The notes under the pieces were generated by a model. That model had not been told where the DNA came from and searched no databases. It was given only the letters and a program-made list of their open reading frames with translations. The translations under genes and the position numbers were made by a program. From Pseudonocardia sp. TRM90224 (lineage in GTDB: Bacteria; Actinomycetota; Actinomycetes; Mycobacteriales; Pseudonocardiaceae), in assembly GCF_021245725.1 (NCBI RefSeq), contig NZ_JAJGSX010000005.1, positions 124,001 through 188,000 of the forward strand: DNA of 64,000 nucleotides, read 5' to 3'. Shown in pieces: positions 1 to 64,000 of the stretch (its first letter is position 1; each line of letters begins with the position of its first letter).

Positions 1-1
1 C

Positions 2-475
2 GACGCAGCGGCGCGGGCCGCGGGGGTCGGGGTCGTCGCTGCCGGCAACTTCTCGCTCACCGCAGCGATGGCGCAGGCCGCGGCCCGGCTCGTCGCGCCG
101 CACCTGCCCGGCTGGGAGATCATCGACTACGCGTCCGCAGGCAAGCCCGACGCCCCGAGCGGGACGTCGCGGGAGCTCGCCGAGCAGCTGGCCGCCGTCG
201 CGACACCACGGGCCGAGGTGCCGGTGGCCGACGTCGCGGGACACCCGGAGGCGCGCGGCGCGACGATCGCGGGCACGCAGGTGCACTCGGTGCGGCTGCC
301 GAGCTTCGTCGTCTCGACGGAGGTGGTGTTCGGGCTGCCGGACGAGCGCCTGGTGATCAGGCACGACGCGGGCAGCACCGCGGCGCCCTACGTCGCAGGC
401 ACCCTGCTGGCGATCCGGCGGGTCGGCGAGCGGGTCGGTGTCACCCGCGGGCTGGACACGCTACTGCTGGGCTGA
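2..475 (+). CDS. DapB-family reductase (dihydrodipicolinate reductase-like), 3' part
   Basis: The gene runs in from the left edge, leaving 157 C-terminal residues. The family fold is clear: GNFSLTAAM at the end of the nucleotide-binding part, then GKPDAPSGT, then HSVRLPSF and LVIRHDAGS of the C-terminal domain. DapB reduces dihydrodipicolinate in lysine and meso-DAP synthesis. In typical DapB the segment before the Lys reads HHxxK; here it reads YASAGK, so both conserved His residues are missing while Lys and DAPSGT remain. It may therefore be a paralogue with altered activity. The last 15 bases overlap the convergent MFS gene. Confidence 0.8.
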   Translation, partial: DAAARAAGVGVVAAGNFSLTAAMAQAAARLVAPHLPGWEIIDYASAGKPDAPSGTSRELAEQLAAVATPRAEVPVADVAGHPEARGATIAGTQVHSVRLPSFVVSTEVVFGLPDERLVIRHDAGSTAAPYVAGTLLAIRRVGERVGVTRGLDTLLLG

Positions 476-1621
476 CGCCACCGGCGCCGCTCCGGACAGC
501 CGCGATCCGGCGAGGACGAACCCGAGCGCGACGACCATCACCGCCGCCCCCGGCAGACCCAGCTGCGCCGGTGTGAGCCACGTCTGCGCGATCCCGCCGA
601 GCGCACCGCCCAGCGCGATGCCCGCGTACACCGCGGACGAGTTCAGCCCGAGCAGGATCGGCGTCGCCTCCGGCGCACGGGTGACGAGCCGGTGCTGCTG
701 CGCGACCGTCGGGAAGCCGGTGGCGACACCCCAGAGCGCACCCCAGGCCAGCGCGGCCGGCAGGCTCGCCACGACCAGCGGGCTCACCGCCAGCAGGACA
801 ACGGCGGCCGCGATGCTCCAGGCCAGCACCGTGGTCGCGTCGAACCGGTCGGTCAGCCGGCCGACCAGGGTGTTGCCGGCGACCGCGCCGAGCCCCCAGA
901 GCAGCAGCACGATCGTCAGCAGCGCCGCCGAGCCGCCCGTGGCGCCTTCGAGCGCGACGCCGATGTAGGTGTAGAGGATGTAGGTGCCGGCCATGGCCGC
1001 CACGGTCGGCGCGAGCGTCACCAGCACCCACGGTCGCACCAGGTAGGCGACGCGGTCGCGGAGCGACGGGACCGGCAGCGAGAGCGCGGGCAGCCGCACC
1101 GCGATGCCGATCGCGGCCACCACACCGACACCGGCGACCACCCACATCGTGATCCGCCAGTCGGCGCCGCCGATGAGCGTGCCGATCGGCAGCCCCAGCG
1201 CGGACGCGCTGACCAGGCCACCCATCACCGTCGCGAGCGCGCGGCCGCGACGCTCCGGCGGCACCATCGCCGCCCCGGCGCTCGACGCCGTCGAGGTGAT
1301 GATGCCGGCACCGGCGGCCGTCAGGATGCGGGAGGTCAGCGCGATCTCGTAGGTGGGGGCGAGGGCGGTGGCCACGTTGCCGATCACGAAGACGGTGAGC
1401 GCGGCGAGCAGCGCCTTGCGCCGGTCGAGCGCGGCCGTCGCCGCACCCAGGACGGGAGCCGCGGCGGCGAACGTCAAGGCGAACGCCGTGACCAGCTGGC
1501 CCGCGGCGGCGACACCGACGTCGAGGTCGGCCGCGATGGCTGGCAGCAGGCCGGCGATGACGAACCCGTCGGTGCCGACGGCGAACGTCGCCAGGGCGAG
1601 GGGGAACAGCCGCAGGAACAC
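461..1621 (-). CDS. MFS drug/sugar efflux transporter
   Basis: This 386-residue protein is made almost entirely of hydrophobic helices, as expected for a 12-helix major facilitator of the AraJ/chloramphenicol-efflux (DHA1) type. The first helix contains FAVGTDGFVIAGLLP, and the loop between helices 2 and 3 has the short basic turn LDRRKA. It should be a proton-driven exporter in the cytoplasmic membrane; the substrate cannot be read. The start is GTG. It is divergent from an ArsR-family gene 65 bp away, which probably controls it, and its stop overlaps the end of the DapB-like gene. Confidence 0.85.
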   Translation of the reverse strand: MFLRLFPLALATFAVGTDGFVIAGLLPAIAADLDVGVAAAGQLVTAFALTFAAAAPVLGAATAALDRRKALLAALTVFVIGNVATALAPTYEIALTSRILTAAGAGIITSTASSAGAAMVPPERRGRALATVMGGLVSASALGLPIGTLIGGADWRITMWVVAGVGVVAAIGIAVRLPALSLPVPSLRDRVAYLVRPWVLVTLAPTVAAMAGTYILYTYIGVALEGATGGSAALLTIVLLLWGLGAVAGNTLVGRLTDRFDATTVLAWSIAAAVVLLAVSPLVVASLPAALAWGALWGVATGFPTVAQQHRLVTRAPEATPILLGLNSSAVYAGIALGGALGGIAQTWLTPAQLGLPGAAVMVVALGFVLAGSRLSGAAPVASAQQ

Positions 1622-1635
1622 AAGGGCAAGCTAGC

Positions 1636-1655
1636 GGACAGATTGATATCCGTCC
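1636..1655. promoter_or_regulatory. Candidate operator between the MFS and ArsR genes
   Basis: An imperfect 20-bp palindrome, GGACAGATTGATATCCGTCC, matches its own reverse complement at 14 of 20 positions. It sits midway in the 65-bp divergent gap. It is a plausible binding site for the ArsR protein acting on both promoters; this is inference. Confidence 0.45.
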
Positions 1656-1674
1656 AACCATCAAACCCCGGCTG

Positions 1675-1680
1675 TAGGAT
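1675..1680 (+). promoter_or_regulatory. -10 element of a probable leaderless promoter (ArsR gene)
   Basis: TAGGAT lies six bases before the ATG at 1687 and no ribosome binding site is visible. A TANNNT box at this distance is the usual sign of a leaderless transcript in actinobacteria. Confidence 0.45.
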
Positions 1681-1686
1681 GCCTCC

Positions 1687-2019
1687 ATGCGTGAACCGTG
1701 GGAGCCGGCGACGGCCGACATCGAGCTTCCGCAGGTGATGCATGCGCTCGCCGATCCGGCCCGACTGGAGATCGTCGCCCGGCTCGCCTCCCTCGACGGT
1801 GAGAGCTGCTCAGGTACCTGCGCGGGAATCGACCTGCACAAGTCGACGCTCTCGCACCACTACCGGGTGCTGCGCGAGGCCGGCGTCACGCACACGACGA
1901 TCGAGGGCCGCTCCCGGCGCGTCCGGCTGCGGCGCGACGACCTCGCCGCCCGCTTCCCCGGCCTGCTCGACGCCGTGCTCGCCGCCGTCGGGCCGGTGCT
2001 CGCCGACGCCGGAAGCTGA
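1687..2019 (+). CDS. ArsR-family winged-helix regulator
   Basis: This 110-residue protein has the ArsR layout: an N-terminal helix with MHALADPARLEIVARL, then the recognition region KSTLSHHYRVLREAGV (about residues 55-70), then a basic wing TTIEGRSRRVRLRR. A CSGTC pair of cysteines near residues 40-45 could bind a metal or sense oxidants, but the classical ELCVCDL box is absent. It probably represses the divergent MFS exporter through the shared 65-bp gap. The ligand is unknown. Confidence 0.85.
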   Translation: MREPWEPATADIELPQVMHALADPARLEIVARLASLDGESCSGTCAGIDLHKSTLSHHYRVLREAGVTHTTIEGRSRRVRLRRDDLAARFPGLLDAVLAAVGPVLADAGS

Positions 2020-2036
2020 GCCCCGCGGGCCCGGGA

Positions 2037-2093
2037 GTGCCAGGAAAGCCACTTTCCTGGCACCACAGGACAGGAAAGCCACTTTCCTGGCAC
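2037..2093. repeat. REPIN-like palindrome pair, variant copy
   Basis: Two palindromes with core AGGAAAGCCACTTTCCT lie head-to-tail at 2037-2063 and 2071-2093. The first has perfect 12-bp arms around CCA. It shares the core of the 59-nt repeat found at 11337, 22070 and 51627 but has other flanks (GTGCC/GGCAC), and both cores face the same way. It lies between convergent genes and could also serve as a bidirectional terminator. Confidence 0.8.
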
Positions 2094-2120
2094 CCCATCG
2101 GGGCGGCACTGGCCGGTGGT

Positions 2121-2405
2121 TCAGGCTGCGACGGGCGGGTCGGCGGCCGGCTTCTCCGGCGGGTGCAGCAACGCCGTGGTGCGGCGCGACGACCACAGCG
2201 CGCCGACGCCGAGCCCGACGACGATGATCAGCAGCCAGCCCCACCACGGCAAGCCGCCCAGCAGGACCGCCAGCAACGCGGCGAGCGCCGTGCCGACCGC
2301 GGTGCCCAGCGTGCTCGCGACCGACGGCGGCCGCCTGCGCCTCGCGGGCTTGCGGCGCGCGCCGGCGCGCGGGTAGGGCTCGTCGCGCTGCCGCTTGCGG
2401 GCCAT
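2121..2405 (-). CDS. Small basic membrane protein of unknown function
   Basis: The 94-residue protein starts at the ATG giving MARKRQRDEPYP. It has a strongly basic N-terminal third, then two close hydrophobic segments (AVGTALAALLAVLLGG and GWLLIIVVGLGVGAL), then a Pro/Ala-rich tail. It begins 22 bp after hisH on the same strand and may be cotranscribed with it. I do not recognise the family. A longer frame to 2618 runs into hisH and is rejected. Confidence 0.65.
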   Translation of the reverse strand: MARKRQRDEPYPRAGARRKPARRRRPPSVASTLGTAVGTALAALLAVLLGGLPWWGWLLIIVVGLGVGALWSSRRTTALLHPPEKPAADPPVAA

Positions 2406-2427
2406 GACGATCCTCGCTCCTGCCGGC

Positions 2428-3063
2428 TCAGCCGACGACGTCACGCAGCCAGTTCCGCAGCACCGCGGCACCGGCGTCGCCGGACTTCTCCGGGTGGAAC
2501 TGCGTGGCCGCGAGCGGCCCGTTCTCGACGGCCGCGACGAAGTCCTCGCCGTGGTGCGACCACGTGACCAGCGGCGGGCGCAGCACCTCTGACTCCTCCA
2601 TCTCCCAGCGGCGCACACCGAAGGAGTGGACGAAGTAGAACCGCTCGTCTGCGTCGATGCCGGAGAACAGCGCCGAGCCGGCCGGGACGCGCACTGTGTT
2701 CCAGCCCATGTGCGGCAGGACGTCGGCCTTCAGCCGCTCGACCATGCCAGGCCACTGCGCACAACCCTCGGTGCGCTCGCCCCACTCGACGCCCAGGTCG
2801 AACAGCACCTGCATGCCGACGCAGATGCCCAGCACGGGACGGCCACCGGCGAGGCGCCGCTCGATGATCCGCGGGCCACCCACGCCCCGCAGACCGCGCA
2901 TGCACGCGGCGAACGCGCCGACACCCGGGACGACCAGGCCGTCGGCATCGAGCGCCAGCTGCGGATCGGCGGTGACGGTGACATCAGCACCGACCCGTCG
3001 CAGCGCGCGCTCGGCCGAACGCAGGTTGCCCGACCCGTAGTCGAGCACGACGATCCGTGACAC
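2428..3063 (-). CDS. hisH: Imidazole glycerol phosphate synthase, glutaminase subunit HisH
   Basis: HisH releases ammonia from glutamine for HisF in the fifth step of histidine synthesis. The 211 residues contain the glutaminase nucleophile Cys81 in GICVGMQ and the His190/Glu192 pair in QFHPEKSG, so the triad is complete. The start is GTG ([10 protein letters not shown]). It lies 123 bp downstream of hisB. The partner hisF and the hisA/priA gene that normally follows are not here; a small membrane protein follows instead. Confidence 0.95.
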
Positions 3064-3186
3064 CCGTCAAGGATAGCCCGGGGCCGCACGCCCTTTCCCG
3101 ACACGCTCCGTAGCAGACGCGGAAGGCCAGGCGGCCGGGTCAAGAGTGCGTGCGTCGCGCGTGCGCCCGGCGGGGCGGTCACCCCG

Positions 3187-6239
<3,053 letters not shown>

Positions 6240-6298
6240 CTACGTCGCCGTGTCGCTCCGGTTACCGCCGAGCGACCAACCTCATGGGCCCCACCGGG

Positions 6299-7162
6299 TC
6301 ACGTTCCGAGGTCGAGCCCGAGGTCGAGGGCCTTGACGGAATGCGTGAGCGCGCCGATCGACAGGTAGTCGACGCCCGTCTCGGCGTAGGTGCGGGCGTT
6401 CGCCAGCACCAGCCCGCCCGACGACTCCAGCAACGCGCGCCCGCTCCCCCGCCGCCGGACGGCCTCGCGGGTCGCCTCGACGGTGAAGTTGTCCAGCAGC
6501 ACCAGCTCGGCGTCGAGCTCGAGCACCTCGTCGAGCTGCTCGAGCGAGTCGACCTCGATCTCGTAGGGCAGCTCCGGGGCGAACGCGCGGGCCGCAGCGA
6601 GCGCCTTGCCGACCGAGCCGGCCGCGGCAACGTGGTTGTCCTTGATCAGCACGGCGTCGCCGAGCCCCAACCGGTGGTTGACGCCGCCGCCGCAGCGCAC
6701 CGCGTACTTCTCCAGCAGCCGCAGCCCGGGCAGGGTCTTGCGGGTGTCGCGGATGCGCGCGGCCGTGCCGGCGACGGCATCGACCCACGCCGCGGTCGCC
6801 GTCGCCACGCCCGAGAGGTGGCAGAGCAGGTTCAGCGCCGTGCGTTCCGCGGTGAGCAGCCCGCGCACCGGTGCACGAACGGCCAGGGCGACGTCGCCCG
6901 CGGCCAGCCGCTGCCCGTCGGGCAGCGCGGAGAGCACCTCGTACGTGCCCTCGCCGAGCACGGTGTCGAGCACCGCGAGCGCGACCGGAACTCCGGCCAG
7001 CACCCCCGGCTGCCGCGTCGTGAACGAGCCGACGGCGACGGCGTCGGCAGGCACGGTCGCCGCGGTGGTGGCGTCCGGGCCGTAGCGCAGGTCCTCGTCG
7101 AGCGCGGTGCGCACGACGCGCCGCAGGTCGTCGAGGTCGGGCCCGGCAACGGTGGCGGTCAT
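6299..7162 (-). CDS. nadC: Nicotinate-nucleotide pyrophosphorylase (quinolinate phosphoribosyltransferase)
   Basis: NadC joins quinolinate and PRPP to give nicotinate mononucleotide with loss of CO2. The protein has 287 residues when started at the ATG that overlaps the nadB stop (ATGA). Landmarks are LTAERTALNLLCHLSGVAT, DTRKTLPGLR, VRCGGGVNHRLGL, DNH and SSGGLVLAN, all typical of the family. A 40-residue upstream extension in the same frame is Arg-rich shadow sequence inside nadB. It is the last nad gene. Confidence 0.96.
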   Translation of the reverse strand: MTATVAGPDLDDLRRVVRTALDEDLRYGPDATTAATVPADAVAVGSFTTRQPGVLAGVPVALAVLDTVLGEGTYEVLSALPDGQRLAAGDVALAVRAPVRGLLTAERTALNLLCHLSGVATATAAWVDAVAGTAARIRDTRKTLPGLRLLEKYAVRCGGGVNHRLGLGDAVLIKDNHVAAAGSVGKALAAARAFAPELPYEIEVDSLEQLDEVLELDAELVLLDNFTVEATREAVRRRGSGRALLESSGGLVLANARTYAETGVDYLSIGALTHSVKALDLGLDLGT

Positions 7163-8742
7163 GCCGCACCCACCAGCGCGTCGGTGCGCACGACGGGCCG
7201 GCCGGCGGCGTCGAGCACCACCACGGAGCTGGCGCGCTGCCAGCGGTCGTCGCGATCGGGGAAGTCGGTACGCACGTGACATCCTCTGCTCTCGGTGCGG
7301 GAGCCCGCCACGGCCAGCACGGCCTGCGCGAGCACGGTCAGCGCGGCGTCCTCGACGCCCGCCCGGTCGGTGACGGCTCGCGGCACGGCCGCGGCCTCGA
7401 TGATGTCGGACGCGGCCGCGAGCCCCGCGGCGTCGCGCCCGATGCCGGCGGCGGCGCTCATCGCCCGCTGCACGACCCCGCGCGGTGCGACGGCGAGCGT
7501 CGGGGAGCCGACCGGGCCGGGGCCCTGCCGGTCGCGCCCGACCAGGTCCGTCGCGACGGCCCGCGCGGCCCGGCTGCCGAGCACCAGGCCCTCCAGCAGG
7601 CTGTTGGACGCAAGTCGGTTCGCACCGTGCAGGCCGGTGCGCGCGACCTCACCGGCCGCGTACAGGCCGGACACAGCCGTCCGCCCGGTCAGGTCGGTTA
7701 CGACCCCGCCGCACGCGTAGTGCGCGGCCGGGGTCACCGGGATGGGCTCGCGCACCGGGTCGATCCCCGCCGCGCGGCAGGCAGCGAAGACCGTCGGGAA
7801 GCGCTGCGCGAAGCCGTCGAGCGCCCGCGCGTCGAGGTAGACGCACTCGGCGCCCGTCGCGGCGAGCGTGCGGGTGATCGCGGCCGCGACGACGTCACGT
7901 GGCGCGAGGTCGGCCAGCGGATGCACATCCGTCATGAACCGGCGGCCGGCCCGGTCGAGCAGCACCGCGCCCTCCCCCCGGACGGCCTCGGTGACCAGCG
8001 GCCGCCGTCCCGTCGCCGGGCCGTCGTAGAGGACGGTCGGGTGGAACTGGACGAACTCGAGGTCGGCCGCCGCCACCCCGGCGCGCAGCGCGAGAGCGAT
8101 GCCGTCGCCGGTCGCCGTCGAGGGGTTGGTCGTCGAGGCGTAGAGCTGCCCGTAACCGCCGGTCGCCAGCAGCACCGCCGGCGCCGCGAGCACACCCGGA
8201 CGGCCGCTCCCGTCGAGCACGGAGAGGCCCGCGACGGCACCGGACTGGTCACGCAGCACGTCGACGGCCACGTGGTCGGTGAGCAGCGGCAACCGGCGGT
8301 CGGTGGCGGCCGTGACGAGCGCGCGCTCGACCTCGGCGCCGGTCGCGTCGCCGCCCGCGTGCACCACCCGGAACGCAGAGTGGCCGCCTTCGCGCGTGCG
8401 GGCGAGGCGCCCGTCGGCGCCGGGGTCGAACCGGGCACCGCGGGCCCGCAGCCGGGCCACCGCGCCGGGCCCGTCGGCGAGGATCGACGCCACCGCAGCG
8501 GCGTCGCACAGCCCACCGCCGGCTTCGAGTGTGTCGGCGACGTGCGCGTCGACGGTGTCACCGGCTATGTCGCCGACCACCACGGCCACGCCGCCCTGCG
8601 CCCAGCGGGTCGAGCCGGCGTCGACGGCGTCCTTCGTCACGACGACGACCCTCAGGCCCAGCTCGGCGGCGTCCAGCGCGGCGGTCAGGCCGGCGACGCC
8701 CGACCCGACGACGATCAGGTCGGCCTGCGCGTCCCAGCTCAT
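7159..8742 (-). CDS. nadB: L-aspartate oxidase NadB
   Basis: This FAD flavoprotein oxidises aspartate to iminoaspartate, the substrate of NadA. The 527 residues open with the dinucleotide-binding motif [13 protein letters not shown], followed by [11 protein letters not shown]; later come [27 protein letters not shown] and the FAD-contact segment [15 protein letters not shown]. The ATG start at 8742 overlaps the nadA stop by four bases. It is the middle gene of nadABC and is under the same NrtR-type control. Confidence 0.96.
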
Positions 8743-9737
8743 TCGCCACCGCCGGGCTTGCCGATCTCGATCATCCGCTGGACGGCCGCCCGGCCGCGGG
8801 CCGCGAGGTCGGGCGCGACGTGCACCTCGTCGGTGCCGTCGCGCAGCGAGCGGACGAGCCTCTCCGGTGTGATCATCTTCATGTACCGGCAGGACGCCCG
8901 CTCGTTGACGGCCCGGAAGTCGATCTCGGGAGCCGCCTTCCGGAGCTGGTGCAGCATCCCGATCTCGGTCGCGACGAGCACCGAGCTGGCCGTGCTCTCG
9001 CGCGCGGCGTCGAGCATCCCGCCGGTGGAGAGGATCTTGACCCGCTCCGGCGCGACGGCCCCGGCACCCGCGAGGTAGAGCGCCGAGGTCGCGCAGCCGC
9101 ACTCGGGGTGCACGAACAGCTCGGCGTCGGGGTTGGCCTCGACGGTCGCGGTCAGCGACGGCCCGCTGATGCCGGCGTGCACGTGGCACTCGCCGGCCCA
9201 GACGTGCATGTTCTCCCTGCCCGTGATCCGGCGGACGTGCGCGCCGAGGAACTGGTCGGGCAGGAACAGCACCTCGCGGTCGGCCGGTATCGACTCGACC
9301 ACCTCGACGGCGTTGGACGACGTGCAGCAGATGTCGGTCTCGGCCTTCACCGCGGCGGTCGTGTTGACGTAGGACACGACGACCGCGCCGGGGTGCTCGG
9401 CCTTCCACGCGCGCAGCTGGTCGGCGTCGATCGAGTCGGCGAGCGAGCAGCCGGCGTTCGCGTCGGGGATGAGCACCGTCTTGTCCGGGGCGAGGATCTT
9501 GGCCGTCTCCGCCATGAAGTGGACGCCGCAAAAGACGATCGTCGACGCTTCGGACGCGGCGGCGGCCCGCGAGAGCGCCAGCGAGTCGCCGGTGATGTCG
9601 GCGACGTCCTGGATCGCCGGCAGCTGGTAGTTGTGCGCGAGGACCACGGCGTTGCGGCGGCGGGCCAGCTCACGCACCTCCTCCGCCCAGCCGGGGTACG
9701 GATCGGCGCCGGCGGTTGCGAGCTCCGAGACGGTCAT
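8739..9737 (-). CDS. nadA: Quinolinate synthase NadA
   Basis: NadA condenses iminoaspartate with dihydroxyacetone phosphate to quinolinate using a 4Fe-4S cluster. The 332 residues contain the three cluster cysteine regions: [23 protein letters not shown] and [25 protein letters not shown] near the N-terminus is also characteristic. It starts at ATG with a good AGAGGAG ribosome site just upstream. The probable NrtR operator begins 14 bases before the start codon, so the repressor would block this promoter. Confidence 0.97.
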
Positions 9738-9750
9738 CGTGGTCTCCTCT

Positions 9751-9773
9751 GTTTTCGACTCTTAGTCGTAAAC
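9751..9773. promoter_or_regulatory. Probable NrtR operator upstream of nadA
   Basis: A 23-bp palindrome with outer arms GTTT...AAAC and inner arms CGACT/AGTCG around a CTT centre; only one arm position mismatches. It is in the nadA-nrtR divergent gap, immediately upstream of the nadA ribosome site. Nudix-related NrtR repressors are known to bind such palindromes before NAD genes. Binding by the neighbouring protein is inferred. Confidence 0.75.
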
Positions 9774-9882
9774 TGGCACGATCCTAACCCGCTCCCGGCC
9801 CGCCGGGCCCACCGACGTGACGCGGACCTCACCGGCCCGCAACCCGCCGTTCATGTGCACCGAGCGGGCGCGGCGCGGGCGA

Positions 9883-9888
9883 TAAGGT
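9883..9888 (+). promoter_or_regulatory. -10 element of a probable leaderless nrtR promoter
   Basis: TAAGGT ends six bases before the ATG at 9895, with no ribosome binding site between. This fits a leaderless actinobacterial transcript. Confidence 0.4.
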
Positions 9889-9894
9889 CCGGCC

Positions 9895-10605
9895 ATGGCC
9901 CGTCCCGTCGAGCACGAGGTGCTCGCGGCCGTGCTCCAGATCCGCGACGGCGTGCTCCAGGCGCTCACCTGGCAGCGCGCCCGCCCGCCCGACGAGGGCC
10001 GCTGGGCCGTGCCGGGCGGCCTGCTGCGCGACGACGAGGACGTCGAGCAGTCGGTGCTTCGCCAGCTCGCCGAAAAGGTCGACGTCCGCGAGGTCGCCCA
10101 CGTCGAGCAGATCGCCGTCTTCAGCAGGCCCGACCGCGTGCCCGGCGCCCGCCGGATCGCGACGGCGTTCCTCGGGCTCGTGCCGTCCGACGCCGTGCCC
10201 GCGATCCCCGACGACACCGCCTGGCACCCGATCACCGCGCTGCTCGACGGAACCGTGCCGACGGCGTTCGACCACGCGGAGATCGTCACGGCGGGTCACG
10301 AGCGGCTGCGCGCGAAGCTCTCCTACACGAACCTCGGGTTCGCGCTCGCGCCACGCGAGTTCACGATCTCCGCGCTGCGCGACCTCTACACCGCCGCGTT
10401 GGGCCATCCGGTCTCCGCCACCAACCTCCAACGGGTGCTCACCCGCAGGTCAGTACTCGAACCGACGGGTGCCGTCGCGCCGCCCGGGCCGTCGGGAGGC
10501 CGCCCAGCAGCCCTCTTCCGGTTCGCGGAGATCACGCTGCGCGTAACCGACGCGTTCGCGGTTCTCCGGCCGCCGGGCGAGGCCGTCCGCGGCGCCGTAC
10601 CGTAG
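9895..10605 (+). CDS. nrtR: NrtR-type Nudix-related repressor of NAD synthesis
   Basis: The 236 residues consist of an N-terminal Nudix fold (about 1-140) and a C-terminal winged-helix part beginning at EFTISALRDLYTAALG. The Nudix box is degenerate: G-x5-E-x7-R is kept in GLLRDDEDVEQSVLR, but the following REUxEE core reads RQLAEK, which predicts no hydrolase activity. This combination, and the position divergent from nadABC across a clean palindrome, identifies an NrtR regulator that responds to an NAD-related ligand. The Lon-N-like gene follows after 4 bp. Confidence 0.88.
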   Translation: MARPVEHEVLAAVLQIRDGVLQALTWQRARPPDEGRWAVPGGLLRDDEDVEQSVLRQLAEKVDVREVAHVEQIAVFSRPDRVPGARRIATAFLGLVPSDAVPAIPDDTAWHPITALLDGTVPTAFDHAEIVTAGHERLRAKLSYTNLGFALAPREFTISALRDLYTAALGHPVSATNLQRVLTRRSVLEPTGAVAPPGPSGGRPAALFRFAEITLRVTDAFAVLRPPGEAVRGAVP

Positions 10606-10609
10606 TCAC

Positions 10610-11287
10610 GTGGCCGAGACGCTCCCGATGTTCCCGCTGGGAACCGTGCTGATGCCGGGTGCGACGCTGCCGCTGCACATCTTCGAACCGCGGTACCGCC
10701 AGCTCACCGTCGATCTGGTGACGGGCGCGGCGCCGGCTAAGCAGTTCGGCGTCATCGCCGTGCGCGAAGGCTGGACCGCCGACGACGACGGCATCGACGG
10801 CCTGCACGGCATCGGGTGCACCGCGGAGCTGCGCGACGTCACCAAGCTGCCCGACGGGCGCTACGACATCATCACCTGCGGCGCGCAGCGGTTCCGGCTG
10901 CTGGAGCTCGACGCGGAGACGAAGCCGTACCTCATGGGCACCGTCGAGTACCTGCCCGACGCCGAGTGCGCCGACACCGCCGACCTCACCCGCATGCTGA
11001 TCGCGTCCGCGCGCGACGCGCATCGCCGCTACTGCGCGACGGCGTGGAAGCAGGGCGAGTGGTCGGAGCCGGAGGCCGACGTCGAGGCGGCGACGCTGCC
11101 GCACATGCTCGCGGCCGACTGCCTGCTCCCGATGGCCGATCGCCAACAGCTGCTCGAGCAGACCTCCCCCACCGAGCGGCTGCGCATGATCCGCGCGATG
11201 CTCGCCCGCGAGACCGGCCTGCTCACCCAGCTGCGCGCCGTGCCGGCACCGATCACCGCCTACGCCGTGGACCACAGCTTCAATTGA
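10610..11287 (+). CDS. Lon N-terminal (LON substrate-binding) domain protein
   Basis: The 225-residue protein opens with LPMFPLGTVLMPGATLPLHIFEPRYRQL, the hallmark of the Lon N-terminal domain, and has no AAA or protease domain. Such stand-alone proteins are widespread in actinobacteria; they are thought to bind other proteins, but the job is not established. The GTG start lies 4 bp after nrtR, so the two are probably cotranscribed. A link to NAD metabolism is only suggested by position. Confidence 0.85.
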   Translation: MAETLPMFPLGTVLMPGATLPLHIFEPRYRQLTVDLVTGAAPAKQFGVIAVREGWTADDDGIDGLHGIGCTAELRDVTKLPDGRYDIITCGAQRFRLLELDAETKPYLMGTVEYLPDAECADTADLTRMLIASARDAHRRYCATAWKQGEWSEPEADVEAATLPHMLAADCLLPMADRQQLLEQTSPTERLRMIRAMLARETGLLTQLRAVPAPITAYAVDHSFN

Positions 11288-11336
11288 GGTTCCGGGTGGG
11301 TGGCGGGCTGCGCCGGGGTGCGTGCGACCCGCACGC

Positions 11337-11395
11337 GAGGGCAGGAAAGCCACTTTCCGGCCCTCACAGGGCAGGAAAGTGGCTTTCCTGCCCTC
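11337..11395. repeat. REPIN-like 59-nt element, copy 2
   Basis: Two hairpin-forming palindromes in opposite orientation (AGGAAAGCCACTTTCC, then AGGAAAGTGGCTTTCCT) bounded by GAGGGC and GCCCTC. The sequence is identical over all 59 bases to the copy at 22070 and to the reverse complement of the copy at 51627. The rest of the 11288-11525 gap holds no gene I can support. Confidence 0.9.
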
Positions 11396-11525
11396 CACCG
11401 GCACCCCGCCCGGCAGTCGGATTCCCCCGGCTCCGTCCGCCCTCGCCGGCCCCGTCCGACCGAAGTTCCGCGCCGTTCATCCGAAGGTAGGGAAACCCTG
11501 AGTCCGATCTCGGGGGCCCGCCCGG

Positions 11526-12194
11526 ATGTCACCGGCGCCCGCGATCAGCAACATCATCTGCGTGACACACGCCATCCTCGACATCCTGACCACGGTGATG
11601 AGCTCGCCGTGGCTCTACCTCGCCATCTTCGCGCTCGCGACGCTCGACGCGTTCTTCCCGGTGGTGCCCGCGGAGACGGCCGTGATCACGGCGGGCGTCT
11701 TCGCGGCCTCGACCGGGCAGCCGCACCTGCTGCTCGTGATCGCCGTCGCCGCGGTCGGCGCGTTCGTCGGCGACCACATCGCCTACACGATCGGCCGGAC
11801 CACCAACACCAAGCTCCGCACGGGCAAGCGCACCGCGAAGTCGTTCGCGTGGACGGAACGCCTGCTCGCCGAACGCGGCGGCCTCGCGCTCGTCGTCGCC
11901 CGCTACATCCCGGGCGGCCGCACCGCCTGCACCTTGACCATGGGCGCGGTCGCCTACCCGCGCCGGTCCTTCGCCTTCTTCGACGCCATCGCCGCGACGT
12001 CGTGGGCCGTCTACTCCGGCCTGATCGGCTTCATCGGCGGCGCGGCGTTCGAGAACGACCCGATCAAGGGTCTGCTCCTCGGCGTCGGCATCGCCGTCAC
12101 GATCACCGTGATCGTGGAGGTCGTCCGCTACGTCCGCAAGCGCAAGGCGGCACCCACTGCGGAGCAGGAGCTGACCGGCTCCGCCGCACGCTGA
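11526..12194 (+). CDS. DedA-family (SNARE-associated) membrane protein
   Basis: This 222-residue protein has the DedA pattern: a re-entrant region around DAFFPVVPAETAVITAGV with the family-typical acidic residue, GAFVGDHIAYTIGR, and the motif ARYIPGGRTACTLTMGA, followed by two more membrane helices. DedA proteins are involved in membrane-lipid (undecaprenyl phosphate or phospholipid) recycling and proton-linked homeostasis. The start is uncertain: no clear ribosome site precedes the ATG at 11526, and start codons about 12 and 24 residues downstream are possible. Confidence 0.85.
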   Translation: MSPAPAISNIICVTHAILDILTTVMSSPWLYLAIFALATLDAFFPVVPAETAVITAGVFAASTGQPHLLLVIAVAAVGAFVGDHIAYTIGRTTNTKLRTGKRTAKSFAWTERLLAERGGLALVVARYIPGGRTACTLTMGAVAYPRRSFAFFDAIAATSWAVYSGLIGFIGGAAFENDPIKGLLLGVGIAVTITVIVEVVRYVRKRKAAPTAEQELTGSAAR

Positions 12195-12200
12195 TCCGAG

Positions 12201-12443
12201 ATGTCGGAACAGCTGTACGTTTCCGCGGTGCGGATCACGTCCGAACGACGGATATCCAGCCCCGAGCCAGTTTGCGGGGCGCTCGACGTCGAACCGGCGG
12301 ACGACGTCCGCGACGATGTGGCGACCGTCGTGCCCACCACAGAGCCGCGGGGTCACGGTCGCCAGGTCGTCGACGCTCTCCGAGGCACCGGCGACGGCAT
12401 GCTCAGCACCGAAGAGATCATGGCCATGAGCCGTGGTGACTGA
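12201..12443 (+). pseudogene. Probable antitoxin remnant (VapB-like C-terminus)
   Basis: An 80-codon frame whose last 20 residues, ending in LSTEEIMAMSRGD, look like the C-terminal tail of a VapB/AbrB-type antitoxin. The N-terminal half, starting MSEQLYVSAV, does not look like a DNA-binding domain and may be rearranged. A degraded PIN-toxin frame follows directly. Interpretation as a relic is inference; it could also be a short functional protein. Confidence 0.4.
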
Positions 12444-12646
12444 ACCCACCCGCAGCAACGCCGGGCGACTCGACCGGTCTGATCGACATCATCATCGAGA
12501 ACCCGAGCTGGGACGAATGGTCGGAGACCGACCGCACGCAATCCCCGCAGGTGGAGCTGATCGAGTCGCATTCACGGAGCAAGCACCCGCTGAGCGAGGC
12601 GACAGGTTGCACGGCCTCGCTCAGGACGCGGGCTCGACGGCGATGA
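12443..12646 (+). pseudogene. VapC (PIN toxin) N-terminal remnant
   Basis: In the reading frame ending at 12646 the DNA encodes DSTGLIDIIIENPSWDEWSE and then SPQVELIESHS, which resembles the start of PIN toxins of the form LVDTSVLIDILENDPxWxxWS. A stop codon at 12437 and the lack of an in-frame start leave no way to express it, and the catalytic C-terminal half is missing. With the antitoxin-like frame upstream it looks like the relic of a vapBC pair. It overlaps the 3' end of the intact vapC on the other strand. Confidence 0.4.
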
Positions 12647-13028
12647 CGTCGACCAGTCGGTCGATGCCGACGAAGTCGTCCGGGTTGCATGTGACCAATG
12701 GCAGCTTGGCCGCCGCAGCCGTCGCCGCGATCTGCAGGTCGAGCCGTCGTGGCCGCGGGTTTCGACCAACTGCCCGAACGAGTGTCGCCAGCACGCCGTA
12801 GATCTTTGCCTCCTCGACTCCGAAGGGCAGGATCTCGAACAAGTCGAGGGCCTCACGGTAGAGCCGATCACGTTCGGCTTGAACCGTAGGGTTGCCCAAG
12901 CCGAGGCCGAATGCGAGTTCGGCCAGTGTGACGGCGGTCAACACCGGAGTTCGGTCGGTGAACTCGCCGAGCCGCAGACGTCCGAAGTCGATGTAGACGG
13001 ACGTGTCGACGACGTAGTGCTCAGTCAC
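12621..13028 (-). CDS. vapC: VapC-type PIN-domain toxin
   Basis: A 135-residue PIN ribonuclease. The acidic metal ligands are in place: Asp in VVDTSVYID, Glu in AVTLAELAFGL, Asp in RRLDLQIAATA and Asp in CNPDDF. The GTG start follows the antitoxin stop directly with no gap, the usual coupling for these pairs. VapC toxins cut tRNA or rRNA unless bound by the antitoxin; the target here is unknown. Confidence 0.92.
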   Translation of the reverse strand: MTEHYVVDTSVYIDFGRLRLGEFTDRTPVLTAVTLAELAFGLGLGNPTVQAERDRLYREALDLFEILPFGVEEAKIYGVLATLVRAVGRNPRPRRLDLQIAATAAAAKLPLVTCNPDDFVGIDRLVDVIAVEPAS

Positions 13029-13307
13029 TCAGTACTCGATGCGGTCGTCGCCGAAGATGACGTCGTCCGCCGCCCGGTCTGCGTACCACTGCCCGACGTC
13101 GACCGGCGGTTGGCTCTGCCTGAGCTTCTGCAATTCGCCGAACGTCATCCGCCGCTTCGCAGGCACCCCTGCGTGCGGCACGATGTCCGCGATCGGCTTG
13201 CCGTTGCGGGTCACCGTGAAGCTCTCGCCGGCCTCGACGCTCCGCATGATCTCGGCGTTGTCGTTCCGCAACTCGCGCTGGCTGATGGTTCGAGGCACGA
13301 GAGCCAT
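13029..13307 (-). CDS. vapB: Phd/YefM-family antitoxin (VapB partner)
   Basis: The 92-residue protein has the Phd/YefM fold: ISQRELRNDNAEIMRSVEAG, then FTVTRNGKPIADIVPH, with a C-terminal toxin-binding tail rich in acidic and aromatic residues. It would bind and neutralise the adjacent PIN toxin and repress their shared promoter. It starts at ATG. The gap to the GNAT gene downstream in the window is only 15 bp, so the promoter probably lies within or close to that gene's end. Confidence 0.92.
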   Translation of the reverse strand: MALVPRTISQRELRNDNAEIMRSVEAGESFTVTRNGKPIADIVPHAGVPAKRRMTFGELQKLRQSQPPVDVGQWYADRAADDVIFGDDRIEY

Positions 13308-13322
13308 CGTAGCGCATATGCG

Positions 13323-14297
13323 CTACGCCTTCGCGCTACGCCCGAACGTAACCTCGCGCCGCCGCAGCACGAATCCGGCGCGCTCGTACACCCCCACCGC
13401 ACCGGTCGGGTTCTGGCTGTCGACGGTGAGCGCCGCCTGCTCGAAGCCCTGCTCGACCGCCGTCGCGAGGACGTGCGCCAGCAGTGCCGCGGCGACGCCC
13501 TTGCCGCGCCACTCCGCGACGGTGCCCACCGTGTCGATCAGCAGCTCCTTGATCCCGGTGTGGGCGAAGTCGGCCTCGTACTCGTAGGAGAGGACGTAGC
13601 CGGCCACGGCTCCCCCGGCGTCGCACGCGGCGACGGAACAGCCCGAGCGGAAGTTCTTGCTGTACGTCCGCGCGTGCGCGAATCCCTCTGCGGTGTCGGG
13701 CGAGGATCCCCAGTGGTCGCGGAACGCCTCGTTGTGGGCTGCGCGGAGCCGCTCGTCCCAGTCGCGGTCGTACTCGGGGCCAAGCGGGTTGAGCGTGAGA
13801 CCGTCGGGGACCGCAACGGCCGCAACCGGCCTCGCGAGGTCGCGCTTCAGCTCCGACCACCACCGCACCGGCGCCATGCCGAAGTCGGCGAACAGCGCGG
13901 CAGCGTCGGCCATCTCCTCCGGCACCTTCGCGGTCAGCATCGCGTTCAGCTGCTCGGCACGCTGCGCGGCGACGCTCAGCAGTGCCGTGCCGATCCCCTG
14001 CCCGCGGCGCTCGGGATGGACAGCGGCGAACGCCATGACCTTCTGCCCGGTCATCGCCCCCTCGCCCTTGTAGATGATCTGGTAGGCGACCGGCTCCTCG
14101 CCGTCGAGCACCATGACTGTGTCGAGCGCGAGGTCCATGTCGGGATCGGCGAGCTCCTCGGCGCAGTCCTCGACGTCGTAGTGCCAACCCCGCTTGTCGA
14201 CCTCCTCGATCGCACCGCGCAGGGACGCCAGTCGCTCCGCATCGTCGATCTGGAGCGGCCGCAGCCGCAGCGCGGGCGGGAGCGCAGACGTCGTCAC
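13323..14297 (-). CDS. Tandem-GNAT acetyltransferase (copy A)
   Basis: Two GNAT domains in 324 residues, the architecture of mycothiol synthase-like proteins. The acetyl-CoA loops are visible in both halves: HPERRGQGIGTALL (about residue 95) and EWRGKGVAAALL (about residue 260), followed by NPTGAVGVYERAGFVL. It is an equal-length paralogue of the next gene and lies 42 bp from it in the same orientation. The substrate is unknown. Similarity to MshD is architectural only. Confidence 0.85.
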   Translation of the reverse strand: MTTSALPPALRLRPLQIDDAERLASLRGAIEEVDKRGWHYDVEDCAEELADPDMDLALDTVMVLDGEEPVAYQIIYKGEGAMTGQKVMAFAAVHPERRGQGIGTALLSVAAQRAEQLNAMLTAKVPEEMADAAALFADFGMAPVRWWSELKRDLARPVAAVAVPDGLTLNPLGPEYDRDWDERLRAAHNEAFRDHWGSSPDTAEGFAHARTYSKNFRSGCSVAACDAGGAVAGYVLSYEYEADFAHTGIKELLIDTVGTVAEWRGKGVAAALLAHVLATAVEQGFEQAALTVDSQNPTGAVGVYERAGFVLRRREVTFGRSAKA

Positions 14298-14339
14298 TCC
14301 GCAACGGTAGCCAGCGACCGTTGCAGAACGCTGCCGATT

Positions 14340-15314
14340 TCACAGCGCGCGGGAGGAGTAGACGACGGCCGTTCGCTCCAGGGTGTATCCGGCGCGTTCG
14401 TAGACGCCGACGGCACCGGTGGGGTTCCGTGTGTCGACGGACAACCCCGAGCGCTCGTACCCGAGCGATGCGGCCGTGGCCAGCACGTACGCCATCATCG
14501 CCGCGCCGACGCCCCTGCCTCGCCAGGCCGGCACCGTTCCGACGGTGTGCACGAGCAGCTCCCGCACGCCGGTCCGGGCCGTCGCCGAGTCGTACTCGAA
14601 GCCCAGCACGTAGCCGGCGACCTCGCCGTCGGGCGCCATGGTGGCGACGGAAGCCTCCGGCCGGAAGTTGCTGTTGCCCGTCCGCCCGTGGACCCAGCTC
14701 TGCGCGCTGATGGGCGGGGAGCCCCAATGGTCGGCGAACGCGGCGTTGTGCGCCGCCCGCAGCGGCCCGTCCCAGCGTGCGGGGTCGTACCCCGGCCCCA
14801 GCCGGAGCAGCCGCAGCCCGTCCGGAACCGGGGCGGGCGTCACGGGAACCGCGAGGTCGCGCGTCAGGTCGGCCCACCGCCTGCCCGGCACCAGCCCGGT
14901 CCGCTCGGCGACCACGACGGCCGCCGGGTCGGCGTCCTGGACCGTCAGCAGCAACGTCACGTACTTCGCCGCAGCCACCTCCCGGACCCACCGCACCAGC
15001 GCCGTGCCGATCCCCCGGCCGCGATGGGTCGGGTGCACTCCGCCGCGCCCGCGCAGGAACGGGCCGACGTCCAGCCCGCTCCCGCTGCTGAGCAGCACGT
15101 ACGCAACAGCCTTCGCGCCGTCGAACACCAGGGCGCTGGCGTCCGCCAGCTCGACGGAGGGATAGCCGAGTTCGCGTGTGCAATCGGCGACGTCGGCGTG
15201 GTCGCCGAACCGGTCCACCTCCTCGATCGCGAACCTCAGCTCGGCGAGCGCAGCGGCGTCCTCGACCTGGAGCGGGCGGTGGCGCAGTCCGGCCGGGAGC
15301 TCAGGAGCGGGCAC
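14340..15314 (-). CDS. Tandem-GNAT acetyltransferase (copy B)
   Basis: 324 residues with two GNAT domains. HPTHRGRGIGTALV and AWRGRGVGAAMM are the CoA-binding loops, and NPTGAVGVYERAGYTL closes the second domain. It shares many blocks with copy A (for example LRAAHNxAFxDHWG, RELLxxTVGTV and SVxTRNPTGAV), so the pair arose by tandem duplication and then diverged. The start is GTG. It is the upstream member of the likely two-gene operon. The function is unknown beyond probable N-acetyl transfer. Confidence 0.85.
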   Translation of the reverse strand: MPAPELPAGLRHRPLQVEDAAALAELRFAIEEVDRFGDHADVADCTRELGYPSVELADASALVFDGAKAVAYVLLSSGSGLDVGPFLRGRGGVHPTHRGRGIGTALVRWVREVAAAKYVTLLLTVQDADPAAVVVAERTGLVPGRRWADLTRDLAVPVTPAPVPDGLRLLRLGPGYDPARWDGPLRAAHNAAFADHWGSPPISAQSWVHGRTGNSNFRPEASVATMAPDGEVAGYVLGFEYDSATARTGVRELLVHTVGTVPAWRGRGVGAAMMAYVLATAASLGYERSGLSVDTRNPTGAVGVYERAGYTLERTAVVYSSRAL

Positions 15315-15420
15315 CAGCCGACGTTAGACGTTCTGCAATGCAAGCCGGTACCGGAACATCGAGGTGATCGTCGGCAGCGCAATGGACAGTGCGTGCTCTC
15401 ACTGTGTCGGCCAGATGCCC

Positions 15421-15426
15421 TAATGT
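15421..15426 (+). promoter_or_regulatory. -10 element of a probable leaderless promoter (PaaX-family gene)
   Basis: TAATGT lies eight bases before the ATG at 15435 and there is no ribosome site, which suggests a leaderless mRNA. Confidence 0.4.
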
Positions 15427-15434
15427 GACTGGCC

Positions 15435-16295
15435 ATGTCGGCCGCCGAGCCCCTCACCGTTCATCCGGCGCTCTCCCGGCGCCGTGAGCTCGGCGCAACG
15501 AGCGCCCGATCGCTGCTGCTCACCGTCCTCGGCGAGTTCGTCCTGCCCCGCAACGAGCCCGTCTGGACGCAGGTGCTGATCGACGTGCTGGGCAGTCTCG
15601 GCGTGGAGCACAAGTCGGCGCGCCAGGCGTTGGCGCGCACTGCGGCCGAAGGACTGCTGGTGTCCGACCGGGCCGGCCGCAGGGTCCGCTGGTCGCTCAC
15701 GGAGCAGGGCCGCAGGCTGCTGACCGACGGGGCGTCCCGCATCTACGGCTTCGGCGCCGCCGCACGCGCCTGGGACGGGCGGTGGTTGGTGCTGCTCGTC
15801 AGCGTGCCCGAGACCCGCCGCCAGCTGCGCCACCGCCTGCGCACCCGGCTCGCGTGGGCCGGCCTCGGCTCCCCCGCGCCAGGCGTGTGGGTCACGCCCG
15901 ACCCCGCGAAGTCCGACGAGGTGGCCGAGGTCATCGCCGACCTCGGGCTCACCGGCGTGACCAGCTCGTTCGTCGGCCCGTTCGGCCCTATCGGCGAGCA
16001 GCGGGCCGTCGTCGAGCAGGCGTGGCACCTCGCGGAGGTCGAGTCGGCCTACGAGGAGTTCCTGGAGACGTTCACCGACGCCGCACCCTCGTCGCCCGCC
16101 GAGGTGCTCGCGCACCAGATCCACCTCGTCCACACCTGGCGGCGCTTCCCGTTCCTCGACCCGAAGCTGCCCAGCGAACTGCTGCCCTCGGAGTGGGCGG
16201 GCGCGCGCGCCGCCCGCCTCTTCGACACCCTCCACGCCCGCTGGGACAAGCCCGCCCAGCAGCACTGGCAGCGCCTCGTCCGCACCGCCGTCTGA
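15435..16295 (+). CDS. PaaX-family transcriptional regulator
   Basis: The 286 residues match PaaX: an N-terminal winged helix (ARSLLLTVLGEFVLP through SARQALARTAAEGLLV and the wing GRRVRWSLTEQG), the central PaaX domain (WDGRWLVLLVSVPE, LRTRLAWAGLGSPAPGVWVTP), and the C-terminal domain (HTWRRFPFLDPKLPSELLP). PaaX represses phenylacetyl-CoA catabolic genes and responds to acyl-CoA ligands. No phenylacetate genes are nearby, so the true ligand and target may differ. Confidence 0.9.
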   Translation: MSAAEPLTVHPALSRRRELGATSARSLLLTVLGEFVLPRNEPVWTQVLIDVLGSLGVEHKSARQALARTAAEGLLVSDRAGRRVRWSLTEQGRRLLTDGASRIYGFGAAARAWDGRWLVLLVSVPETRRQLRHRLRTRLAWAGLGSPAPGVWVTPDPAKSDEVAEVIADLGLTGVTSSFVGPFGPIGEQRAVVEQAWHLAEVESAYEEFLETFTDAAPSSPAEVLAHQIHLVHTWRRFPFLDPKLPSELLPSEWAGARAARLFDTLHARWDKPAQQHWQRLVRTAV

Positions 16296-16306
16296 CCCCC
16301 GAATCT

Positions 16307-16365
16307 CCCCACCGTTTTGGGTGGATGCGCGCCCAGCGAGCGCGCAAGTGCCCAAAACGGTGGGG
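16307..16365. repeat. Long inverted repeat of the CCCCACCGTTTTG family, copy 1
   Basis: Perfect 15-bp arms (CCCCACCGTTTTGGG and its complement) enclose a 29-nt loop that itself contains GCGCGC repeats. It lies between the convergent ends of the PaaX-family gene and dnaE, so a bidirectional terminator role is likely. The same arm sequence recurs at 26087 and 35194. Confidence 0.85.
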
Positions 16366-16378
16366 AAGTCGGAACGCC

Positions 16379-19300
16379 CTAGCCCAAGCAGCCCGGCCCG
16401 AGCAGCGCTTTCAGATCGCCCATCAACGACGGGGAGTTGGTGACCTTGAGCGCGTCGTCGAGGCGCAAGGGGGTGTTGACGTTCCCGCGGATCAGGGTGA
16501 GGTGCACCTCCGACGTTCCCGGGTGGTTGACCAGCACCTCCTTCAGCCGCGAGATCCGCTGCGGGGTCACCTGCTCGGTGCGCATGCTGACCTTCACCGG
16601 CGCGCCCGGCCCGTTGCCGCCCTGGGTGAGGTCGGGCACGGCGAGGTCGTTGACGATCAGCGAGACGCGGTCGTCGCGCCGGTTGACCCGGGCCTTGACC
16701 AGCACGATCGCGTCCTCGGCCACGTCGACGCCGACAACCTGGTAGCAGCGCGGGAAGAACAGCACCTCGATGCCGCCGGCGAGGTCCTCCAGCTGCGCCG
16801 ACGCCCACGGCTCGCCGTTCTTGTTCACCCGCCGGTTCACCCCGGCGAGGATCCCGCCGACGGTGACCTGCGCGCCCTCGGGGACCGTGCCTTCGAGGAT
16901 CGTGGAGATCGGGGTGTCGGCCTTCGCCGAGAGCACCTGCTCGACGCCGTGCAACGGGTGGCCCGAGACGTAGAGCCCGAGCATCTCCCGCTCGACGGCC
17001 AGCTGGTGCTTCGGGTCCCACTCATCGACGGGCACCTTGACGTCGAACACCGAGTCGAGCTCGGAGGGGCCGCTACCGTCCATCGACCCGAAGAGGTCGA
17101 ACTGCCCCATCGACGCGGCCTTCTTGGTGCTCATCACCGCGTCGATCGCGTCGGCGTGGACGAGCAGGAGGCCCTTGCGGGGGTGGCCGAGCGAGTCGAA
17201 CGCGCCGGCCTTGATCAGCGACTCGATGACCTTCTTGTTGCAGACCACCGCGTCGACCTTGCGCAGGAAGTCGGAGAAGTCGGTGAAGTTGCCCTTCTCC
17301 TTGCGCGCCGCGACGATCGCGTCGACGACGTTGACCCCGACGTTGCGGATGCCGCCGAGCCCGAACCGGATGTCGGTGCCGACCGGCGCGAAGTTGCGCA
17401 CCGACTCGTTGACGTCGGGCGCCAGCACCGTGATCCCCATCCGCCGGCATTCGGCGAGGTAGACCGCGGCCTTGTCCTTGTCGTCGCGCACCGAGGTGAG
17501 GACGCCGGACATGTACTCGGCGGGGTAGTTCGCCTTCAGGAAGGCGGTCCAGTACGACACCACGCCGTACGCGGCGGAGTGGGCGCGGTTGAACGCGTAG
17601 TCGGAGAAGGGCAGGAGGATGTCCCACAGCGTCTTGACCGCGGCGGCCGAGTAGCCGTGGTCCTTCATGCCCTGCGCGAAGCCGGCGTACTCCTTGTCGA
17701 GGATCTCCTTCTTCTTCTTGCCCATCGCGCGGCGCAGCAGGTCGGCCTTGCCGAGCGTGTAGCCGGCGAGCTTCTGCGCGATCGCCATGACCTGCTCTTG
17801 GTAGACGATCAGGCCGTACGTCTCGCCGAGGATGTCCTTGAGCGGCTCCGCCAGCTCGGGGTGGATCGGCGTGACCTCTTGCCGCTTGTTCTTGCGGTCG
17901 GCGTAGTCGTTGTGCGCGTTGGCACCCATCGGGCCCGGCCGGTACAGCGCGCCGACGGCCGAGATGTCGTCGAACTCGGTGGGCGCCATGCGCCGCAGCA
18001 GGTCGCGCATCGGGCCGCCGTCGAGCTGGAACACCCCGAGCGTCTCGCCCTTGGCCAGCAGCTCGTAGGTCTTCGGGTCGTCGAGCTCGACGTCCTCGAT
18101 GACGAGCTTCGGCTTGCCGTTGAGCTCGATGTTCTCCAGCGCGTCGTCGATGATCGTGAGGTTGCGCAGGCCGAGGAAGTCCATCTTCAGCAGCCCGAGC
18201 GTCTCGCATGCGCCCATGTCGAACTGCGTGATGATGGCGCCGTCGGAATCGCGGCGCTGGATCGGGATGACGTCGAGCAGCGGCTTCGACGACATGATCA
18301 CACCGGCGGCGTGGACGCCCCACTGCCGCTTGAGGCCCTCGAGCCCCCGCGCGGTGTCGATGATCTCCTTGACCTGCGGGTCGGCCTCGTACAGCGCCCT
18401 GACCTCGGTGGCCTCCGAGTACCGCTTGTGGCTGGGGTCGAAGACACCCGAGAGCGGGATGTCCTTGCCCATGATCGCTGGCGGCATCGCCTTGGTGATG
18501 CGGTCGGCCACGGCGTAGCCGGGCTGGCCGTAGAGCACCCGCGCGGAGTCCTTGATCGCGGCCTTCGCCTTGATCGTGGAGTACGTGATGATCTGGGCGA
18601 TGCGGTCCTCGCCGTACTTCTCCGTGGTGTAGCGGATCATCTCGCCGCGCCGGCGCTCGTCGAAGTCCATGTCGATGTCGGGCATCGAGATGCGCTCGGG
18701 GTTGAGGAACCGCTCGAAGATCAACTTGTGCTTGATGGGATCGAGGTCGGTGATCCCGAGGACGTACGCGACCAGCGAGCCCGCCGCCGAGCCACGGCCG
18801 GGGCCGCACCGGATGCCGACCGACTTCGCGTGCTGGATGAGGTCGGCGGTCACGAGGAAGTAGCCGGGGAAGCCCATCTGGATGATGGTCTGCAGCTCGT
18901 ACTCGGCCTGCTTGCGGTACTGCTCGGTGATGCCGCTGGGGAACCGCATGTGCAGACCCCGCTCGACCTCCTTGATCAGCCAGCTCTCCTCCGTCTCCCC
19001 CTCGGGGACGGGCGCGCGCGGCATGAGGTCCTGGCCCTCGGTGAACGTGACGTTCACGCGCTCGGCGATCAGCAGGGTGTTGTCGCAGGCCTCGGGGAAC
19101 TGCGGGTCCCACTGCGCACGCATCTCGGCGGGCGACTTCAGGTAGAAGTCCTGCGCGTCGAACTTGAAGCGGTTCGGGTCGGCGAGGGTCTTGCCGGTCT
19201 GCACGCAGAGCAGCACCTCGTGCGGCTTGGCGTCCTCGGCGTAGGTGTAGTGCAGGTCGTTGGTGGCCAGCCCCGGCAGGTCGAGCTTCTTCTTAAGATC

Positions 19301-19921
19301 GAAAAGCTGCTGCTGGACCCGCTTCTCGATCTCGATGCCGTGATCCATCAACTCGCAGAAGAAGTTGTCCTTGCCGAAGATGTCGCGGTAGTCGCTCGCG
19401 GCCTGGCACGCGTCGTCGAAGCGGTCTTGCTGGAGCAGCCGCTGCACCTCGCCGGACGGGCAGCCGGTGGTGGCGATGATCCCCTTGCCGTAGGTCTCCA
19501 GCAGCTCGCGGTCCATGCGGGGCTTGTAGTAGTAGCCCTCGAGCGACGCGAGCGAGGAGAGCCGGAAGAGGTTGTGCATCCCCTCGGTGTTCTCCGCCAG
19601 CAACGTCATGTGGGTGTACATCTCACCCGGGTTGTCGTCGCTGATCGTCTGGCCGCCGAGCGTCGCGCGCTTGCGCTCGTGGCGCGAGCCGGGCGAGAGG
19701 TAGCCCTCCATGCCGATGATCGGCTTGACGCCGTGGGCGTTGGCCTTGCGCCAGAACTCGTAAGCCCCGAACACGTTGCCGTGGTCGGTCATGGCCAGCG
19801 CGGGCATCTCCATCCGCGCGGCTTCCTTGAACAGGTCGTCCAGTCGGGCGGCCCCGTCGAGCATGGAGAACTCGGTGTGGGTGTGGAGGTGGACGAAGCT
19901 GTCGCCGGAAGAATTGGCCAT
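16379..19921 (-). CDS. dnaE: DNA polymerase III subunit alpha (DnaE1 type)
   Basis: The replicative polymerase catalytic subunit. Started at MANSSGDSF it has 1180 residues, normal for actinobacterial DnaE1. The PHP domain at the N-terminus keeps its metal-binding motif [13 protein letters not shown], which in this group provides the proofreading exonuclease. The palm carries the catalytic aspartates in PDIDMDF (residues 414-420). A C-terminal OB-fold and beta-clamp region follow. A GTG 23 codons upstream is in frame but has no ribosome site; AGGAGGG lies 14 bases before the chosen ATG. Confidence 0.97.
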
Positions 19922-20098
19922 CGGGCTGGGGAGCTCCCTCCTGGCGCGGCCCGCAGGGCAACGCTCGATCGACGCGGTGCCCGTCGCCACGAGGGAGACG
20001 GGGAGCCGCAGGGATGAGTCAGGTTAACCCCGTGCCCCGACAGTTCACGCGACCCGGGTGCGGGCGTGGCGCGCACCCTCGGGGTGTAGGCCGGCTCG

Positions 20099-20104
20099 TA
20101 GTAT
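20099..20104 (+). promoter_or_regulatory. -10 element of a probable leaderless promoter (hydrolase gene)
   Basis: TAGTAT ends seven bases before the GTG at 20112 with no ribosome binding site, consistent with leaderless transcription. It sits in the 190-bp divergent gap with dnaE. Confidence 0.45.
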
Positions 20105-20111
20105 CGGGTGA

Positions 20112-20987
20112 GTGACCGACCGCTCTCCCTACGCGACGCTCGTCGGGCGGACCGAGGTGCGCCGCACCGCGCTCGAGCTGCGCGGAGGGCTCACCCACTG
20201 CTGGGTGTACGGCCCTGCCGACGCCGCGACCACGCTCGTCTTCCTGCACGGCCTGCGCGGTGATCATCACGGCCTCGAACCGATCGTCGCGCACCTCGAC
20301 GGCGTCCGGGTGGTCGTGCCCGACCTGCCGGGCTTCGGCCTGTCCCCCGCGCTCCCGCACGACCGGCACGACGTCGCCGGCTACACGGAGTGGGCGCGCG
20401 AGCTGCTGGCCACGGAGCCGGGCGCGGTGCTCGCCGGGCACTCGTTCGGGTCGATCGTCGCGACGGCCACCGCGGCCGGGCTGCCCGACCTGCCCGGCCT
20501 CGTGCTCGTCAACCCCATCGCGACGTCGGCGCTGGCGGGGCCGCGGGTCGCGATGACCCGCCTGACCGTGCTCTACCACCAGGTCGCGGCGGCGCTGCCG
20601 GAGCAGGCCGGCACGTCGCTGCTGCGCAACCCGGTGATCACGCGGCTGGCGAGCGTCGCGATGGCGACGACCTCCGACCGCGCGCTGCGCCGCTGGATCC
20701 ACGCGGAGCACGGCCGCTACTTCTCGACGTTCGCCGATCGCCGGGTGCTGCTGGAGGCCTTCCACGCATCGGTGGGGAACGACGTGGCCGAGTACGCCCA
20801 GGGCGTCTCCGCGCCGACGCTCCTGGTGGCCGCCGATGCCGACGACATCGCGCCGCTCGCGGCGCAGGCGGTGCTCGCGACGCGCTTCCCGACCGCCAAG
20901 CTGGTGACGGTCGCCGGAACGGGCCACCTCGCGCACTACGAGGCGCCGGCCGCCGTCGCCGCCGCCATCGCGGAGTTCCTCGCGTGA
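20112..20987 (+). CDS. Alpha/beta-fold hydrolase
   Basis: 291 residues with the complete fold signature: FLHGLRGDHHGLE forms the oxyanion region, Ser111 in GHSFGS is the nucleophile, an Asp lies in AADADDIAP (about 242-245), and His272 is in GTGHLAHYE. It is probably an esterase or lipase-like enzyme with unknown substrate. The stop overlaps the GTG of the following glycosyltransferase (GTGA), so they are translationally coupled and may act on the same glycolipid or envelope pathway. Confidence 0.85.
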   Translation: MTDRSPYATLVGRTEVRRTALELRGGLTHCWVYGPADAATTLVFLHGLRGDHHGLEPIVAHLDGVRVVVPDLPGFGLSPALPHDRHDVAGYTEWARELLATEPGAVLAGHSFGSIVATATAAGLPDLPGLVLVNPIATSALAGPRVAMTRLTVLYHQVAAALPEQAGTSLLRNPVITRLASVAMATTSDRALRRWIHAEHGRYFSTFADRRVLLEAFHASVGNDVAEYAQGVSAPTLLVAADADDIAPLAAQAVLATRFPTAKLVTVAGTGHLAHYEAPAAVAAAIAEFLA

Positions 20988-22051
20988 AGATCCTCTTCGA
21001 CTGCCGGTACACGCGCATCGAACGGCACGACGGGATCAGCCGCTACACCGCGGGCCTGGTCGCCGCGCTTGGCAGGATCGCCGACGTCGAGCTGCTGATC
21101 AGCGACCCGCGCCAGCTCGCGCAGCTGCCGGACCTCCCCGCCCATGTCGTCAGCGGTCCCACGAGCATCCGGGAGCCGCTGGTCGCGCTGCAGGTGCGCC
21201 GGATCGGCGCCGACGTCGTCTTCTCCCCCATGCAGACGATGGGCAGCTGGGGCCGCCGGTACGGGCTCGTGCTGACCCTGCACGACCTCATCTACTACCG
21301 GAACCCGACACCGCCGCCGGAGTTCGCGTGGCCCATCCGGCTGCTCTGGCGGCTCTACCACCTCGCGTGGTGGCCGCAGCGGGTGCTGCTGAACCGGGCC
21401 GACGCCGTCGTAACGGTGTCGGCAACCACGGCCGAGCTCATGGCGCGGCACCGGCTGACCCGCAGGCCGGTGACGGTCGTGCCGAACGCCCCGGAGCCGA
21501 CCCCCGACCCGTCGCGGCTGCCGCGGACGGGCGCGCTGGTCTACATGGGCTCGTTCATGCCGTACAAGAACGTCGAGGTGCTGGCCCGCGCGATGGCCCG
21601 GCTGCCCGACCACGAACTGCACCTCATGAGCCGCGCGACCGAGGCCGACCGGGCCCGGCTCACCGCGCTGGCCGGCGGCGGGCGGCTGGTGTTCCACGAC
21701 GGTGCGAGCGACGAGCTCTACCGCGAGACCCTGCGCGGCGCGACAGCGCTGGTCACAGCCTCGCGCGACGAGGGGTTCGGCATCCCGCTCGTCGAGGCGA
21801 TGGGGGTCGGCACGCCCGTGGTGGTCAGCGACATCCCGGTGTTCCGCGAGGTCGGCGGCGACGCCGCGGCGTACTTCCCACCCGACGACGTGGACGCCGT
21901 CGTGGCCGCCGTCCGCGAGCTCGACGACCCCGAGCGGTGGGAGAAGCGCTCCGCGGCGGCACGGGCGCAGGCGGAGCGCTATACGTGGGAACGCTCGGCC
22001 GCCACGCTGCTCACCGTGCTGGAACGGGCGGCAGCCACCCACTCTCGGTAG
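20984..22051 (+). CDS. GT4-family glycosyltransferase
   Basis: 355 residues in the GT-B fold. The N-terminal domain begins MKILFDCRYT; the C-terminal nucleotide-sugar site is seen in YMGSFMPYKNVEVLARAM and in the E-x7-E motif of DEGFGIPLVEAMGVGTP. It resembles retaining mannosyl- or hexosyltransferases that use GDP- or UDP-sugars; the donor and acceptor are not readable. The GTG start overlaps the hydrolase stop. The open frame extends 198 codons upstream as a shadow of the hydrolase. Confidence 0.88.
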   Translation: MKILFDCRYTRIERHDGISRYTAGLVAALGRIADVELLISDPRQLAQLPDLPAHVVSGPTSIREPLVALQVRRIGADVVFSPMQTMGSWGRRYGLVLTLHDLIYYRNPTPPPEFAWPIRLLWRLYHLAWWPQRVLLNRADAVVTVSATTAELMARHRLTRRPVTVVPNAPEPTPDPSRLPRTGALVYMGSFMPYKNVEVLARAMARLPDHELHLMSRATEADRARLTALAGGGRLVFHDGASDELYRETLRGATALVTASRDEGFGIPLVEAMGVGTPVVVSDIPVFREVGGDAAAYFPPDDVDAVVAAVRELDDPERWEKRSAAARAQAERYTWERSAATLLTVLERAAATHSR

Positions 22052-22069
22052 CCACCCGCGGCCGCAGAG

Positions 22070-22128
22070 GAGGGCAGGAAAGCCACTTTCCGGCCCTCAC
22101 AGGGCAGGAAAGTGGCTTTCCTGCCCTC
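22070..22128. repeat. REPIN-like 59-nt element, copy 3
   Basis: Identical over 59 bases to the copy at 11337: two opposed palindromes with cores AGGAAAGCCACTTTCC and AGGAAAGTGGCTTTCCT between GAGGGC and GCCCTC. It lies between the convergent ends of two glycosyltransferase genes. Confidence 0.9.
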
Positions 22129-22189
22129 GCGGCGAAGCCGCCGTGCTCACGCTCGGTGGTTGCCCCTGCGTCGCCCGCGCTGTGGAGGC

Positions 22190-23368
22190 CTACGCCACGC
22201 GGCGGATGGAGGCCCGCTCGCCGCCGAGGATGCGGCGGTAGACGCCTTCGAACGTGTCGAGGGTCGCGTCGATCGCGTGCTCGGCGACGATCTCGGTGCT
22301 GACCGCGCCCATGCGCTTGCGCAGCGCGGCGTCGCCGAGCAGCGCGGCGAGGCGCGTGGTCAGCTCCGGCACGTCGCCCGGCGTGTACAGCCACCCGTTG
22401 CGGCCGTTGCGCACGAGGTGCGGCAGCGCCATCGCGTCGGCGGCGATCACGGGAGTGCCGGCGGCCATCGCCTCCAGCGTGACCAGGCTCTGCAGCTCGG
22501 CGATGCCGGGCATGCAGAACACGTCGGCCCGCGCGTAGGCCTGCAGCAGCTCCTCCTCCGACACGAACCCGAAGAACGTCACCCGGTCCGAGACGCCGAG
22601 CGACTCCGCGAGCGCGGTCCACGCCGCACGCTCCGCGCCGTCGCCGACGATCTCCAGCTTGGCCGGCACGTCGGCCGGCAGCGCCGCGAACGCCTTGATC
22701 AGCTCGTCGACCCGCTTCTCCTGGTCCATCCGCCCGACGAACAGGACGGTCGGGACCTCGTTGCGGAGGACCGGCACCGAGCGGTAGCGGTCGGCGTCGA
22801 TGCCGCAGGAGACCGGGAACGCGTCGCGCAGCCCGGCCGAGTTGACGAGCAGCTCGACCGCGCGCGGTGTCGGCGCGGTGACGGCGTCGGCGCGCCCGAA
22901 CACCCGCCCGAGGTCGCGCCAGGCGATCTTGGACGCGATGGGCAGGACGAACCGCGACGCCGGGACGTGCGCCATCAGGTTCTCGGGCATGAAGTGGTTG
23001 GTCGCGACCAGCGGGCGGCCGCTGCGGTGCGCCGCCTTCACCATCCCCCTGCCGACGACCATGTGCGCCTGGGTGTGCACGACGTCGGGGTTGATGGCCT
23101 CCATCAGCACGGCCGCGGCCGGGCCGGCCTCCCACGGCATGCACACCTGGAAGCCGGGGTGGAACAGGTAGCGGTGCGAGCGCACGCCGTGGACGGTGAC
23201 GCCGTCGCGGGTCTCCCGGATCGGCGGGCCGACCGGGGACGGCGCGACGACGTGGACCTCGTGCCCGCGGCCGGCGAAGCCGGTGGCAAGGCGCTCGGCG
23301 AAGCGGGCCGCCCCGTTGACGTCGGGCGGGTACGTCTCTGCACCGATCATGATGCGCAACGGCTTCAC
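22190..23368 (-). CDS. GT4-family glycosyltransferase (mannosyltransferase-like)
   Basis: 392 residues, GT-B fold, starting at the GTG of KPLRIMIGAETYPPDVNG, which has a clear GAGAGGA ribosome site. The C-terminal half shows FVGRMDQEKRVDELIKAF, IVGDGAERAAW and the E-x7-E motif in GIAELQSLVTLEAMAAGTP. It is close in pattern to actinobacterial GDP-mannose-dependent alpha-mannosyltransferases of envelope lipids. Precise linkage and acceptor are unknown. The second glycosyltransferase gene is convergent with it. Confidence 0.85.
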   Translation of the reverse strand: MKPLRIMIGAETYPPDVNGAARFAERLATGFAGRGHEVHVVAPSPVGPPIRETRDGVTVHGVRSHRYLFHPGFQVCMPWEAGPAAAVLMEAINPDVVHTQAHMVVGRGMVKAAHRSGRPLVATNHFMPENLMAHVPASRFVLPIASKIAWRDLGRVFGRADAVTAPTPRAVELLVNSAGLRDAFPVSCGIDADRYRSVPVLRNEVPTVLFVGRMDQEKRVDELIKAFAALPADVPAKLEIVGDGAERAAWTALAESLGVSDRVTFFGFVSEEELLQAYARADVFCMPGIAELQSLVTLEAMAAGTPVIAADAMALPHLVRNGRNGWLYTPGDVPELTTRLAALLGDAALRKRMGAVSTEIVAEHAIDATLDTFEGVYRRILGGERASIRRVA

Positions 23369-23424
23369 TGGAGAAGGTCCTCTCGAGTCTGTCGAGCGTT
23401 CGGTTCGGCGCGCGGCGGCTGGGG

Positions 23425-24555
23425 TCACCGGCGGTGGAGCAAGGGCATGCGCCGCTTCGATGCGGTCGGGTCGCGGCGGGCGACGGGGGATCCGGCCCCG
23501 GCTCTGCCTCCGCGGCGCCCTGTGCGACCGGTGTGGTCGCGACGATCAGTGGGGATCGGACGGCTCGCGGTCTTACGACCCGCTTCCCGTCCTCCCCGTT
23601 TTCCCGTGCTGTCGCCACCGTCGCTGTTCTCGGGCTCGGTGTCGCGGTGAGTGGACTGGCCGACGGCGTCGGGGTGGTGGCTGGCCAGCGCCACGACACC
23701 CGCGGTTGCGGTCGCCGCGGCGCCGATCAGCAGCAGCCACGTCTCCGGCGGCGTGGCGTTGCCCTCACCGAGGAGTACAACACCCAGCAGGACGGCGACG
23801 ATCGGGTCGACGACCGTGAGGCACGCCACGACCACCTCGGGCGGTCCGGACGCGAAGCCCTGCTGCACGAGCCAGCCGCCGACGAGCACGGCGGCGACGA
23901 TCCCGACGAGCGCGAACAGCACCGAAGGTGCGACCAGGCTGGCCGCGCCCGTCGTCACCGACTGCGAGACCGCCCGCATCAGCGCCGAGACCAGCCCGAA
24001 CGCCACCGCCCCCGCGGTGACGCAGGCGACGCAGCGCACCCAGCCGGCGCGGGCGAGGCCGAGCGCGGCGAGCGCGACGACGATCCCGGCGACGATGAGT
24101 GCAGCGATCAGCGTGGCACTGTCCGGGGCCGGTGTGCTGACCGCCGTCCCCGCGGCCGTCGCGACGAACGCGGCGACACCGGCGAGGCTCAGCGCCACCC
24201 CGACGAGCACCCCGCCCGCGGGCCTGCGCCCGGTGCGCACCACGCTCAGCACCACCGCGATCGGCACGGCGAGCACGCCGATCGGCTGCACGATGGACAG
24301 CGGCGCCAGCACGAGCGCCACGGCGTGCATGGTGGTGCCGGCCGCGGCCAGCGCGAGACCGGCTAGCCATCCGGGACGGCGGGCGACGGCACGCAGGCCG
24401 CTCAACGAGAGCACGCCGCCCTCGTCGCTGACCTGCTCGTCGTCCGACTGCGCCGAGACCGCGCGGTGCTGCAGCACAGCTGCACCCGCGAAGCACACGG
24501 AGGCGACCACGGCGAGCACGATCGCCAGCGCTGGACCGGTCAGGAGCTCCCTCAT
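23425..24555 (-). CDS. DMT/NIPA-like multi-span membrane transporter
   Basis: The first 300 of 376 residues form nine or ten hydrophobic helices in the drug/metabolite-transporter manner, with LAPLSIVQPIGVLAVPIAVVLS and VVDPIVAVLLGVVLLGE, a repeat pattern seen in EamA/NIPA proteins. The last 75 residues are a hydrophilic, Arg/Gly/Asp-rich tail that is probably disordered in the cytoplasm. The start overlaps the stop of the DUF998 gene as ATGA. The substrate is unknown. Confidence 0.75.
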   Translation of the reverse strand: MRELLTGPALAIVLAVVASVCFAGAAVLQHRAVSAQSDDEQVSDEGGVLSLSGLRAVARRPGWLAGLALAAAGTTMHAVALVLAPLSIVQPIGVLAVPIAVVLSVVRTGRRPAGGVLVGVALSLAGVAAFVATAAGTAVSTPAPDSATLIAALIVAGIVVALAALGLARAGWVRCVACVTAGAVAFGLVSALMRAVSQSVTTGAASLVAPSVLFALVGIVAAVLVGGWLVQQGFASGPPEVVVACLTVVDPIVAVLLGVVLLGEGNATPPETWLLLIGAAATATAGVVALASHHPDAVGQSTHRDTEPENSDGGDSTGKRGGREAGRKTASRPIPTDRRDHTGRTGRRGGRAGAGSPVARRDPTASKRRMPLLHRR

Positions 24556-25286
24556 GCGGCTTGTCCGAACTCTGCGGGCGTGGCGCCTTGTGCGACCTCG
24601 CCTGAGCTGCTCCGCGCGCCCTCGACCGCCAGCCGGGTTGCCCGGATCGTAGCGAACAGTCCCACCATCACTGCTGCGTACAGAACACGTTCCACCCCGC
24701 CAAGGAGAGGAATTCCTGATGAACCGGCGATAACGATCGGGACATAACTGAGCAGGAATACGGCACTCAATATACCGGCGGTACCTGAAGCCCAGCTCAG
24801 CACCGGTGCCATCGCCTTCCAGACCGGCACCTCACGGGCTCGCCTGGCCACCATCCAGCAGGCCAGGGGCAGTGCGACGAACACCCAGCCACCTGCTGCG
24901 CGGTGGATGTTCGACACGATCCCGGCCGTCGTGCCGGGCAGGTGGGTGGGGAACACGGCGACCGCGACCAGCGCCGCGGCGGCGCTGATCAGGACGCGGG
25001 CCGGGGTCTGTGGCCGGGGCAGCCCCGAGATCCGCAAGCCCGTCGAGAGCAGCAGGCAGCTCGCGGCCAGCGCGAACGCCGCCCAGGCCAGCAGCGCGTA
25101 GCCGCCGCCCACCACGACGTAGTCGCTGATCGGGTGCCACAGCGGATCGACGACGCCGTCGCCGATGACGTGGAGAGCGGCCATCGGGACCAGTGCAACG
25201 AGCACGCCGGCAAGCGCAAAAGCACCAGCCGGCCACAGCCTCTCGGGCTCCTGGCCCGTCCCCCCGGTCATCGTCATGGGGATCAC
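24552..25286 (-). CDS. DUF998-family membrane protein
   Basis: 244 residues with six hydrophobic segments and the DUF998 hallmark pattern: LWHPISDYVVVGGGYALL after the first helix, FPTHLPGTTAGIVSNIHRAAGG in the middle. The function is not established. The GTG at 25286 is the longest start; ATG codons three and five residues downstream are equally possible. It is coupled to the DMT-like transporter by a four-base overlap. Confidence 0.78.
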   Translation of the reverse strand: MIPMTMTGGTGQEPERLWPAGAFALAGVLVALVPMAALHVIGDGVVDPLWHPISDYVVVGGGYALLAWAAFALAASCLLLSTGLRISGLPRPQTPARVLISAAAALVAVAVFPTHLPGTTAGIVSNIHRAAGGWVFVALPLACWMVARRAREVPVWKAMAPVLSWASGTAGILSAVFLLSYVPIVIAGSSGIPLLGGVERVLYAAVMVGLFATIRATRLAVEGARSSSGEVAQGATPAEFGQAA

Positions 25287-25337
25287 CGTGCCAGCTCCGG
25301 ACTGAGACGGACATCAGGATCTCCACCGAGTCCTTCT

Positions 25338-25350
25338 GGGGGTATCCCCC
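25338..25350. promoter_or_regulatory. Perfect GGGGGTATCCCCC palindrome upstream of the DUF998 gene
   Basis: A 13-base perfect palindrome about 50 bp before the start of the DUF998 gene. It could be an operator, but no regulator gene is adjacent and nothing else supports a role. Confidence 0.3.
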
Positions 25351-25395
25351 CATCCGCCTGATCGGGTTATTCCCGTCACCACATCGGTTGGCCGG

Positions 25396-26061
25396 TCATT
25401 GTGGTGTCACGGAACCGTCGTCAGGAGGCGGATCGGCCCTTTCGGTCTGCTCCGGCAACAAAGGGGAGAGAGCAAGCTCACGCAGGGTCGTACCGGCTGG
25501 TGCGGCGTGCACAGCGCGGACTCCGGGTGAGCGCGCGAGGGCCTCCAGGGCCGCCCGGTCGGCCGTGACGACGACGGCGAGCACGCAGCGGCAGCCCGCG
25601 TCGGCGAGCGCGCCGGACTCGGCCGCGGCGACGTCACCCGACCGGCCGGGCCCCCGTCGGGCCTCGGCCGCCGCGGCGGCGCGGGCCCGGGCGTTGTCCA
25701 GCGCGGCGGGCACCGGGACGCCCTGTTCGAGCGGCTCGAACCGCAGCGCCGTCTGCACCCGGTGCATGGGCGCCCGGAAGACGGCCGTGGTGATCGGCAC
25801 CGGAAGGGCGGCGGTCTCGGCGGGCGTGCGCTCCTGGTCGAACTGGACGAGCGCCGGCGCCACCGCACCCGGCGGCGGGAGCTCGGCTGGCAGGCGGGCG
25901 AGGTAGCCGGCGACGGACTCCCCGGCCTCCGGCCCGAGCCGCACCGTCCCCGCCGCGGCGACCGGGGCGGCCGGCCCGAACCGCGACCCGGCGTACCAGG
26001 CGACCAGCAGTGCGACGACCGCACAGGCACCGAGGACGGCGAGCCGGCGGCGGGTGGTCAC
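25396..26061 (-). CDS. Membrane-anchored or exported protein of unknown function
   Basis: 221 residues. Basic start TTRRR, then one helix (LAVLGACAVVALLVAWYAG, about residues 7-25), then an extracytoplasmic Ala/Pro-rich domain with two adjacent-type cysteines in DAGCRCVLAVVVTAD. The C-terminal half alternates hydrophobic strands and helices (VLAVVVTADRAALEALARSPGV) and may be a small alpha/beta domain. I do not recognise a family. An inverted repeat of the CCCCACCGTTTTG family lies immediately upstream. Confidence 0.65.
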   Translation of the reverse strand: MTTRRRLAVLGACAVVALLVAWYAGSRFGPAAPVAAAGTVRLGPEAGESVAGYLARLPAELPPPGAVAPALVQFDQERTPAETAALPVPITTAVFRAPMHRVQTALRFEPLEQGVPVPAALDNARARAAAAAEARRGPGRSGDVAAAESGALADAGCRCVLAVVVTADRAALEALARSPGVRAVHAAPAGTTLRELALSPLLPEQTERADPPPDDGSVTPQ

Positions 26062-26086
26062 GGCGCGAGGCTACGCGCGCCGACGT

Positions 26087-26146
26087 CCCCACCGTTTTGC
26101 CAACCCGCACACCCTCCGGGGTCTGTAGGTAGGCAAAACGGTGGGG
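26087..26146. repeat. Long inverted repeat of the CCCCACCGTTTTG family, copy 2
   Basis: Perfect 15-bp arms (CCCCACCGTTTTGCC and complement) around a 30-nt loop containing CGCACACCCT. It lies downstream of the hicB relic and upstream of the 221-residue protein gene. Confidence 0.85.
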
Positions 26147-26183
26147 AAGTTCGGGGAGGCCGAGGACCTCGGGCGTGCAGCCG

Positions 26184-26558
26184 CTACGAGTTGACCAGCT
26201 GCGACACACGCTGGGTCGACACCTTCAGCACCGCCGCAATGTCCGCGCCGGACAGCCCGCAGCCTTCAGCCGCCGCGCGATGTCGCGGTACTGCGCAGCG
26301 GCTGCTTCCTGCGCCTTCTCCGCCTTCTGCACCGCCTCCCGAGCCGCCTCGGCCTCACTGGCCAGGTTTTCCGTCGAGCAGGTGCGTGACGATGATCGCT
26401 GCTGTTGCAGCGTCGGAGTGGCCGTCGAGTTCGAGGTAGTCGCGGACCATTCGCTCGGCTCTGGAGAGCGTCCGCGCCTGGGTGACACCGACGCCTTCGA
26501 TGTCGAGCTCCCAGTAGCTACCCCATCGCCGTGCGGTCACCTTGTACGAGGTCGTCAC
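26184..26558 (-). pseudogene. hicB-like antitoxin gene broken by two frameshifts
   Basis: The GTG start overlaps the hicA stop (GTGA). Frame one gives YKVTARRWGSYWELDIEGVGVTQ and ends early. Removing one A from the A4 run (plus-strand TTTT at 26367-26370) restores the frame into NLASEAEAAREAVQKAEKAQ. Adding one G at the G3 run (26256-26258) then restores GLSGADIAAVLKVSTQRVSQL, a helix-turn-helix end, with a stop at 26184. The rebuilt protein has about 124 residues, like intact actinobacterial HicB-type antitoxins. Sequencing error is possible but less likely, as flanking genes are intact. Confidence 0.75.
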
Positions 26559-26753
26559 TGCAGCCACCCCTTCCGCAGGCATTCCAGCCGCTTGATGGTG
26601 TCACGCACAACGCCGGGCGAGATGTTCGTGTGTCGCGGGATGTTCGCCGTGTGGGATCCGCACGGACAACCCCATTTCGTGTGCTCGCCCCCGATCGGAG
26701 AGAACTCGACAACCTTGCTCATGGAGTGCACGCGTGACGTCGCGCAGCCTCAT
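26555..26753 (-). pseudogene. hicA-like toxin gene with one frameshift
   Basis: Starting at the ATG at 26753 the frame reads RLRDVTRALHEQGCRVLSDRG and then leaves the family. In the neighbouring frame the DNA continues as GEHTKWGCPCGSHTANIPRH and TNISPGVVRDTIKRLECL, ending KGWLQ, the conserved core of short HicA toxins. The switch falls in a G5 run (plus-strand 26688-26692) where four bases would keep frame. An internal ATG could still make a 53-residue fragment with the PRH region but without the first half of the fold. Confidence 0.75.
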
Positions 26754-26771
26754 CCCTCGTGTCACAGGCCA

Positions 26772-26805
26772 TAGGCCCCCTAGATAGCAAATATCTAGGG
26801 GCCTA
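26772..26805. terminator. Hairpin after rluD
   Basis: A near-perfect stem (TAGGCCCCCTAGATA paired with TATCTAGGGGCCTA, one bulged C, five-base loop) lies 19 bp past the rluD stop and just upstream of the hicA start. It has no long T-run. It probably ends rluD transcription; it could also act on the hicAB promoter. Confidence 0.5.
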
Positions 26806-26823
26806 GAGAGAACGTCCTAGGTG

Positions 26824-27753
26824 TCAGTCGCGCAGCAGGTCGAGCGCGTGCTGCAGGTCGGCGGGGTACGGGCTCTCGAACTCGACCCACCGCCCGTCGG
26901 CGGGGTGGTCGAAGCCGAGCATCCGGGCGTGCAGCCATTGGCGCTGCAGGCCGAGGCGCTTGGAGAGGGTGGGGTCGGCGCCATAGGTGATGTCGCCGAC
27001 GCAGGGGTGGCGCAGCGCCGAGAGGTGCACCCGGATCTGGTGGGTGCGGCCCGTCTCCAGCCGGATGTCCAGCAGCGACGCAGCGCGGAACGCCTCGATG
27101 GTGTCGTAGTGGGTGACGCTGGGCTTCCCGTCGGCGATCACTGCGAAGCGGTAGTCGTGCTTCGGGTGCCGGTCGATGGGCGCGTCGATGGTCCCGCTGC
27201 TCGGGTCGGGGTGGCCCTGCGCGACGGCGTGGTAGCGCTTCATCACCGTGCGTTCCTTGAACGCCCGCTTGAGCACCGAGTAGGCGTGCTCCGAGGCCGC
27301 GACGACCATCACGCCGGTGGTGCCGACGTCGAGCCGGTGCACGATCCCCTGCCGCTCGGCCGCGCCGGACGTGGAGACGCGGTAGCCGAGCGCCGCAAGC
27401 CCGCTGACGACCGTTGGGCCGGTCCAGCCGGGGCTGGGGTGCGCGGCGACCCCGACCGGCTTGTCGACGACGATGATGTCGTCGTCGGCGTGCAGGATCT
27501 CCAGCCCTGCGACGACCTCGACCGGCGCGTCGATCGTGGTGGGCGCCTCCGGTTCCGGCAGCTGCACCTCCAGCCACGACCCCGCGGTCAGCCGGTCCGA
27601 CTTGCCCGCGGCCTGCCCGTCGAGCGCGACCCTGCCGTCCTCGGCGAGCGCCGCGACGACCGTGCGGGACAGGCCGAGCAGCCGGGCCAGCCCGGCGTCG
27701 ACGCGCATCCCGTCGAGCCCGTCGGGGACGGGCAGCTGCCTCGTGTCACTCAC
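26824..27753 (-). CDS. rluD: RluA/RluD-family pseudouridine synthase
   Basis: 309 residues: an N-terminal S4 RNA-binding domain ([28 protein letters not shown]) and the pseudouridine synthase domain with catalytic Asp142 in [15 protein letters not shown]. It isomerises uridines in RNA, in RluD the 23S helix 69 positions. The GTG start overlaps the lspA end by eight bases, the common lspA-rluD pairing of actinobacteria. Assignment as RluD rather than another RluA-type enzyme rests on that context. Confidence 0.93.
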
Positions 27754-28336
27754 CGGCTGGAGCCTCCGCTGCCTTGCGATCGGCTGCCTTGCGATCGGCC
27801 GGGCGGCTGCCGTCGAGCTCGCGCCCGAGCAGCGCCATCAGCACGAGCAGCACCCCGCCGGAGACGATCGACGAGTCGGCCAGGTTGAACACCGGCCACG
27901 CCCGCCCGTCCGGCGCGAAGAGCGACACCATGTCGACGACGTGCCCCTGGAACGGCCCCGGCGCGCGGAAGACCCGGTCGGAGAGGTTGCCGAGCGCGCC
28001 ACCGAGCACCAGCCCGAGCGCAACGGCCCAGCCCGTCGACCGCAGCCGCCGAGCCACCCGGATGATCACCACGACCACCGCGACGGCGACGATCGACAGC
28101 ACCCACGTGTAGCCCGTCGCCAGCGAGAACGCGGCGCCCGGGTTGCGGATCAGCTGCAGGTACACCGCCCCGCCGAGCACCGCCACGGGCTCGCGGCCCT
28201 CCAGCTGCGCAACGGCGACGATCTTGGTGATGACGTCGGCGGCCAGCACGAGTGCGGCGATCACGGCGAGCAGCAGCACACGCGAGGCGGTCGGGGCCGC
28301 GGGAGGGGCGGGATCGTCGGTCACACGCTCCATCAT
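27746..28336 (-). CDS. lspA: Lipoprotein signal peptidase (signal peptidase II)
   Basis: LspA cuts the signal peptide from diacylated prolipoproteins. The 196 residues have four membrane helices and both catalytic aspartates: [14 protein letters not shown] and [19 protein letters not shown] is also conserved. The C-terminus has an unusual basic repeat, [13 protein letters not shown]. The ATG start overlaps the antiporter stop as ATGA, and the end overlaps rluD. Confidence 0.95.
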
Positions 28337-29814
28337 CCCTCACGGCGTTCCTGGTGCCACCGGGCCAGCCTGCCGCGCAGGTCGACGGCCCGGATCCGCT
28401 CCTCGGCAGCCGCGCGCGCCGCCGATGTCGTGACGACGAGCAGCTGGTCGCGTTCCCGCAGGCGGGTCTCGCCGTTCGGCGTGAAGGCCTCGTCGCCGCG
28501 CACCACGAGGCTCACCATCGCGCCGCGCGGCAGCCGCAGCTCGCTGAGGTAGACGCCGCGCAGCTGCGACCCGACCGGCACCCGCACCTGGAGCAGGTCG
28601 GCGTCGAGCTCGTCGAGCGGCGCGGCGTCCACCTCGATCTCCTTCGGCTCGGCGGACCGGATCACCCCGAGGAGCCGCGCGACCCACGGCAGGGTTGTGC
28701 CCTGCAGCAACGTCAACGCCACGACCAGCACGAACACGACGTCGACCAGCTGCTGAGCGTTCGGGGCACCCTCGGTCAGGGCGATCAGCGCGAGCACGAT
28801 GGGCACGGCGCCGCGCAGACCCGACCACGACAGGAACGCCTGTTCCCGCCACGGCAGGCGGAACGGCAGGGCCGCGGCGACCACCGAGAGCGGCCGCGCT
28901 GCGACGATCAGCACCACACCGGCGATCAAGGCCGGGAAGACGGCCGCTGCCAGCCGCGGCGGCGACGCGTACAGCCCGAGCAGGACGAAGAGCCCGATCT
29001 GCGCGAGCCACCCCGTGCCCTCGGCGAACGAGCGCACACCCCCGCGGTGCGGCAGGTCGGCGTTGCCGAGCACGAGCGCGGCGACGTAGGTCGCCAGCAG
29101 CCCCGAGGCGTGCGCGAACTGACCGGCCGAGTACGCGAGCACGCAAGTCGACATCGCCGCCAGCGGGTACAGGCCCGTCGACGGCAACGCCGCATGGCGC
29201 AGCGCCCACGACCCGCCGAGGCCGATCAGCCACCCGATGAGAGCCCCGGCGGCCAGCTCGTAGACGACCAGCAGCGGGGTGACCCACGTCAGCGGGTCGG
29301 GCGAGGCGAGCAGGATGACGGCGAGCACCACCGGCGCGTCGTTCATCCCGCTCTCCAGCTCCAGCGCGCCCACGAGCCGTCTGCTCACCCCTACCCCGCG
29401 CAGCACGCTGAACACGGCCGCGGCGTCGGTCGAGGAGAGCACGGCACCCCAGAGGAACGCCGTGCGCCAGTCCAGGTCGAGCAGCAGGTGCAGGGCCACG
29501 CCGACCACGCCGATGCTGACGGCCACCGCGACGGTGGAGAGCGCGACGCCCACACCGAGCGACGGGCGGACCGCCGTCCACCGCGTGGTCAGCCCGCCCT
29601 CGATCAGGATCAGCACGAGCGCCGCGAGCCCGAGCGACTCGGTGAGCGGCGCGTCGGAGAACTGCATGCCGAGCCCGGATTCGCCGATCAGCACCCCGAT
29701 GCCCAGGTAGAGCAGCAGCGACGGCAGCCCGAGCCGCACGGAGACGCGCACGGCGAGAACACCGAGCAGCACGACGGCGGCCCCCGCTCCCAGCACCAGC
29801 TCCAGGCTCGCCAT
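28333..29814 (-). CDS. CPA1-type potassium/sodium-proton antiporter with TrkA-C domain
   Basis: 493 residues: about 12 membrane helices in the NhaP2/CvrA manner (LELESGMNDAPVVLAV contains the ion-binding ND pair; SWSGLRGAVPIVLALIAL is the later family motif), then a cytoplasmic TrkA-C/RCK-C domain from about residue 400 (VPVGSQLRGVYLSELRLPRGAMV ... ERDQLLVVTT). It exchanges K+ or Na+ for protons. A strong GGAGGTGGC ribosome site precedes the ATG. It is the first gene of the antiporter-lspA-rluD run. Confidence 0.9.
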   Translation of the reverse strand: MASLELVLGAGAAVVLLGVLAVRVSVRLGLPSLLLYLGIGVLIGESGLGMQFSDAPLTESLGLAALVLILIEGGLTTRWTAVRPSLGVGVALSTVAVAVSIGVVGVALHLLLDLDWRTAFLWGAVLSSTDAAAVFSVLRGVGVSRRLVGALELESGMNDAPVVLAVILLASPDPLTWVTPLLVVYELAAGALIGWLIGLGGSWALRHAALPSTGLYPLAAMSTCVLAYSAGQFAHASGLLATYVAALVLGNADLPHRGGVRSFAEGTGWLAQIGLFVLLGLYASPPRLAAAVFPALIAGVVLIVAARPLSVVAAALPFRLPWREQAFLSWSGLRGAVPIVLALIALTEGAPNAQQLVDVVFVLVVALTLLQGTTLPWVARLLGVIRSAEPKEIEVDAAPLDELDADLLQVRVPVGSQLRGVYLSELRLPRGAMVSLVVRGDEAFTPNGETRLRERDQLLVVTTSAARAAAEERIRAVDLRGRLARWHQERREG

Positions 29815-29915
29815 GCCACCTCCGCCTGCTGAACTCTATCGATGCGGTGATCACCACCAGATGAGTGCATATCGCATCCGTCAGGACGTCGGCTGCAGGT
29901 CGGCCCAGGGAGGGT

Positions 29916-29959
29916 CCTGAACAGCTGGGGCGCCGCGCAGTAGGTCCCAGTTGTTCAGG
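29916..29959. repeat. Inverted repeat between the antiporter and the sensor kinase
   Basis: Arms of 14 bases (CCTGAACAGCTGGG and CCCAGTTGTTCAGG, one mismatch) flank a 16-base loop, in the 237-bp divergent gap 29815-30051. It could be a regulator site or a hairpin. No gene is seen in the gap. Confidence 0.45.
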
Positions 29960-30038
29960 GCGCTCCTTGAGGACCTTCGGGTTAGCCCCACCCCCGGCTC
30001 GGGCGCCTACGGGATGGTGCCGACGGACCGGCCGTCCC

Positions 30039-30044
30039 TAGCCT
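30039..30044 (+). promoter_or_regulatory. -10 element of a probable leaderless promoter (sensor kinase)
   Basis: TAGCCT ends seven bases before the ATG at 30052, with no ribosome site between. Confidence 0.4.
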
Positions 30045-30051
30045 TTGCGGC

Positions 30052-31383
30052 ATGGTCCTCACTCCGCACGTCGGACGGCTCTCCGCGCGGCCCGATCCCG
30101 TGCGGGCCTTCCTGTCGCCCGCGACATGGCTCGCCACCGCGCACCTGCTGCTCGACTTCTTCGTCGGCTGGTTCTCCGCCATCGTCCTGTTCTTCGGGTT
30201 GATGCTGAGCGTGGTGCTGCTGCCGTTCGCCCTGCTCGGCGTGCCGGTGTGGATCGTGACGGCCTGGGTGAGCGCGATGCTGGCGAAGCTGGAGCGGGCC
30301 CGCTACCGGGTGCTGCTCGGTGTCGACATCCCGGTGCGGCCGATGCCGCCGGGCACCTTGCACCCGCTGCGGTACGGCGGTGTCCTGCTGCGCGACGCCG
30401 GGGTCCGCCGCCGCGCGGCCTACCAGGTGCTGGCGGCTCCGCTCGGGCTGCTGACCTCCGGCGCGGTCTACTTCGTGCTCTGCCTCGGGTTCGCGTTGCT
30501 GCTGGTGCCGGTGGTGGCGATGGTCGGGTACGCCCCGCAGTTCGAGATCCTCGGGATGCAGTTCGGCGATTCGGCAGCCGGCCGCACGTTCCTCGCGGGC
30601 CTCGGCCTGATCCTGCTGCTGCTCGCGCCGGCGATCATCCGGGCGCTGGCGCTGATGGACGTCGCCGTGGCAAACGCGCTGCTCGGACACGACGCGAGCG
30701 CGCTCGAACGCCGGGTCGACGAGCTGGAGCGCAGCCGGGCGCGGGTCGTCGACGCGGGTGAGGTGGAGCGCCGCCGGATCGAGCGCGACCTGCACGACGG
30801 CACCCAGCAGCAGCTCGTCTCGTTGGCGATGACGCTCGGCAGGGCGAAGGCGCGCTACAAGCAGAACCCCGAAGAGGTCGGCGAGCTGCTCGACGACGCG
30901 CACAAGCAGGCCAAGGACACCGTGACCGACCTGCGCAGCCTGATCCGCGGCCTGCACCCGCCGGTGCTCGCCGACCGCGGGCTCGACGCCGCGCTCTCCG
31001 CCATCGCGGCCCGCTGCCCCGTGCCGGTCACGCTCACCGTCGAGCTCGACCAACGCCCGCCTGCGACCGTCGAGGCGATCGGCTACTTCGTGGTCGCCGA
31101 GGGCCTCACCAACGTCGCGAAGCACGCCAACGCGTCGACCGCGACGGTCACCGTGCGCCGCGAGGGCACCGGCCCGGTCTGGATCACGATCACGGACAAC
31201 GGGGTCGGTGGCGCCGACCCGGACCGCGGCACCGGGCTTCGCGGCCTCGCCGACCGGGTGTCGGGCGTCGACGGCCAGCTCAGCGTCGACTCCCCGCTCG
31301 GCGGACCGACCGTACTGACGGTCGAGCTACCGTCCGTCGAGCTGCCGCGCACGGCCCCGACCACTGTGCCGGTCGCTCCGTGA
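30052..31383 (+). CDS. NarL-type sensor histidine kinase with membrane sensor domain
   Basis: 443 residues. The N-terminal 200 form a four-helix membrane sensor domain (pairs near 35-70 and 130-200) of the kind seen in actinobacterial envelope-stress kinases. The HisKA_3 domain carries the phosphorylated His248 in ERRRIERDLHDGTQQQ, and the ATPase domain shows GLTNVAKHANAS and DNGVGG ... GTGLRGLADRV. The stop overlaps the response regulator start (GTGA). The signal is unknown; a DUF4097 protein follows in the operon. Confidence 0.92.
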   Translation: MVLTPHVGRLSARPDPVRAFLSPATWLATAHLLLDFFVGWFSAIVLFFGLMLSVVLLPFALLGVPVWIVTAWVSAMLAKLERARYRVLLGVDIPVRPMPPGTLHPLRYGGVLLRDAGVRRRAAYQVLAAPLGLLTSGAVYFVLCLGFALLLVPVVAMVGYAPQFEILGMQFGDSAAGRTFLAGLGLILLLLAPAIIRALALMDVAVANALLGHDASALERRVDELERSRARVVDAGEVERRRIERDLHDGTQQQLVSLAMTLGRAKARYKQNPEEVGELLDDAHKQAKDTVTDLRSLIRGLHPPVLADRGLDAALSAIAARCPVPVTLTVELDQRPPATVEAIGYFVVAEGLTNVAKHANASTATVTVRREGTGPVWITITDNGVGGADPDRGTGLRGLADRVSGVDGQLSVDSPLGGPTVLTVELPSVELPRTAPTTVPVAP

Positions 31384-32042
31384 CCGCCACCGCCGCTCCG
31401 CGCGTCACCGTCGCGGAGGACTCGGTGCTCCTGCGCGAAGGGCTCTGCCGGCTGTTGGCCGAGGCCGGGTTCGAGGTCGTCGCGGCCGTCGGCGACGGCG
31501 AGCAGCTCCTGCAGGCCGTCGGCGCCGACCAGCCCGACATCGTCGTCGCGGACGTGCGGATGCCGCCGACCCACTCCGACGAGGGCCTGCGGGCTGCGCT
31601 CGTGATCCGGGCGCGGTGGCCTTCGGTCGCCGTGCTCGTGCTCTCCCAGTACGTCGAGGAGCGCTACGCCACGGATCTGCTCGCCGGCGACACCCGCGGG
31701 GTCGGTTACCTGCTGAAGGACCGCGTCGCCGACGTCGACACGTTCGTCGACGCGCTGCACAGGGTCCGCGAAGGCGGCACGGCGCTCGACCCCGAGGTGG
31801 TCTCGCAGATCCTCGCGCGATCGCGGCGCAGCGAACCGCTCGCCGGGCTCACCCCGCGCGAGCGCGATGTGCTCGCGCTCATGGCGGAGGGCCACTCCAA
31901 CGCGGGGATCGCGGACGAGCTGACGGTCAGCGAGGGCGCGGTGGAGAAGCACATCAGCGGGATCTTCGGAAAGCTCGACCTGCCGGCCGCCGACGGAGGA
32001 CACCGCAGGGTGCTCGCCGTGCTCCGGTACCTGGAGGCGTGA
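31380..32042 (+). CDS. NarL/LuxR-type response regulator
   Basis: 220 residues: a receiver domain with Asp14, phospho-acceptor Asp58 in DIVVADVRMPP and Lys113 in GYLLKDRV, followed by a LuxR-type helix-turn-helix (LTPRERDVLALMAEGHSN through SEGAVEKHISGIFGKLDL). It is the partner of the kinase encoded immediately upstream and probably activates its own operon. Its end lies 2 bp before the ATG of the DUF4097 gene. Confidence 0.94.
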   Translation: MTATAAPRVTVAEDSVLLREGLCRLLAEAGFEVVAAVGDGEQLLQAVGADQPDIVVADVRMPPTHSDEGLRAALVIRARWPSVAVLVLSQYVEERYATDLLAGDTRGVGYLLKDRVADVDTFVDALHRVREGGTALDPEVVSQILARSRRSEPLAGLTPRERDVLALMAEGHSNAGIADELTVSEGAVEKHISGIFGKLDLPAADGGHRRVLAVLRYLEA

Positions 32043-32044
32043 CG

Positions 32045-32857
32045 ATGACCGAGCAGGAGACCACGGCGACCATCACACCGGCGGTGGCGCCCGGCCCACC
32101 GCCGGTGCGACGCGGCGCAGTCGTGTTCGCGGTGCTGTTCGTCGTGGCCATGATCACCGTCGGCACCGTGAACACCCTGTCCGACCTGGTGGAGTCGACG
32201 GTCGAGCAGTCGACGACGATCGTGCCGCAAGGCCGGGCCCTCTCCGTCGAGGCCTTGACCGGCGACATCGAGATCGGGCCGAGCCCCGACGGGAACGTGC
32301 ACGTGCGCACCACCGTCGAGTACGGCCTCACCCGCCCCGAGCTGACCGAGCAGGCGAACGCCGACGAGGTGTTCCTCGCTTCGAGGTGCGACGGGGTGGT
32401 CGTCGCGGAGTGCCAGGTCGACTACGACGTGCTCGTGCCGCCCGACTTCCCCGTCTACGCCGAGACCCGCTCGGGTCACGTCCGGCTGTCCGGGCTGACC
32501 GGGCCGCTGACCGTGCGGACCACCACGGGTGACGTCACGCTCTCCGGCGTCGCCGGCACGATCGACGTCCGCGCGCAGTCGGGCGGGATCCGAGGTTCGG
32601 AGCTGCGCAGCCCGAGCGTCACCACCCGGACGGCCAGCGGCAACGTCGACCTCGACCTGCTCTCGCCACCCCAGCTCATCGACGCGGTGGTGACCGGCGG
32701 CGACATCGACCTCCGCGTCCCCGGCGCCTCTCGGTACCGCGTGACGGCCGAGGCGCCCGACGGAGACCAGACGGTCTCGGTACCCACCGACCCCGGCTCC
32801 GCCAACACCATCACCGCACGGACGTCGGCCGGCAGGGTGCGCGTGGCCCCCCGCTGA
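32045..32857 (+). CDS. Membrane-anchored DUF4097-type beta-repeat protein
   Basis: 270 residues. One helix (VVFAVLFVVAMITVGTVNTL, about residues 25-45) anchors an external domain built of short beta repeats, seen as repeated TGDV/SGHV/SGGI/SGNV/GGDI turns from about residue 140 onward, the DUF4097 pattern. GGAGG seven bases upstream favours the ATG at 32045 over the GTG at 32039. Coupled to a two-component system, it is probably an accessory or target of it. The biochemical function is unknown. Confidence 0.8.
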   Translation: MTEQETTATITPAVAPGPPPVRRGAVVFAVLFVVAMITVGTVNTLSDLVESTVEQSTTIVPQGRALSVEALTGDIEIGPSPDGNVHVRTTVEYGLTRPELTEQANADEVFLASRCDGVVVAECQVDYDVLVPPDFPVYAETRSGHVRLSGLTGPLTVRTTTGDVTLSGVAGTIDVRAQSGGIRGSELRSPSVTTRTASGNVDLDLLSPPQLIDAVVTGGDIDLRVPGASRYRVTAEAPDGDQTVSVPTDPGSANTITARTSAGRVRVAPR

Positions 32858-32867
32858 GCAGGCGGAT

Positions 32868-33016
32868 GAGTCGACACCTCCAGCACGGTGAGTCGACACT
32901 TCCGGCACGGCGAGTCTCACATCTCAGCGCGCGAGTCCCACGTCTCGGCGGGCGAGTCCCACGTTTCAGCGCGCGAGTCCCACGTCTCCGCGGGCGAGTC
33001 CCACGTTTCAGCGCGG
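32868..33016. repeat. Tandem repeat, seven units of 21-22 bp
   Basis: Each unit begins GAGTC. The first two (22 bp) are GAGTCGACAC types. The next is intermediate, and the last four (21 bp) alternate between GAGTCCCACGTCTC and GAGTCCCACGTTTC, so a 42-bp higher-order period is visible and units 5 and 7 are almost identical. It lies between the DUF4097 gene and the convergent methyltransferase. It is not a CRISPR, as there are no spacers. Confidence 0.85.
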
Positions 33017-33052
33017 TTCGTCGGGAGACGCCTTCGTCGTCCGAACGCCCTA

Positions 33053-33808
33053 CTACCAGGTCAGGGTGGCGACCGTGGTGGGGCGAGCGGGCGTCTCCGC
33101 CAGCGCCGCTTCGACCTCACCGGCCCGGCCGGCGGGCAGGCACAGCTGCCGGGTGATCCAGGCGACGTCCTGGCGGATCGACGGGCGGCGCTCCCACTCC
33201 GTCGCCGTCGCGGTGATACCGAGCTCCGCCAGCACGGCGACGGCGTCGGCGCTGGTGGCGGAGGGTGGGCGGCGCAGGTCGTGGAAGCGCAGCCACAGCG
33301 GATCCAGCCAGGCCATCGGGTGCTGCGTGAACATCTCGACCACCACACCCCGCCCGGCGGCCGCCGTCAGCGCCTCCAGGAACGGCGGTAGGTCGACGAC
33401 GTTGTGCAGCACGTGGTGGCAGACGACGACGTCGGCGCGGCCTGCGGCCGCTGCGGCATCGGGCCACGACCCGAGCACGGTCCGGTGCGGCGCACCACGG
33501 CGGGCAGCCGTCGCGGCGAACGCTTCGAGCATGTCCGGCTGACGGTCGACCCCCGTGACGTGCGTGGCGGCGCCGGCGAGCGCCAGCGCCGCCGCCCCGC
33601 CCCCGCACCCGACGTCGAGCACGGTGCCGCCGGCGCCGAGCAGCCCGAGCGCCGCGGCGCGCGACGCGGTGTCCTCGGCGATCTCGGGAGCGACGAACCG
33701 GTCGACGTCGTGCCGCCACGGCGTCCTCTCCGCCTGCGCGAGGATCTCCGGCGGGATCCCGCGGCCGTCCTGCAACCGCGCCCAGCGCTGCGCCGCCGTC
33801 ACCGTCAC
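33053..33808 (-). CDS. SAM-dependent methyltransferase, class I
   Basis: 251 residues with the SAM motif VLDVGCGGGAAALALAGA (about 70-87), GVDRQPDMLEAFAA and the motif-IV-like region RADVVVCHHVLHNVVDLPPFL. The C-terminal part may form the substrate lid. The substrate is unknown. The GTG start overlaps the stop of the Clp-N protein (GTGA), so both are made together; a second GTG two codons downstream is possible. Confidence 0.85.
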   Translation of the reverse strand: MTVTAAQRWARLQDGRGIPPEILAQAERTPWRHDVDRFVAPEIAEDTASRAAALGLLGAGGTVLDVGCGGGAAALALAGAATHVTGVDRQPDMLEAFAATAARRGAPHRTVLGSWPDAAAAAGRADVVVCHHVLHNVVDLPPFLEALTAAAGRGVVVEMFTQHPMAWLDPLWLRFHDLRRPPSATSADAVAVLAELGITATATEWERRPSIRQDVAWITRQLCLPAGRAGEVEAALAETPARPTTVATLTW

Positions 33809-34737
33809 GGGCGTCCGCGCCTGCGGAGCCGGTCGCGCAGCGAGCGCCGCTGCTCCACCGAGGTCTCGTTGAGCTGGAGGAAGCCGTCGACGGTGTCGGT
33901 GAACTGGTGGACGGCGCGGTGCAGCGTGATGAACGGCCCGGCGAGCGGGCCGTCGCCGTTGAGCGCTTCGGACTCGGCGATCAGCGCACGCAACCTCGCC
34001 ACCGTCTCGTCGTCGCCGATCGTCAAGGTTGCGGTGTCCTCGCCGACCTCCCACCGCATGGTCGAGGCGGCGGCCTGCTCCGGCGTGATGTCGCTGGTGG
34101 CCGCGAGGTCGCCGGCGTCGACCCCGGCGATGATCGACTCGGCGGTGACGCCGAGCTGGGTCAGCACCTTCGCCGCCATGCCCGTGTCGACCTGCATGAG
34201 CGCCTCCAGGAAGTGGTGGCTGCCGACGGGCCCGCCCGCCGCGATCTGCTCGGCGACCGCGACGATCCGCTCCGCGGCGGGCGTCCGCGGGACGCTGCCG
34301 CGCCGCCCGGGTGGCACGGCCAGCGCCTGGCGGACCTGGTCGAGCCCACCTGCGTCGCGGGCGAGCACCTGCGCCGCGACCCCCTCGCCCTCGGCCACGA
34401 TGCCGAGCACGAGGTGCTCGGGGCCGATGAAGTCGTGGCCGAGCCGCAGCGACTCCCGCAACGACAGCTCCATCACCTTCTTGGCCCGCGGGGTGAACGG
34501 GATGTGCCCCTTGCGGTCGCTCGTCCCAGGCGCCACCGCCTGCTCGACGGCCGCCCACAGGCCCTCCGGCGTGAGCCCGAGCGTCGTCAGCGACTTGCGG
34601 ACGGCGACGTCCGGCGAGAGCCGCATCACCCCCAGCAGCATGTGCTCGGTGCCGATGTGGTTGTGCCGCATCTCGCGTGCGACCTCTTGCGCGTCGACGA
34701 TGACCTGTCGGGCCTCGCCCGTGAATCTCTCGAACAT
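33805..34737 (-). CDS. Clp-N-domain protein without ATPase domains
   Basis: 310 residues that begin MFERFTGEARQVIVDAQEVA, like ClpC. Two Clp-N repeats are visible at 1-75 (GTEHMLLGVM) and 80-150 (IGPEHLVLGIV), and a third, weaker one at about 150-225 (SHHFLEALMQ). There are no Walker motifs, so it is not a chaperone ATPase. Proteins of this type may act as adaptors or decoys for Clp substrates. It is divergent from a small HTH protein across a short AT-rich gap and coupled to a methyltransferase. Confidence 0.82.
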   Translation of the reverse strand: MFERFTGEARQVIVDAQEVAREMRHNHIGTEHMLLGVMRLSPDVAVRKSLTTLGLTPEGLWAAVEQAVAPGTSDRKGHIPFTPRAKKVMELSLRESLRLGHDFIGPEHLVLGIVAEGEGVAAQVLARDAGGLDQVRQALAVPPGRRGSVPRTPAAERIVAVAEQIAAGGPVGSHHFLEALMQVDTGMAAKVLTQLGVTAESIIAGVDAGDLAATSDITPEQAAASTMRWEVGEDTATLTIGDDETVARLRALIAESEALNGDGPLAGPFITLHRAVHQFTDTVDGFLQLNETSVEQRRSLRDRLRRRGRP

Positions 34738-34829
34738 GTAGCCATGCTCGCAACCCTGTCAATACAGTGTCATTAATAGGGATAGAGGTCCTTGCCAGCG
34801 GCGGGGGTCAGTGACAGGGGGAGGCTGCG

Positions 34830-35195
34830 ATGGACAGCGAGTGGGACGCCCGGCTGGACGCGTGGCGCGCGGAGCTGGACCTGCTCGCCCGGGTGGACGG
34901 CGAGCGATGGGTGCCGCTCGCGGAGGCCGAGGCGCAAAGCGGCGTCTCGCGATCGGCCCTGCGGTCCTGGTACCGCAACGGCGAGGTCGCGTCGCGGCTG
35001 GTCGACGGCCCGCACGGGCCGCAGCGGCTCGTCCCGCTCGACGCCGTGCTGGAGCGGGCCGAACGCTCCGCCCGCATCCGCAAGCGGGCCGAACGTGAGA
35101 TCAGCCTCGAAGCGCAGGTTGCGCTGCTGCGCAGCCACGTCGACCGGCTGGAGATCCGCCTCGCCGCACTCGAAGCCCGCTCCGGCGAGGCGTAA
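34830..35195 (+). CDS. Helix-turn-helix (MerR-like) protein with coiled coil
   Basis: 121 residues: a DNA-binding segment WVPLAEAEAQSGVSRSALRSWYRNG (about 26-50) like a MerR/excisionase helix-turn-helix with a small wing, then a long charged helix (about 75-115, ISLEAQVALLRSHVDRLEIRLAALEA) likely to dimerise. GGGGGAGG precedes the ATG. It may regulate the divergent Clp-N/methyltransferase pair; that is inference. The gap between them is notably AT-rich for this genome. Confidence 0.75.
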   Translation: MDSEWDARLDAWRAELDLLARVDGERWVPLAEAEAQSGVSRSALRSWYRNGEVASRLVDGPHGPQRLVPLDAVLERAERSARIRKRAEREISLEAQVALLRSHVDRLEIRLAALEARSGEA

Positions 35196-35263
35196 CTTCC
35201 CCACCGTTTTGCCTACTTGCACACCCTGAAGGGCGCGCAGGTTGGCAAAACGGCGGGGAAGTT
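35194..35263. repeat. Long inverted repeat of the CCCCACCGTTTTG family, copy 3
   Basis: Arms of 20 bp (AACTTCCCCACCGTTTTGCC and its complement, one mismatch) with a 30-nt loop sharing TTGCACACCCT with copy 2. It sits between the convergent ends of the HTH gene and ileS, where it could terminate both. Confidence 0.85.
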
Positions 35264-35272
35264 CGTGGCGCG

Positions 35273-38200
35273 TCAGGCCTTGGCGACGCTCACGCGCACC
35301 TCGGCGGCGGTGCCGTCGGGGGCCGAGACCGAGCCGGTCGAGGTCGCGTCCGGCACCGGTGCGTACGCCACGGCACGCGCGAGCACCTCACCGGCGACGA
35401 ACGTCTCGTGCGTGCGCACGGCGTCGAGCACCGGCTCGGCGGCGTCGAGCGTCACCGTGATCCGGTCGGACACGTCGAGGCCCGCGTCGCGGCGGGCCTG
35501 CTGCACCAGCCGGACGACGTCCTTCGCGGTGCCCTCGACGGCCAGCTCCGGGGTGACGTCGGTGTCGAGCACGACGAGCCCGCTGTTGCCGGGCAGCGCC
35601 GCCGTGGTGGTGGCCTCGCCGGCCCGCTCCGCGGCCACCAGCTTCTGGTTGAACTCACCCTCCAGCAGCTGGATGCCGGCCGCGGTGACGGTGCCGTCGG
35701 CGTTCGCCGTCCACTCCCCCGCCTTGACGGCCTTGATCACCTTCTGGGTGTCGCCGCCGAGGCGCGGCCCGCAGACCCGCGCGTTGACGGCGAGCTCGAA
35801 CCGGCCGTACGCCTCGACGTCGTCGCTGACCACGACGTCCTTGACGTTCACCTCGTCGCGCAGGATGTCGACGAACGGGGCCAGGGACGGCGCGTCGGCG
35901 GCTGCCACCGTGAGGCGGGCCAGCGGCAGCCGCACCCGCAGCCCCGCCGACTTGCGCAGCGACAGCGCGGCCGAGGCCACCTGGCGGACCCGGTCCATCG
36001 CCGCCACCAGCGCGGCGTCGTGCGGCAGGTCCGTCGAGGTGGGCCAGTCGGCTAGGTGCACCGAGCGGCCGCCGGTCAGGCCGCGCCACAGCTGCTCCAT
36101 GGTTAGTGGGAGCAGCGGCGCCGCGACCCGTGCCGTGACCTCCAGGACCGTGTGCAGCGTGTCGATCGCGTCGACGTCGCCGTCCCAGAACCGCTCGCGC
36201 GAGCGGCGCACGTACCAGTTGGTGAGCGCCTCCGCGTGGTCGCGCACCCGCTCGCAGGCACCGGCGATGTCGTAGACGTCCATCGCGGCCGTCACGTCGT
36301 CGACCAGCGCTGCGGTGCGGGAGAGCACGTACCGGTCCAGCACGTGCGTGCTGTCGGTGCGGAACGTGCCCGTGCGCCCGGCCGCCCCCGCGTAGAGCGA
36401 GAGGAAGTACCAGGTGTTCCACAGCGGCAGGATCGACTGGCGCACGCCCTCGCGGATGCCCTGCTCGGTGACGACGAGGTTGCCGCCGCGCAGGATCGGC
36501 GACGCCATGAGGAACCAGCGCATGGCGTCGGATCCGTCGCGGTCGAAGACCTCGTTGACGTCCGGGTAGTTCTTCAGCGACTTGGACATCTTCAGCCCGT
36601 CGTCGCCCAGCACGATCCCGTGCGCGACGCACGACCGGAACGACGGCCGGTCGAACAGCGCCGTGGCCAGCACGTGCAGCGTGTAGAACCAGCCGCGGGT
36701 CTGGCCGTTGTACTCGACGATGAAGTCGCCCGGGTAGTGGTCGTCGAACCACTCGCGGTTCTCGAACGGGTAGTGCACCTGCGCGAACGGCATCGAGCCC
36801 GACTCGAACCAGCAGTCGAGCACCTCCGGCACCCGGCGCATGACGGACTTCCCGGTCGGGTCGTCCGGGTTGGGCCGGGTCAGCTCGTCGACGTACGGGC
36901 GGTGCAGGTCGGTCGGGCGCACGCCGAAGTCGCGCTCGATCTCGTCGAGCGAGCCGTAGACGTCGGTGCGCGGGTACGCCGGGTCGTCGCTCACCCACAC
37001 CGGGATCGGCGATCCCCAGTAGCGGTTGCGCGAGATCGACCAGTCGCGGGCGCCTTCGAGCCACTTGCCGAACTGGCCGTCGCGCACGTGCTCCGGCACC
37101 CAGGTGATCTGCTGGTTCAGCTCGACCATGCGGTCGCGGAACGCCGTGACCTGCACGAACCACGAGTCCACCGCGCGCTGGATCAGCGGGTTGCCGCAGC
37201 GCCAGCAGTGCGGGTACGGGTGGTCGTACGTCTCGTGCCGCAGGAGCACGCCCTGCACGTACGGGGCCGTGCCGTCCTTGAGGTCGCGGATGATCTGCGG
37301 GTTCGCGTCGAACACTTGCATGCCCTCGTAGGGGGCGACGCGGGAGTCGAACTCGCCGCGGCTGTCGACCGGGACCACCGCCTCGATGCCCGCGGCGTCG
37401 GTGACGACCTTGTCCTCCTCACCGAACGCGGGGGCGATGTGCACGATCCCCGTTCCGTCCTCGGTGGTGACGTAGTCGGCGGAGAGCACCCGGTGGGCGT
37501 TCTCCCAGCCGGCGAAGAAGTCGAACGGCGGCGTGTAGGACAGCCCGAGCAGGTCGGTGCCGCGCAGGGTGCGCAGGAGCTCGGGCTCCTCGCCCAGCTC
37601 ACGCGCGTAGGCGCCGACGCGGGCCGACGCGAGCACCCATCGCTTGCCGTTGGCGGCGACGAGCGAGTACTCGACGTCCGGGTGCACGGCCATGGCGAGG
37701 TTCGACGGCAGCGTCCACGGCGTGGTCGTCCAGATCAGCGCGTAGGCGCCGTCGAGATCGGTGCCGGGCGCGTTCAGCGCCAGCCCGACGGTGACCGCGG
37801 GGTCCTGCCGGTCGTGGTAGACGTCGTCCATCTTGGTCTCGGTCGCCGAGAGCGGCGTGCCGTCGTGCCAGCAGTACCAGAGCACCCGGAAGCCCTGGTA
37901 GACCAGGCCCTTGTCCCACAGCGACTTGAAGGCCCACATGACGCTTTCCATGTAGTCCAGGTCGAGCGTCTTGTAGTCGTTGTCGAAGTCGACCCAGCGG
38001 GCCTGGCGGGTGACGTACTCGCGCCAATCGCCGGTGTAGCGCAGCACCGACTCGCGGCAGGCCTCGTTGAACGCGGCCACGCCCATCTCGTCGATCTCGG
38101 CCTTGTTCTTCAGGCCGAGCTGCTTCTCGGTCTCGGTCTCCGCGGGCAGGCCGTGGGTGTCCCAGCCGAAGCGGCGCTCGACGTGCTTGCCGCGCATCGT

Positions 38201-38440
38201 CTGGTAGCGCGGGACGACGTCCTTGACGTAGCCGGTGAGCAGGTGCCCGTAGTGGGGCAGCCCGTTCGCGAAGGGCGGGCCGTCGTAGAAGACGAACTCG
38301 TTGCTGCCGTTCTCACCGGCCGGCCGCTGCTCGACCGAGGCGACGAACGTGGAGTCGGTGTCCCAGAAATCGAGCACCTCGCGTTCCAGCGAAGGGAACG
38401 ACGGGTGCGCCGGGACGGTGGGGTAACCGGGGTCTGCCAT
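35273..38440 (-). CDS. ileS: Isoleucyl-tRNA synthetase
   Basis: Charges tRNA-Ile. 1055 residues, the long (eukaryote-like, IleRS2) form usual in actinobacteria. The class I signatures are HYGH at 63-66 (in [10 protein letters not shown]) and KMSKS at 617-621; the editing domain lies between them. The ATG start has AGGAG about 11 bases upstream and ends the T-box leader. Open frame beyond 38440 is part of the leader and is rejected. Expression should rise when uncharged tRNA-Ile accumulates. Confidence 0.97.
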
Positions 38441-38690
38441 CGGTGGTGCTCCTCGTGCGGCGGGCGTGCCTGCACGGGGACGACAGCCCGTCGACCTGCA
38501 CGGCGGGCGCCGCGGTACCACCCCGCTTGCCGATCATCCACGTGGGACGTGGACCCTCGGCCTCTCATCGGACGGCTATGACGGGCCGCACCCGCCCGGT
38601 TCTACTGGGGCCGTCGAGGACGGCCTGTTCTTCCGGAGGCTCCCCGGTGATAGCCGGATCGGTGCCTGTGACACCAGCGTAGCGCCGGGG
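38441..38690 (-). ncRNA. T-box riboswitch (tRNA-Ile sensing) upstream of ileS
   Basis: Reading toward ileS, the leader has the stem I block GGCTATCACCGGGGAGCC with an ATC isoleucine codon (38649-38651) in the specifier position, then CCGGAAGAAC, AGTAGAACCGGGCGGGT, and the T-box GGGTGGTACCGCGG at about 38510-38524. GGTGGT of the T-box can pair with ACCACC directly before the ATG. With no T-run terminator, this suggests control of translation start, as known for actinobacterial ileS T-boxes. It fills most of the 305-bp gap; 38691-38745 shows nothing else. Confidence 0.92.
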
Positions 38691-38745
38691 CGCGAGCCGT
38701 TATTCCGCGGCCCGCCCCGGCGCTCCCACGTGGAGCTGCGCCGGA

Positions 38746-39969
38746 TCAGCGCGCGGCAGCGGGGTGCCGGCTCGCCAGCGTGCGATCGGGATTGCACCAG
38801 CCGCACGGGGTGAAGCCCAGCTCCACCGCCTCGCGCGCGGGCAGCGGGATCGTCGGGGTGCCGGAGAGCGCCCGGCAGCCCACCACGTGGTAGCGGGGCT
38901 GCTCGTCGACGACGATCACCTCGTCCTCGAGGCCGGCCACCAACGCGGCCGCGGCCGGGTCGCGTGGCTCCTCCGGCGGCTCGCCGCTCTCGGTCGGGGG
39001 CAGCTGAGCGACCTGCGTCGGCTGCTCACCCGACCCACCGGCCTGGAAGACGCTCGTCTGCCCTCCGTCGTCAGCCGCGGGTGGTGTAGCAGCGCCACCC
39101 TGACCACCCTGGCCCGACGGCGTCAGCTGGGTCTGCTCCGCATCGAACGGCTCCGGGCTGCCGTTCACGCCGCTCGGGGTGAGCTGCGTCGCAGGCTCGG
39201 CGTCGGGGGCCGCCGGGGCTGCCTTGCGGGTGTCGACCATCGCGGTCGCGCCACCGTCATCGGCCACGGGCGCCGGCTCGGCGTCCTCGGCGACAGGGGT
39301 CTGCGGGGGTGCCGGCTCCGACTGCTCGGTGCCGGGCAGCTTCGCCATGACGGTCGCGGCGGCATCGGCATCGGCGCCGCCCTCCGCACGATCGGCACGC
39401 GCGTCGACAGCCTCCGCACCGTCACCCTTGCGGGGTGTGGCGACCGTCGCATCGGAACCGATTTCGGTCACGCTCGGTGACGAATCTGCCCTCGATGCGG
39501 TGGTCTCGTCCTCAGCGCCGGACGGTCGGGCCGAAGAGCCGGACGGTTGGACGACCGGCATGATGACCGTCTGCTGGTTGTCCGAGGCGGTGTCGAATGC
39601 GGCTGCGGTCGTCGGCGGGTCGGCCGCCTGCACGAGCGCGGTGCCTGCATCGGCATCGATGTCGGGCGCCGGCCGCTCGGCCACCGCAGGTGCCGGACGC
39701 GGGATGACCGGGAGCACCTCGGTCACCGGTTCCGGCGGCTCAGCAGCGGGAACGGGGGGCGGGCCGAAGCTCTGGCCCCCGCTCTCCAGCGCAGAGCGCG
39801 CTCCGGCCTTGACCGCGGCGCGCCGTTGCAACCAGTCGATCAGCAGGACGATGGCGGCAGCGACGCTCACGGCCACCGAGACCCACGCCCACATCACGGT
39901 GCTGGAGAGCAACGCGACGACGAGCAGCCCGAAGGCCAGCAGTACGAGTATCAGCACCAGCAGCAGCAC
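38746..39969 (-). CDS. Membrane protein with long disordered linker and Cys-motif C-terminus
   Basis: 407 residues in three parts. Two N-terminal membrane helices (about 1-22 and 26-46); a 290-residue low-complexity Pro/Ala/Glu/Thr-rich linker with repeated TQLTPSG; and a conserved-looking C-terminal domain of about 60 residues, YHVVGCRALSG ... ELGFTPCGWCNPD, resembling small metal-binding modules. It lies directly downstream of wag31 in the division cluster, so a role at the pole or septum is plausible. The family function is unknown to me. GTG start with GGAGTGA upstream. Confidence 0.78.
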   Translation of the reverse strand: MLLLVLILVLLAFGLLVVALLSSTVMWAWVSVAVSVAAAIVLLIDWLQRRAAVKAGARSALESGGQSFGPPPVPAAEPPEPVTEVLPVIPRPAPAVAERPAPDIDADAGTALVQAADPPTTAAAFDTASDNQQTVIMPVVQPSGSSARPSGAEDETTASRADSSPSVTEIGSDATVATPRKGDGAEAVDARADRAEGGADADAAATVMAKLPGTEQSEPAPPQTPVAEDAEPAPVADDGGATAMVDTRKAAPAAPDAEPATQLTPSGVNGSPEPFDAEQTQLTPSGQGGQGGAATPPAADDGGQTSVFQAGGSGEQPTQVAQLPPTESGEPPEEPRDPAAAALVAGLEDEVIVVDEQPRYHVVGCRALSGTPTIPLPAREAVELGFTPCGWCNPDRTLASRHPAAAR

Positions 39970-40036
39970 GATTCACTCCGTGTGCGGCGGTGCGGCATTG
40001 TCGTACCGCACCGCCCGTGTGTAGGTCTGCGGTCGG

Positions 40037-40894
40037 TCAGCTACCGGCGTCGGCACGCTGGCCGTAGCCGCTGGCAGCATACCCACCGTTCGAGCTGGAT
40101 CGGCTGTCGGACGGAGCCGCTGAACCGCGCTCCCCCAGGTCCCTGAGCTGGGACTCCAGGTACGTCTTGAGCCTGGTTCGGTACTCGCGCTCGAACGTGC
40201 GGAGTTCGTCGATCTTCTTCTCGAGGACGGACTTGTCGCGCGTGATCGTGCCGATGATCTCGGCCTGCTTGCGCTCGGCGTCGCCGACCAGCGTCGCGGC
40301 CTTGTCGCGCGACTGCCGTTCCAGGGTCTCGGCCCTGGTCCTCGCGTCGTTCAGCATGGTCTCGGCCCGCGAGCGGGCGTCGTTGACCAGGCCGTCGGAC
40401 TTCGTGCGCGCCTCGGAGAGCAGCTGCTCAGCCTTGGTGCGGGCGTCGGTGAGCATCGTGTCGGCCTCGGTCTTGGCCTCGGCGGTGAGCCGCTCTGCCA
40501 TTTCCTGGGCCATGCTCAAGACCTTCGCCACCTGCACGTGGTGGTCGCCGCCCTGCTCGCCCGTGTCGCCCATGGCGGGCGGCGGGGCGGACATCGAGCG
40601 CTGCATAGGCGGCGGCTCGACAGAGCGGATCTGCTGGGTCGGCGGCGACACCTGCGCCGGCATCGGAGCCGGTGGACGTGCGCGTGCCTCCTCCAGGTCG
40701 GCTTGCGCGTTCCCGAGGCGTTGTTCGAGCTCCGAGACCTGCTCGCGCAGGTCCTCGTTCTCCTCGATCAGGCGAGCCAGCTCGGCCTCGACCAGGTCGA
40801 GGAACGCATCGACCTCGTCCTCGTTGTACCCCCGTTTCCCGATAGGGGGCTTGCTGAACGCGACGTTATGAACGTCGGCGGGCGTCAGCGGCAT
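40037..40894 (-). CDS. wag31: DivIVA-family polar growth protein Wag31
   Basis: 285 residues. The N-terminal DivIVA domain ([32 protein letters not shown]) binds curved membrane; long coiled coils follow at about 30-70 and 130-240 (repeated ARTKAE and DARSRAE heptads), separated by a Pro-rich linker. Wag31 marks the cell poles and directs peptidoglycan insertion in actinobacteria. GAGGTGATCC precedes the ATG. It is at the end of the conserved ftsZ-sepF-yggT-wag31 run. Confidence 0.95.
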
Positions 40895-40941
40895 CGGATC
40901 ACCTCATGCAGTCCTCGGCGGCGGCACAGCGTGACTGGGGC

Positions 40942-41235
40942 TCACAGCTGCGTCGGCTGGGTCACGTTCATCAGTATGAACACGACCAGCAACAGAACCA
41001 TAATCGACAGGTCCAGCCCCACGCCGCCGATCCGCACGACCGGGATCACTCTCCGCAACAACTTCACCGGCGGGTCCGTGACCGTGAAGATCAGTTCGAG
41101 TGCTACTGCGCTGGGCCCTGCGGGCACCCACTGGCGAGCGAAGCTGCGCACGAGTTCCGCGACGATGCGGGCGGTGAGCAGCAGCCAGAAGAAGAACAGC
41201 GCGTAGTAGACGACGAACTGGATGGCGAGGGGCAC
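40942..41235 (-). CDS. YggT-family membrane protein
   Basis: 97 residues from the GTG that gives PLAIQFVVYYALFFFW. Two membrane helices (about 4-28 and 70-93) flank the conserved RIVAELVRSFARQWVPAG and TVTDPPVKLLRRVIPV. YggT proteins sit between sepF and divIVA in many Gram-positive genomes and are thought to assist septum or envelope processes. An upstream extension to 41292 overlaps sepF and is less likely, as AGGA lies just before the chosen GTG, 4 bp after the sepF stop. Confidence 0.88.
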   Translation of the reverse strand: MPLAIQFVVYYALFFFWLLLTARIVAELVRSFARQWVPAGPSAVALELIFTVTDPPVKLLRRVIPVVRIGGVGLDLSIMVLLLVVFILMNVTQPTQL

Positions 41236-41239
41236 GCCA

Positions 41240-41953
41240 TCAATCCTGTCGTAAGAACCCGCGTTCTGCATCCACCCGTCCCGTACCGACACTCCGCTGG
41301 GCGAGCTTGCGGGCGTCGTCGGCCGACACCTCGACGTCGGCGGGGGTGAGGAGGAACACCCGGTTGGTGACCTTGTCGATCGAGCCGCGCAGCGCGAACG
41401 CCAGCCCGGCCGCGAAGTCGACCAGCCGCTTCGCGTCGGCGGCGTCCAGCTCGGTCAGGTTCATGATCACCGGAACGCCGTCGCGGTAGCGCTCGCCGAT
41501 CGTGCGGGCTTCCTTGTAGCTGCGGGGCTGCAGCGTCGTGATGCGCGCGAGCGCGGCCGCGCCGCGCGCCGGCGGGTCGCGCTGCTCGGGCACGGCCGTG
41601 GCCGCAGCGGGCCGCTCGGGCCGGCGAACGGGCTCGTGAAGTGCGGATTCGGGGTCGATCGCGAGTGCGCCGCGAACCGGGGGCTGAGGGCTGCGTGAGG
41701 CGTCGCGCACCGATGACAGCGGCCGGTCGGCGCTCACGGAACGGGGTGGGCGGCGGTCCCACTCGTCGTCGTAGTGATCACGTTCGTCGTCGCGGGAGTA
41801 GCGGTCGTCCCAGCGCTCGTCCGGGTAGTCACCACGGGGGTCGCGGGCCGACCTGCGGGGCGGTGCGTAGTGCTCCGGCTCGTCGGTGTACTCGCCCATC
41901 TCTTCCGCGGGCACCATGCCGAAGTAGGCCTTGAGCCGGTACATCGCGCCCAT
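41240..41953 (-). CDS. sepF: Cell-division protein SepF
   Basis: SepF tethers FtsZ to the membrane. The N-terminus [19 protein letters not shown] is the membrane-binding amphipathic helix; a charged Arg/Asp/Tyr-rich linker follows (about 30-120); the C-terminal domain contains [47 protein letters not shown] and [12 protein letters not shown]. The start is taken at the ATG with GGGA eight bases upstream, giving 237 residues; a GTG at 41995 would add 14 residues. Confidence 0.93.
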
Positions 41954-42008
41954 TCGCGCTCCCATCATCGACGCCCCCGACGGCCGGTCGCCCACGAGCT
42001 ACCAGCGA

Positions 42009-42749
42009 TCACCGGGAGGTTAACGGGCGTTCCCCCACAAGAGCCGTTCCGACACGCACCACGTCCGATCCATGACGGATTGCCACTTCCAGGTCATTGC
42101 TCATTCCGGCCGAAATCGTCGTGGCCTGCGGGTATGCGGCACGCAGTTCTTCGGCAGCCTTCGCGACCTCGGCGAATGCACTGTCCGGATCGGACTCGAG
42201 CGGAGCGACGGCCATGAGCCCGTCGAGGCGCAGCCCGGCGCACCCAGCGACGTGCTCGGCGACGCGCAGCAGGTCCGTTCGGGGCACACCACCCCTTCGT
42301 GGGTCCCCGTCGACGCTGTACTGGAGCAGAACCGGTAACGGAGCGAGGCGCTCGCCGGTGTCCTGCGCGCGCTGGGCGGCGTCGTCGAGGGCGTCGGCGA
42401 GCCGGACGGAGTCGACCGATTCCACCCGATCGGCCCAGCGAGCGACCGCCTTCGCCTTGTTCCGCTGCAGACCGCCGATGAAGAACCACTTCGGTTTCGC
42501 CCCCGGACGCAGCTCGGCGACCTCGGCAACCTTCACCCCGGCCTCCTGCACGCGGTTCTCCCCGAACGTGTCGAGGCCGAGATCGAGCAGCAGCGCGACG
42601 TCCGCGGCCGGGATCGTCTTCGTCACAGCGAGCAGCCCGACCGAACCGGGAGCGCGCCCGGCCGCCACGCATGCTTCGTCGATCCTGGCGCGCACGGCGA
42701 CCAGCCGGGCGGCGAGCTCACGCTCTCGTTCTGCGGTACCCACGCTCAC
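42009..42749 (-). CDS. YggS-family PLP homeostasis protein
   Basis: 246 residues of the PLP-binding, racemase-like barrel. The PLP lysine is in GLLAVTKTIPA; other family stretches are FGENRVQEAGVKV, WFFIGGLQRNKAKAV and ISAGMSNDLEVAIRHGSDVVRVG. These proteins buffer free PLP and have no known catalytic reaction. The location between pgeF and sepF is conserved in actinobacteria. The GTG start has no clear ribosome site, and a GTG two codons downstream is possible. Confidence 0.93.
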   Translation of the reverse strand: MSVGTAERERELAARLVAVRARIDEACVAAGRAPGSVGLLAVTKTIPAADVALLLDLGLDTFGENRVQEAGVKVAEVAELRPGAKPKWFFIGGLQRNKAKAVARWADRVESVDSVRLADALDDAAQRAQDTGERLAPLPVLLQYSVDGDPRRGGVPRTDLLRVAEHVAGCAGLRLDGLMAVAPLESDPDSAFAEVAKAAEELRAAYPQATTISAGMSNDLEVAIRHGSDVVRVGTALVGERPLTSR

Positions 42750-42802
42750 ATCTAAATGTGTTCGGCGCCGCAGCCGGGCGCGGGGAGGGCGGCGCGGCGC
42801 GG

Positions 42803-43522
42803 TCAGTCTTGGTGTAGCCAGGTGATGGCGGCCTGGCGGCCGGTGGGGCCGTCGCCGCGGTGCGAGTAGAGGGTCGGCTCCTCGTTGGTGCAGCGCAGGT
42901 CGGCGCCGACCTTGCCCACGCCGAGCGCGGTGAGCTGGTGGTAGATCCCGGCGCGCAGGTCGAGCCCGGGTGTTCCGGCCCGGGTGCGGACGGCGCTGCC
43001 GGGCAGCGCGGCGTCGACCTCGGCCTGCATCGCGGCCGGCACCTCGTAGCAGGAGCCGCAGATGGCGGGCCCGAGCAGCACCTCGATGGCGCGGCGGCGC
43101 GCACCGAGCGCCTCCATCGCCGCGACGGTCGCGGGGACGACGCCGGCCGCGGCGCCCACCCGGCCTGCGTGCGCGGCCCCGACGACGCCCGCGCCGGGGT
43201 CGGCGAGCAGCACCGGCACGCAGTCGGCGGCGAGCACGGCGATCCCGACTCCGGGCAGCGCGGTTACGACCGCGTCGGTGTCCGGCCGGTCCGGTTCGCC
43301 CGGCTCCGGCACGGTGTCGACGGTCGCGACCGTGGTGCCGTGCACCTGTTTCAGGAACACCAGCGGGATGCCGAGCTCACGGGACGCCCGTGCGCGGTTC
43401 GCCGCCACCGCGGCCGGGTCGTCGCCGACACCTGCGGAGAGGTTGAACGTCGCGAACGGTGCGACGGAACGCCCCCCGGCGCGGGTGGTGATCACCCGCC
43501 GGGGACGCAGCCGTGCGGGCAC
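42803..43522 (-). CDS. pgeF: Peptidoglycan editing factor PgeF (YfiH/laccase-domain family)
   Basis: 239 residues. The conserved metal/catalytic residues are visible as His in KQVHGTTVA, Cys in VLAADCVPVLLADP and His in GAAHAGRVGAAAGVV. PgeF hydrolyses mis-incorporated serine in cell-wall precursors; family members have also been called polyphenol oxidases. The gene begins 2 bp after the ftsZ stop, the usual ftsZ-pgeF pairing, and is probably cotranscribed. Confidence 0.93.
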   Translation of the reverse strand: MPARLRPRRVITTRAGGRSVAPFATFNLSAGVGDDPAAVAANRARASRELGIPLVFLKQVHGTTVATVDTVPEPGEPDRPDTDAVVTALPGVGIAVLAADCVPVLLADPGAGVVGAAHAGRVGAAAGVVPATVAAMEALGARRRAIEVLLGPAICGSCYEVPAAMQAEVDAALPGSAVRTRAGTPGLDLRAGIYHQLTALGVGKVGADLRCTNEEPTLYSHRGDGPTGRQAAITWLHQD

Positions 43523-43524
43523 CG

Positions 43525-44913
43525 TCAGCGCTTCATGAACGGCGGGACGTCCACGTCGTCGTCGAAATCGAGGTCGGCATCGGTGCGCGGCTCGGTGTAG
43601 AGCGGCGGCACCGGCGACTCGACCACGGGCTCCGGACGCTGCGGCACCCGCTGCACCGGAGGCGTGTACGGCGGCGCCGGAGGCGGCAAAGTCCCGCTCT
43701 GGTGGCTGCTCCCGTACGCGGCCGGCTGCGACTGGGGCTGGCTGACCGGCGGCGCAGGCGGCTGGGCCGGCGGCGCGACGGGCGGCGGAGCCGATTGAAC
43801 AGGTGACTGAGCAGGCGGCTGGGCGGGCGGCGGGGTCGTCGCGGCCGGCTTGGCCCCGTTCCCGTTGCCGTTCCCGTTGGTGGTCCCGCTCACCCCGGGC
43901 GCGATCACGCCGTTGCCCTTGTTCTGCGACGCGATCATGGGGGGATCGAGCTTCTTGTGCGTCGGCCCGCCGGACTCGAAGCCCGCCGCGATGACGGTGA
44001 CGCGGACCTCGTCGCCGAGCGAGTCGTCGATCACCGTTCCGAAGATGATGTTCGCCTCGGGGTGGGCGGCCTCCTGCACCAGCGACGCGGCCTCGTTGAT
44101 CTCGAAGAGGCCGAGGTCGGAGCCGCCCGCAATGGAGAGCAGCACGCCCTGCGCGCCGTCCATCGACGCTTCCAGCAGTGGGGAGTTGATCGCCTTGCTC
44201 GCCGCTTGCACGGCACGGCCCTCACCTCGCGAGGACCCGATGCCCATCAGCGCGCTGCCGGCACCGGACATGACCGACTTGACGTCGGCGAAGTCGAGGT
44301 TGATCAGGCCGGGGGTGGTGATCAGGTTGGTGATCCCCTGCACACCGGAGAGCAGCACCTCGTCGGCGGAACGGAACGCGTCCATCAGCGAGACGCCGAC
44401 GTCGCCGAGCTGCAGGAGCCGGTCGTTGGGGATGACGATGAGCGTGTCGCACTCGTTCCGCAGCTGCTGGATGCCGTCCTCGGCCTGCCCGGCCCGGCGC
44501 CTGCCTTCGAACGTGAACGGCCGCGTGACGACACCGATGGTCAGCGCGCCGAGCTTGCGCGCGATCGACGCGACGACGGGCGCGCCACCGGTGCCGGTGC
44601 CGCCGCCCTCGCCCGCGGTGACGAAGACCATGTCGGCCCCCTTGAGGACCTCCTCGATCTCCTCGCGGTGGTCCTCGGCGGCCTTGCGGCCCACATCGGG
44701 GTTGGCGCCTGCACCGAGACCGCGCGTCAGCTCACGCCCGATGTCCAGCTTGACGTCGGCGTCGGACATGAGGAGGGCCTGCGCGTCGGTGTTCACCGCG
44801 ATGAACTCGACGCCCTTGAGGCCGACCTCGATCATGCGGTTGACGGCGTTGACACCGCCGCCACCGATTCCCACGACCTTGATCACGGCCAGGTAGTTGT
44901 GCGGGGGCGTCAT
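43525..44913 (-). CDS. ftsZ: Cell-division protein FtsZ
   Basis: The tubulin-like GTPase of the Z-ring. Started at [15 protein letters not shown] with a GGAAGGTG ribosome site, it has 462 residues. The GTP-binding tubulin motif GGGTGTGG is at 103-110, and [11 protein letters not shown] (about 206) is the T7 synergy loop. The globular part ends near residue 320; a long Pro/Gln/Ala-rich linker leads to the C-terminal peptide [10 protein letters not shown], which binds SepF and other partners. A 137-bp gap separates it from ftsQ and probably contains its own promoter. Confidence 0.98.
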
Positions 44914-45050
44914 ATGGGCGCACCTTCCAGTCAAGCTCGGGTCCGTCCCCGGGGGTCCGGGCCATCAGGGGAAACGCTAGGTTGCGATCCGGGCGTGGTC
45001 CAGCAGGCGCGCCGCGCGCGTGCAACCCCCCGACCGGGTCGACCTGCGCG

Positions 45051-45860
45051 TTATCGGCGGATAGTCGGCAGTTCCGGGCTCGTCACGTCGTACACCTTTC
45101 CAGGCTGGGTGAGCAGCGCGGCCAGCGCGGTCGACTTGTCCGCGGCCCGGTCCGGCGCACCCCAGCGGACCAGGCGGTCCTCGGTGAGACCGAACGTCAC
45201 CTGGCCCGGCGCACCGGTCGCGGCGACGGCGACGTCCACCGTCAGCACCTGAGCGCGCAGCGGCGGGGGCAGCGCGACGAGCGCCCCGATCGCGGCCTGT
45301 GTCGCCGGGTCGTCCGGGCCGGCGATGCCGAGCGTCAGCCGGGGCAGCTCGACCGGGACGACACCGCGGTAGACGACACCGCGGGTGTCGACGAGCGATT
45401 CGCCGTCGACGGTCTGCACCCTCGCCACCGGGATCCGTTCGACCACGTCGATCGCCACCGTGTGCGGCCACGAGCGCCCTACCTGCACCGACGCGACCGC
45501 TGGGAGGGTGGCGACCCGCGTCGCGACGGCACCGGTGTCGACCTCGGCGAGCGGGCGACGCATCTCGACGGCCGCGACGGCCAGCACGTCCTCCACGGCG
45601 ATCGTGGTGGTGCCGGCGACGGCGACGTCCTCGACGTCGAAGAGCCCGGCGTCGTAGAGCAGCACCCGACCGCCCAGTCCCAACCCGACGATCAGTACGA
45701 GCCCGATCAACAGCGCGGCGAGGCGGCGCCGCCGGTAGTCGCTGCGGGTCGGGCGCCTCGGCCGTTCACGGGGTGCCTCGCGGGGCGGGCGCCTGCGACC
45801 GCGCCGCGCCGGCGGCGGGGCGGCCGACGGCATTGGCCCGCGGGCTCCCGTCCGGGTCAC
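45051..45860 (-). CDS. ftsQ: Cell-division protein FtsQ
   Basis: 269 residues: an Arg/Pro-rich cytoplasmic N-terminus, one membrane helix ([23 protein letters not shown], about 48-70), a POTRA domain ([23 protein letters not shown]), then [25 protein letters not shown]. FtsQ is the scaffold of the FtsQ-FtsL divisome subcomplex. The GTG start overlaps the murC stop (GTGA). The open frame upstream of 45860 is a shadow of murC. Confidence 0.95.
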
Positions 45861-47293
45861 GGCGTGGCCCTGGTGCCGTCCACGTGACCCGCGCCGAGCT
45901 GCAGGAGGATGTCGGCACCGAGCACGGTGACGTCCCCGGCCCCCATCGTGATCACCAGGTCGCCGGGCCGCGCGAGGCCGGCCACCACACCGGGCACGTC
46001 CGACCAGCGCGGCACGTAGTGCACGTGGTCGGCCGGCAGCGTGACGGCGTCGGCGACGAGCGCGCCGCTCACGCCGGGCTCCGGATCCTCGCGCGCGCCG
46101 TAGACCTGCAGCACCACGACCTCGTCGGCGATGCCGAGCGCCGCGCCGAACTCGCGGGCGAACTCCCGCGTGCGGGAGTAGAGGTGCGGCTGGAAGGCGA
46201 CGACGAGCCGGCCGGGCCCCTCGCCCAGCACGTCGCGGGCCGCACGCAGCTGGGCGGCGACCTTCGTGGGGTGGTGCGCGTAGTCGTCGTAGACGGCGAC
46301 CCCGCCGGCCCGACCGCGGAACTCGAACCGCCTGCGCACGCCGTCGAACGCGGCGAGCCCGTCCAGCGCCGCCTCGACCGGAGCGCCGAGCTCGACGGCG
46401 GCGAGGAACGCACCCAGCGCGTTGAGCGCCATGTGCTCGCCGGGCACGGCCAGCCGCAGCGTGTGCTCGACGTCGCGGTGGCGCAAGGTCACGACGGCAC
46501 CGGCGCCGTCGGGGCGGAAGTCGAGCAGCACGGCGTCGGCGTCCGCATCGGCGTCCACAGCGCGGCCGTAGCGCAGCACCCGGATGCCCCGCTCGTGCGC
46601 GACCCCGGCCAGCGCGGCGGAACCGGCGTCGTCGGCGCAGGCCACGAGCGCCCCACCTGGGGTGATCCGCCCGAGGAACGTCGCGAAGGCCTCGACGTAG
46701 GCGTCGGCGCTGCCGTAGTGGTCGAGGTGGTCGGCCTCGACGTTGGTGACGATCGCGACGTCGGGCGAGAAGGCGAGGAACGACGCGTCGCTCTCGTCGG
46801 CCTCGGCGACGAAGATCTCGCCGCTGCCCTCGTGCGCACCGGAGCCGGACGACGTGAGGTCGCCGCCGATCGCGAACGACGGGTCGAGGCCGCAGTGCTG
46901 CAGTGCGACGGTCAGCATCGACGTCGTCGACGTCTTGCCCGCCGTTCCCGTGACGCACACGAGCCTGCGTCCGAGGGTCAGCCCGGCCAGCGCCCGCGCC
47001 CTGTGCACGACCTCGAGGCCGCGCTCCCTGGCGGCGGCCAGCTCGGGGTTGGTCTCGCGGATGGCCGTCGAGACGACGACCGTCGCCGGAGCCTGCGGGA
47101 GGTGCGCCGGATCATGCCCGACGTGGACGGTCGCGCCCAGCGCGCGAAGCGAGAGCACCGCGGGCGACTCCTTGGCGTCCGACCCGGACACCTCGACCCC
47201 GCGGGCGAGCAGGATCCGCGCGATGCCGCTCATCCCCGCCCCGCCGATGCCGATCAGGTGCACGCGGCCACCGAGCGTCTCTGCCCCCGTCAT
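45857..47293 (-). CDS. murC: UDP-N-acetylmuramate--L-alanine ligase MurC
   Basis: Adds L-alanine to UDP-MurNAc with ATP. 478 residues in the three-domain Mur fold: [17 protein letters not shown] at the N-terminus, a P-loop at 116-121, [25 protein letters not shown], and [11 protein letters not shown] with [10 protein letters not shown] later. The P-loop reads GTAGKTST; Ala118 replaces the histidine of the usual MurC GTHGKT. Overlaps murG and ftsQ by four bases each. Confidence 0.96.
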
Positions 47294-48378
47294 CGGGTCC
47301 CACTCCTCGTCCCGACCACGCCCAGCACCAGCGCGGCCAGCTTGTCGTCGGCATCGGCGTGGCCGGAGGCGCGAGCCGCCTTGCCCATCAGCTGCAGCCG
47401 GTCGTCGTCGGTCAGCAGCGGCAGTAGCTCGGCGAGCACCCGCTCGCCGGTCAGCTCCGGATCGGCCACCAGCACGCCACCGCCGGCCGCGACGACCGGT
47501 GCGGCGTTGAGCGCCTGCTCGCCATTGCCGATCGGGAGCGGCACGTACACGGCGGGCAATCCGACCGCGGTGACCTCGGCGACCGTCGTCATGCCGCAGC
47601 GGCCGAGCACGGCGTCGCTCGCGGCGTAGGCGAGGTCCATCCGGTCGATGTAGGGCAGGCCGACATAGCCGGGGGTCTCCTTGGCCGGCGTGCCGGCCTT
47701 GCCGTACGCGTGCAGCACCGAGATCCCCGCGTCGATGAAGGCCGGCAGCGCGGCCGCGATCGACGAGTTGAGCGTCCGGGCGCCCTGCGAGCCGCCGAAG
47801 ACCAGCAGCGTGCGGCCGTCGGCCGGCAGGCCGAAGTGGGCCCGGGCCTCGGCCCGCAGCCCCGCCCGGTCCAGCCCGGTGATCGACTGCCGCAGCGGCA
47901 TCCCGACCACCTGCTCGTTGCGCAGGCCGCTGCCGGCGACGGCGACGGCCACCGCGTCGGCGAACCGGGCACCGACCCGGTTGGCCAGGCCGGCGCGGGC
48001 GTTGGCCTCGTGCACGACGATCGGCACGCGCCCGCGCGCGCCGAGGTAGGCGGGCAGCGCGACGTACCCGCCGAAGCCGACGACGACGTCGGCGCTGGTC
48101 TCGGTGAGCACCGCGCGGACCCGCGCGATGGCCGCGCGGACCCGGCCCGGCAGCCGCAGCAGGTCGGCGCTCGGCTTGCGGGGCAGCGGCACCGGCGGGA
48201 TCAGCTCGAGCGGGTAGCCGCGGGCCGGGATGAGCGTGGAGTCGAGGCCGCGCGCGGTGCCGAGGGCGGTGATCCGCGCGTCCGGAACGGCCCTGCGCAC
48301 GGCGTCGGCGAAGGCCAGCGCGGGCTCGATGTGCCCGGCCGAGCCTCCCCCCGCGACGACGACGGAGAGCGGGCTCAT
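47290..48378 (-). CDS. murG: Undecaprenyldiphospho-muramoylpentapeptide GlcNAc transferase MurG
   Basis: Makes lipid II from lipid I at the inner membrane face. 362 residues from the ATG of [15 protein letters not shown] (the glycine-rich loop at 9-14); [41 protein letters not shown] and [26 protein letters not shown] are family landmarks, the last forming the UDP-GlcNAc site. ATGA overlap with ftsW upstream and with murC downstream. Confidence 0.97.
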
Positions 48379-49736
48379 CGGGCCCTCCCCCGCTGCGGCG
48401 GCTTGCGCGGCACCGGGACGCTGGCGGTGGCGACCGGCTTGTACGGCTGCGGGGGCGGCAGCAGGAGCATCTTCGCGATCCGGCCCTGGCCGTGCTGCCG
48501 CAACGCGGCGATGGCCTCCGGTTCGTGGCGTGCCGCGTTGGTCAGCACCCCGAAGACGAACATGGTGACCACGAGCGACGAGCCTCCAGAGGAGATCAGG
48601 GGGAGCTGCAGCCCGGTCACCGGCAGCAGCCCCACGACGTATCCGATGTTGATGGCGGCCTGCGCGACCAGCCACGTCGTCGAGGTGGCGACGACGATCT
48701 TGAGCCACGGGTCGGTGTTGCGGGCGGCGATGCGCAGCCCGGTGTAGGCCAGCGCCGCGAACAGCGCGAGCACCGCGAAGGCGCCGATGAAGCCCAGCTC
48801 CTCGCCGATGACCGCGAAGATGAAGTCGTTGTGGACGTTGGGCACGTACTTCCACTTGCCGCGGCCCTGGCCGAGTCCCTGCCCGAACAGCCCGCCGGCC
48901 GCGAGCGAGTACAGCCCCTGGTTCGACTGGTAGATGCTCTTGAGCGCCTCGGGGCTGTCGGGGTTGAGGAAGGCCGTGATGCGTGCGGAGCGGTAGCTCG
49001 CGGTCAGCGCCAGCGTGATCGCACCCGCCACCGCGCCGCCGGCGAGCGTCAGCAGCAGCCGCATCGGCGTGCCCGCGTAGTAGAGCAGCGCGATCAGCAC
49101 GATGCCGAGCGAGATCGTCATGCCGAGGTCGGGCTGCAGGAGCAGCAGCAGGAACAGCAGCGCCGTCACCGGCACGACGGGCGAGAGCGCGTACTTCCAC
49201 CGGTGCATCACCGCGCGGCGGGCGGCCAGGACGTGCGCGCCCCACAGCGTGAGGGCGACCTTCACGCCTTCCGACGGCTGGAGCGTGAACCCGCCGATCG
49301 CGAACCACGCCTTCGAGCCGCCGCGGACCTCGCCGATGAGCAGGACGGCGACCAGCAGCCCGATGCCGATCACCATGGTCACCGGGGCGAGCGAGCGCAG
49401 CGTCTTCGGCGGGATGCGCAGGCCGATCCAGAACATGATCACGCCGGGCACGCAGAACATCAGCTGCTTCGCGAACACCGAGTACGACGAGTTGTCGGCG
49501 ACGTAGGCCACCACCGACGACGCCGAGAGCACCATGACCAGCCCGAACAGCGTCAGCAGGCCGAAGACGCCGAGGATCAGGTGCAGCGAGGTCAGCGGGC
49601 GGCGCAGCCAGACGCCCAACGCGATCGCGGCCCGCCCGATCGCCGCGCGCAGGCCAGTGACCTGGGTGCCGGTCCGCTTCGCGGGTGCGCGTCGCGCCTT
49701 GGCCCGCGCGCCGTCGGCACCGGCGGCGCCGCTCAT
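48375..49736 (-). CDS. ftsW: Septal peptidoglycan polymerase FtsW (SEDS family)
   Basis: 453 residues with ten membrane helices. SEDS landmarks are [11 protein letters not shown], the loop [51 protein letters not shown] and [15 protein letters not shown]. It polymerises glycan strands together with FtsI. The N-terminal 45 residues are basic and cytoplasmic. Its ATG overlaps the murD stop; its stop overlaps the murG start. Confidence 0.97.
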
Positions 49737-51103
49737 GCCAACTCCGCTCGCGGCAGCTCCGCGACCGCGGCGGCGAACGCCGTGCCGCGGTGCGCATAGT
49801 CGGAGAACTGGTCCATCGACGCCGCGGCCGGGGCGAGCAGGACGACGTCGCCCGGCCGGGCGAGGGCGGCAGCACGCCGCACGGCGGTCGTCATGGGTGC
49901 ATCGTCGCCTGCCGCGACCTCGACGACGGGGACGTCGGGCGCGTGTCGCGCGAGCGCGGCGACGATCTGCGCACGCTCGGTGCCGATGACGACGGCCGCG
50001 CGGAGCCCGCCGGCGTGCTCCGCGACCAGGGTGTCGACCGAGGCGCCCTTCAGCAGGCCGCCCACGATCCAGACGACCGGGTGCCGCTGCGCGCCCAGCG
50101 ACGCGGCCGCCGCGTGCGGGTTGGTGGCCTTGGAGTCGTCGAGGTAGTCGACGCCGTCGACGGTGCCGACGGACGCGCCTCGGTGCGGCCCGGAGCGGAA
50201 GCCCTCGAGGCCCTTGCGGACGGCGTCGGCCGGCACGCCGTAGGTGCGGGCCAGCGCCGCAGCCGCGAGCGCGTCGGTGATCCCGGACGGCCCCCCGGGC
50301 ACGACGGCGGCGGCCTCGATCAGCTCGCCCGCGTCGAACGCCCTGTCGACGAGCAACCCGTCCTCGACCCCGAGCTGGCCCGGCCCGGGCGCCGCGAGCG
50401 TGACCCCGACCTTGCGCCGCGCCGGCGAGGCGGCGAGCAACGCGGCCGCCGCCGGGTCGTCGACGCCCGCGACCGCGATCGGCCCGAGCAGCGCCCGCGC
50501 CTTCGCCGCGGCGTAGGCGGCCATGCTGCCGTGCCAGTCGAGGTGGTCCTCGGCGACGTTCAGCACGCAGCCCGCCGCGGGCAGCACCGACGGCGACCAG
50601 TGCAGCTGGAAGCTCGACAGCTCCACGGCGAGCACCTCGTGGCCGTCGACAGCCGCCGTCACGACGGGGTGCCCGATGTTGCCGCAAGCGATCGAGTCGA
50701 GCCCGGCGGCGCGCAGCATCGAGGCGAGCATGCCGACGGTGGTCGTCTTGCCGTTCGTCCCGGTGACGGCGAGCCACGCGGGCGGCTTCGCCGCGGCCTG
50801 CCCGATCCACCAGGCGAGCTCCGGCTCCCCCACGATCGGGACACCCGCCGCAGCGGCCGCGGCGACCAGCGGGTGGTCGGGCCGGCGACCCGGCCCCGTC
50901 ACGATCAGCTTCGTGCCCGGTGGCACGGCATCGGGATCGGTGCCGGCCTCGGCGCCGGACGGGAGATCGGCCAGCCGCGCCGGCACCGCGTCGGTGACGG
51001 TCACGTGCGCTCCGAGCGCGACGAGCGCCTCAGCGGCGGCGAGCCCGGACACCCCCGCGCCTGCGACGACGACGCGGGCGCCCCGCAGCTGGGATGGCTG
51101 CAT
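49733..51103 (-). CDS. murD: UDP-N-acetylmuramoylalanine--D-glutamate ligase MurD
   Basis: Adds D-glutamate to UDP-MurNAc-Ala. 456 residues started at [20 protein letters not shown]. The P-loop is [14 protein letters not shown], followed by [16 protein letters not shown] and [12 protein letters not shown], then [11 protein letters not shown] in the C-terminal domain. AGGAG lies about 12 bases before the ATG. The 5' neighbour is a 67-residue coiled-coil gene rather than mraY, which is unusual. Confidence 0.96.
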
Positions 51104-51217
51104 CGAGATCGACGTGCTCCTCAATGGGTGGCGGTGCGTACGCGGAAGCTTCCCATCCCCGCCCGTTCGCGGATGCGAGGGGGCCGGGACCGCAGGCCAC
51201 ATCCCGAGGTGCTCGGC

Positions 51218-51421
51218 CTACTCCTCGTCCAGCGCGCGGTCGACCTCGTCATCGGAGACGTCCGCGACACCGAGGCTCTGAAGTATCTTCGCCGTGCGCA
51301 GATCCGCCTTGACGCTCGCCCTATGAAGCTTGTACAGCGTGTCGCCGTAACCGCCTTCGACATCGGCCAACCGGGCCTCGAGCGCGAGAATCCGACGCTC
51401 GAGCGTCTGCAGCGATGCCAT
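51218..51421 (-). CDS. Short coiled-coil protein of unknown function inserted in the dcw cluster
   Basis: 67 residues, strongly helical and heptad-like from ASLQTLERRILALEARLADVEG (residues 2-23), then YGDTLYKLHRASVKADLRTAKIL and an acidic end DEVDRALDEE. It looks like a real small protein: codon use fits and the helix has regular hydrophobic spacing. No family is recognised. It lies between murD (114 bp) and mraY, where most actinobacteria have nothing, next to a REPIN-like repeat. Confidence 0.6.
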   Translation of the reverse strand: MASLQTLERRILALEARLADVEGGYGDTLYKLHRASVKADLRTAKILQSLGVADVSDDEVDRALDEE

Positions 51422-51626
51422 CTAGCTCGTCCCCCTGGTCAGTGATCCGGCGTCTCAGGTGTGTCCGGCCACTGACTGGACCCACGCCCTCCGCGCCGAA
51501 GGATAGCGGGCAGCGCCCACGCCAGAGAGGCCGTCGTCGCTACTTCCGCCGAAGGGGCTGGCGCCGTCCAGGACAGGCCCTCCGCGCGCCCCCGTACGTC
51601 GTCTACCTGGTGCGTTCCCCGCATGC

Positions 51627-51685
51627 GAGGGCAGGAAAGCCACTTTCCTGCCCTGTGAGGGCCGGAAAGTGGCTTTCCTGCCCTC
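51627..51685. repeat. REPIN-like 59-nt element, copy 4 (inverted)
   Basis: Exactly the reverse complement of the copies at 11337 and 22070, all 59 bases. It lies 21 bp after the mraY stop inside the dcw cluster. The rest of the 285-bp gap (51422-51626) shows no credible gene. Confidence 0.9.
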
Positions 51686-51706
51686 CCCGGGGTGCGCCGC
51701 CCGCTG

Positions 51707-52768
51707 CTACTGGTAGTTCAGCCAGTCGCTGTAGAACAACCCCAACCCCAGCGCCGCGCACATCGCCGCCAGCAGCCAGAAGCGGATGATGACGGTCGTC
51801 TCCGCCCACCCGGCCAGCTCGAAGTGGTGGTGGAAGGGCGCCATCCGGAACACGCGCCGTCGGGTCGAGCGGAACACGGCGATCTGCAGCGCGACGGACA
51901 GCGCCTCCACCACGAACACGCCGCCGATCACGACGAGGAGCAGTTCGGTGCGGGTCACGATCGAGAGGCCCGCGACGAGCCCGCCGAGGGCGAGTGAGCC
52001 GGTGTCGCCCATGAAGATCCGGGCGGGGGCCGCGTTCCACCACAGGAACCCGATGCAGCCGCCCATGGCCGCGGCGGCGACGAGCGCGGTGTCGAGCGGG
52101 TCGCGCACCTGGTAGCAGCCGGCCGCGGCGACCAGCTCGCAGCTGTTGCGGAACTGCCAGAACGCGATGATCGTGTAGGTCGCGAGGACCATCGCGGACG
52201 TGCCGGCGGCGAGCCCGTCGAGCCCGTCGGTGAGGTTCACGGCGTTCGACCAGGCGGCCACGACCAGGTTGGCCAGCAGCACGAAGCCGATGGCGCCGAA
52301 CGACAGCACGGTGATGTCCCGCACGAACGACAGGTTCGCCGAGCCCGGCGTGAGCCCGCGCTCGTCGGCGAAGCGCAGCACCAGGATGCCGAAGATCGTC
52401 GCGGTGAGGATCTGCCCGACCAGCTTCGACGTCTTGTTCAGGCCGAGGTTGCGGGCGCGGCGGATCTTGATGAAGTCGTCGAGGAAGCCGACGATGCCCA
52501 GCGCCGTCGTGAGGAACAGCACGAGCATCGCCGACGCCGTCACCGGTTCGCTGGTGAGCAGGTGCGAGGCGAGGTAGCCGAGCCAGATCGAGAGCAGGAT
52601 CGCGACCCCGCCCATCGTGGGCGTGCCGCGCTTGCTCTTGTGCGACGACGGGCCGTCCTCGCGGATCTCCTGCCCGAAGCCCTGCCGCGCGAAGAACCGG
52701 ATCAGGTACGGGGTGAGCAGGATCGAGACGGCGAGTGCGACGCCGGCCGCGATGAAGATGCCTCTCAC
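51707..52768 (-). CDS. mraY: Phospho-N-acetylmuramoyl-pentapeptide-transferase MraY
   Basis: Transfers phospho-MurNAc-pentapeptide to undecaprenyl phosphate, making lipid I. 353 residues, ten helices. Signatures are [17 protein letters not shown] near residue 45, [14 protein letters not shown] (aspartate pair), [15 protein letters not shown] and [15 protein letters not shown], with [13 protein letters not shown] close to the C-terminus. The GTG start overlaps the murF stop (GTGA). Confidence 0.97.
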
Positions 52769-54168
52769 GTCGCCGCCGGTGCTTCCGCGAGCAGGCGCTG
52801 CGCGACCCGTTGCAGGTCGGCGGCGCGCGAACCCTTCACCAGCACGACGTCACCCGGCGCGAGCTCCGCCTCCAGCATGACGACAGCGCTCTCGACGTCC
52901 GGGACGGACCGCTGCGCGGGGTAGTCCGGCGCCCCGACGGCGAGCACCTCGGCACCGAGCGAACGGGCGGTCTCGGCGATGCCGCGGTGCGCCGGGACGG
53001 TCTCCCCGCCCAGCTCGCCCATGGGCCCGAGCACGGCCCACGTGCGCCTGCCCTCCCCCACGGCGGCGAGCGCGCGCAGCGCGGCGCGCATCGAGTCGGG
53101 GTTCGCGTTGTACGCGTCGTTGATCACCGTGACGCCGTCGGCCCGCTCGGTCACCTCCATCCGCCACTTCGACGCCGCGGTGGCTCCGCTCAGCGCCGCG
53201 GCGACAGCCTCCGGGCTCGCGCCGCACTCGAGGCCGACGGCCGCGGCGGCGAGCGCGTTGCCGACGTGGTGCTCGCCGACCAGCTGCAGCGCCACCTCGG
53301 CCGAGCCGGCCGGCGTGACCAGCGTGAACCGGGGGCGGCCGGCGTCGAGGACGACATCGGTGGCCCGGACGTCGGCGTCCGGCCCGAGTCCGTAGAAGAC
53401 CTTCCGGGCCGCGGTCCGCCCGGCCATCGCGACGACGTTGGCGTCGTCGCCGTTCAGCACGGCAACGCCGGCGGCCGGCAGCGCCTCCACCAGCTCGCCC
53501 TTGGCCAGCGCGATGCCCTCGATCGAGCCGAACTCGCCGATGTGCGCGCTGCCGACGTTGATCACGACGCTGATCCGTGGCCGCGCGATGCGGGCGAGCG
53601 CGGCGATGTGCCCGACGTTGCGTGCGGAGTACTCCAGCACGAGGTGGCGGGTGTCCCGGTCGGCGCGCAGCGCCGTCCACGGGAGGCCCAGCTCGGTGTT
53701 GAACGAGCCCGGCGGCGCCACCATCGGCCCGAGCGGCGCGAGCACCGCGCCGATGAGGTCTTTCGTCGACGTCTTGCCGGAGCTGCCCGTGATCCCGACG
53801 AGCGTCAGATCCGGCAGCGCGCCGAGCACGTGGACGGCGAGCTTCGCCAGCGCGGCCAGCACGGCCGCGCCGGAGCCGTCGGGGTCGACGTCGTCGAGGT
53901 AGGTGCCGGTGGCCCGGGCCGCGGCCGGCACGACGACCGAGGGCAGGTCCAGCTCACGCGCGGTGAGCACGGCGCTCGCCCCGGCCGCGACCGCGGCGTC
54001 GGCGAAGTCGTGCCCGTCGACGCGCGCGCCGGGCAGCGTCAGGTAGAGCGCGCCGGGGCCGGTCGCGCGCGAGTCGAACTCGACGGAGGTGATCCGTTCG
54101 TCGCCGGTGGCGTGCCGCAGCTGCCCTCCGGTCACGGCGGCGATATCGGCCAGCCGCATCTCGATCAT
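52765..54168 (-). CDS. murF: UDP-MurNAc-tripeptide--D-alanyl-D-alanine ligase MurF
   Basis: Adds D-Ala-D-Ala to complete the pentapeptide. 467 residues: N-terminal domain with [21 protein letters not shown]-loop [16 protein letters not shown], then [31 protein letters not shown] and the C-terminal [19 protein letters not shown] start; a second ATG four codons on is also possible. Lies 48 bp downstream of murE. Confidence 0.96.
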
Positions 54169-54216
54169 GCTGTCGTCCTGATCATCGGTCGTATCCGATC
54201 ATGTGGGTGGACGTCA

Positions 54217-55755
54217 CTACCGGGTGCCCCGCCCGCGCGCCCCCAGGATCCCCGCCAGCTCGGTCACGTCGTCGAAGGGGTGCTTGACCCCGTCGATCTC
54301 CTGGCCGCTCTCGTGGCCCTTCCCGGCGACGACGACGGCATCCCCCGGCCGTGCCGCCGCAACGGCGGCCGCGATCGCGGCCCGCCGGTCGCCGATCTCG
54401 CGCACCTCGCCGTGGTCCGGCTCGGCGAGCGCCCCCTCCAGCATCGCCGCCCTGATCGCGGCGGGGTCCTCGCTGCGCGGGTTGTCGTCGGTGACGACGA
54501 GCAGCTCCGCGCGTCCGGCCGCCGCCGCGCCCATGAGCGGGCGTTTCCCGCGGTCGCGGTCGCCACCGCAGCCGAGCACGACGAGCAGCCTGCCCGGCAC
54601 CTCCGCCCGCAGCGTGTCGAGCAGCGCGGCGACGGCGGCCGGCTTGTGCGCGTAGTCGACGACGGCGAGGAACGGCTGCCCCTGCTCGACCCGCTGCATC
54701 CGGCCCGGCACCGTGACCTGCGCGAACCGCTCCGCAGCCACGCCGGCCGGCACCCCGGCGGCGTCGAGGCACGCCAGCGCGAGCACCGCGTTGGCGACGT
54801 TGAACGCGCCCGGCAGCCGGATCGTCACGGACAGCCGCTCGCCGCCGGGTGTGACGGCCGTGAACGACTGCGACCCGTCGGGCGCGGTCACAGCGCCGAC
54901 GGCCCGCCAGTCGGCCTCGCCGGTGGTGGAGACGGTCACCGCGGTGGGGTGCTGCTTCGCGAGCGTGCGGCCCCACTCGTCGTCGACGCAGATCACGCCG
55001 TGCTGCGCGCGCCCGTCGAACAGGGTGGCCTTCGTCGCGAAGTACTCGTCCATGTCGCGGTGGAAGTCGAGGTGGTCCTGCGACAGGTTGGTGAAGGCCG
55101 CGACGGTGAACCGCGCACCGCCGACCCGGCCCATCGCCAGCGCGTGGCTGGAGACCTCCATCGCGACGTCGGTGACGCCTTCCTCGACCATCACCGCGAA
55201 GAGCGCCTGCAGGTCGGGCGCCTCCGGCGTGGTGAACGCGCTGGGCAGCGCCCTGCCGTCGATGCGGGTGCCGACGGTCCCCACCAGCCCGGTGGTGCGG
55301 CCCGCCGCGGCGAGCCCCGCTTCGAGCAGGTGCGAGACGGTGGTCTTGCCGCTCGTCCCGGTCACGCCGATGATCGACAGCCGTGCCGTGGGGTCGCCGT
55401 AGACGCGCGCGGCGGCCGCCCCGACGACGTCGCGCGGGGTCGGGTGCACCAGTACGGGCACCCCGGCGAGCGCGGGGCGCTCGGCGCCCGCGGGATCGGT
55501 GAGGACGGCGACCGCGCCCGCCTGCAGCGCATCGGCGGCGAAGTCGGCGCCGTGCGCACGCGCTCCGGGCAGCGCGGCGAACAGGTCCCCGGGCCGGGCG
55601 TCGGAGGCCCGCAGCGTGACGCCGGAGACCTTCCGGGAGCCGTCCGCGGCGGGCGCGGGCACCCCGATCGCCGACGCCACCGCGCGCAGCTCGACCGGAG
55701 GCAGCGACCGCGGTCGGGCGGCGGCATCCGTGGCTGCGGAACGAGCGGGCGACAC
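54217..55755 (-). CDS. murE: UDP-MurNAc-L-Ala-D-Glu--meso-diaminopimelate ligase MurE
   Basis: Adds the third stem residue. 512 residues from the GTG of [13 protein letters not shown], a length close to other actinobacterial MurE. SGVTLRASDARPGDLFAALPG, P-loop GVTGTSGKTTVSHLLE, MEVSSHALAMGRV and FTNLSQDHLDFHRDM are clear. DNPRSEDP in the C-terminal domain is the meso-diaminopimelate-specific motif, so the wall is DAP-type. No strong ribosome site was seen, and the region between ftsI and this start holds a large hairpin. Confidence 0.95.
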   Translation of the reverse strand: MSPARSAATDAAARPRSLPPVELRAVASAIGVPAPAADGSRKVSGVTLRASDARPGDLFAALPGARAHGADFAADALQAGAVAVLTDPAGAERPALAGVPVLVHPTPRDVVGAAAARVYGDPTARLSIIGVTGTSGKTTVSHLLEAGLAAAGRTTGLVGTVGTRIDGRALPSAFTTPEAPDLQALFAVMVEEGVTDVAMEVSSHALAMGRVGGARFTVAAFTNLSQDHLDFHRDMDEYFATKATLFDGRAQHGVICVDDEWGRTLAKQHPTAVTVSTTGEADWRAVGAVTAPDGSQSFTAVTPGGERLSVTIRLPGAFNVANAVLALACLDAAGVPAGVAAERFAQVTVPGRMQRVEQGQPFLAVVDYAHKPAAVAALLDTLRAEVPGRLLVVLGCGGDRDRGKRPLMGAAAAGRAELLVVTDDNPRSEDPAAIRAAMLEGALAEPDHGEVREIGDRRAAIAAAVAAARPGDAVVVAGKGHESGQEIDGVKHPFDDVTELAGILGARGRGTR

Positions 55756-55810
55756 GACGCAGAAGGCTACCGGCGCCGCGGTGCCACGCCCCTCGCGGCA
55801 CCGGTCGACC

Positions 55811-55871
55811 GTCGACAACGACGTTATGGCTGTTTCCGCACCCGCGGAACAGCCATTACGTCGTTGTCGAC
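55811..55871. repeat. Inverted repeat with 24-bp arms between ftsI and murE
   Basis: Arms GTCGACAACGACGT..., 24 bp each with a single mismatch, around a 13-nt loop TCCGCACCCGCGG. The element fills most of the 125-bp gap inside the dcw operon. It could be an attenuator, a processing hairpin or one copy of a dispersed repeat. Confidence 0.85.
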
Positions 55872-55880
55872 GCGTTGCGG

Positions 55881-57731
55881 CTATGGCGCGACCAGCGTCT
55901 GGACGAGCGGCGGGTCGTTGGAGACCGGGATCCGCTCGCGCTGCGCGAGGTAGGTGGCGATGTCGTGGAAGAGCGGTGCCGCGCTCGTCCCACCGCCGGG
56001 GGCGTCCAGCATGATCGCGATGACGTAACGCGGGTCCTGCGCGGGGATCATGCCGGCGAACGTGATCCAGTACGTCGAGTTCGAGTAGCAGCGGCACCGC
56101 GGGTCGATCTGCTGCGCCGTGCCGGTCTTGCCGGCCACCTGGTAGCCGGGTACGGCGGCCTGCGGGCCGGTGCCGCGCTGGGCGCCGCGCACGTCCTGGG
56201 TGACCGCGATCAGCATCGTGCGCAGCGTCGCCGCCGTCTCCGGCGAAACCACCTGCACCGGCGCCGGTGGCGGCGGGACCTGCCGCACGCCGTCCGGCCC
56301 GATGATCGAGGAGACGATCCGCGGCGGCACCCGCAACCCGTTGTTGGCGACGGCCTGGTACATGCCGGCCATCTGCAGGACGGTCATGTTGAGGCCCTGC
56401 CCGATGGGCAGGTTGCCGAACGTCGAACCCGACCACGACTCCAGCGGCAGCACCGAGCCCGGCGCCTCGCTCGGCAGCCCGACGCCGGTCTTCGTCCCGA
56501 GGCCGAACTTCGCCAGCATCTCCGCGAACCGCTGCTTGCCGACCTTCTCCGCGGTCATCAGCGTGCCCACGTTGGACGACTTCGCGAGCACGCCGGTGAG
56601 CGTGTAGCGCTCCGGGCCGTGCTCCCACGCGTCGCTGATGGTGCGGTCCGCGACGCGGATGCTGCCGGGGACCGTCAGCACGTCGTCGGGCTTCGCGACG
56701 CCCATGTCCAGCGCGGCCGCCATCGTGACGATCTTGTTGACCGAGCCGGGCTCGAAAACGTTGGTCACCGCGGCGTTGCCGGTCTGCTCCGGCGGATACG
56801 CGCCATAATTGCGCGGGTCGAACGAGTGTCCCGTCGCGAGCGCCAGCACCTCCGCCGTCGACGCGTCGAGCACCACGGCCGACGACGTGGGCTTCGCGCC
56901 GGTGCGGGCGACGTAGTCGCTGAGCGCGCGCTGCACGGTGAACTGCAGGTCGGAGTCGAGCGTCAGCTGGATCGTCGAGCCCTTCACCGCGGGGCGCTCG
57001 AACCTGATGCTGCCGGGGATGACGGTGTTGCTGCCCTCCGCCGTCGCCGCCTCGCGCTTCCCCGGCGCGCCGGCCAGCACGTTGTCCTGCGAGCTCTCCA
57101 GCCCCAACCTGCCGCTGAGCGTCTCGCGCTCGCCGTCCCACCCGGCGGCGCCGATGACGTTGGCCGCGAGCGTCCCGCCCGGGTACTGCCGGTCCTCCCG
57201 GCTCTCGACCTTGATCTCCACGAACTTCTTGCCGAGCGCACGGCCGATCTCGGGGTCGGCCTTCGTCGCGAGCACCACGTACCCGCGGTCGGTGGTCAGC
57301 TTCGCGAGCACGGAGGCCTCGTCCTGACCGGTGCCCTGCGCAACCGCGCGCGCCATCTCGGGGATGTACGTCGCCGCGTCGGCCCGCTTCGCGATGATCT
57401 TCGGGTTCGTGGTCAACGCGGCCGACTCGATGCTGAAAGCGAGCGGCGAGCCGAGCCGGTCGAGGATCGAGCCGCGCTCGGCCAGCAACGTCACCGGAGT
57501 GGTGGTCTGCCGGTCCGCCGCCGCGCGCAACTCGTCGGCCTGGATCGTCTGCACCCAGACGAGCTTCAACGTCGCGACGGCCAGGACGACGACCATGATG
57601 ATCCGGCCGACCTTGTACCTGTTCGCCCTACCGCGGGCGCGAACCGGCGCGGTCGGACGCCGCGGCGCAGCAGATCGGACCGCGGCCGGGCTACGGGCTC
57701 CGCCCCTCGACCGGGGCGGGGCCGACGTCAT
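55881..57731 (-). CDS. ftsI: Septal transpeptidase FtsI (PBP3/PbpB)
   Basis: 616 residues: basic cytoplasmic N-terminus, one membrane helix (about 42-60), pedestal domain, transpeptidase domain. The active-site motifs are intact: Ser330-Val-Asn-Lys333 in EPGSVNKIVT, Ser385-Ser-Asn387 and Lys535-Thr-Gly-Thr. It cross-links septal peptidoglycan with FtsW. The ATG shares one base with the stop of the FtsL-like gene. Confidence 0.97.
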   Translation of the reverse strand: MTSAPPRSRGGARSPAAVRSAAPRRPTAPVRARGRANRYKVGRIIMVVVLAVATLKLVWVQTIQADELRAAADRQTTTPVTLLAERGSILDRLGSPLAFSIESAALTTNPKIIAKRADAATYIPEMARAVAQGTGQDEASVLAKLTTDRGYVVLATKADPEIGRALGKKFVEIKVESREDRQYPGGTLAANVIGAAGWDGERETLSGRLGLESSQDNVLAGAPGKREAATAEGSNTVIPGSIRFERPAVKGSTIQLTLDSDLQFTVQRALSDYVARTGAKPTSSAVVLDASTAEVLALATGHSFDPRNYGAYPPEQTGNAAVTNVFEPGSVNKIVTMAAALDMGVAKPDDVLTVPGSIRVADRTISDAWEHGPERYTLTGVLAKSSNVGTLMTAEKVGKQRFAEMLAKFGLGTKTGVGLPSEAPGSVLPLESWSGSTFGNLPIGQGLNMTVLQMAGMYQAVANNGLRVPPRIVSSIIGPDGVRQVPPPPAPVQVVSPETAATLRTMLIAVTQDVRGAQRGTGPQAAVPGYQVAGKTGTAQQIDPRCRCYSNSTYWITFAGMIPAQDPRYVIAIMLDAPGGGTSAAPLFHDIATYLAQRERIPVSNDPPLVQTLVAP

Positions 57732-58549
57732 CAGCCGGGACCCGCGCCGGCCGGCCCTCCGACCGGCGCAGCGGGCTGGGCCTGGTTGGCGTCCGGCTGC
57801 CCTTGTCCGGCCGCGCCGTCACCAGCGCCATTGCCGTTGGTGGCCGCACGCTCACCCCGCTCGGGCTCGGCCGCCGCTTGCACGGCCGGGTCCTGGACAG
57901 CCGGGGGCTGGACAGCTGCCGGATCCTGGGCCGGCGGAGCCTGTGCTGCCGGATCCTGGACGGGCGGCGCGGACCGCTGTGCCGGCGGCGCCGGGTGGCT
58001 GGCGGCACGCGGCTCCCCGATGACCGTCACGCTGCCGTCCGGGGCGACGACCAGCCGGGCCGGGTCCTGCACCCGCACCATGCCCAGCTCCGACGCACGG
58101 CGCGCCAGCTCCGGCGCCGACTGCATCGCGGCGACCTCGCGCTGGAGCTTCTCGCTCTGCTCACGCAAGGAACGCGCGTTGTCGCGGGCGTCCTTGAGCT
58201 GGTAGGAGTCGGCCGTTGCTGCGGTCGAGAGCCACAGCGTCGCGACCAGCGCCGACGCCAGCAGCGCCATGACCAGCAGCACGAACTGCGCGCGCCCGGG
58301 AGGGCTGACGGTGCGCACGACCTTCTCGCCGACCGCGCTGCCCACAGCGCTGCCCACGAGCCGCCGCAGCCGTTCGTTGCGCTTCGCGTACGCCTTGCCC
58401 GCCGCCCCGGTCCCGGCCGCCCCAGCGCGGTCGGACCGGCGGGTGGTCGTGGCGGGCGTCTCGGACGACCGCGCCGGACGCTGGGCGGGGATCGTCGTCG
58501 CGCGGGCCCGCGTGACTCGCGCGGTGCGCTCTGTGACCGGAGCACTCAT
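57731..58549 (-). CDS. FtsL-like septum protein with long C-terminal tail
   Basis: 272 residues between rsmH and ftsI, where ftsL is expected. Basic N-terminus, one membrane helix (FVLLVMALLASALVATLWLS, about 89-108), then a leucine-zipper-like segment (LKDARDNARSLREQSEKLQREVAAMQ), as in FtsL. The remaining 110 residues form a low-complexity Ala/Pro/Gln tail with repeated QDPA, longer than in usual FtsL. The role as divisome component is inferred from position and topology. Confidence 0.82.
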   Translation of the reverse strand: MSAPVTERTARVTRARATTIPAQRPARSSETPATTTRRSDRAGAAGTGAAGKAYAKRNERLRRLVGSAVGSAVGEKVVRTVSPPGRAQFVLLVMALLASALVATLWLSTAATADSYQLKDARDNARSLREQSEKLQREVAAMQSAPELARRASELGMVRVQDPARLVVAPDGSVTVIGEPRAASHPAPPAQRSAPPVQDPAAQAPPAQDPAAVQPPAVQDPAVQAAAEPERGERAATNGNGAGDGAAGQGQPDANQAQPAAPVGGPAGAGPG

Positions 58550-58613
58550 CGTGGCCGCCCCTCCTTCCGCTGGTCGATCGGTCTCACATCCGCTTCCGGG
58601 CAGTTGCCGTCGT

Positions 58614-59600
58614 TCACGCTGCTACCTCCCGGATCCGTTCCGCCGCGCGCAGCCGCACCGACGCCGCACGCGGGTTCTCCGCCACCTCGTCCTCGCCGGC
58701 CTGCTCGGACCCGCGGGTCAGCAACCGCAGCTCGGGGCCGTGGCCGGGCAGCTCGACGGGCAGGTCGACGGGTGTGGTCGAGCTGGCCCGCTCCGCGAGC
58801 ACCCGCTTGACCATGCGGTCCTCCAGCGAGTGGTAGGCCAGCACGACGATCCGGCCGCCGAGCGCCAGCGCGTCGACCGCCGCCGGGAGGGCGCCGCGCA
58901 GTGCTTCCAGCTCGCCGTTGACCTCGATCCGCAGCGCCTGGAACGTGCGCTTCGCCGGGTGTCCCCCGGTGCGCCGCGACGCTGCCGGGACCGAGTCGTA
59001 CAACAGCTCCACCAGCTCGGAGCTGCGCTGGAACGGCGCCTGCGCACGCCTGCGTGCGACCGCAGAGGCGATCCGGCCGGCGAAGCGCTCCTCGCCGTAC
59101 TCGCGCAGCACCCTGGCCAGCTGCGGCACGGCGTAGGTGTTCAGGACGTCCGCCGCGGTCGGGCCGGTGGTCGGGTCCATCCGCATGTCGAGGTCGGCGT
59201 CGCGGGCGTAGGAGAACCCGCGCTCGTCGGCGTCGAGCTGGAGCGACGAGACCCCGAGGTCGAAGAGCACGCCGTCGACGGCGGGGATGCCCAGCTCGTC
59301 GAGCACGTCGGTGATGCGGTCGTAGACGGCGTGCACGAGGTGCGTCCGGTCGGCGTGCGCAGCGAGCCTGCGGCCGGCGAGCTCCAACGCCTGCGGGTCG
59401 CGGTCGAGCCCGACGAGGGTGAGCTGGGGGTGCTCGGCGAGCAGCGCGGCGGCATGCCCGCCAAGACCGAGCGTGGCGTCGACGACGACCGCCGGCCGGC
59501 CGGAGAGGGCCGGCGCCAGCAGCTCGGCGACGCGGGTCAGGGCGACCGGAACGTGCTTGGCCCCAGCCTGCCCGCTCCCGCCTTCAGCGTGCTGCCCCAC
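58614..59600 (-). CDS. rsmH: 16S rRNA m4C1402 methyltransferase RsmH (MraW)
   Basis: Methylates N4 of C1402 in 16S rRNA with SAM. 328 residues starting at the GTG preceded by [25 protein letters not shown], the SAM loop [41 protein letters not shown] and [12 protein letters not shown] identify it. An in-frame extension to 59891 covers the hairpin leader and mraZ and is rejected. Confidence 0.96.
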
Positions 59601-59668
59601 AGCCCACCTCCCTGCCCCGTGTCGCCGAACCGCAGCTGGCCCGTGCTCCCAGCCGGGCCGACCGGCGA

Positions 59669-59730
59669 TGCCGCCGCCCGGCAGACCTGGCACCGGGGAA
59701 GGTGTGCCAGGGCTACCGGGTGGCGGCACC
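59669..59730. repeat. Imperfect hairpin in the mraZ-rsmH gap
   Basis: TGCCGCCGCCCGG...CTGGCACC at 59669-59694 pairs with GGTGTGCCAG...GGTGGCGGCACC at 59701-59730, about 24 paired bases with a few mismatches. It lies in the 164-bp spacer between mraZ and rsmH and could be a processing site or attenuator of the dcw transcript. Confidence 0.5.
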
Positions 59731-59764
59731 GCCGGGTCCATCTGGCACCCGCGTCCCGTCCCGG

Positions 59765-60196
59765 CTAGATGAGGCCGGGAAGTACCTCCTCCTGCGCCTG
59801 CGCGTAGGTGTCCTCGTGCTCGTCCTGATAGCGCTGCCACGCGGCGGCGTCCCAGATCTCCGCCCGCGTGAACGCGCCGATGACAACGCATTCCTTGGTG
59901 AGTCCCGCGTAGCGCCGCAGCTCCGGGGTGATGGCTATGCGGCCCTGCGCGTCGGGGTTCTGCTCGTCGGTCCCGGAGAACAGGTTGCGCTGGAAGACCC
60001 TGGCCGACTCGCTCGTGAGCGGCGCCGACGCGACCTTGCGGGCGAGCTCCGTGAAGGCTTCGCGGGTGAACACGTACAGGCAGTGGTCCTGCCCCTTCGT
60101 GATCATCAGCCCGCCTCGCAGCTCGTCGCGAAATTTCGCGGGCAGCGTCAACCGCCCCTTGTCGTCCAGCTTCGGGGTGTAGGTGCCGAGGAACAC
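59765..60196 (-). CDS. mraZ: Transcriptional regulator MraZ
   Basis: 143 residues, started at the GTG ([21 protein letters not shown]) preceded by GGAGGTGGGG. Two AbrB-like domains are visible: [22 protein letters not shown] and [25 protein letters not shown], as in all MraZ. It forms a ring that binds direct repeats in its own promoter and controls the division cluster. GTGGTG/GTGGGG repeats at 10-bp period lie 43-68 bp upstream. Confidence 0.96.
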
Positions 60197-60238
60197 CGGC
60201 CCCACCTCCACCTGCGGCCTCCGTTGTGCCCCAGCGAT

Positions 60239-60264
60239 CACCACACTACCCCACTTCGCACCAC
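60239..60264 (-). promoter_or_regulatory. MraZ operator: three direct repeats at 10-bp period
   Basis: Read toward mraZ: GTGGTG-N4-GTGGGG-N4-GTGGTG. MraZ is known to bind short TGGGN-like direct repeats spaced by one helical turn before its own gene. The spacing, position and orientation match. Binding was not tested. Confidence 0.75.
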
Positions 60265-60429
60265 CGTCAACCGGAACAAGCCGCCAAACGGCAGGTGACG
60301 ATCAACAAACCTGCAGGTCAGAGGCAGGGGGGCGAAGTGGGGGGCCGCAGGGCACCACCCGGTTGCGGTACGGCCGGAACGCTCCGTAGCGGTCCGAAAA
60401 GGTCTCTACAGCCCTCGAAATCCGGGCGA

Positions 60430-60478
60430 ATGGGGGGTTGTGGGGCCATCCGAACGGCCGCTGTGGGGCACGGTGGGG
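60430..60478 (+). promoter_or_regulatory. Second MraZ-like repeat cluster on the moxR side
   Basis: Read toward moxR: ATGGGG-N4-GTGGGG at 60430-60445, then GTGGGG-N4-GTGGGG at 60463-60478, each pair at exact 10-bp period and 23 bp between pairs. It is in the 437-bp gap 60197-60633, about 155 bp before moxR. MraZ control of moxR is inference; poly-G bias is a caveat. The rest of the gap shows no gene. Confidence 0.5.
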
Positions 60479-60633
60479 GGACCTGCAGAATGGCGCCGGC
60501 CGACCGGGCGAGCGGCACTGCCGATGTTTGAGAGACTATTCGCTGGTCCCGGTGAGTTCGGGGGCCGGGAACGGCCGAGAACAGCCCGAGAACAGCCCCG
60601 AGAACAGCTCTGCGAGCAGCGCGAGGAGGTCGA

Positions 60634-61635
60634 GTGACCACGACGAGCAGTCGCCCCGGGGTCGACGGGGATCCCGTCGGGCTGGCCGAGGTGGCCGATC
60701 TGGCCGGTCGCATCGCCACGAACGTCCAGCGGGTCATCGTCGGCAAGCCGGAGGTCGTGCGGCTTGCGCTCGTCACGCTCCTCGCCGAAGGGCACCTGCT
60801 GGTCGAGGACGTGCCTGGGGTCGGGAAGACCTCGCTGGCCAAGGCGCTCGCCCGGTCCATCGACTGCTCGGTGAGCCGCGTGCAGTTCACCCCCGACCTG
60901 CTGCCCGGCGACATCACCGGGATGTCCATCTACAACCGGCAGACCACCGAGTTCGAGTTCCGCCCCGGCCCGGTCTTCGCGAACATCGTGATCGCCGACG
61001 AGATCAACAGAGCGTCGCCGAAGACGCAGTCGGCGTTGCTGGAATGCATGGCCGAGCACCAGGTCACCGTCGACGGCGCCACCTACGCGCTGGCGAACCC
61101 GTTCATGGTGATCGCCACCCAGAACCCGGTCGAGATGGACGGCACCTACCCGCTGCCCGAGGCGCAGCGCGACCGCTTCACCGCACGCATCAGCGTCGGC
61201 TACCCCGACGCGGCCGCCGAGCTGGCGATGGTCGACGAGCACGCGATGCAGGACCCGATGTACATGCTGCGTCCCGTCACCGACGCGCGCCGGCTCTGCG
61301 CGGTCATCGAGGCGGTGCGCCGCGTGCACGTCGGGCCGGAGGTCCGGCAGTACTGCGTCGAGCTGGTCGGCACCACCCGCCGCCTCCCAGACGTCCGGCT
61401 CGGCGCATCGCCGCGCGCAACGTTGCAGCTGGTGCGCGCGGCACGGGCACAGGCCGCGCTGGCCGGGCGCGGGTTCGTCGTGCCCGACGACGTGCAGTCG
61501 GTCGCCGTGCCCGTGCTGGCCCACCGGTTGCTGCTGACCCCGGAGGCGCAGGCGTCGCGGCGTTCGGCGTCCGACCTCGTCCGGACCCTCGTCGGCAGGC
61601 AGGCCGTGCCCGCGCCGGCCCGACCGGGCGCCTGA
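60634..61635 (+). CDS. MoxR-family AAA ATPase
   Basis: 333 residues of the AAA_3/MoxR type. Walker A is PGVGKTS at 61-67, Walker B ends in Asp122-Glu123 of IADEINRASPK, sensor 1 is VIATQNPVEMDGTYPLPEAQ and the lid follows. MoxR ATPases assist maturation of protein complexes together with DUF58 (von Willebrand-like) partners; such a partner gene follows after 19 bp. GTG start with a strong GAGGAGG site. Divergent from mraZ. Confidence 0.94.
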   Translation: MTTTSSRPGVDGDPVGLAEVADLAGRIATNVQRVIVGKPEVVRLALVTLLAEGHLLVEDVPGVGKTSLAKALARSIDCSVSRVQFTPDLLPGDITGMSIYNRQTTEFEFRPGPVFANIVIADEINRASPKTQSALLECMAEHQVTVDGATYALANPFMVIATQNPVEMDGTYPLPEAQRDRFTARISVGYPDAAAELAMVDEHAMQDPMYMLRPVTDARRLCAVIEAVRRVHVGPEVRQYCVELVGTTRRLPDVRLGASPRATLQLVRAARAQAALAGRGFVVPDDVQSVAVPVLAHRLLLTPEAQASRRSASDLVRTLVGRQAVPAPARPGA

Positions 61636-61654
61636 CCGCCGGGATCGCGGGCGG

Positions 61655-62914
61655 ATGGCTGGCGGCGGCGCGCCGGGCAGGTTCTCGGGCCTCACCACGC
61701 GGGGGCGCTGCCTGCTGGCGGGCGGCGGCGCGACCGCGGCGTGCGCGATCGTGCTCGACGAGCGCGACCTGCTGCGGATCGGGGTGTTCGTGGCGTTGCT
61801 GCCGCTGCTGGCGCTGCTGCTCGCCGCGCGGACCCGGCGGGTCGTGCGGGTCGCGCGCGAGCTGAAACCGCCACGGCTGCCCGTCGGCGGCGAGGCCACC
61901 GTCGAGCTCAAGCTGCGTGGCACCACATTGCTCGGGGCGTTGCGGCTGGTCGACACCGTGCCCGACGCCGCAGGCCCGCAACCGCAGGCCCCTCCCCGCT
62001 TCACCGTGCACCGCCTGTCGCGGCGCGGCGGCGCGCGGCTGCGCTACCCGCTGCGGCCGGTGCTGCGCGGCGTCCACCGCGTCGGCCCGCTCGCCGGGAT
62101 CATGACCGACCCGCTCGGGCTGGCCGAGTTCCAGCGCGAGCTCGACGGCTCCGAGCGGCTGCTCGCGTTGCCGAGGGTCGTCCCGCTGCGCGGCGAGCCG
62201 GCCGCGCTGGGCACCGGGGAGGGCACGCCCGGCGCGTCGCTCGCCCACCAGGGGCAGGGCACGTCGGACGTGCTGGTCAGGCCCTACCGGTTCGGCGACG
62301 AGATCCGCAGGGTGCACTGGCGCAGCACGGCCCGGCACGACGAGCTGATGGTGCGGTTGGAGGAGCGCCCGTGGCGCGGCGGCATGACGGTGCTGCTCGA
62401 CCGGCGGGACGGCGCGCACCGCGGGCGCGGCTCCGACTCGAGCCTCGAGTTCGCCGTGACGATGACCGCGAGCATCTGCGCGCACCTCATCCGCCGCGGT
62501 GAGCCGGTCGCGATCGTGACCGAGGAGGGCACCCCGTTGACCGGCGGCCCGGCCACGACGACGAGCGTGGAGCCGCTGCTCGACGCGCTGGCGGCGCTGC
62601 GGCCGTCGGCCCGCACGGATCTCGCGGGGCCGGAGCTGGCGCTGGGCAACGACGTGCTCGCGGTGCTGGGCATGGTCGGCCCCGGTCAGATCGAGGCACT
62701 GCTCGCGCGCCGGACGGCGCCGGGCCACGCGGTGCTGCTGGACACCTCGACGTGGGACCCGGCCGGCGCCGACAGCCGGGCGGGTGCCACCGCGGCGATG
62801 CTGCGCGGGGCGGGCTGGCGGGTCGCGGTGGCCACCGCCCGGTCCACCCCGGAGCGGGTGTGGGACGACCTCGTCACCGGCGCGGCCCCCGACGCCATGC
62901 GGGGTGGGTCGTGA
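61655..62914 (+). CDS. DUF58-family protein (MoxR partner)
   Basis: 419 residues. Two N-terminal membrane helices (about 12-60), an immunoglobulin-like region, and the DUF58 signature GTSDVLVRPYRFGDEIRRVHWRSTARHDEL, followed by a von Willebrand A-like part with TVLLDRRDGAHR. It works with MoxR ATPases at the membrane, often in wall or stress-related assembly; the exact role is not known. The stop overlaps the next GTG start. Confidence 0.88.
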   Translation: MAGGGAPGRFSGLTTRGRCLLAGGGATAACAIVLDERDLLRIGVFVALLPLLALLLAARTRRVVRVARELKPPRLPVGGEATVELKLRGTTLLGALRLVDTVPDAAGPQPQAPPRFTVHRLSRRGGARLRYPLRPVLRGVHRVGPLAGIMTDPLGLAEFQRELDGSERLLALPRVVPLRGEPAALGTGEGTPGASLAHQGQGTSDVLVRPYRFGDEIRRVHWRSTARHDELMVRLEERPWRGGMTVLLDRRDGAHRGRGSDSSLEFAVTMTASICAHLIRRGEPVAIVTEEGTPLTGGPATTTSVEPLLDALAALRPSARTDLAGPELALGNDVLAVLGMVGPGQIEALLARRTAPGHAVLLDTSTWDPAGADSRAGATAAMLRGAGWRVAVATARSTPERVWDDLVTGAAPDAMRGGS

Positions 62915-64000
62915 GCGCGCCGGCCCCGCCCCGGCAGGCGCCGGCCGGTCCGGCTGGACCGGCTGGACCGGTCGAGCCGGCCGAGGAGACCGAGCGGCGC
63001 CCGAAGCGGCCCATCCCGTGGTTCACGGTCGCCGGCAGCGGTGTGGCCGTGCTGCTCGCGGGCGCGCCGGTGGGGGCGATCGTGCAAGGCGGCGGCTGGG
63101 TCGGGTACGCCGCGATGATCACCGTGCTGGTCACCGCGGTCGGGCTGGCACTGCACCGGTTCGGGCCGGTGCTCGTCGCGCTCGCGCAGAGCCTGGCGGT
63201 TGTCGTGCTCCTCGCCGCGGTGTTCGCGGGGGACGGCGTGTTCGCGCTGCTCCCGACGGGTGGGGCGCTGAGCGAGTTCGGCGCGCTCGTCTCTGGAGCA
63301 GGCACCCAGATCAACACCGGCACGGCTCCCGTACCGCCGTCGCCGGAGATCCTCTTCCTCGTCACGGCGGCGTTCGGCGTGCTCGCGGTCGCCGTCTACC
63401 TCTCCGCGGTGGGCGCGGGTGCACCCGCTGCGGCCGGGGTGCCGCTGCTCGCGGTGTTCGCCGTACCCGCCGCGCTCGCCGACGACCTGCTGCCGTGGTG
63501 GGCCGTCGTGTGCGCGGCGGCCGGGTTCGGACTGCTGCTCGTGACCCGCGAGGGCGCCCGTCGCCAAGCGGCCAACGGCACGATGGTCGTCGCGGGCGCC
63601 GCGGTCGTGGCGCTGCTCGTCGGCGCGGCGGCCGGGATGGTCGGCACGTCCGGCCGGTTCGACAGCGGGACGGGATCGGGCGGCTCGGGCAGCGCGATCG
63701 GGCTCAGCCCGTTCACGGCGCTGCGCGGCCAGCTCACCCAGAGCACCCCGTCGGAGCTGCTGCGCGTGCGCGGCCTGCCGCAGGCGACCTACCTGCGCGC
63801 GTTGACGTTGCGCGACTACGTGCCCGACGCCGGCTGGCAGGCGACCCGGCCCGATCCCGGCGTCGCGCTGCCCGGGACGATCACGGCGGGCGGCGGGACC
63901 CGTCCCGCCGACGTGCAGGTCGAGAACGTCGGCTTCAGGGACTACTGGCTCCCGGTCTTCGGCAGCCCGCTGGAGATCACCGACATCTCCAGCGACAGGT
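62911..64000 (+). CDS. Transglutaminase-like membrane protein (TgpA/DUF3488 type), 5' part
   Basis: The frame opens at the GTG overlapping the DUF58 stop (GTGA) and stays open to the end of the window, giving 363 residues. A Pro/Gly-rich start (repeated PAGPAG), then six or so membrane helices (for example TVAGSGVAVLLAGAPVGAIV), then the soluble region with YLRALTLRDYVPDAGWQ, typical of TgpA N-terminal halves. The transglutaminase core with Cys-His-Asp lies beyond the edge. The moxR-DUF58-tgpA trio is a common actinobacterial operon. Confidence 0.85.
   Translation, partial: MSAPAPPRQAPAGPAGPAGPVEPAEETERRPKRPIPWFTVAGSGVAVLLAGAPVGAIVQGGGWVGYAAMITVLVTAVGLALHRFGPVLVALAQSLAVVVLLAAVFAGDGVFALLPTGGALSEFGALVSGAGTQINTGTAPVPPSPEILFLVTAAFGVLAVAVYLSAVGAGAPAAAGVPLLAVFAVPAALADDLLPWWAVVCAAAGFGLLLVTREGARRQAANGTMVVAGAAVVALLVGAAAGMVGTSGRFDSGTGSGGSGSAIGLSPFTALRGQLTQSTPSELLRVRGLPQATYLRALTLRDYVPDAGWQATRPDPGVALPGTITAGGGTRPADVQVENVGFRDYWLPVFGSPLEITDISSDR

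Follow-up and report, generated by a model that had tools for sequence, protein, structure and literature searches.

The mraZ-moxR divergent gap

The window analysed here, a 64,000-nucleotide stretch from the 9.38-Mb genome of Pseudonocardia sp. TRM90224, contains a 437-bp gap between the divergent genes mraZ and moxR. Pfam search placed the mraZ product in the MraZ domain family PF02381 (136 bits against a cut-off of 23, in two stretches), and its PDB relatives (1n0e, 9qlr, 9qlg, and 9sx6) are all named MraZ; recent MraZ structures include 9qlr, 9qlg, 9r4j, 9sx6, and 9sz7. On the other side, the two partners of moxR in its operon, DUF58 (48 bits) and TgpA_N (117 bits), both lie on the plus strand. 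The features of the region are as follows.

59768..60196, minus strand: mraZ (PF02381), GTG start at 60196
60230..60264, minus strand: putative proximal MraZ operator, four boxes, conserved in relatives
60243..60270, minus strand: predicted mraZ promoter, recognized by eye, conserved in the genus, -35 TTGACG and -10 TAGTGT
60314..60320, plus strand: CAGGTCA element, conserved, 67 bp from the anchor TACCCCAC (60247)
60327..60342, plus strand: near distal pair, first box degenerate, GGGGGGCGAAGTGGGG, 80 bp from the anchor
60430..60445, plus strand: far distal pair, ATGGGGGGTTGTGGGG, 183 bp from the anchor
60463..60478, plus strand: far distal pair, GTGGGGCACGGTGGGG, 216 bp from the anchor
60527..60537, plus strand: TTTGAnAnACT element, here TTTGAGAGACT, conserved, accompanying moxR, promoter-like
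60634..61635, plus strand: moxR, AAA_3 ATPase (214 bits), opening the moxR-DUF58-TgpA_N operon

The sequence-only reading had described GTGGGG-like repeats with a 10-bp period on both sides of the gap, and four minus-strand boxes and three plus-strand pairs were indeed found there. The periodicity itself held on the mraZ side, where the boxes form a continuous 10-bp run; the moxR side proved to consist of two-box pairs rather than a run. The proximal boxes, GTGGT (60264-60260), GTGGG (60254-60250), GTGGT (60244-60240), and CTGGG (60234-60230), have their 5' ends at 60264, 60254, 60244, and 60234, a pitch of exactly 10 bp, and overlap the -35 (TTGACG, 60270-60265) and -10 (TAGTGT, 60248-60243) of the inferred mraZ promoter, which are separated by a 16-bp spacer. 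Both the proximal and the distal parts are direct repeats of GTG/TGGG boxes at 10-bp pitch, as in MraZ operators (a box definition taken in part from PMC7761207 and PMC8475190). The proximal part lies at the mraZ promoter, and the distal array extends from about 80 bp upstream outwards in inverted orientation. A further GTGGG at 60201-60205 on the minus strand was rejected as an operator, as it sits in the mraZ ribosome-binding region, beyond the range of the repeats first described. The string GCGAAGTGGGG occurs at 60249-60259 and 60332-60342 on opposite strands, making an inverted repeat of the operator and the near distal pair, and the GAA ahead of the second box in this context was found again in several relatives.

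All distances were taken from the operator anchor TACCCCAC. The near distal pair has its boxes at 60327 and 60337, the first being GGGGGG; the pair at 60430/60440 reads ATGGGG and then GTGGGG, and its 183-bp distance recurs in relatives; the pair at 60463/60473 has GTGGGG in both boxes. A relaxed pair pattern, composed after the boxes had been seen, matched three times in the gap. A wider pattern averaged 0.003 matches over 2000 dinucleotide shuffles, and no shuffle yielded three. A chance origin of the pairs is ruled out by the shuffles. Across the whole window, lone GTGGG words were no commoner than expected (164 observed, 202 expected), which places the signal in the spacing and not in the word. 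On its two strands, the genome contains 47 copies of the exact string GTGGG-N5-GTGGG and 78 of its backwards form; a single exact pair therefore proves little, and conservation in relatives is what decides. Twelve stretches of this genome holding 13 of the 47 exact pairs were read for further MraZ targets, and no cluster of pairs was seen in them. The window's own pair is among the other 34, and additional targets may exist, such as ftsEX, which is a target in C. glutamicum.

The TTTGAnAnACT element is present in 38 of 42 distinct Pseudonocardia gaps and is kept upstream of three of six moxR orthologs that are not adjacent to mraZ (L162-L164, not L165-L167). As judged from sequence, it is outside the MraZ array and goes with moxR, and it could be a promoter or operator of the moxR operon. 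No clear -10 was seen on reading 3' of the element in the window.

Conservation, spacing, and helical phase of the distal pairs

By MraZ, the genome's nearest relatives are Pseudonocardia. Relatives were represented by 130 mraZ loci, which contain some genomes twice. For the spacing, shuffle, and pooled-period analyses, 88 were kept after removal of 7 without an anchor, 4 that were too short, and then those sharing more than 30% of 8-mers. The sequence-only reading had allowed that the moxR-side repeats might not be conserved and might reflect simple G-run bias. Instead, exact plus-strand GTGGG-N5-GTGGG pairs numbered 174 and were found in 78 of the 88 non-redundant mraZ upstream regions (10 had none), against a single pair on the opposite strand and a shuffle mean of 0.6. 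Against these 174 pairs, box words with a different base at the T formed 0 pairs for GAGGG, 1 for GCGGG, and 28 for GGGGG. G-run bias is ruled out by this kept T together with the exact spacing. Among the distinct Pseudonocardia gaps, pairs were present in 42 of 42.

Plus-strand GTGGG spacing peaked at 10 (174), 12 (46), 22 (78), 23 (44), and 32-34 bp, whereas the minus strand gave one case at 10 bp. These peaks indicate that the boxes are organized as pairs and that several pairs, when present, follow one another at intervals of about 22 bp. Two Actinomycetospora loci (L100 and L103) carry eight exact pairs each, mainly in 22-bp steps, the maximum of the set. In the 173 anchored regions (of 180 distinct regions; 700 bp read, mostly class Actinomycetes), the near pair lay 77-80 bp from the anchor in 55, 88-92 bp in 13, and 101 bp once, and 119 contained some strict GTGGRG pair. 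A double-pair pattern of four boxes with 22-23 bp between pairs was matched six times in 60 whole genomes (368 Mb), in five of the genomes; all six matches sit 221-396 bp upstream of mraZ, and the reversed control gave none. The window's own array fails this strict pattern. Distal pairs carried the A of GTGGAG-type boxes in 16 of 22 cases where the proximal box was GTGGAG and in 27 of 221 otherwise (Fisher p ~2e-9), which is weak evidence of covariation because clades confound it.

In other classes of the phylum, the survey comprised 26 loci from 78 matching genomes, of which two belonged to the class already seen; 19 of the remaining 24 were without a plus-strand pair, and the five with plus-strand GTGG pairs (L267 and L269-L272) all belong to one family (f57). 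Three loci of another class (L261, L263, and L265) carry a second CCAC-N6-CCAC pair about 120-135 bp beyond the promoter boxes, oriented as those boxes are and not inverted.

The CAGGTCA element, which is preceded in the window by an AT-rich stretch, also holds its position. In the 173 anchored loci, a CAGGTCA-type word gave 81 matches at a distance of 66-68 bp, which corresponds to about -80 relative to the inferred start, and 20 elsewhere. Some of the off-position words lie roughly whole turns away (77, 89, 100, 111, and 119), and others do not (45, 74, and 82).

Pair-to-operator distances clustered at about 79, 90, 183, 194, 204, 215, 226, 236, 247, 258, and 268 bp, mainly in Pseudonocardia and near relatives, with a separate set of 143 to 191 bp in Mycobacterium loci. 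For the 38 Pseudonocardia loci of the phase test, the unique distances from the last pair to the operator had a period of 10.55 bp, with 0 of 5000 jitters as strong, and those from the first pair a period of 10.80 bp (4 of 5000). The distal sites of Pseudonocardia are thus in phase with the promoter operator, as in a repression loop. When all clades were pooled, the best period was 11.2-11.4 bp, not 10.5; the pooled phase signal was 19.2, and the control word CACCC reached 9.99, about half.

The same analysis of the moxR side gave a weaker result. Unique last-pair distances to the moxR element were matched by 433 of 5000 jitters, and phase appeared when relatives were left uncollapsed (last pair, 2 of 5000; first pair, 9 of 5000), which we take to reflect relatedness of the genomes, although the moxR element may have a part in the phasing of the pairs. 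The phase between the moxR element and the mraZ operator was weak (100 of 5000, unique values), and no phase was found in the pair-to-moxR-start distances of the 38 Pseudonocardia loci.

Association of the array with mraZ and with moxR

Of the 69 loci with moxR no more than 1 kb away, 64 had pairs, as did 44 of the 55 in which at least 1.4 kb showed no moxR homolog; this neighbourhood count omits 6 of the 130 loci, which had short contigs or moxR beyond 1 kb. At one Actinomycetospora locus (L105) and three of the Mycobacterium group (L110, L112, and L118), the next gene appears to be DUF3040-type (checked by Pfam for L105 and L112) and lies on mraZ's strand, so that these arrays face no divergent gene. 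Conversely, six moxR orthologs located away from mraZ (L162-L167, 64-76% identity) had no pair in the 1.4 kb upstream, and neither did any of 22 more distant homologs. These belong to 30 moxR-type loci read from a longer homolog list, among which the window's locus and another from Pseudonocardia carry pairs. In the six genomes with a non-adjacent ortholog, the mraZ region has a GTGG[GA]G pair in five, and in the sixth (L036) the boxes are 11 bp apart; the boxes do not accompany moxR away from mraZ. Spacing between the last pair and the moxR element varied from 37 to 303 bp, with one outlier at 1170, and the distance between the last pair and the moxR start was not constant either.

The sequence-only reading had proposed that MraZ, by binding on both sides, regulates the division cluster and the moxR operon together. 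Its premise stands, inasmuch as conserved MraZ-type boxes occur on both sides; the link from moxR to division through the plus-strand boxes is not supported, given pairs that persist without moxR, moxR homologs elsewhere that lack them, and a phase that follows the mraZ operator and, more weakly, the moxR element. Control of the moxR-DUF58-TgpA operon by MraZ at these boxes would fit their place upstream of moxR, pointing along it, their frequency where moxR is near and in every distinct Pseudonocardia gap, and the phase to the moxR element among uncollapsed relatives; against the moxR-less loci, the six bare orthologs, and the lack of any set distance to the moxR element or start, we regard it as rather unlikely. 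As the main role of the array, moxR control was rejected in view of the moxR-less loci, the orthologs away from mraZ, and the phase. The evidence ties the plus-strand array to mraZ more than to moxR. It may influence moxR where the gap is shared, and in Pseudonocardia it happens to fall in such a gap. Regulator boxes in a divergent gap may, as a general caution, serve one gene and not both.

A genus without MraZ bears on the same question. In genus f31/g40, which we infer to be Streptomyces, a PF02381 search found no MraZ in any of 13 genomes (G074, G092, G107, and ten others; loci L230-L242), which are large and retain both mraW and moxR. The 1.5 kb upstream of mraW lacked plus-strand GTGG pairs in all 13, and minus-strand GTGG pairs were likewise missing near the mraW promoter, the sole one lying 1337 bp off in L241. 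CAGGTCA was not found near this promoter in the 13 genomes and occurred upstream of mraW in 3, at a distance of at least 507 bp; in two upstream sequences that were read, a TTTAGTCCAC remnant and GGTCAA are visible. Boxes and MraZ are missing together in this one genus, consistent with an operator that depends on MraZ, and the loss of MraZ there was probably a single event.

A probable two-part MraZ operator and alternatives to it

In published descriptions, MraZ binds repeats at its promoter and represses its own cluster (accessible parts of PMC8475190 and PMC7761207), and it takes the form of an octameric ring (accessible parts of PMC7761207). From the features computed here, namely the boxes with their strand, spacing, conservation, and phase, the association with mraZ over moxR, and the absence in the MraZ-less genus, we infer that MraZ is the protein bound at the distal pairs. 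The plus-strand pairs probably constitute a distal MraZ operator array, inverted and in helical phase, through which the dcw cluster would be autoregulated by looping or by cooperative assembly on one face. The ring-forming repressor would occupy the four promoter boxes and, mostly about 80 to 300 bp upstream, two-box sites that point the opposite way on the same helix face. A single MraZ assembly would then bridge operator and array, either closing a short loop or wrapping the DNA on one face, and this bridging would tighten or buffer the autorepression of mraZ, mraW, and the later genes, making the response steep or keeping it poised. An inverted distal array on the operator's helix face is what would be expected if one assembly holds both. 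A wider version, in which an MraZ nucleoprotein loop controls the dcw cluster of Actinomycetes, with a ring assembly connecting the promoter operator to the inverted same-face array and the CAGGTCA word between the two as an architectural or co-factor site, is put forward more tentatively, at somewhat short of even chances. MraZ would then act on division genes as a cooperative switch with long reach.

Of the other explanations, the most serious is that a different protein, perhaps together with CAGGTCA, binds the distal pairs and, from this upstream position, either activates the mraZ promoter or represses it. We know of no other actinobacterial factor with such a direct-repeat site, and word, pitch, and base tendency are the same in both parts, with the pairs gone along with MraZ in one genus; we therefore hold this explanation to be unlikely, even though the two-box pairs 22-23 bp apart are unlike the four-box proximal operator, a CAGGTCA-type word recurs at 66-68 bp from the anchor, and MtrA is reported to bind the Dietzia mraZ promoter (accessible part of PMC9602371). 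The array might instead titrate MraZ, serving as a decoy whose uptake of the protein determines the threshold of repression with no bridging, as its highly variable copy number, up to eight exact pairs, would allow. A decoy requires neither helical phase nor a preferred distance, and both were observed, which makes titration very unlikely. A G-quadruplex or a plain G-run bias is scarcely credible: the sequence is G-rich, and in S. aureus dcw expression is reportedly affected by a G-quadruplex in the promoter region of mraZ (accessible part of PMC11796246), but the T is retained, the spacing is exact, and the phase is kept.

MraZ is conserved across a wide range of bacteria, and to our knowledge the purpose of its large ring is unsettled. 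A conserved, phased two-part operator would give the ring a testable one and would add cooperative long-range control to the actinobacterial division cluster, mycobacteria included.

The lac, gal, ara, and deo systems form repression loops with helically phased distal operators. The array proposed here resembles them in its distant operators, one oligomeric regulator, and a common helix face; it differs in its two-box sites, which number one to eight, are frequently spaced 22-23 bp and are inverted to the promoter site, and in the regulator being the ring-forming MraZ, which is here the presumed agent of looping. In a literature search, with subscription papers mostly outside it, no title or abstract opening among those listed described an inverted distal MraZ array or MraZ looping, and the accessible parts of PMC9395523 and PMC5138195 contain nothing on either. 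The S. aureus G-quadruplex, as described in the accessible part of PMC11796246, is likewise a G-rich element near the mraZ promoter, whereas the strict T, the spacing rules, and the distal position seen here misfit a G-run element. There is also a close likeness to MraZ autoregulation in E. coli, Mollicutes, Burkholderia, and C. glutamicum, in which mraZ is first in the cluster, its own promoter carries repeats of about 10-bp pitch, and MraZ represses its own cluster (accessible parts of PMC8475190 and PMC7761207); those parts describe a single promoter repeat cluster, whereas the loci analysed here carry a second, distant array inverted to the first.
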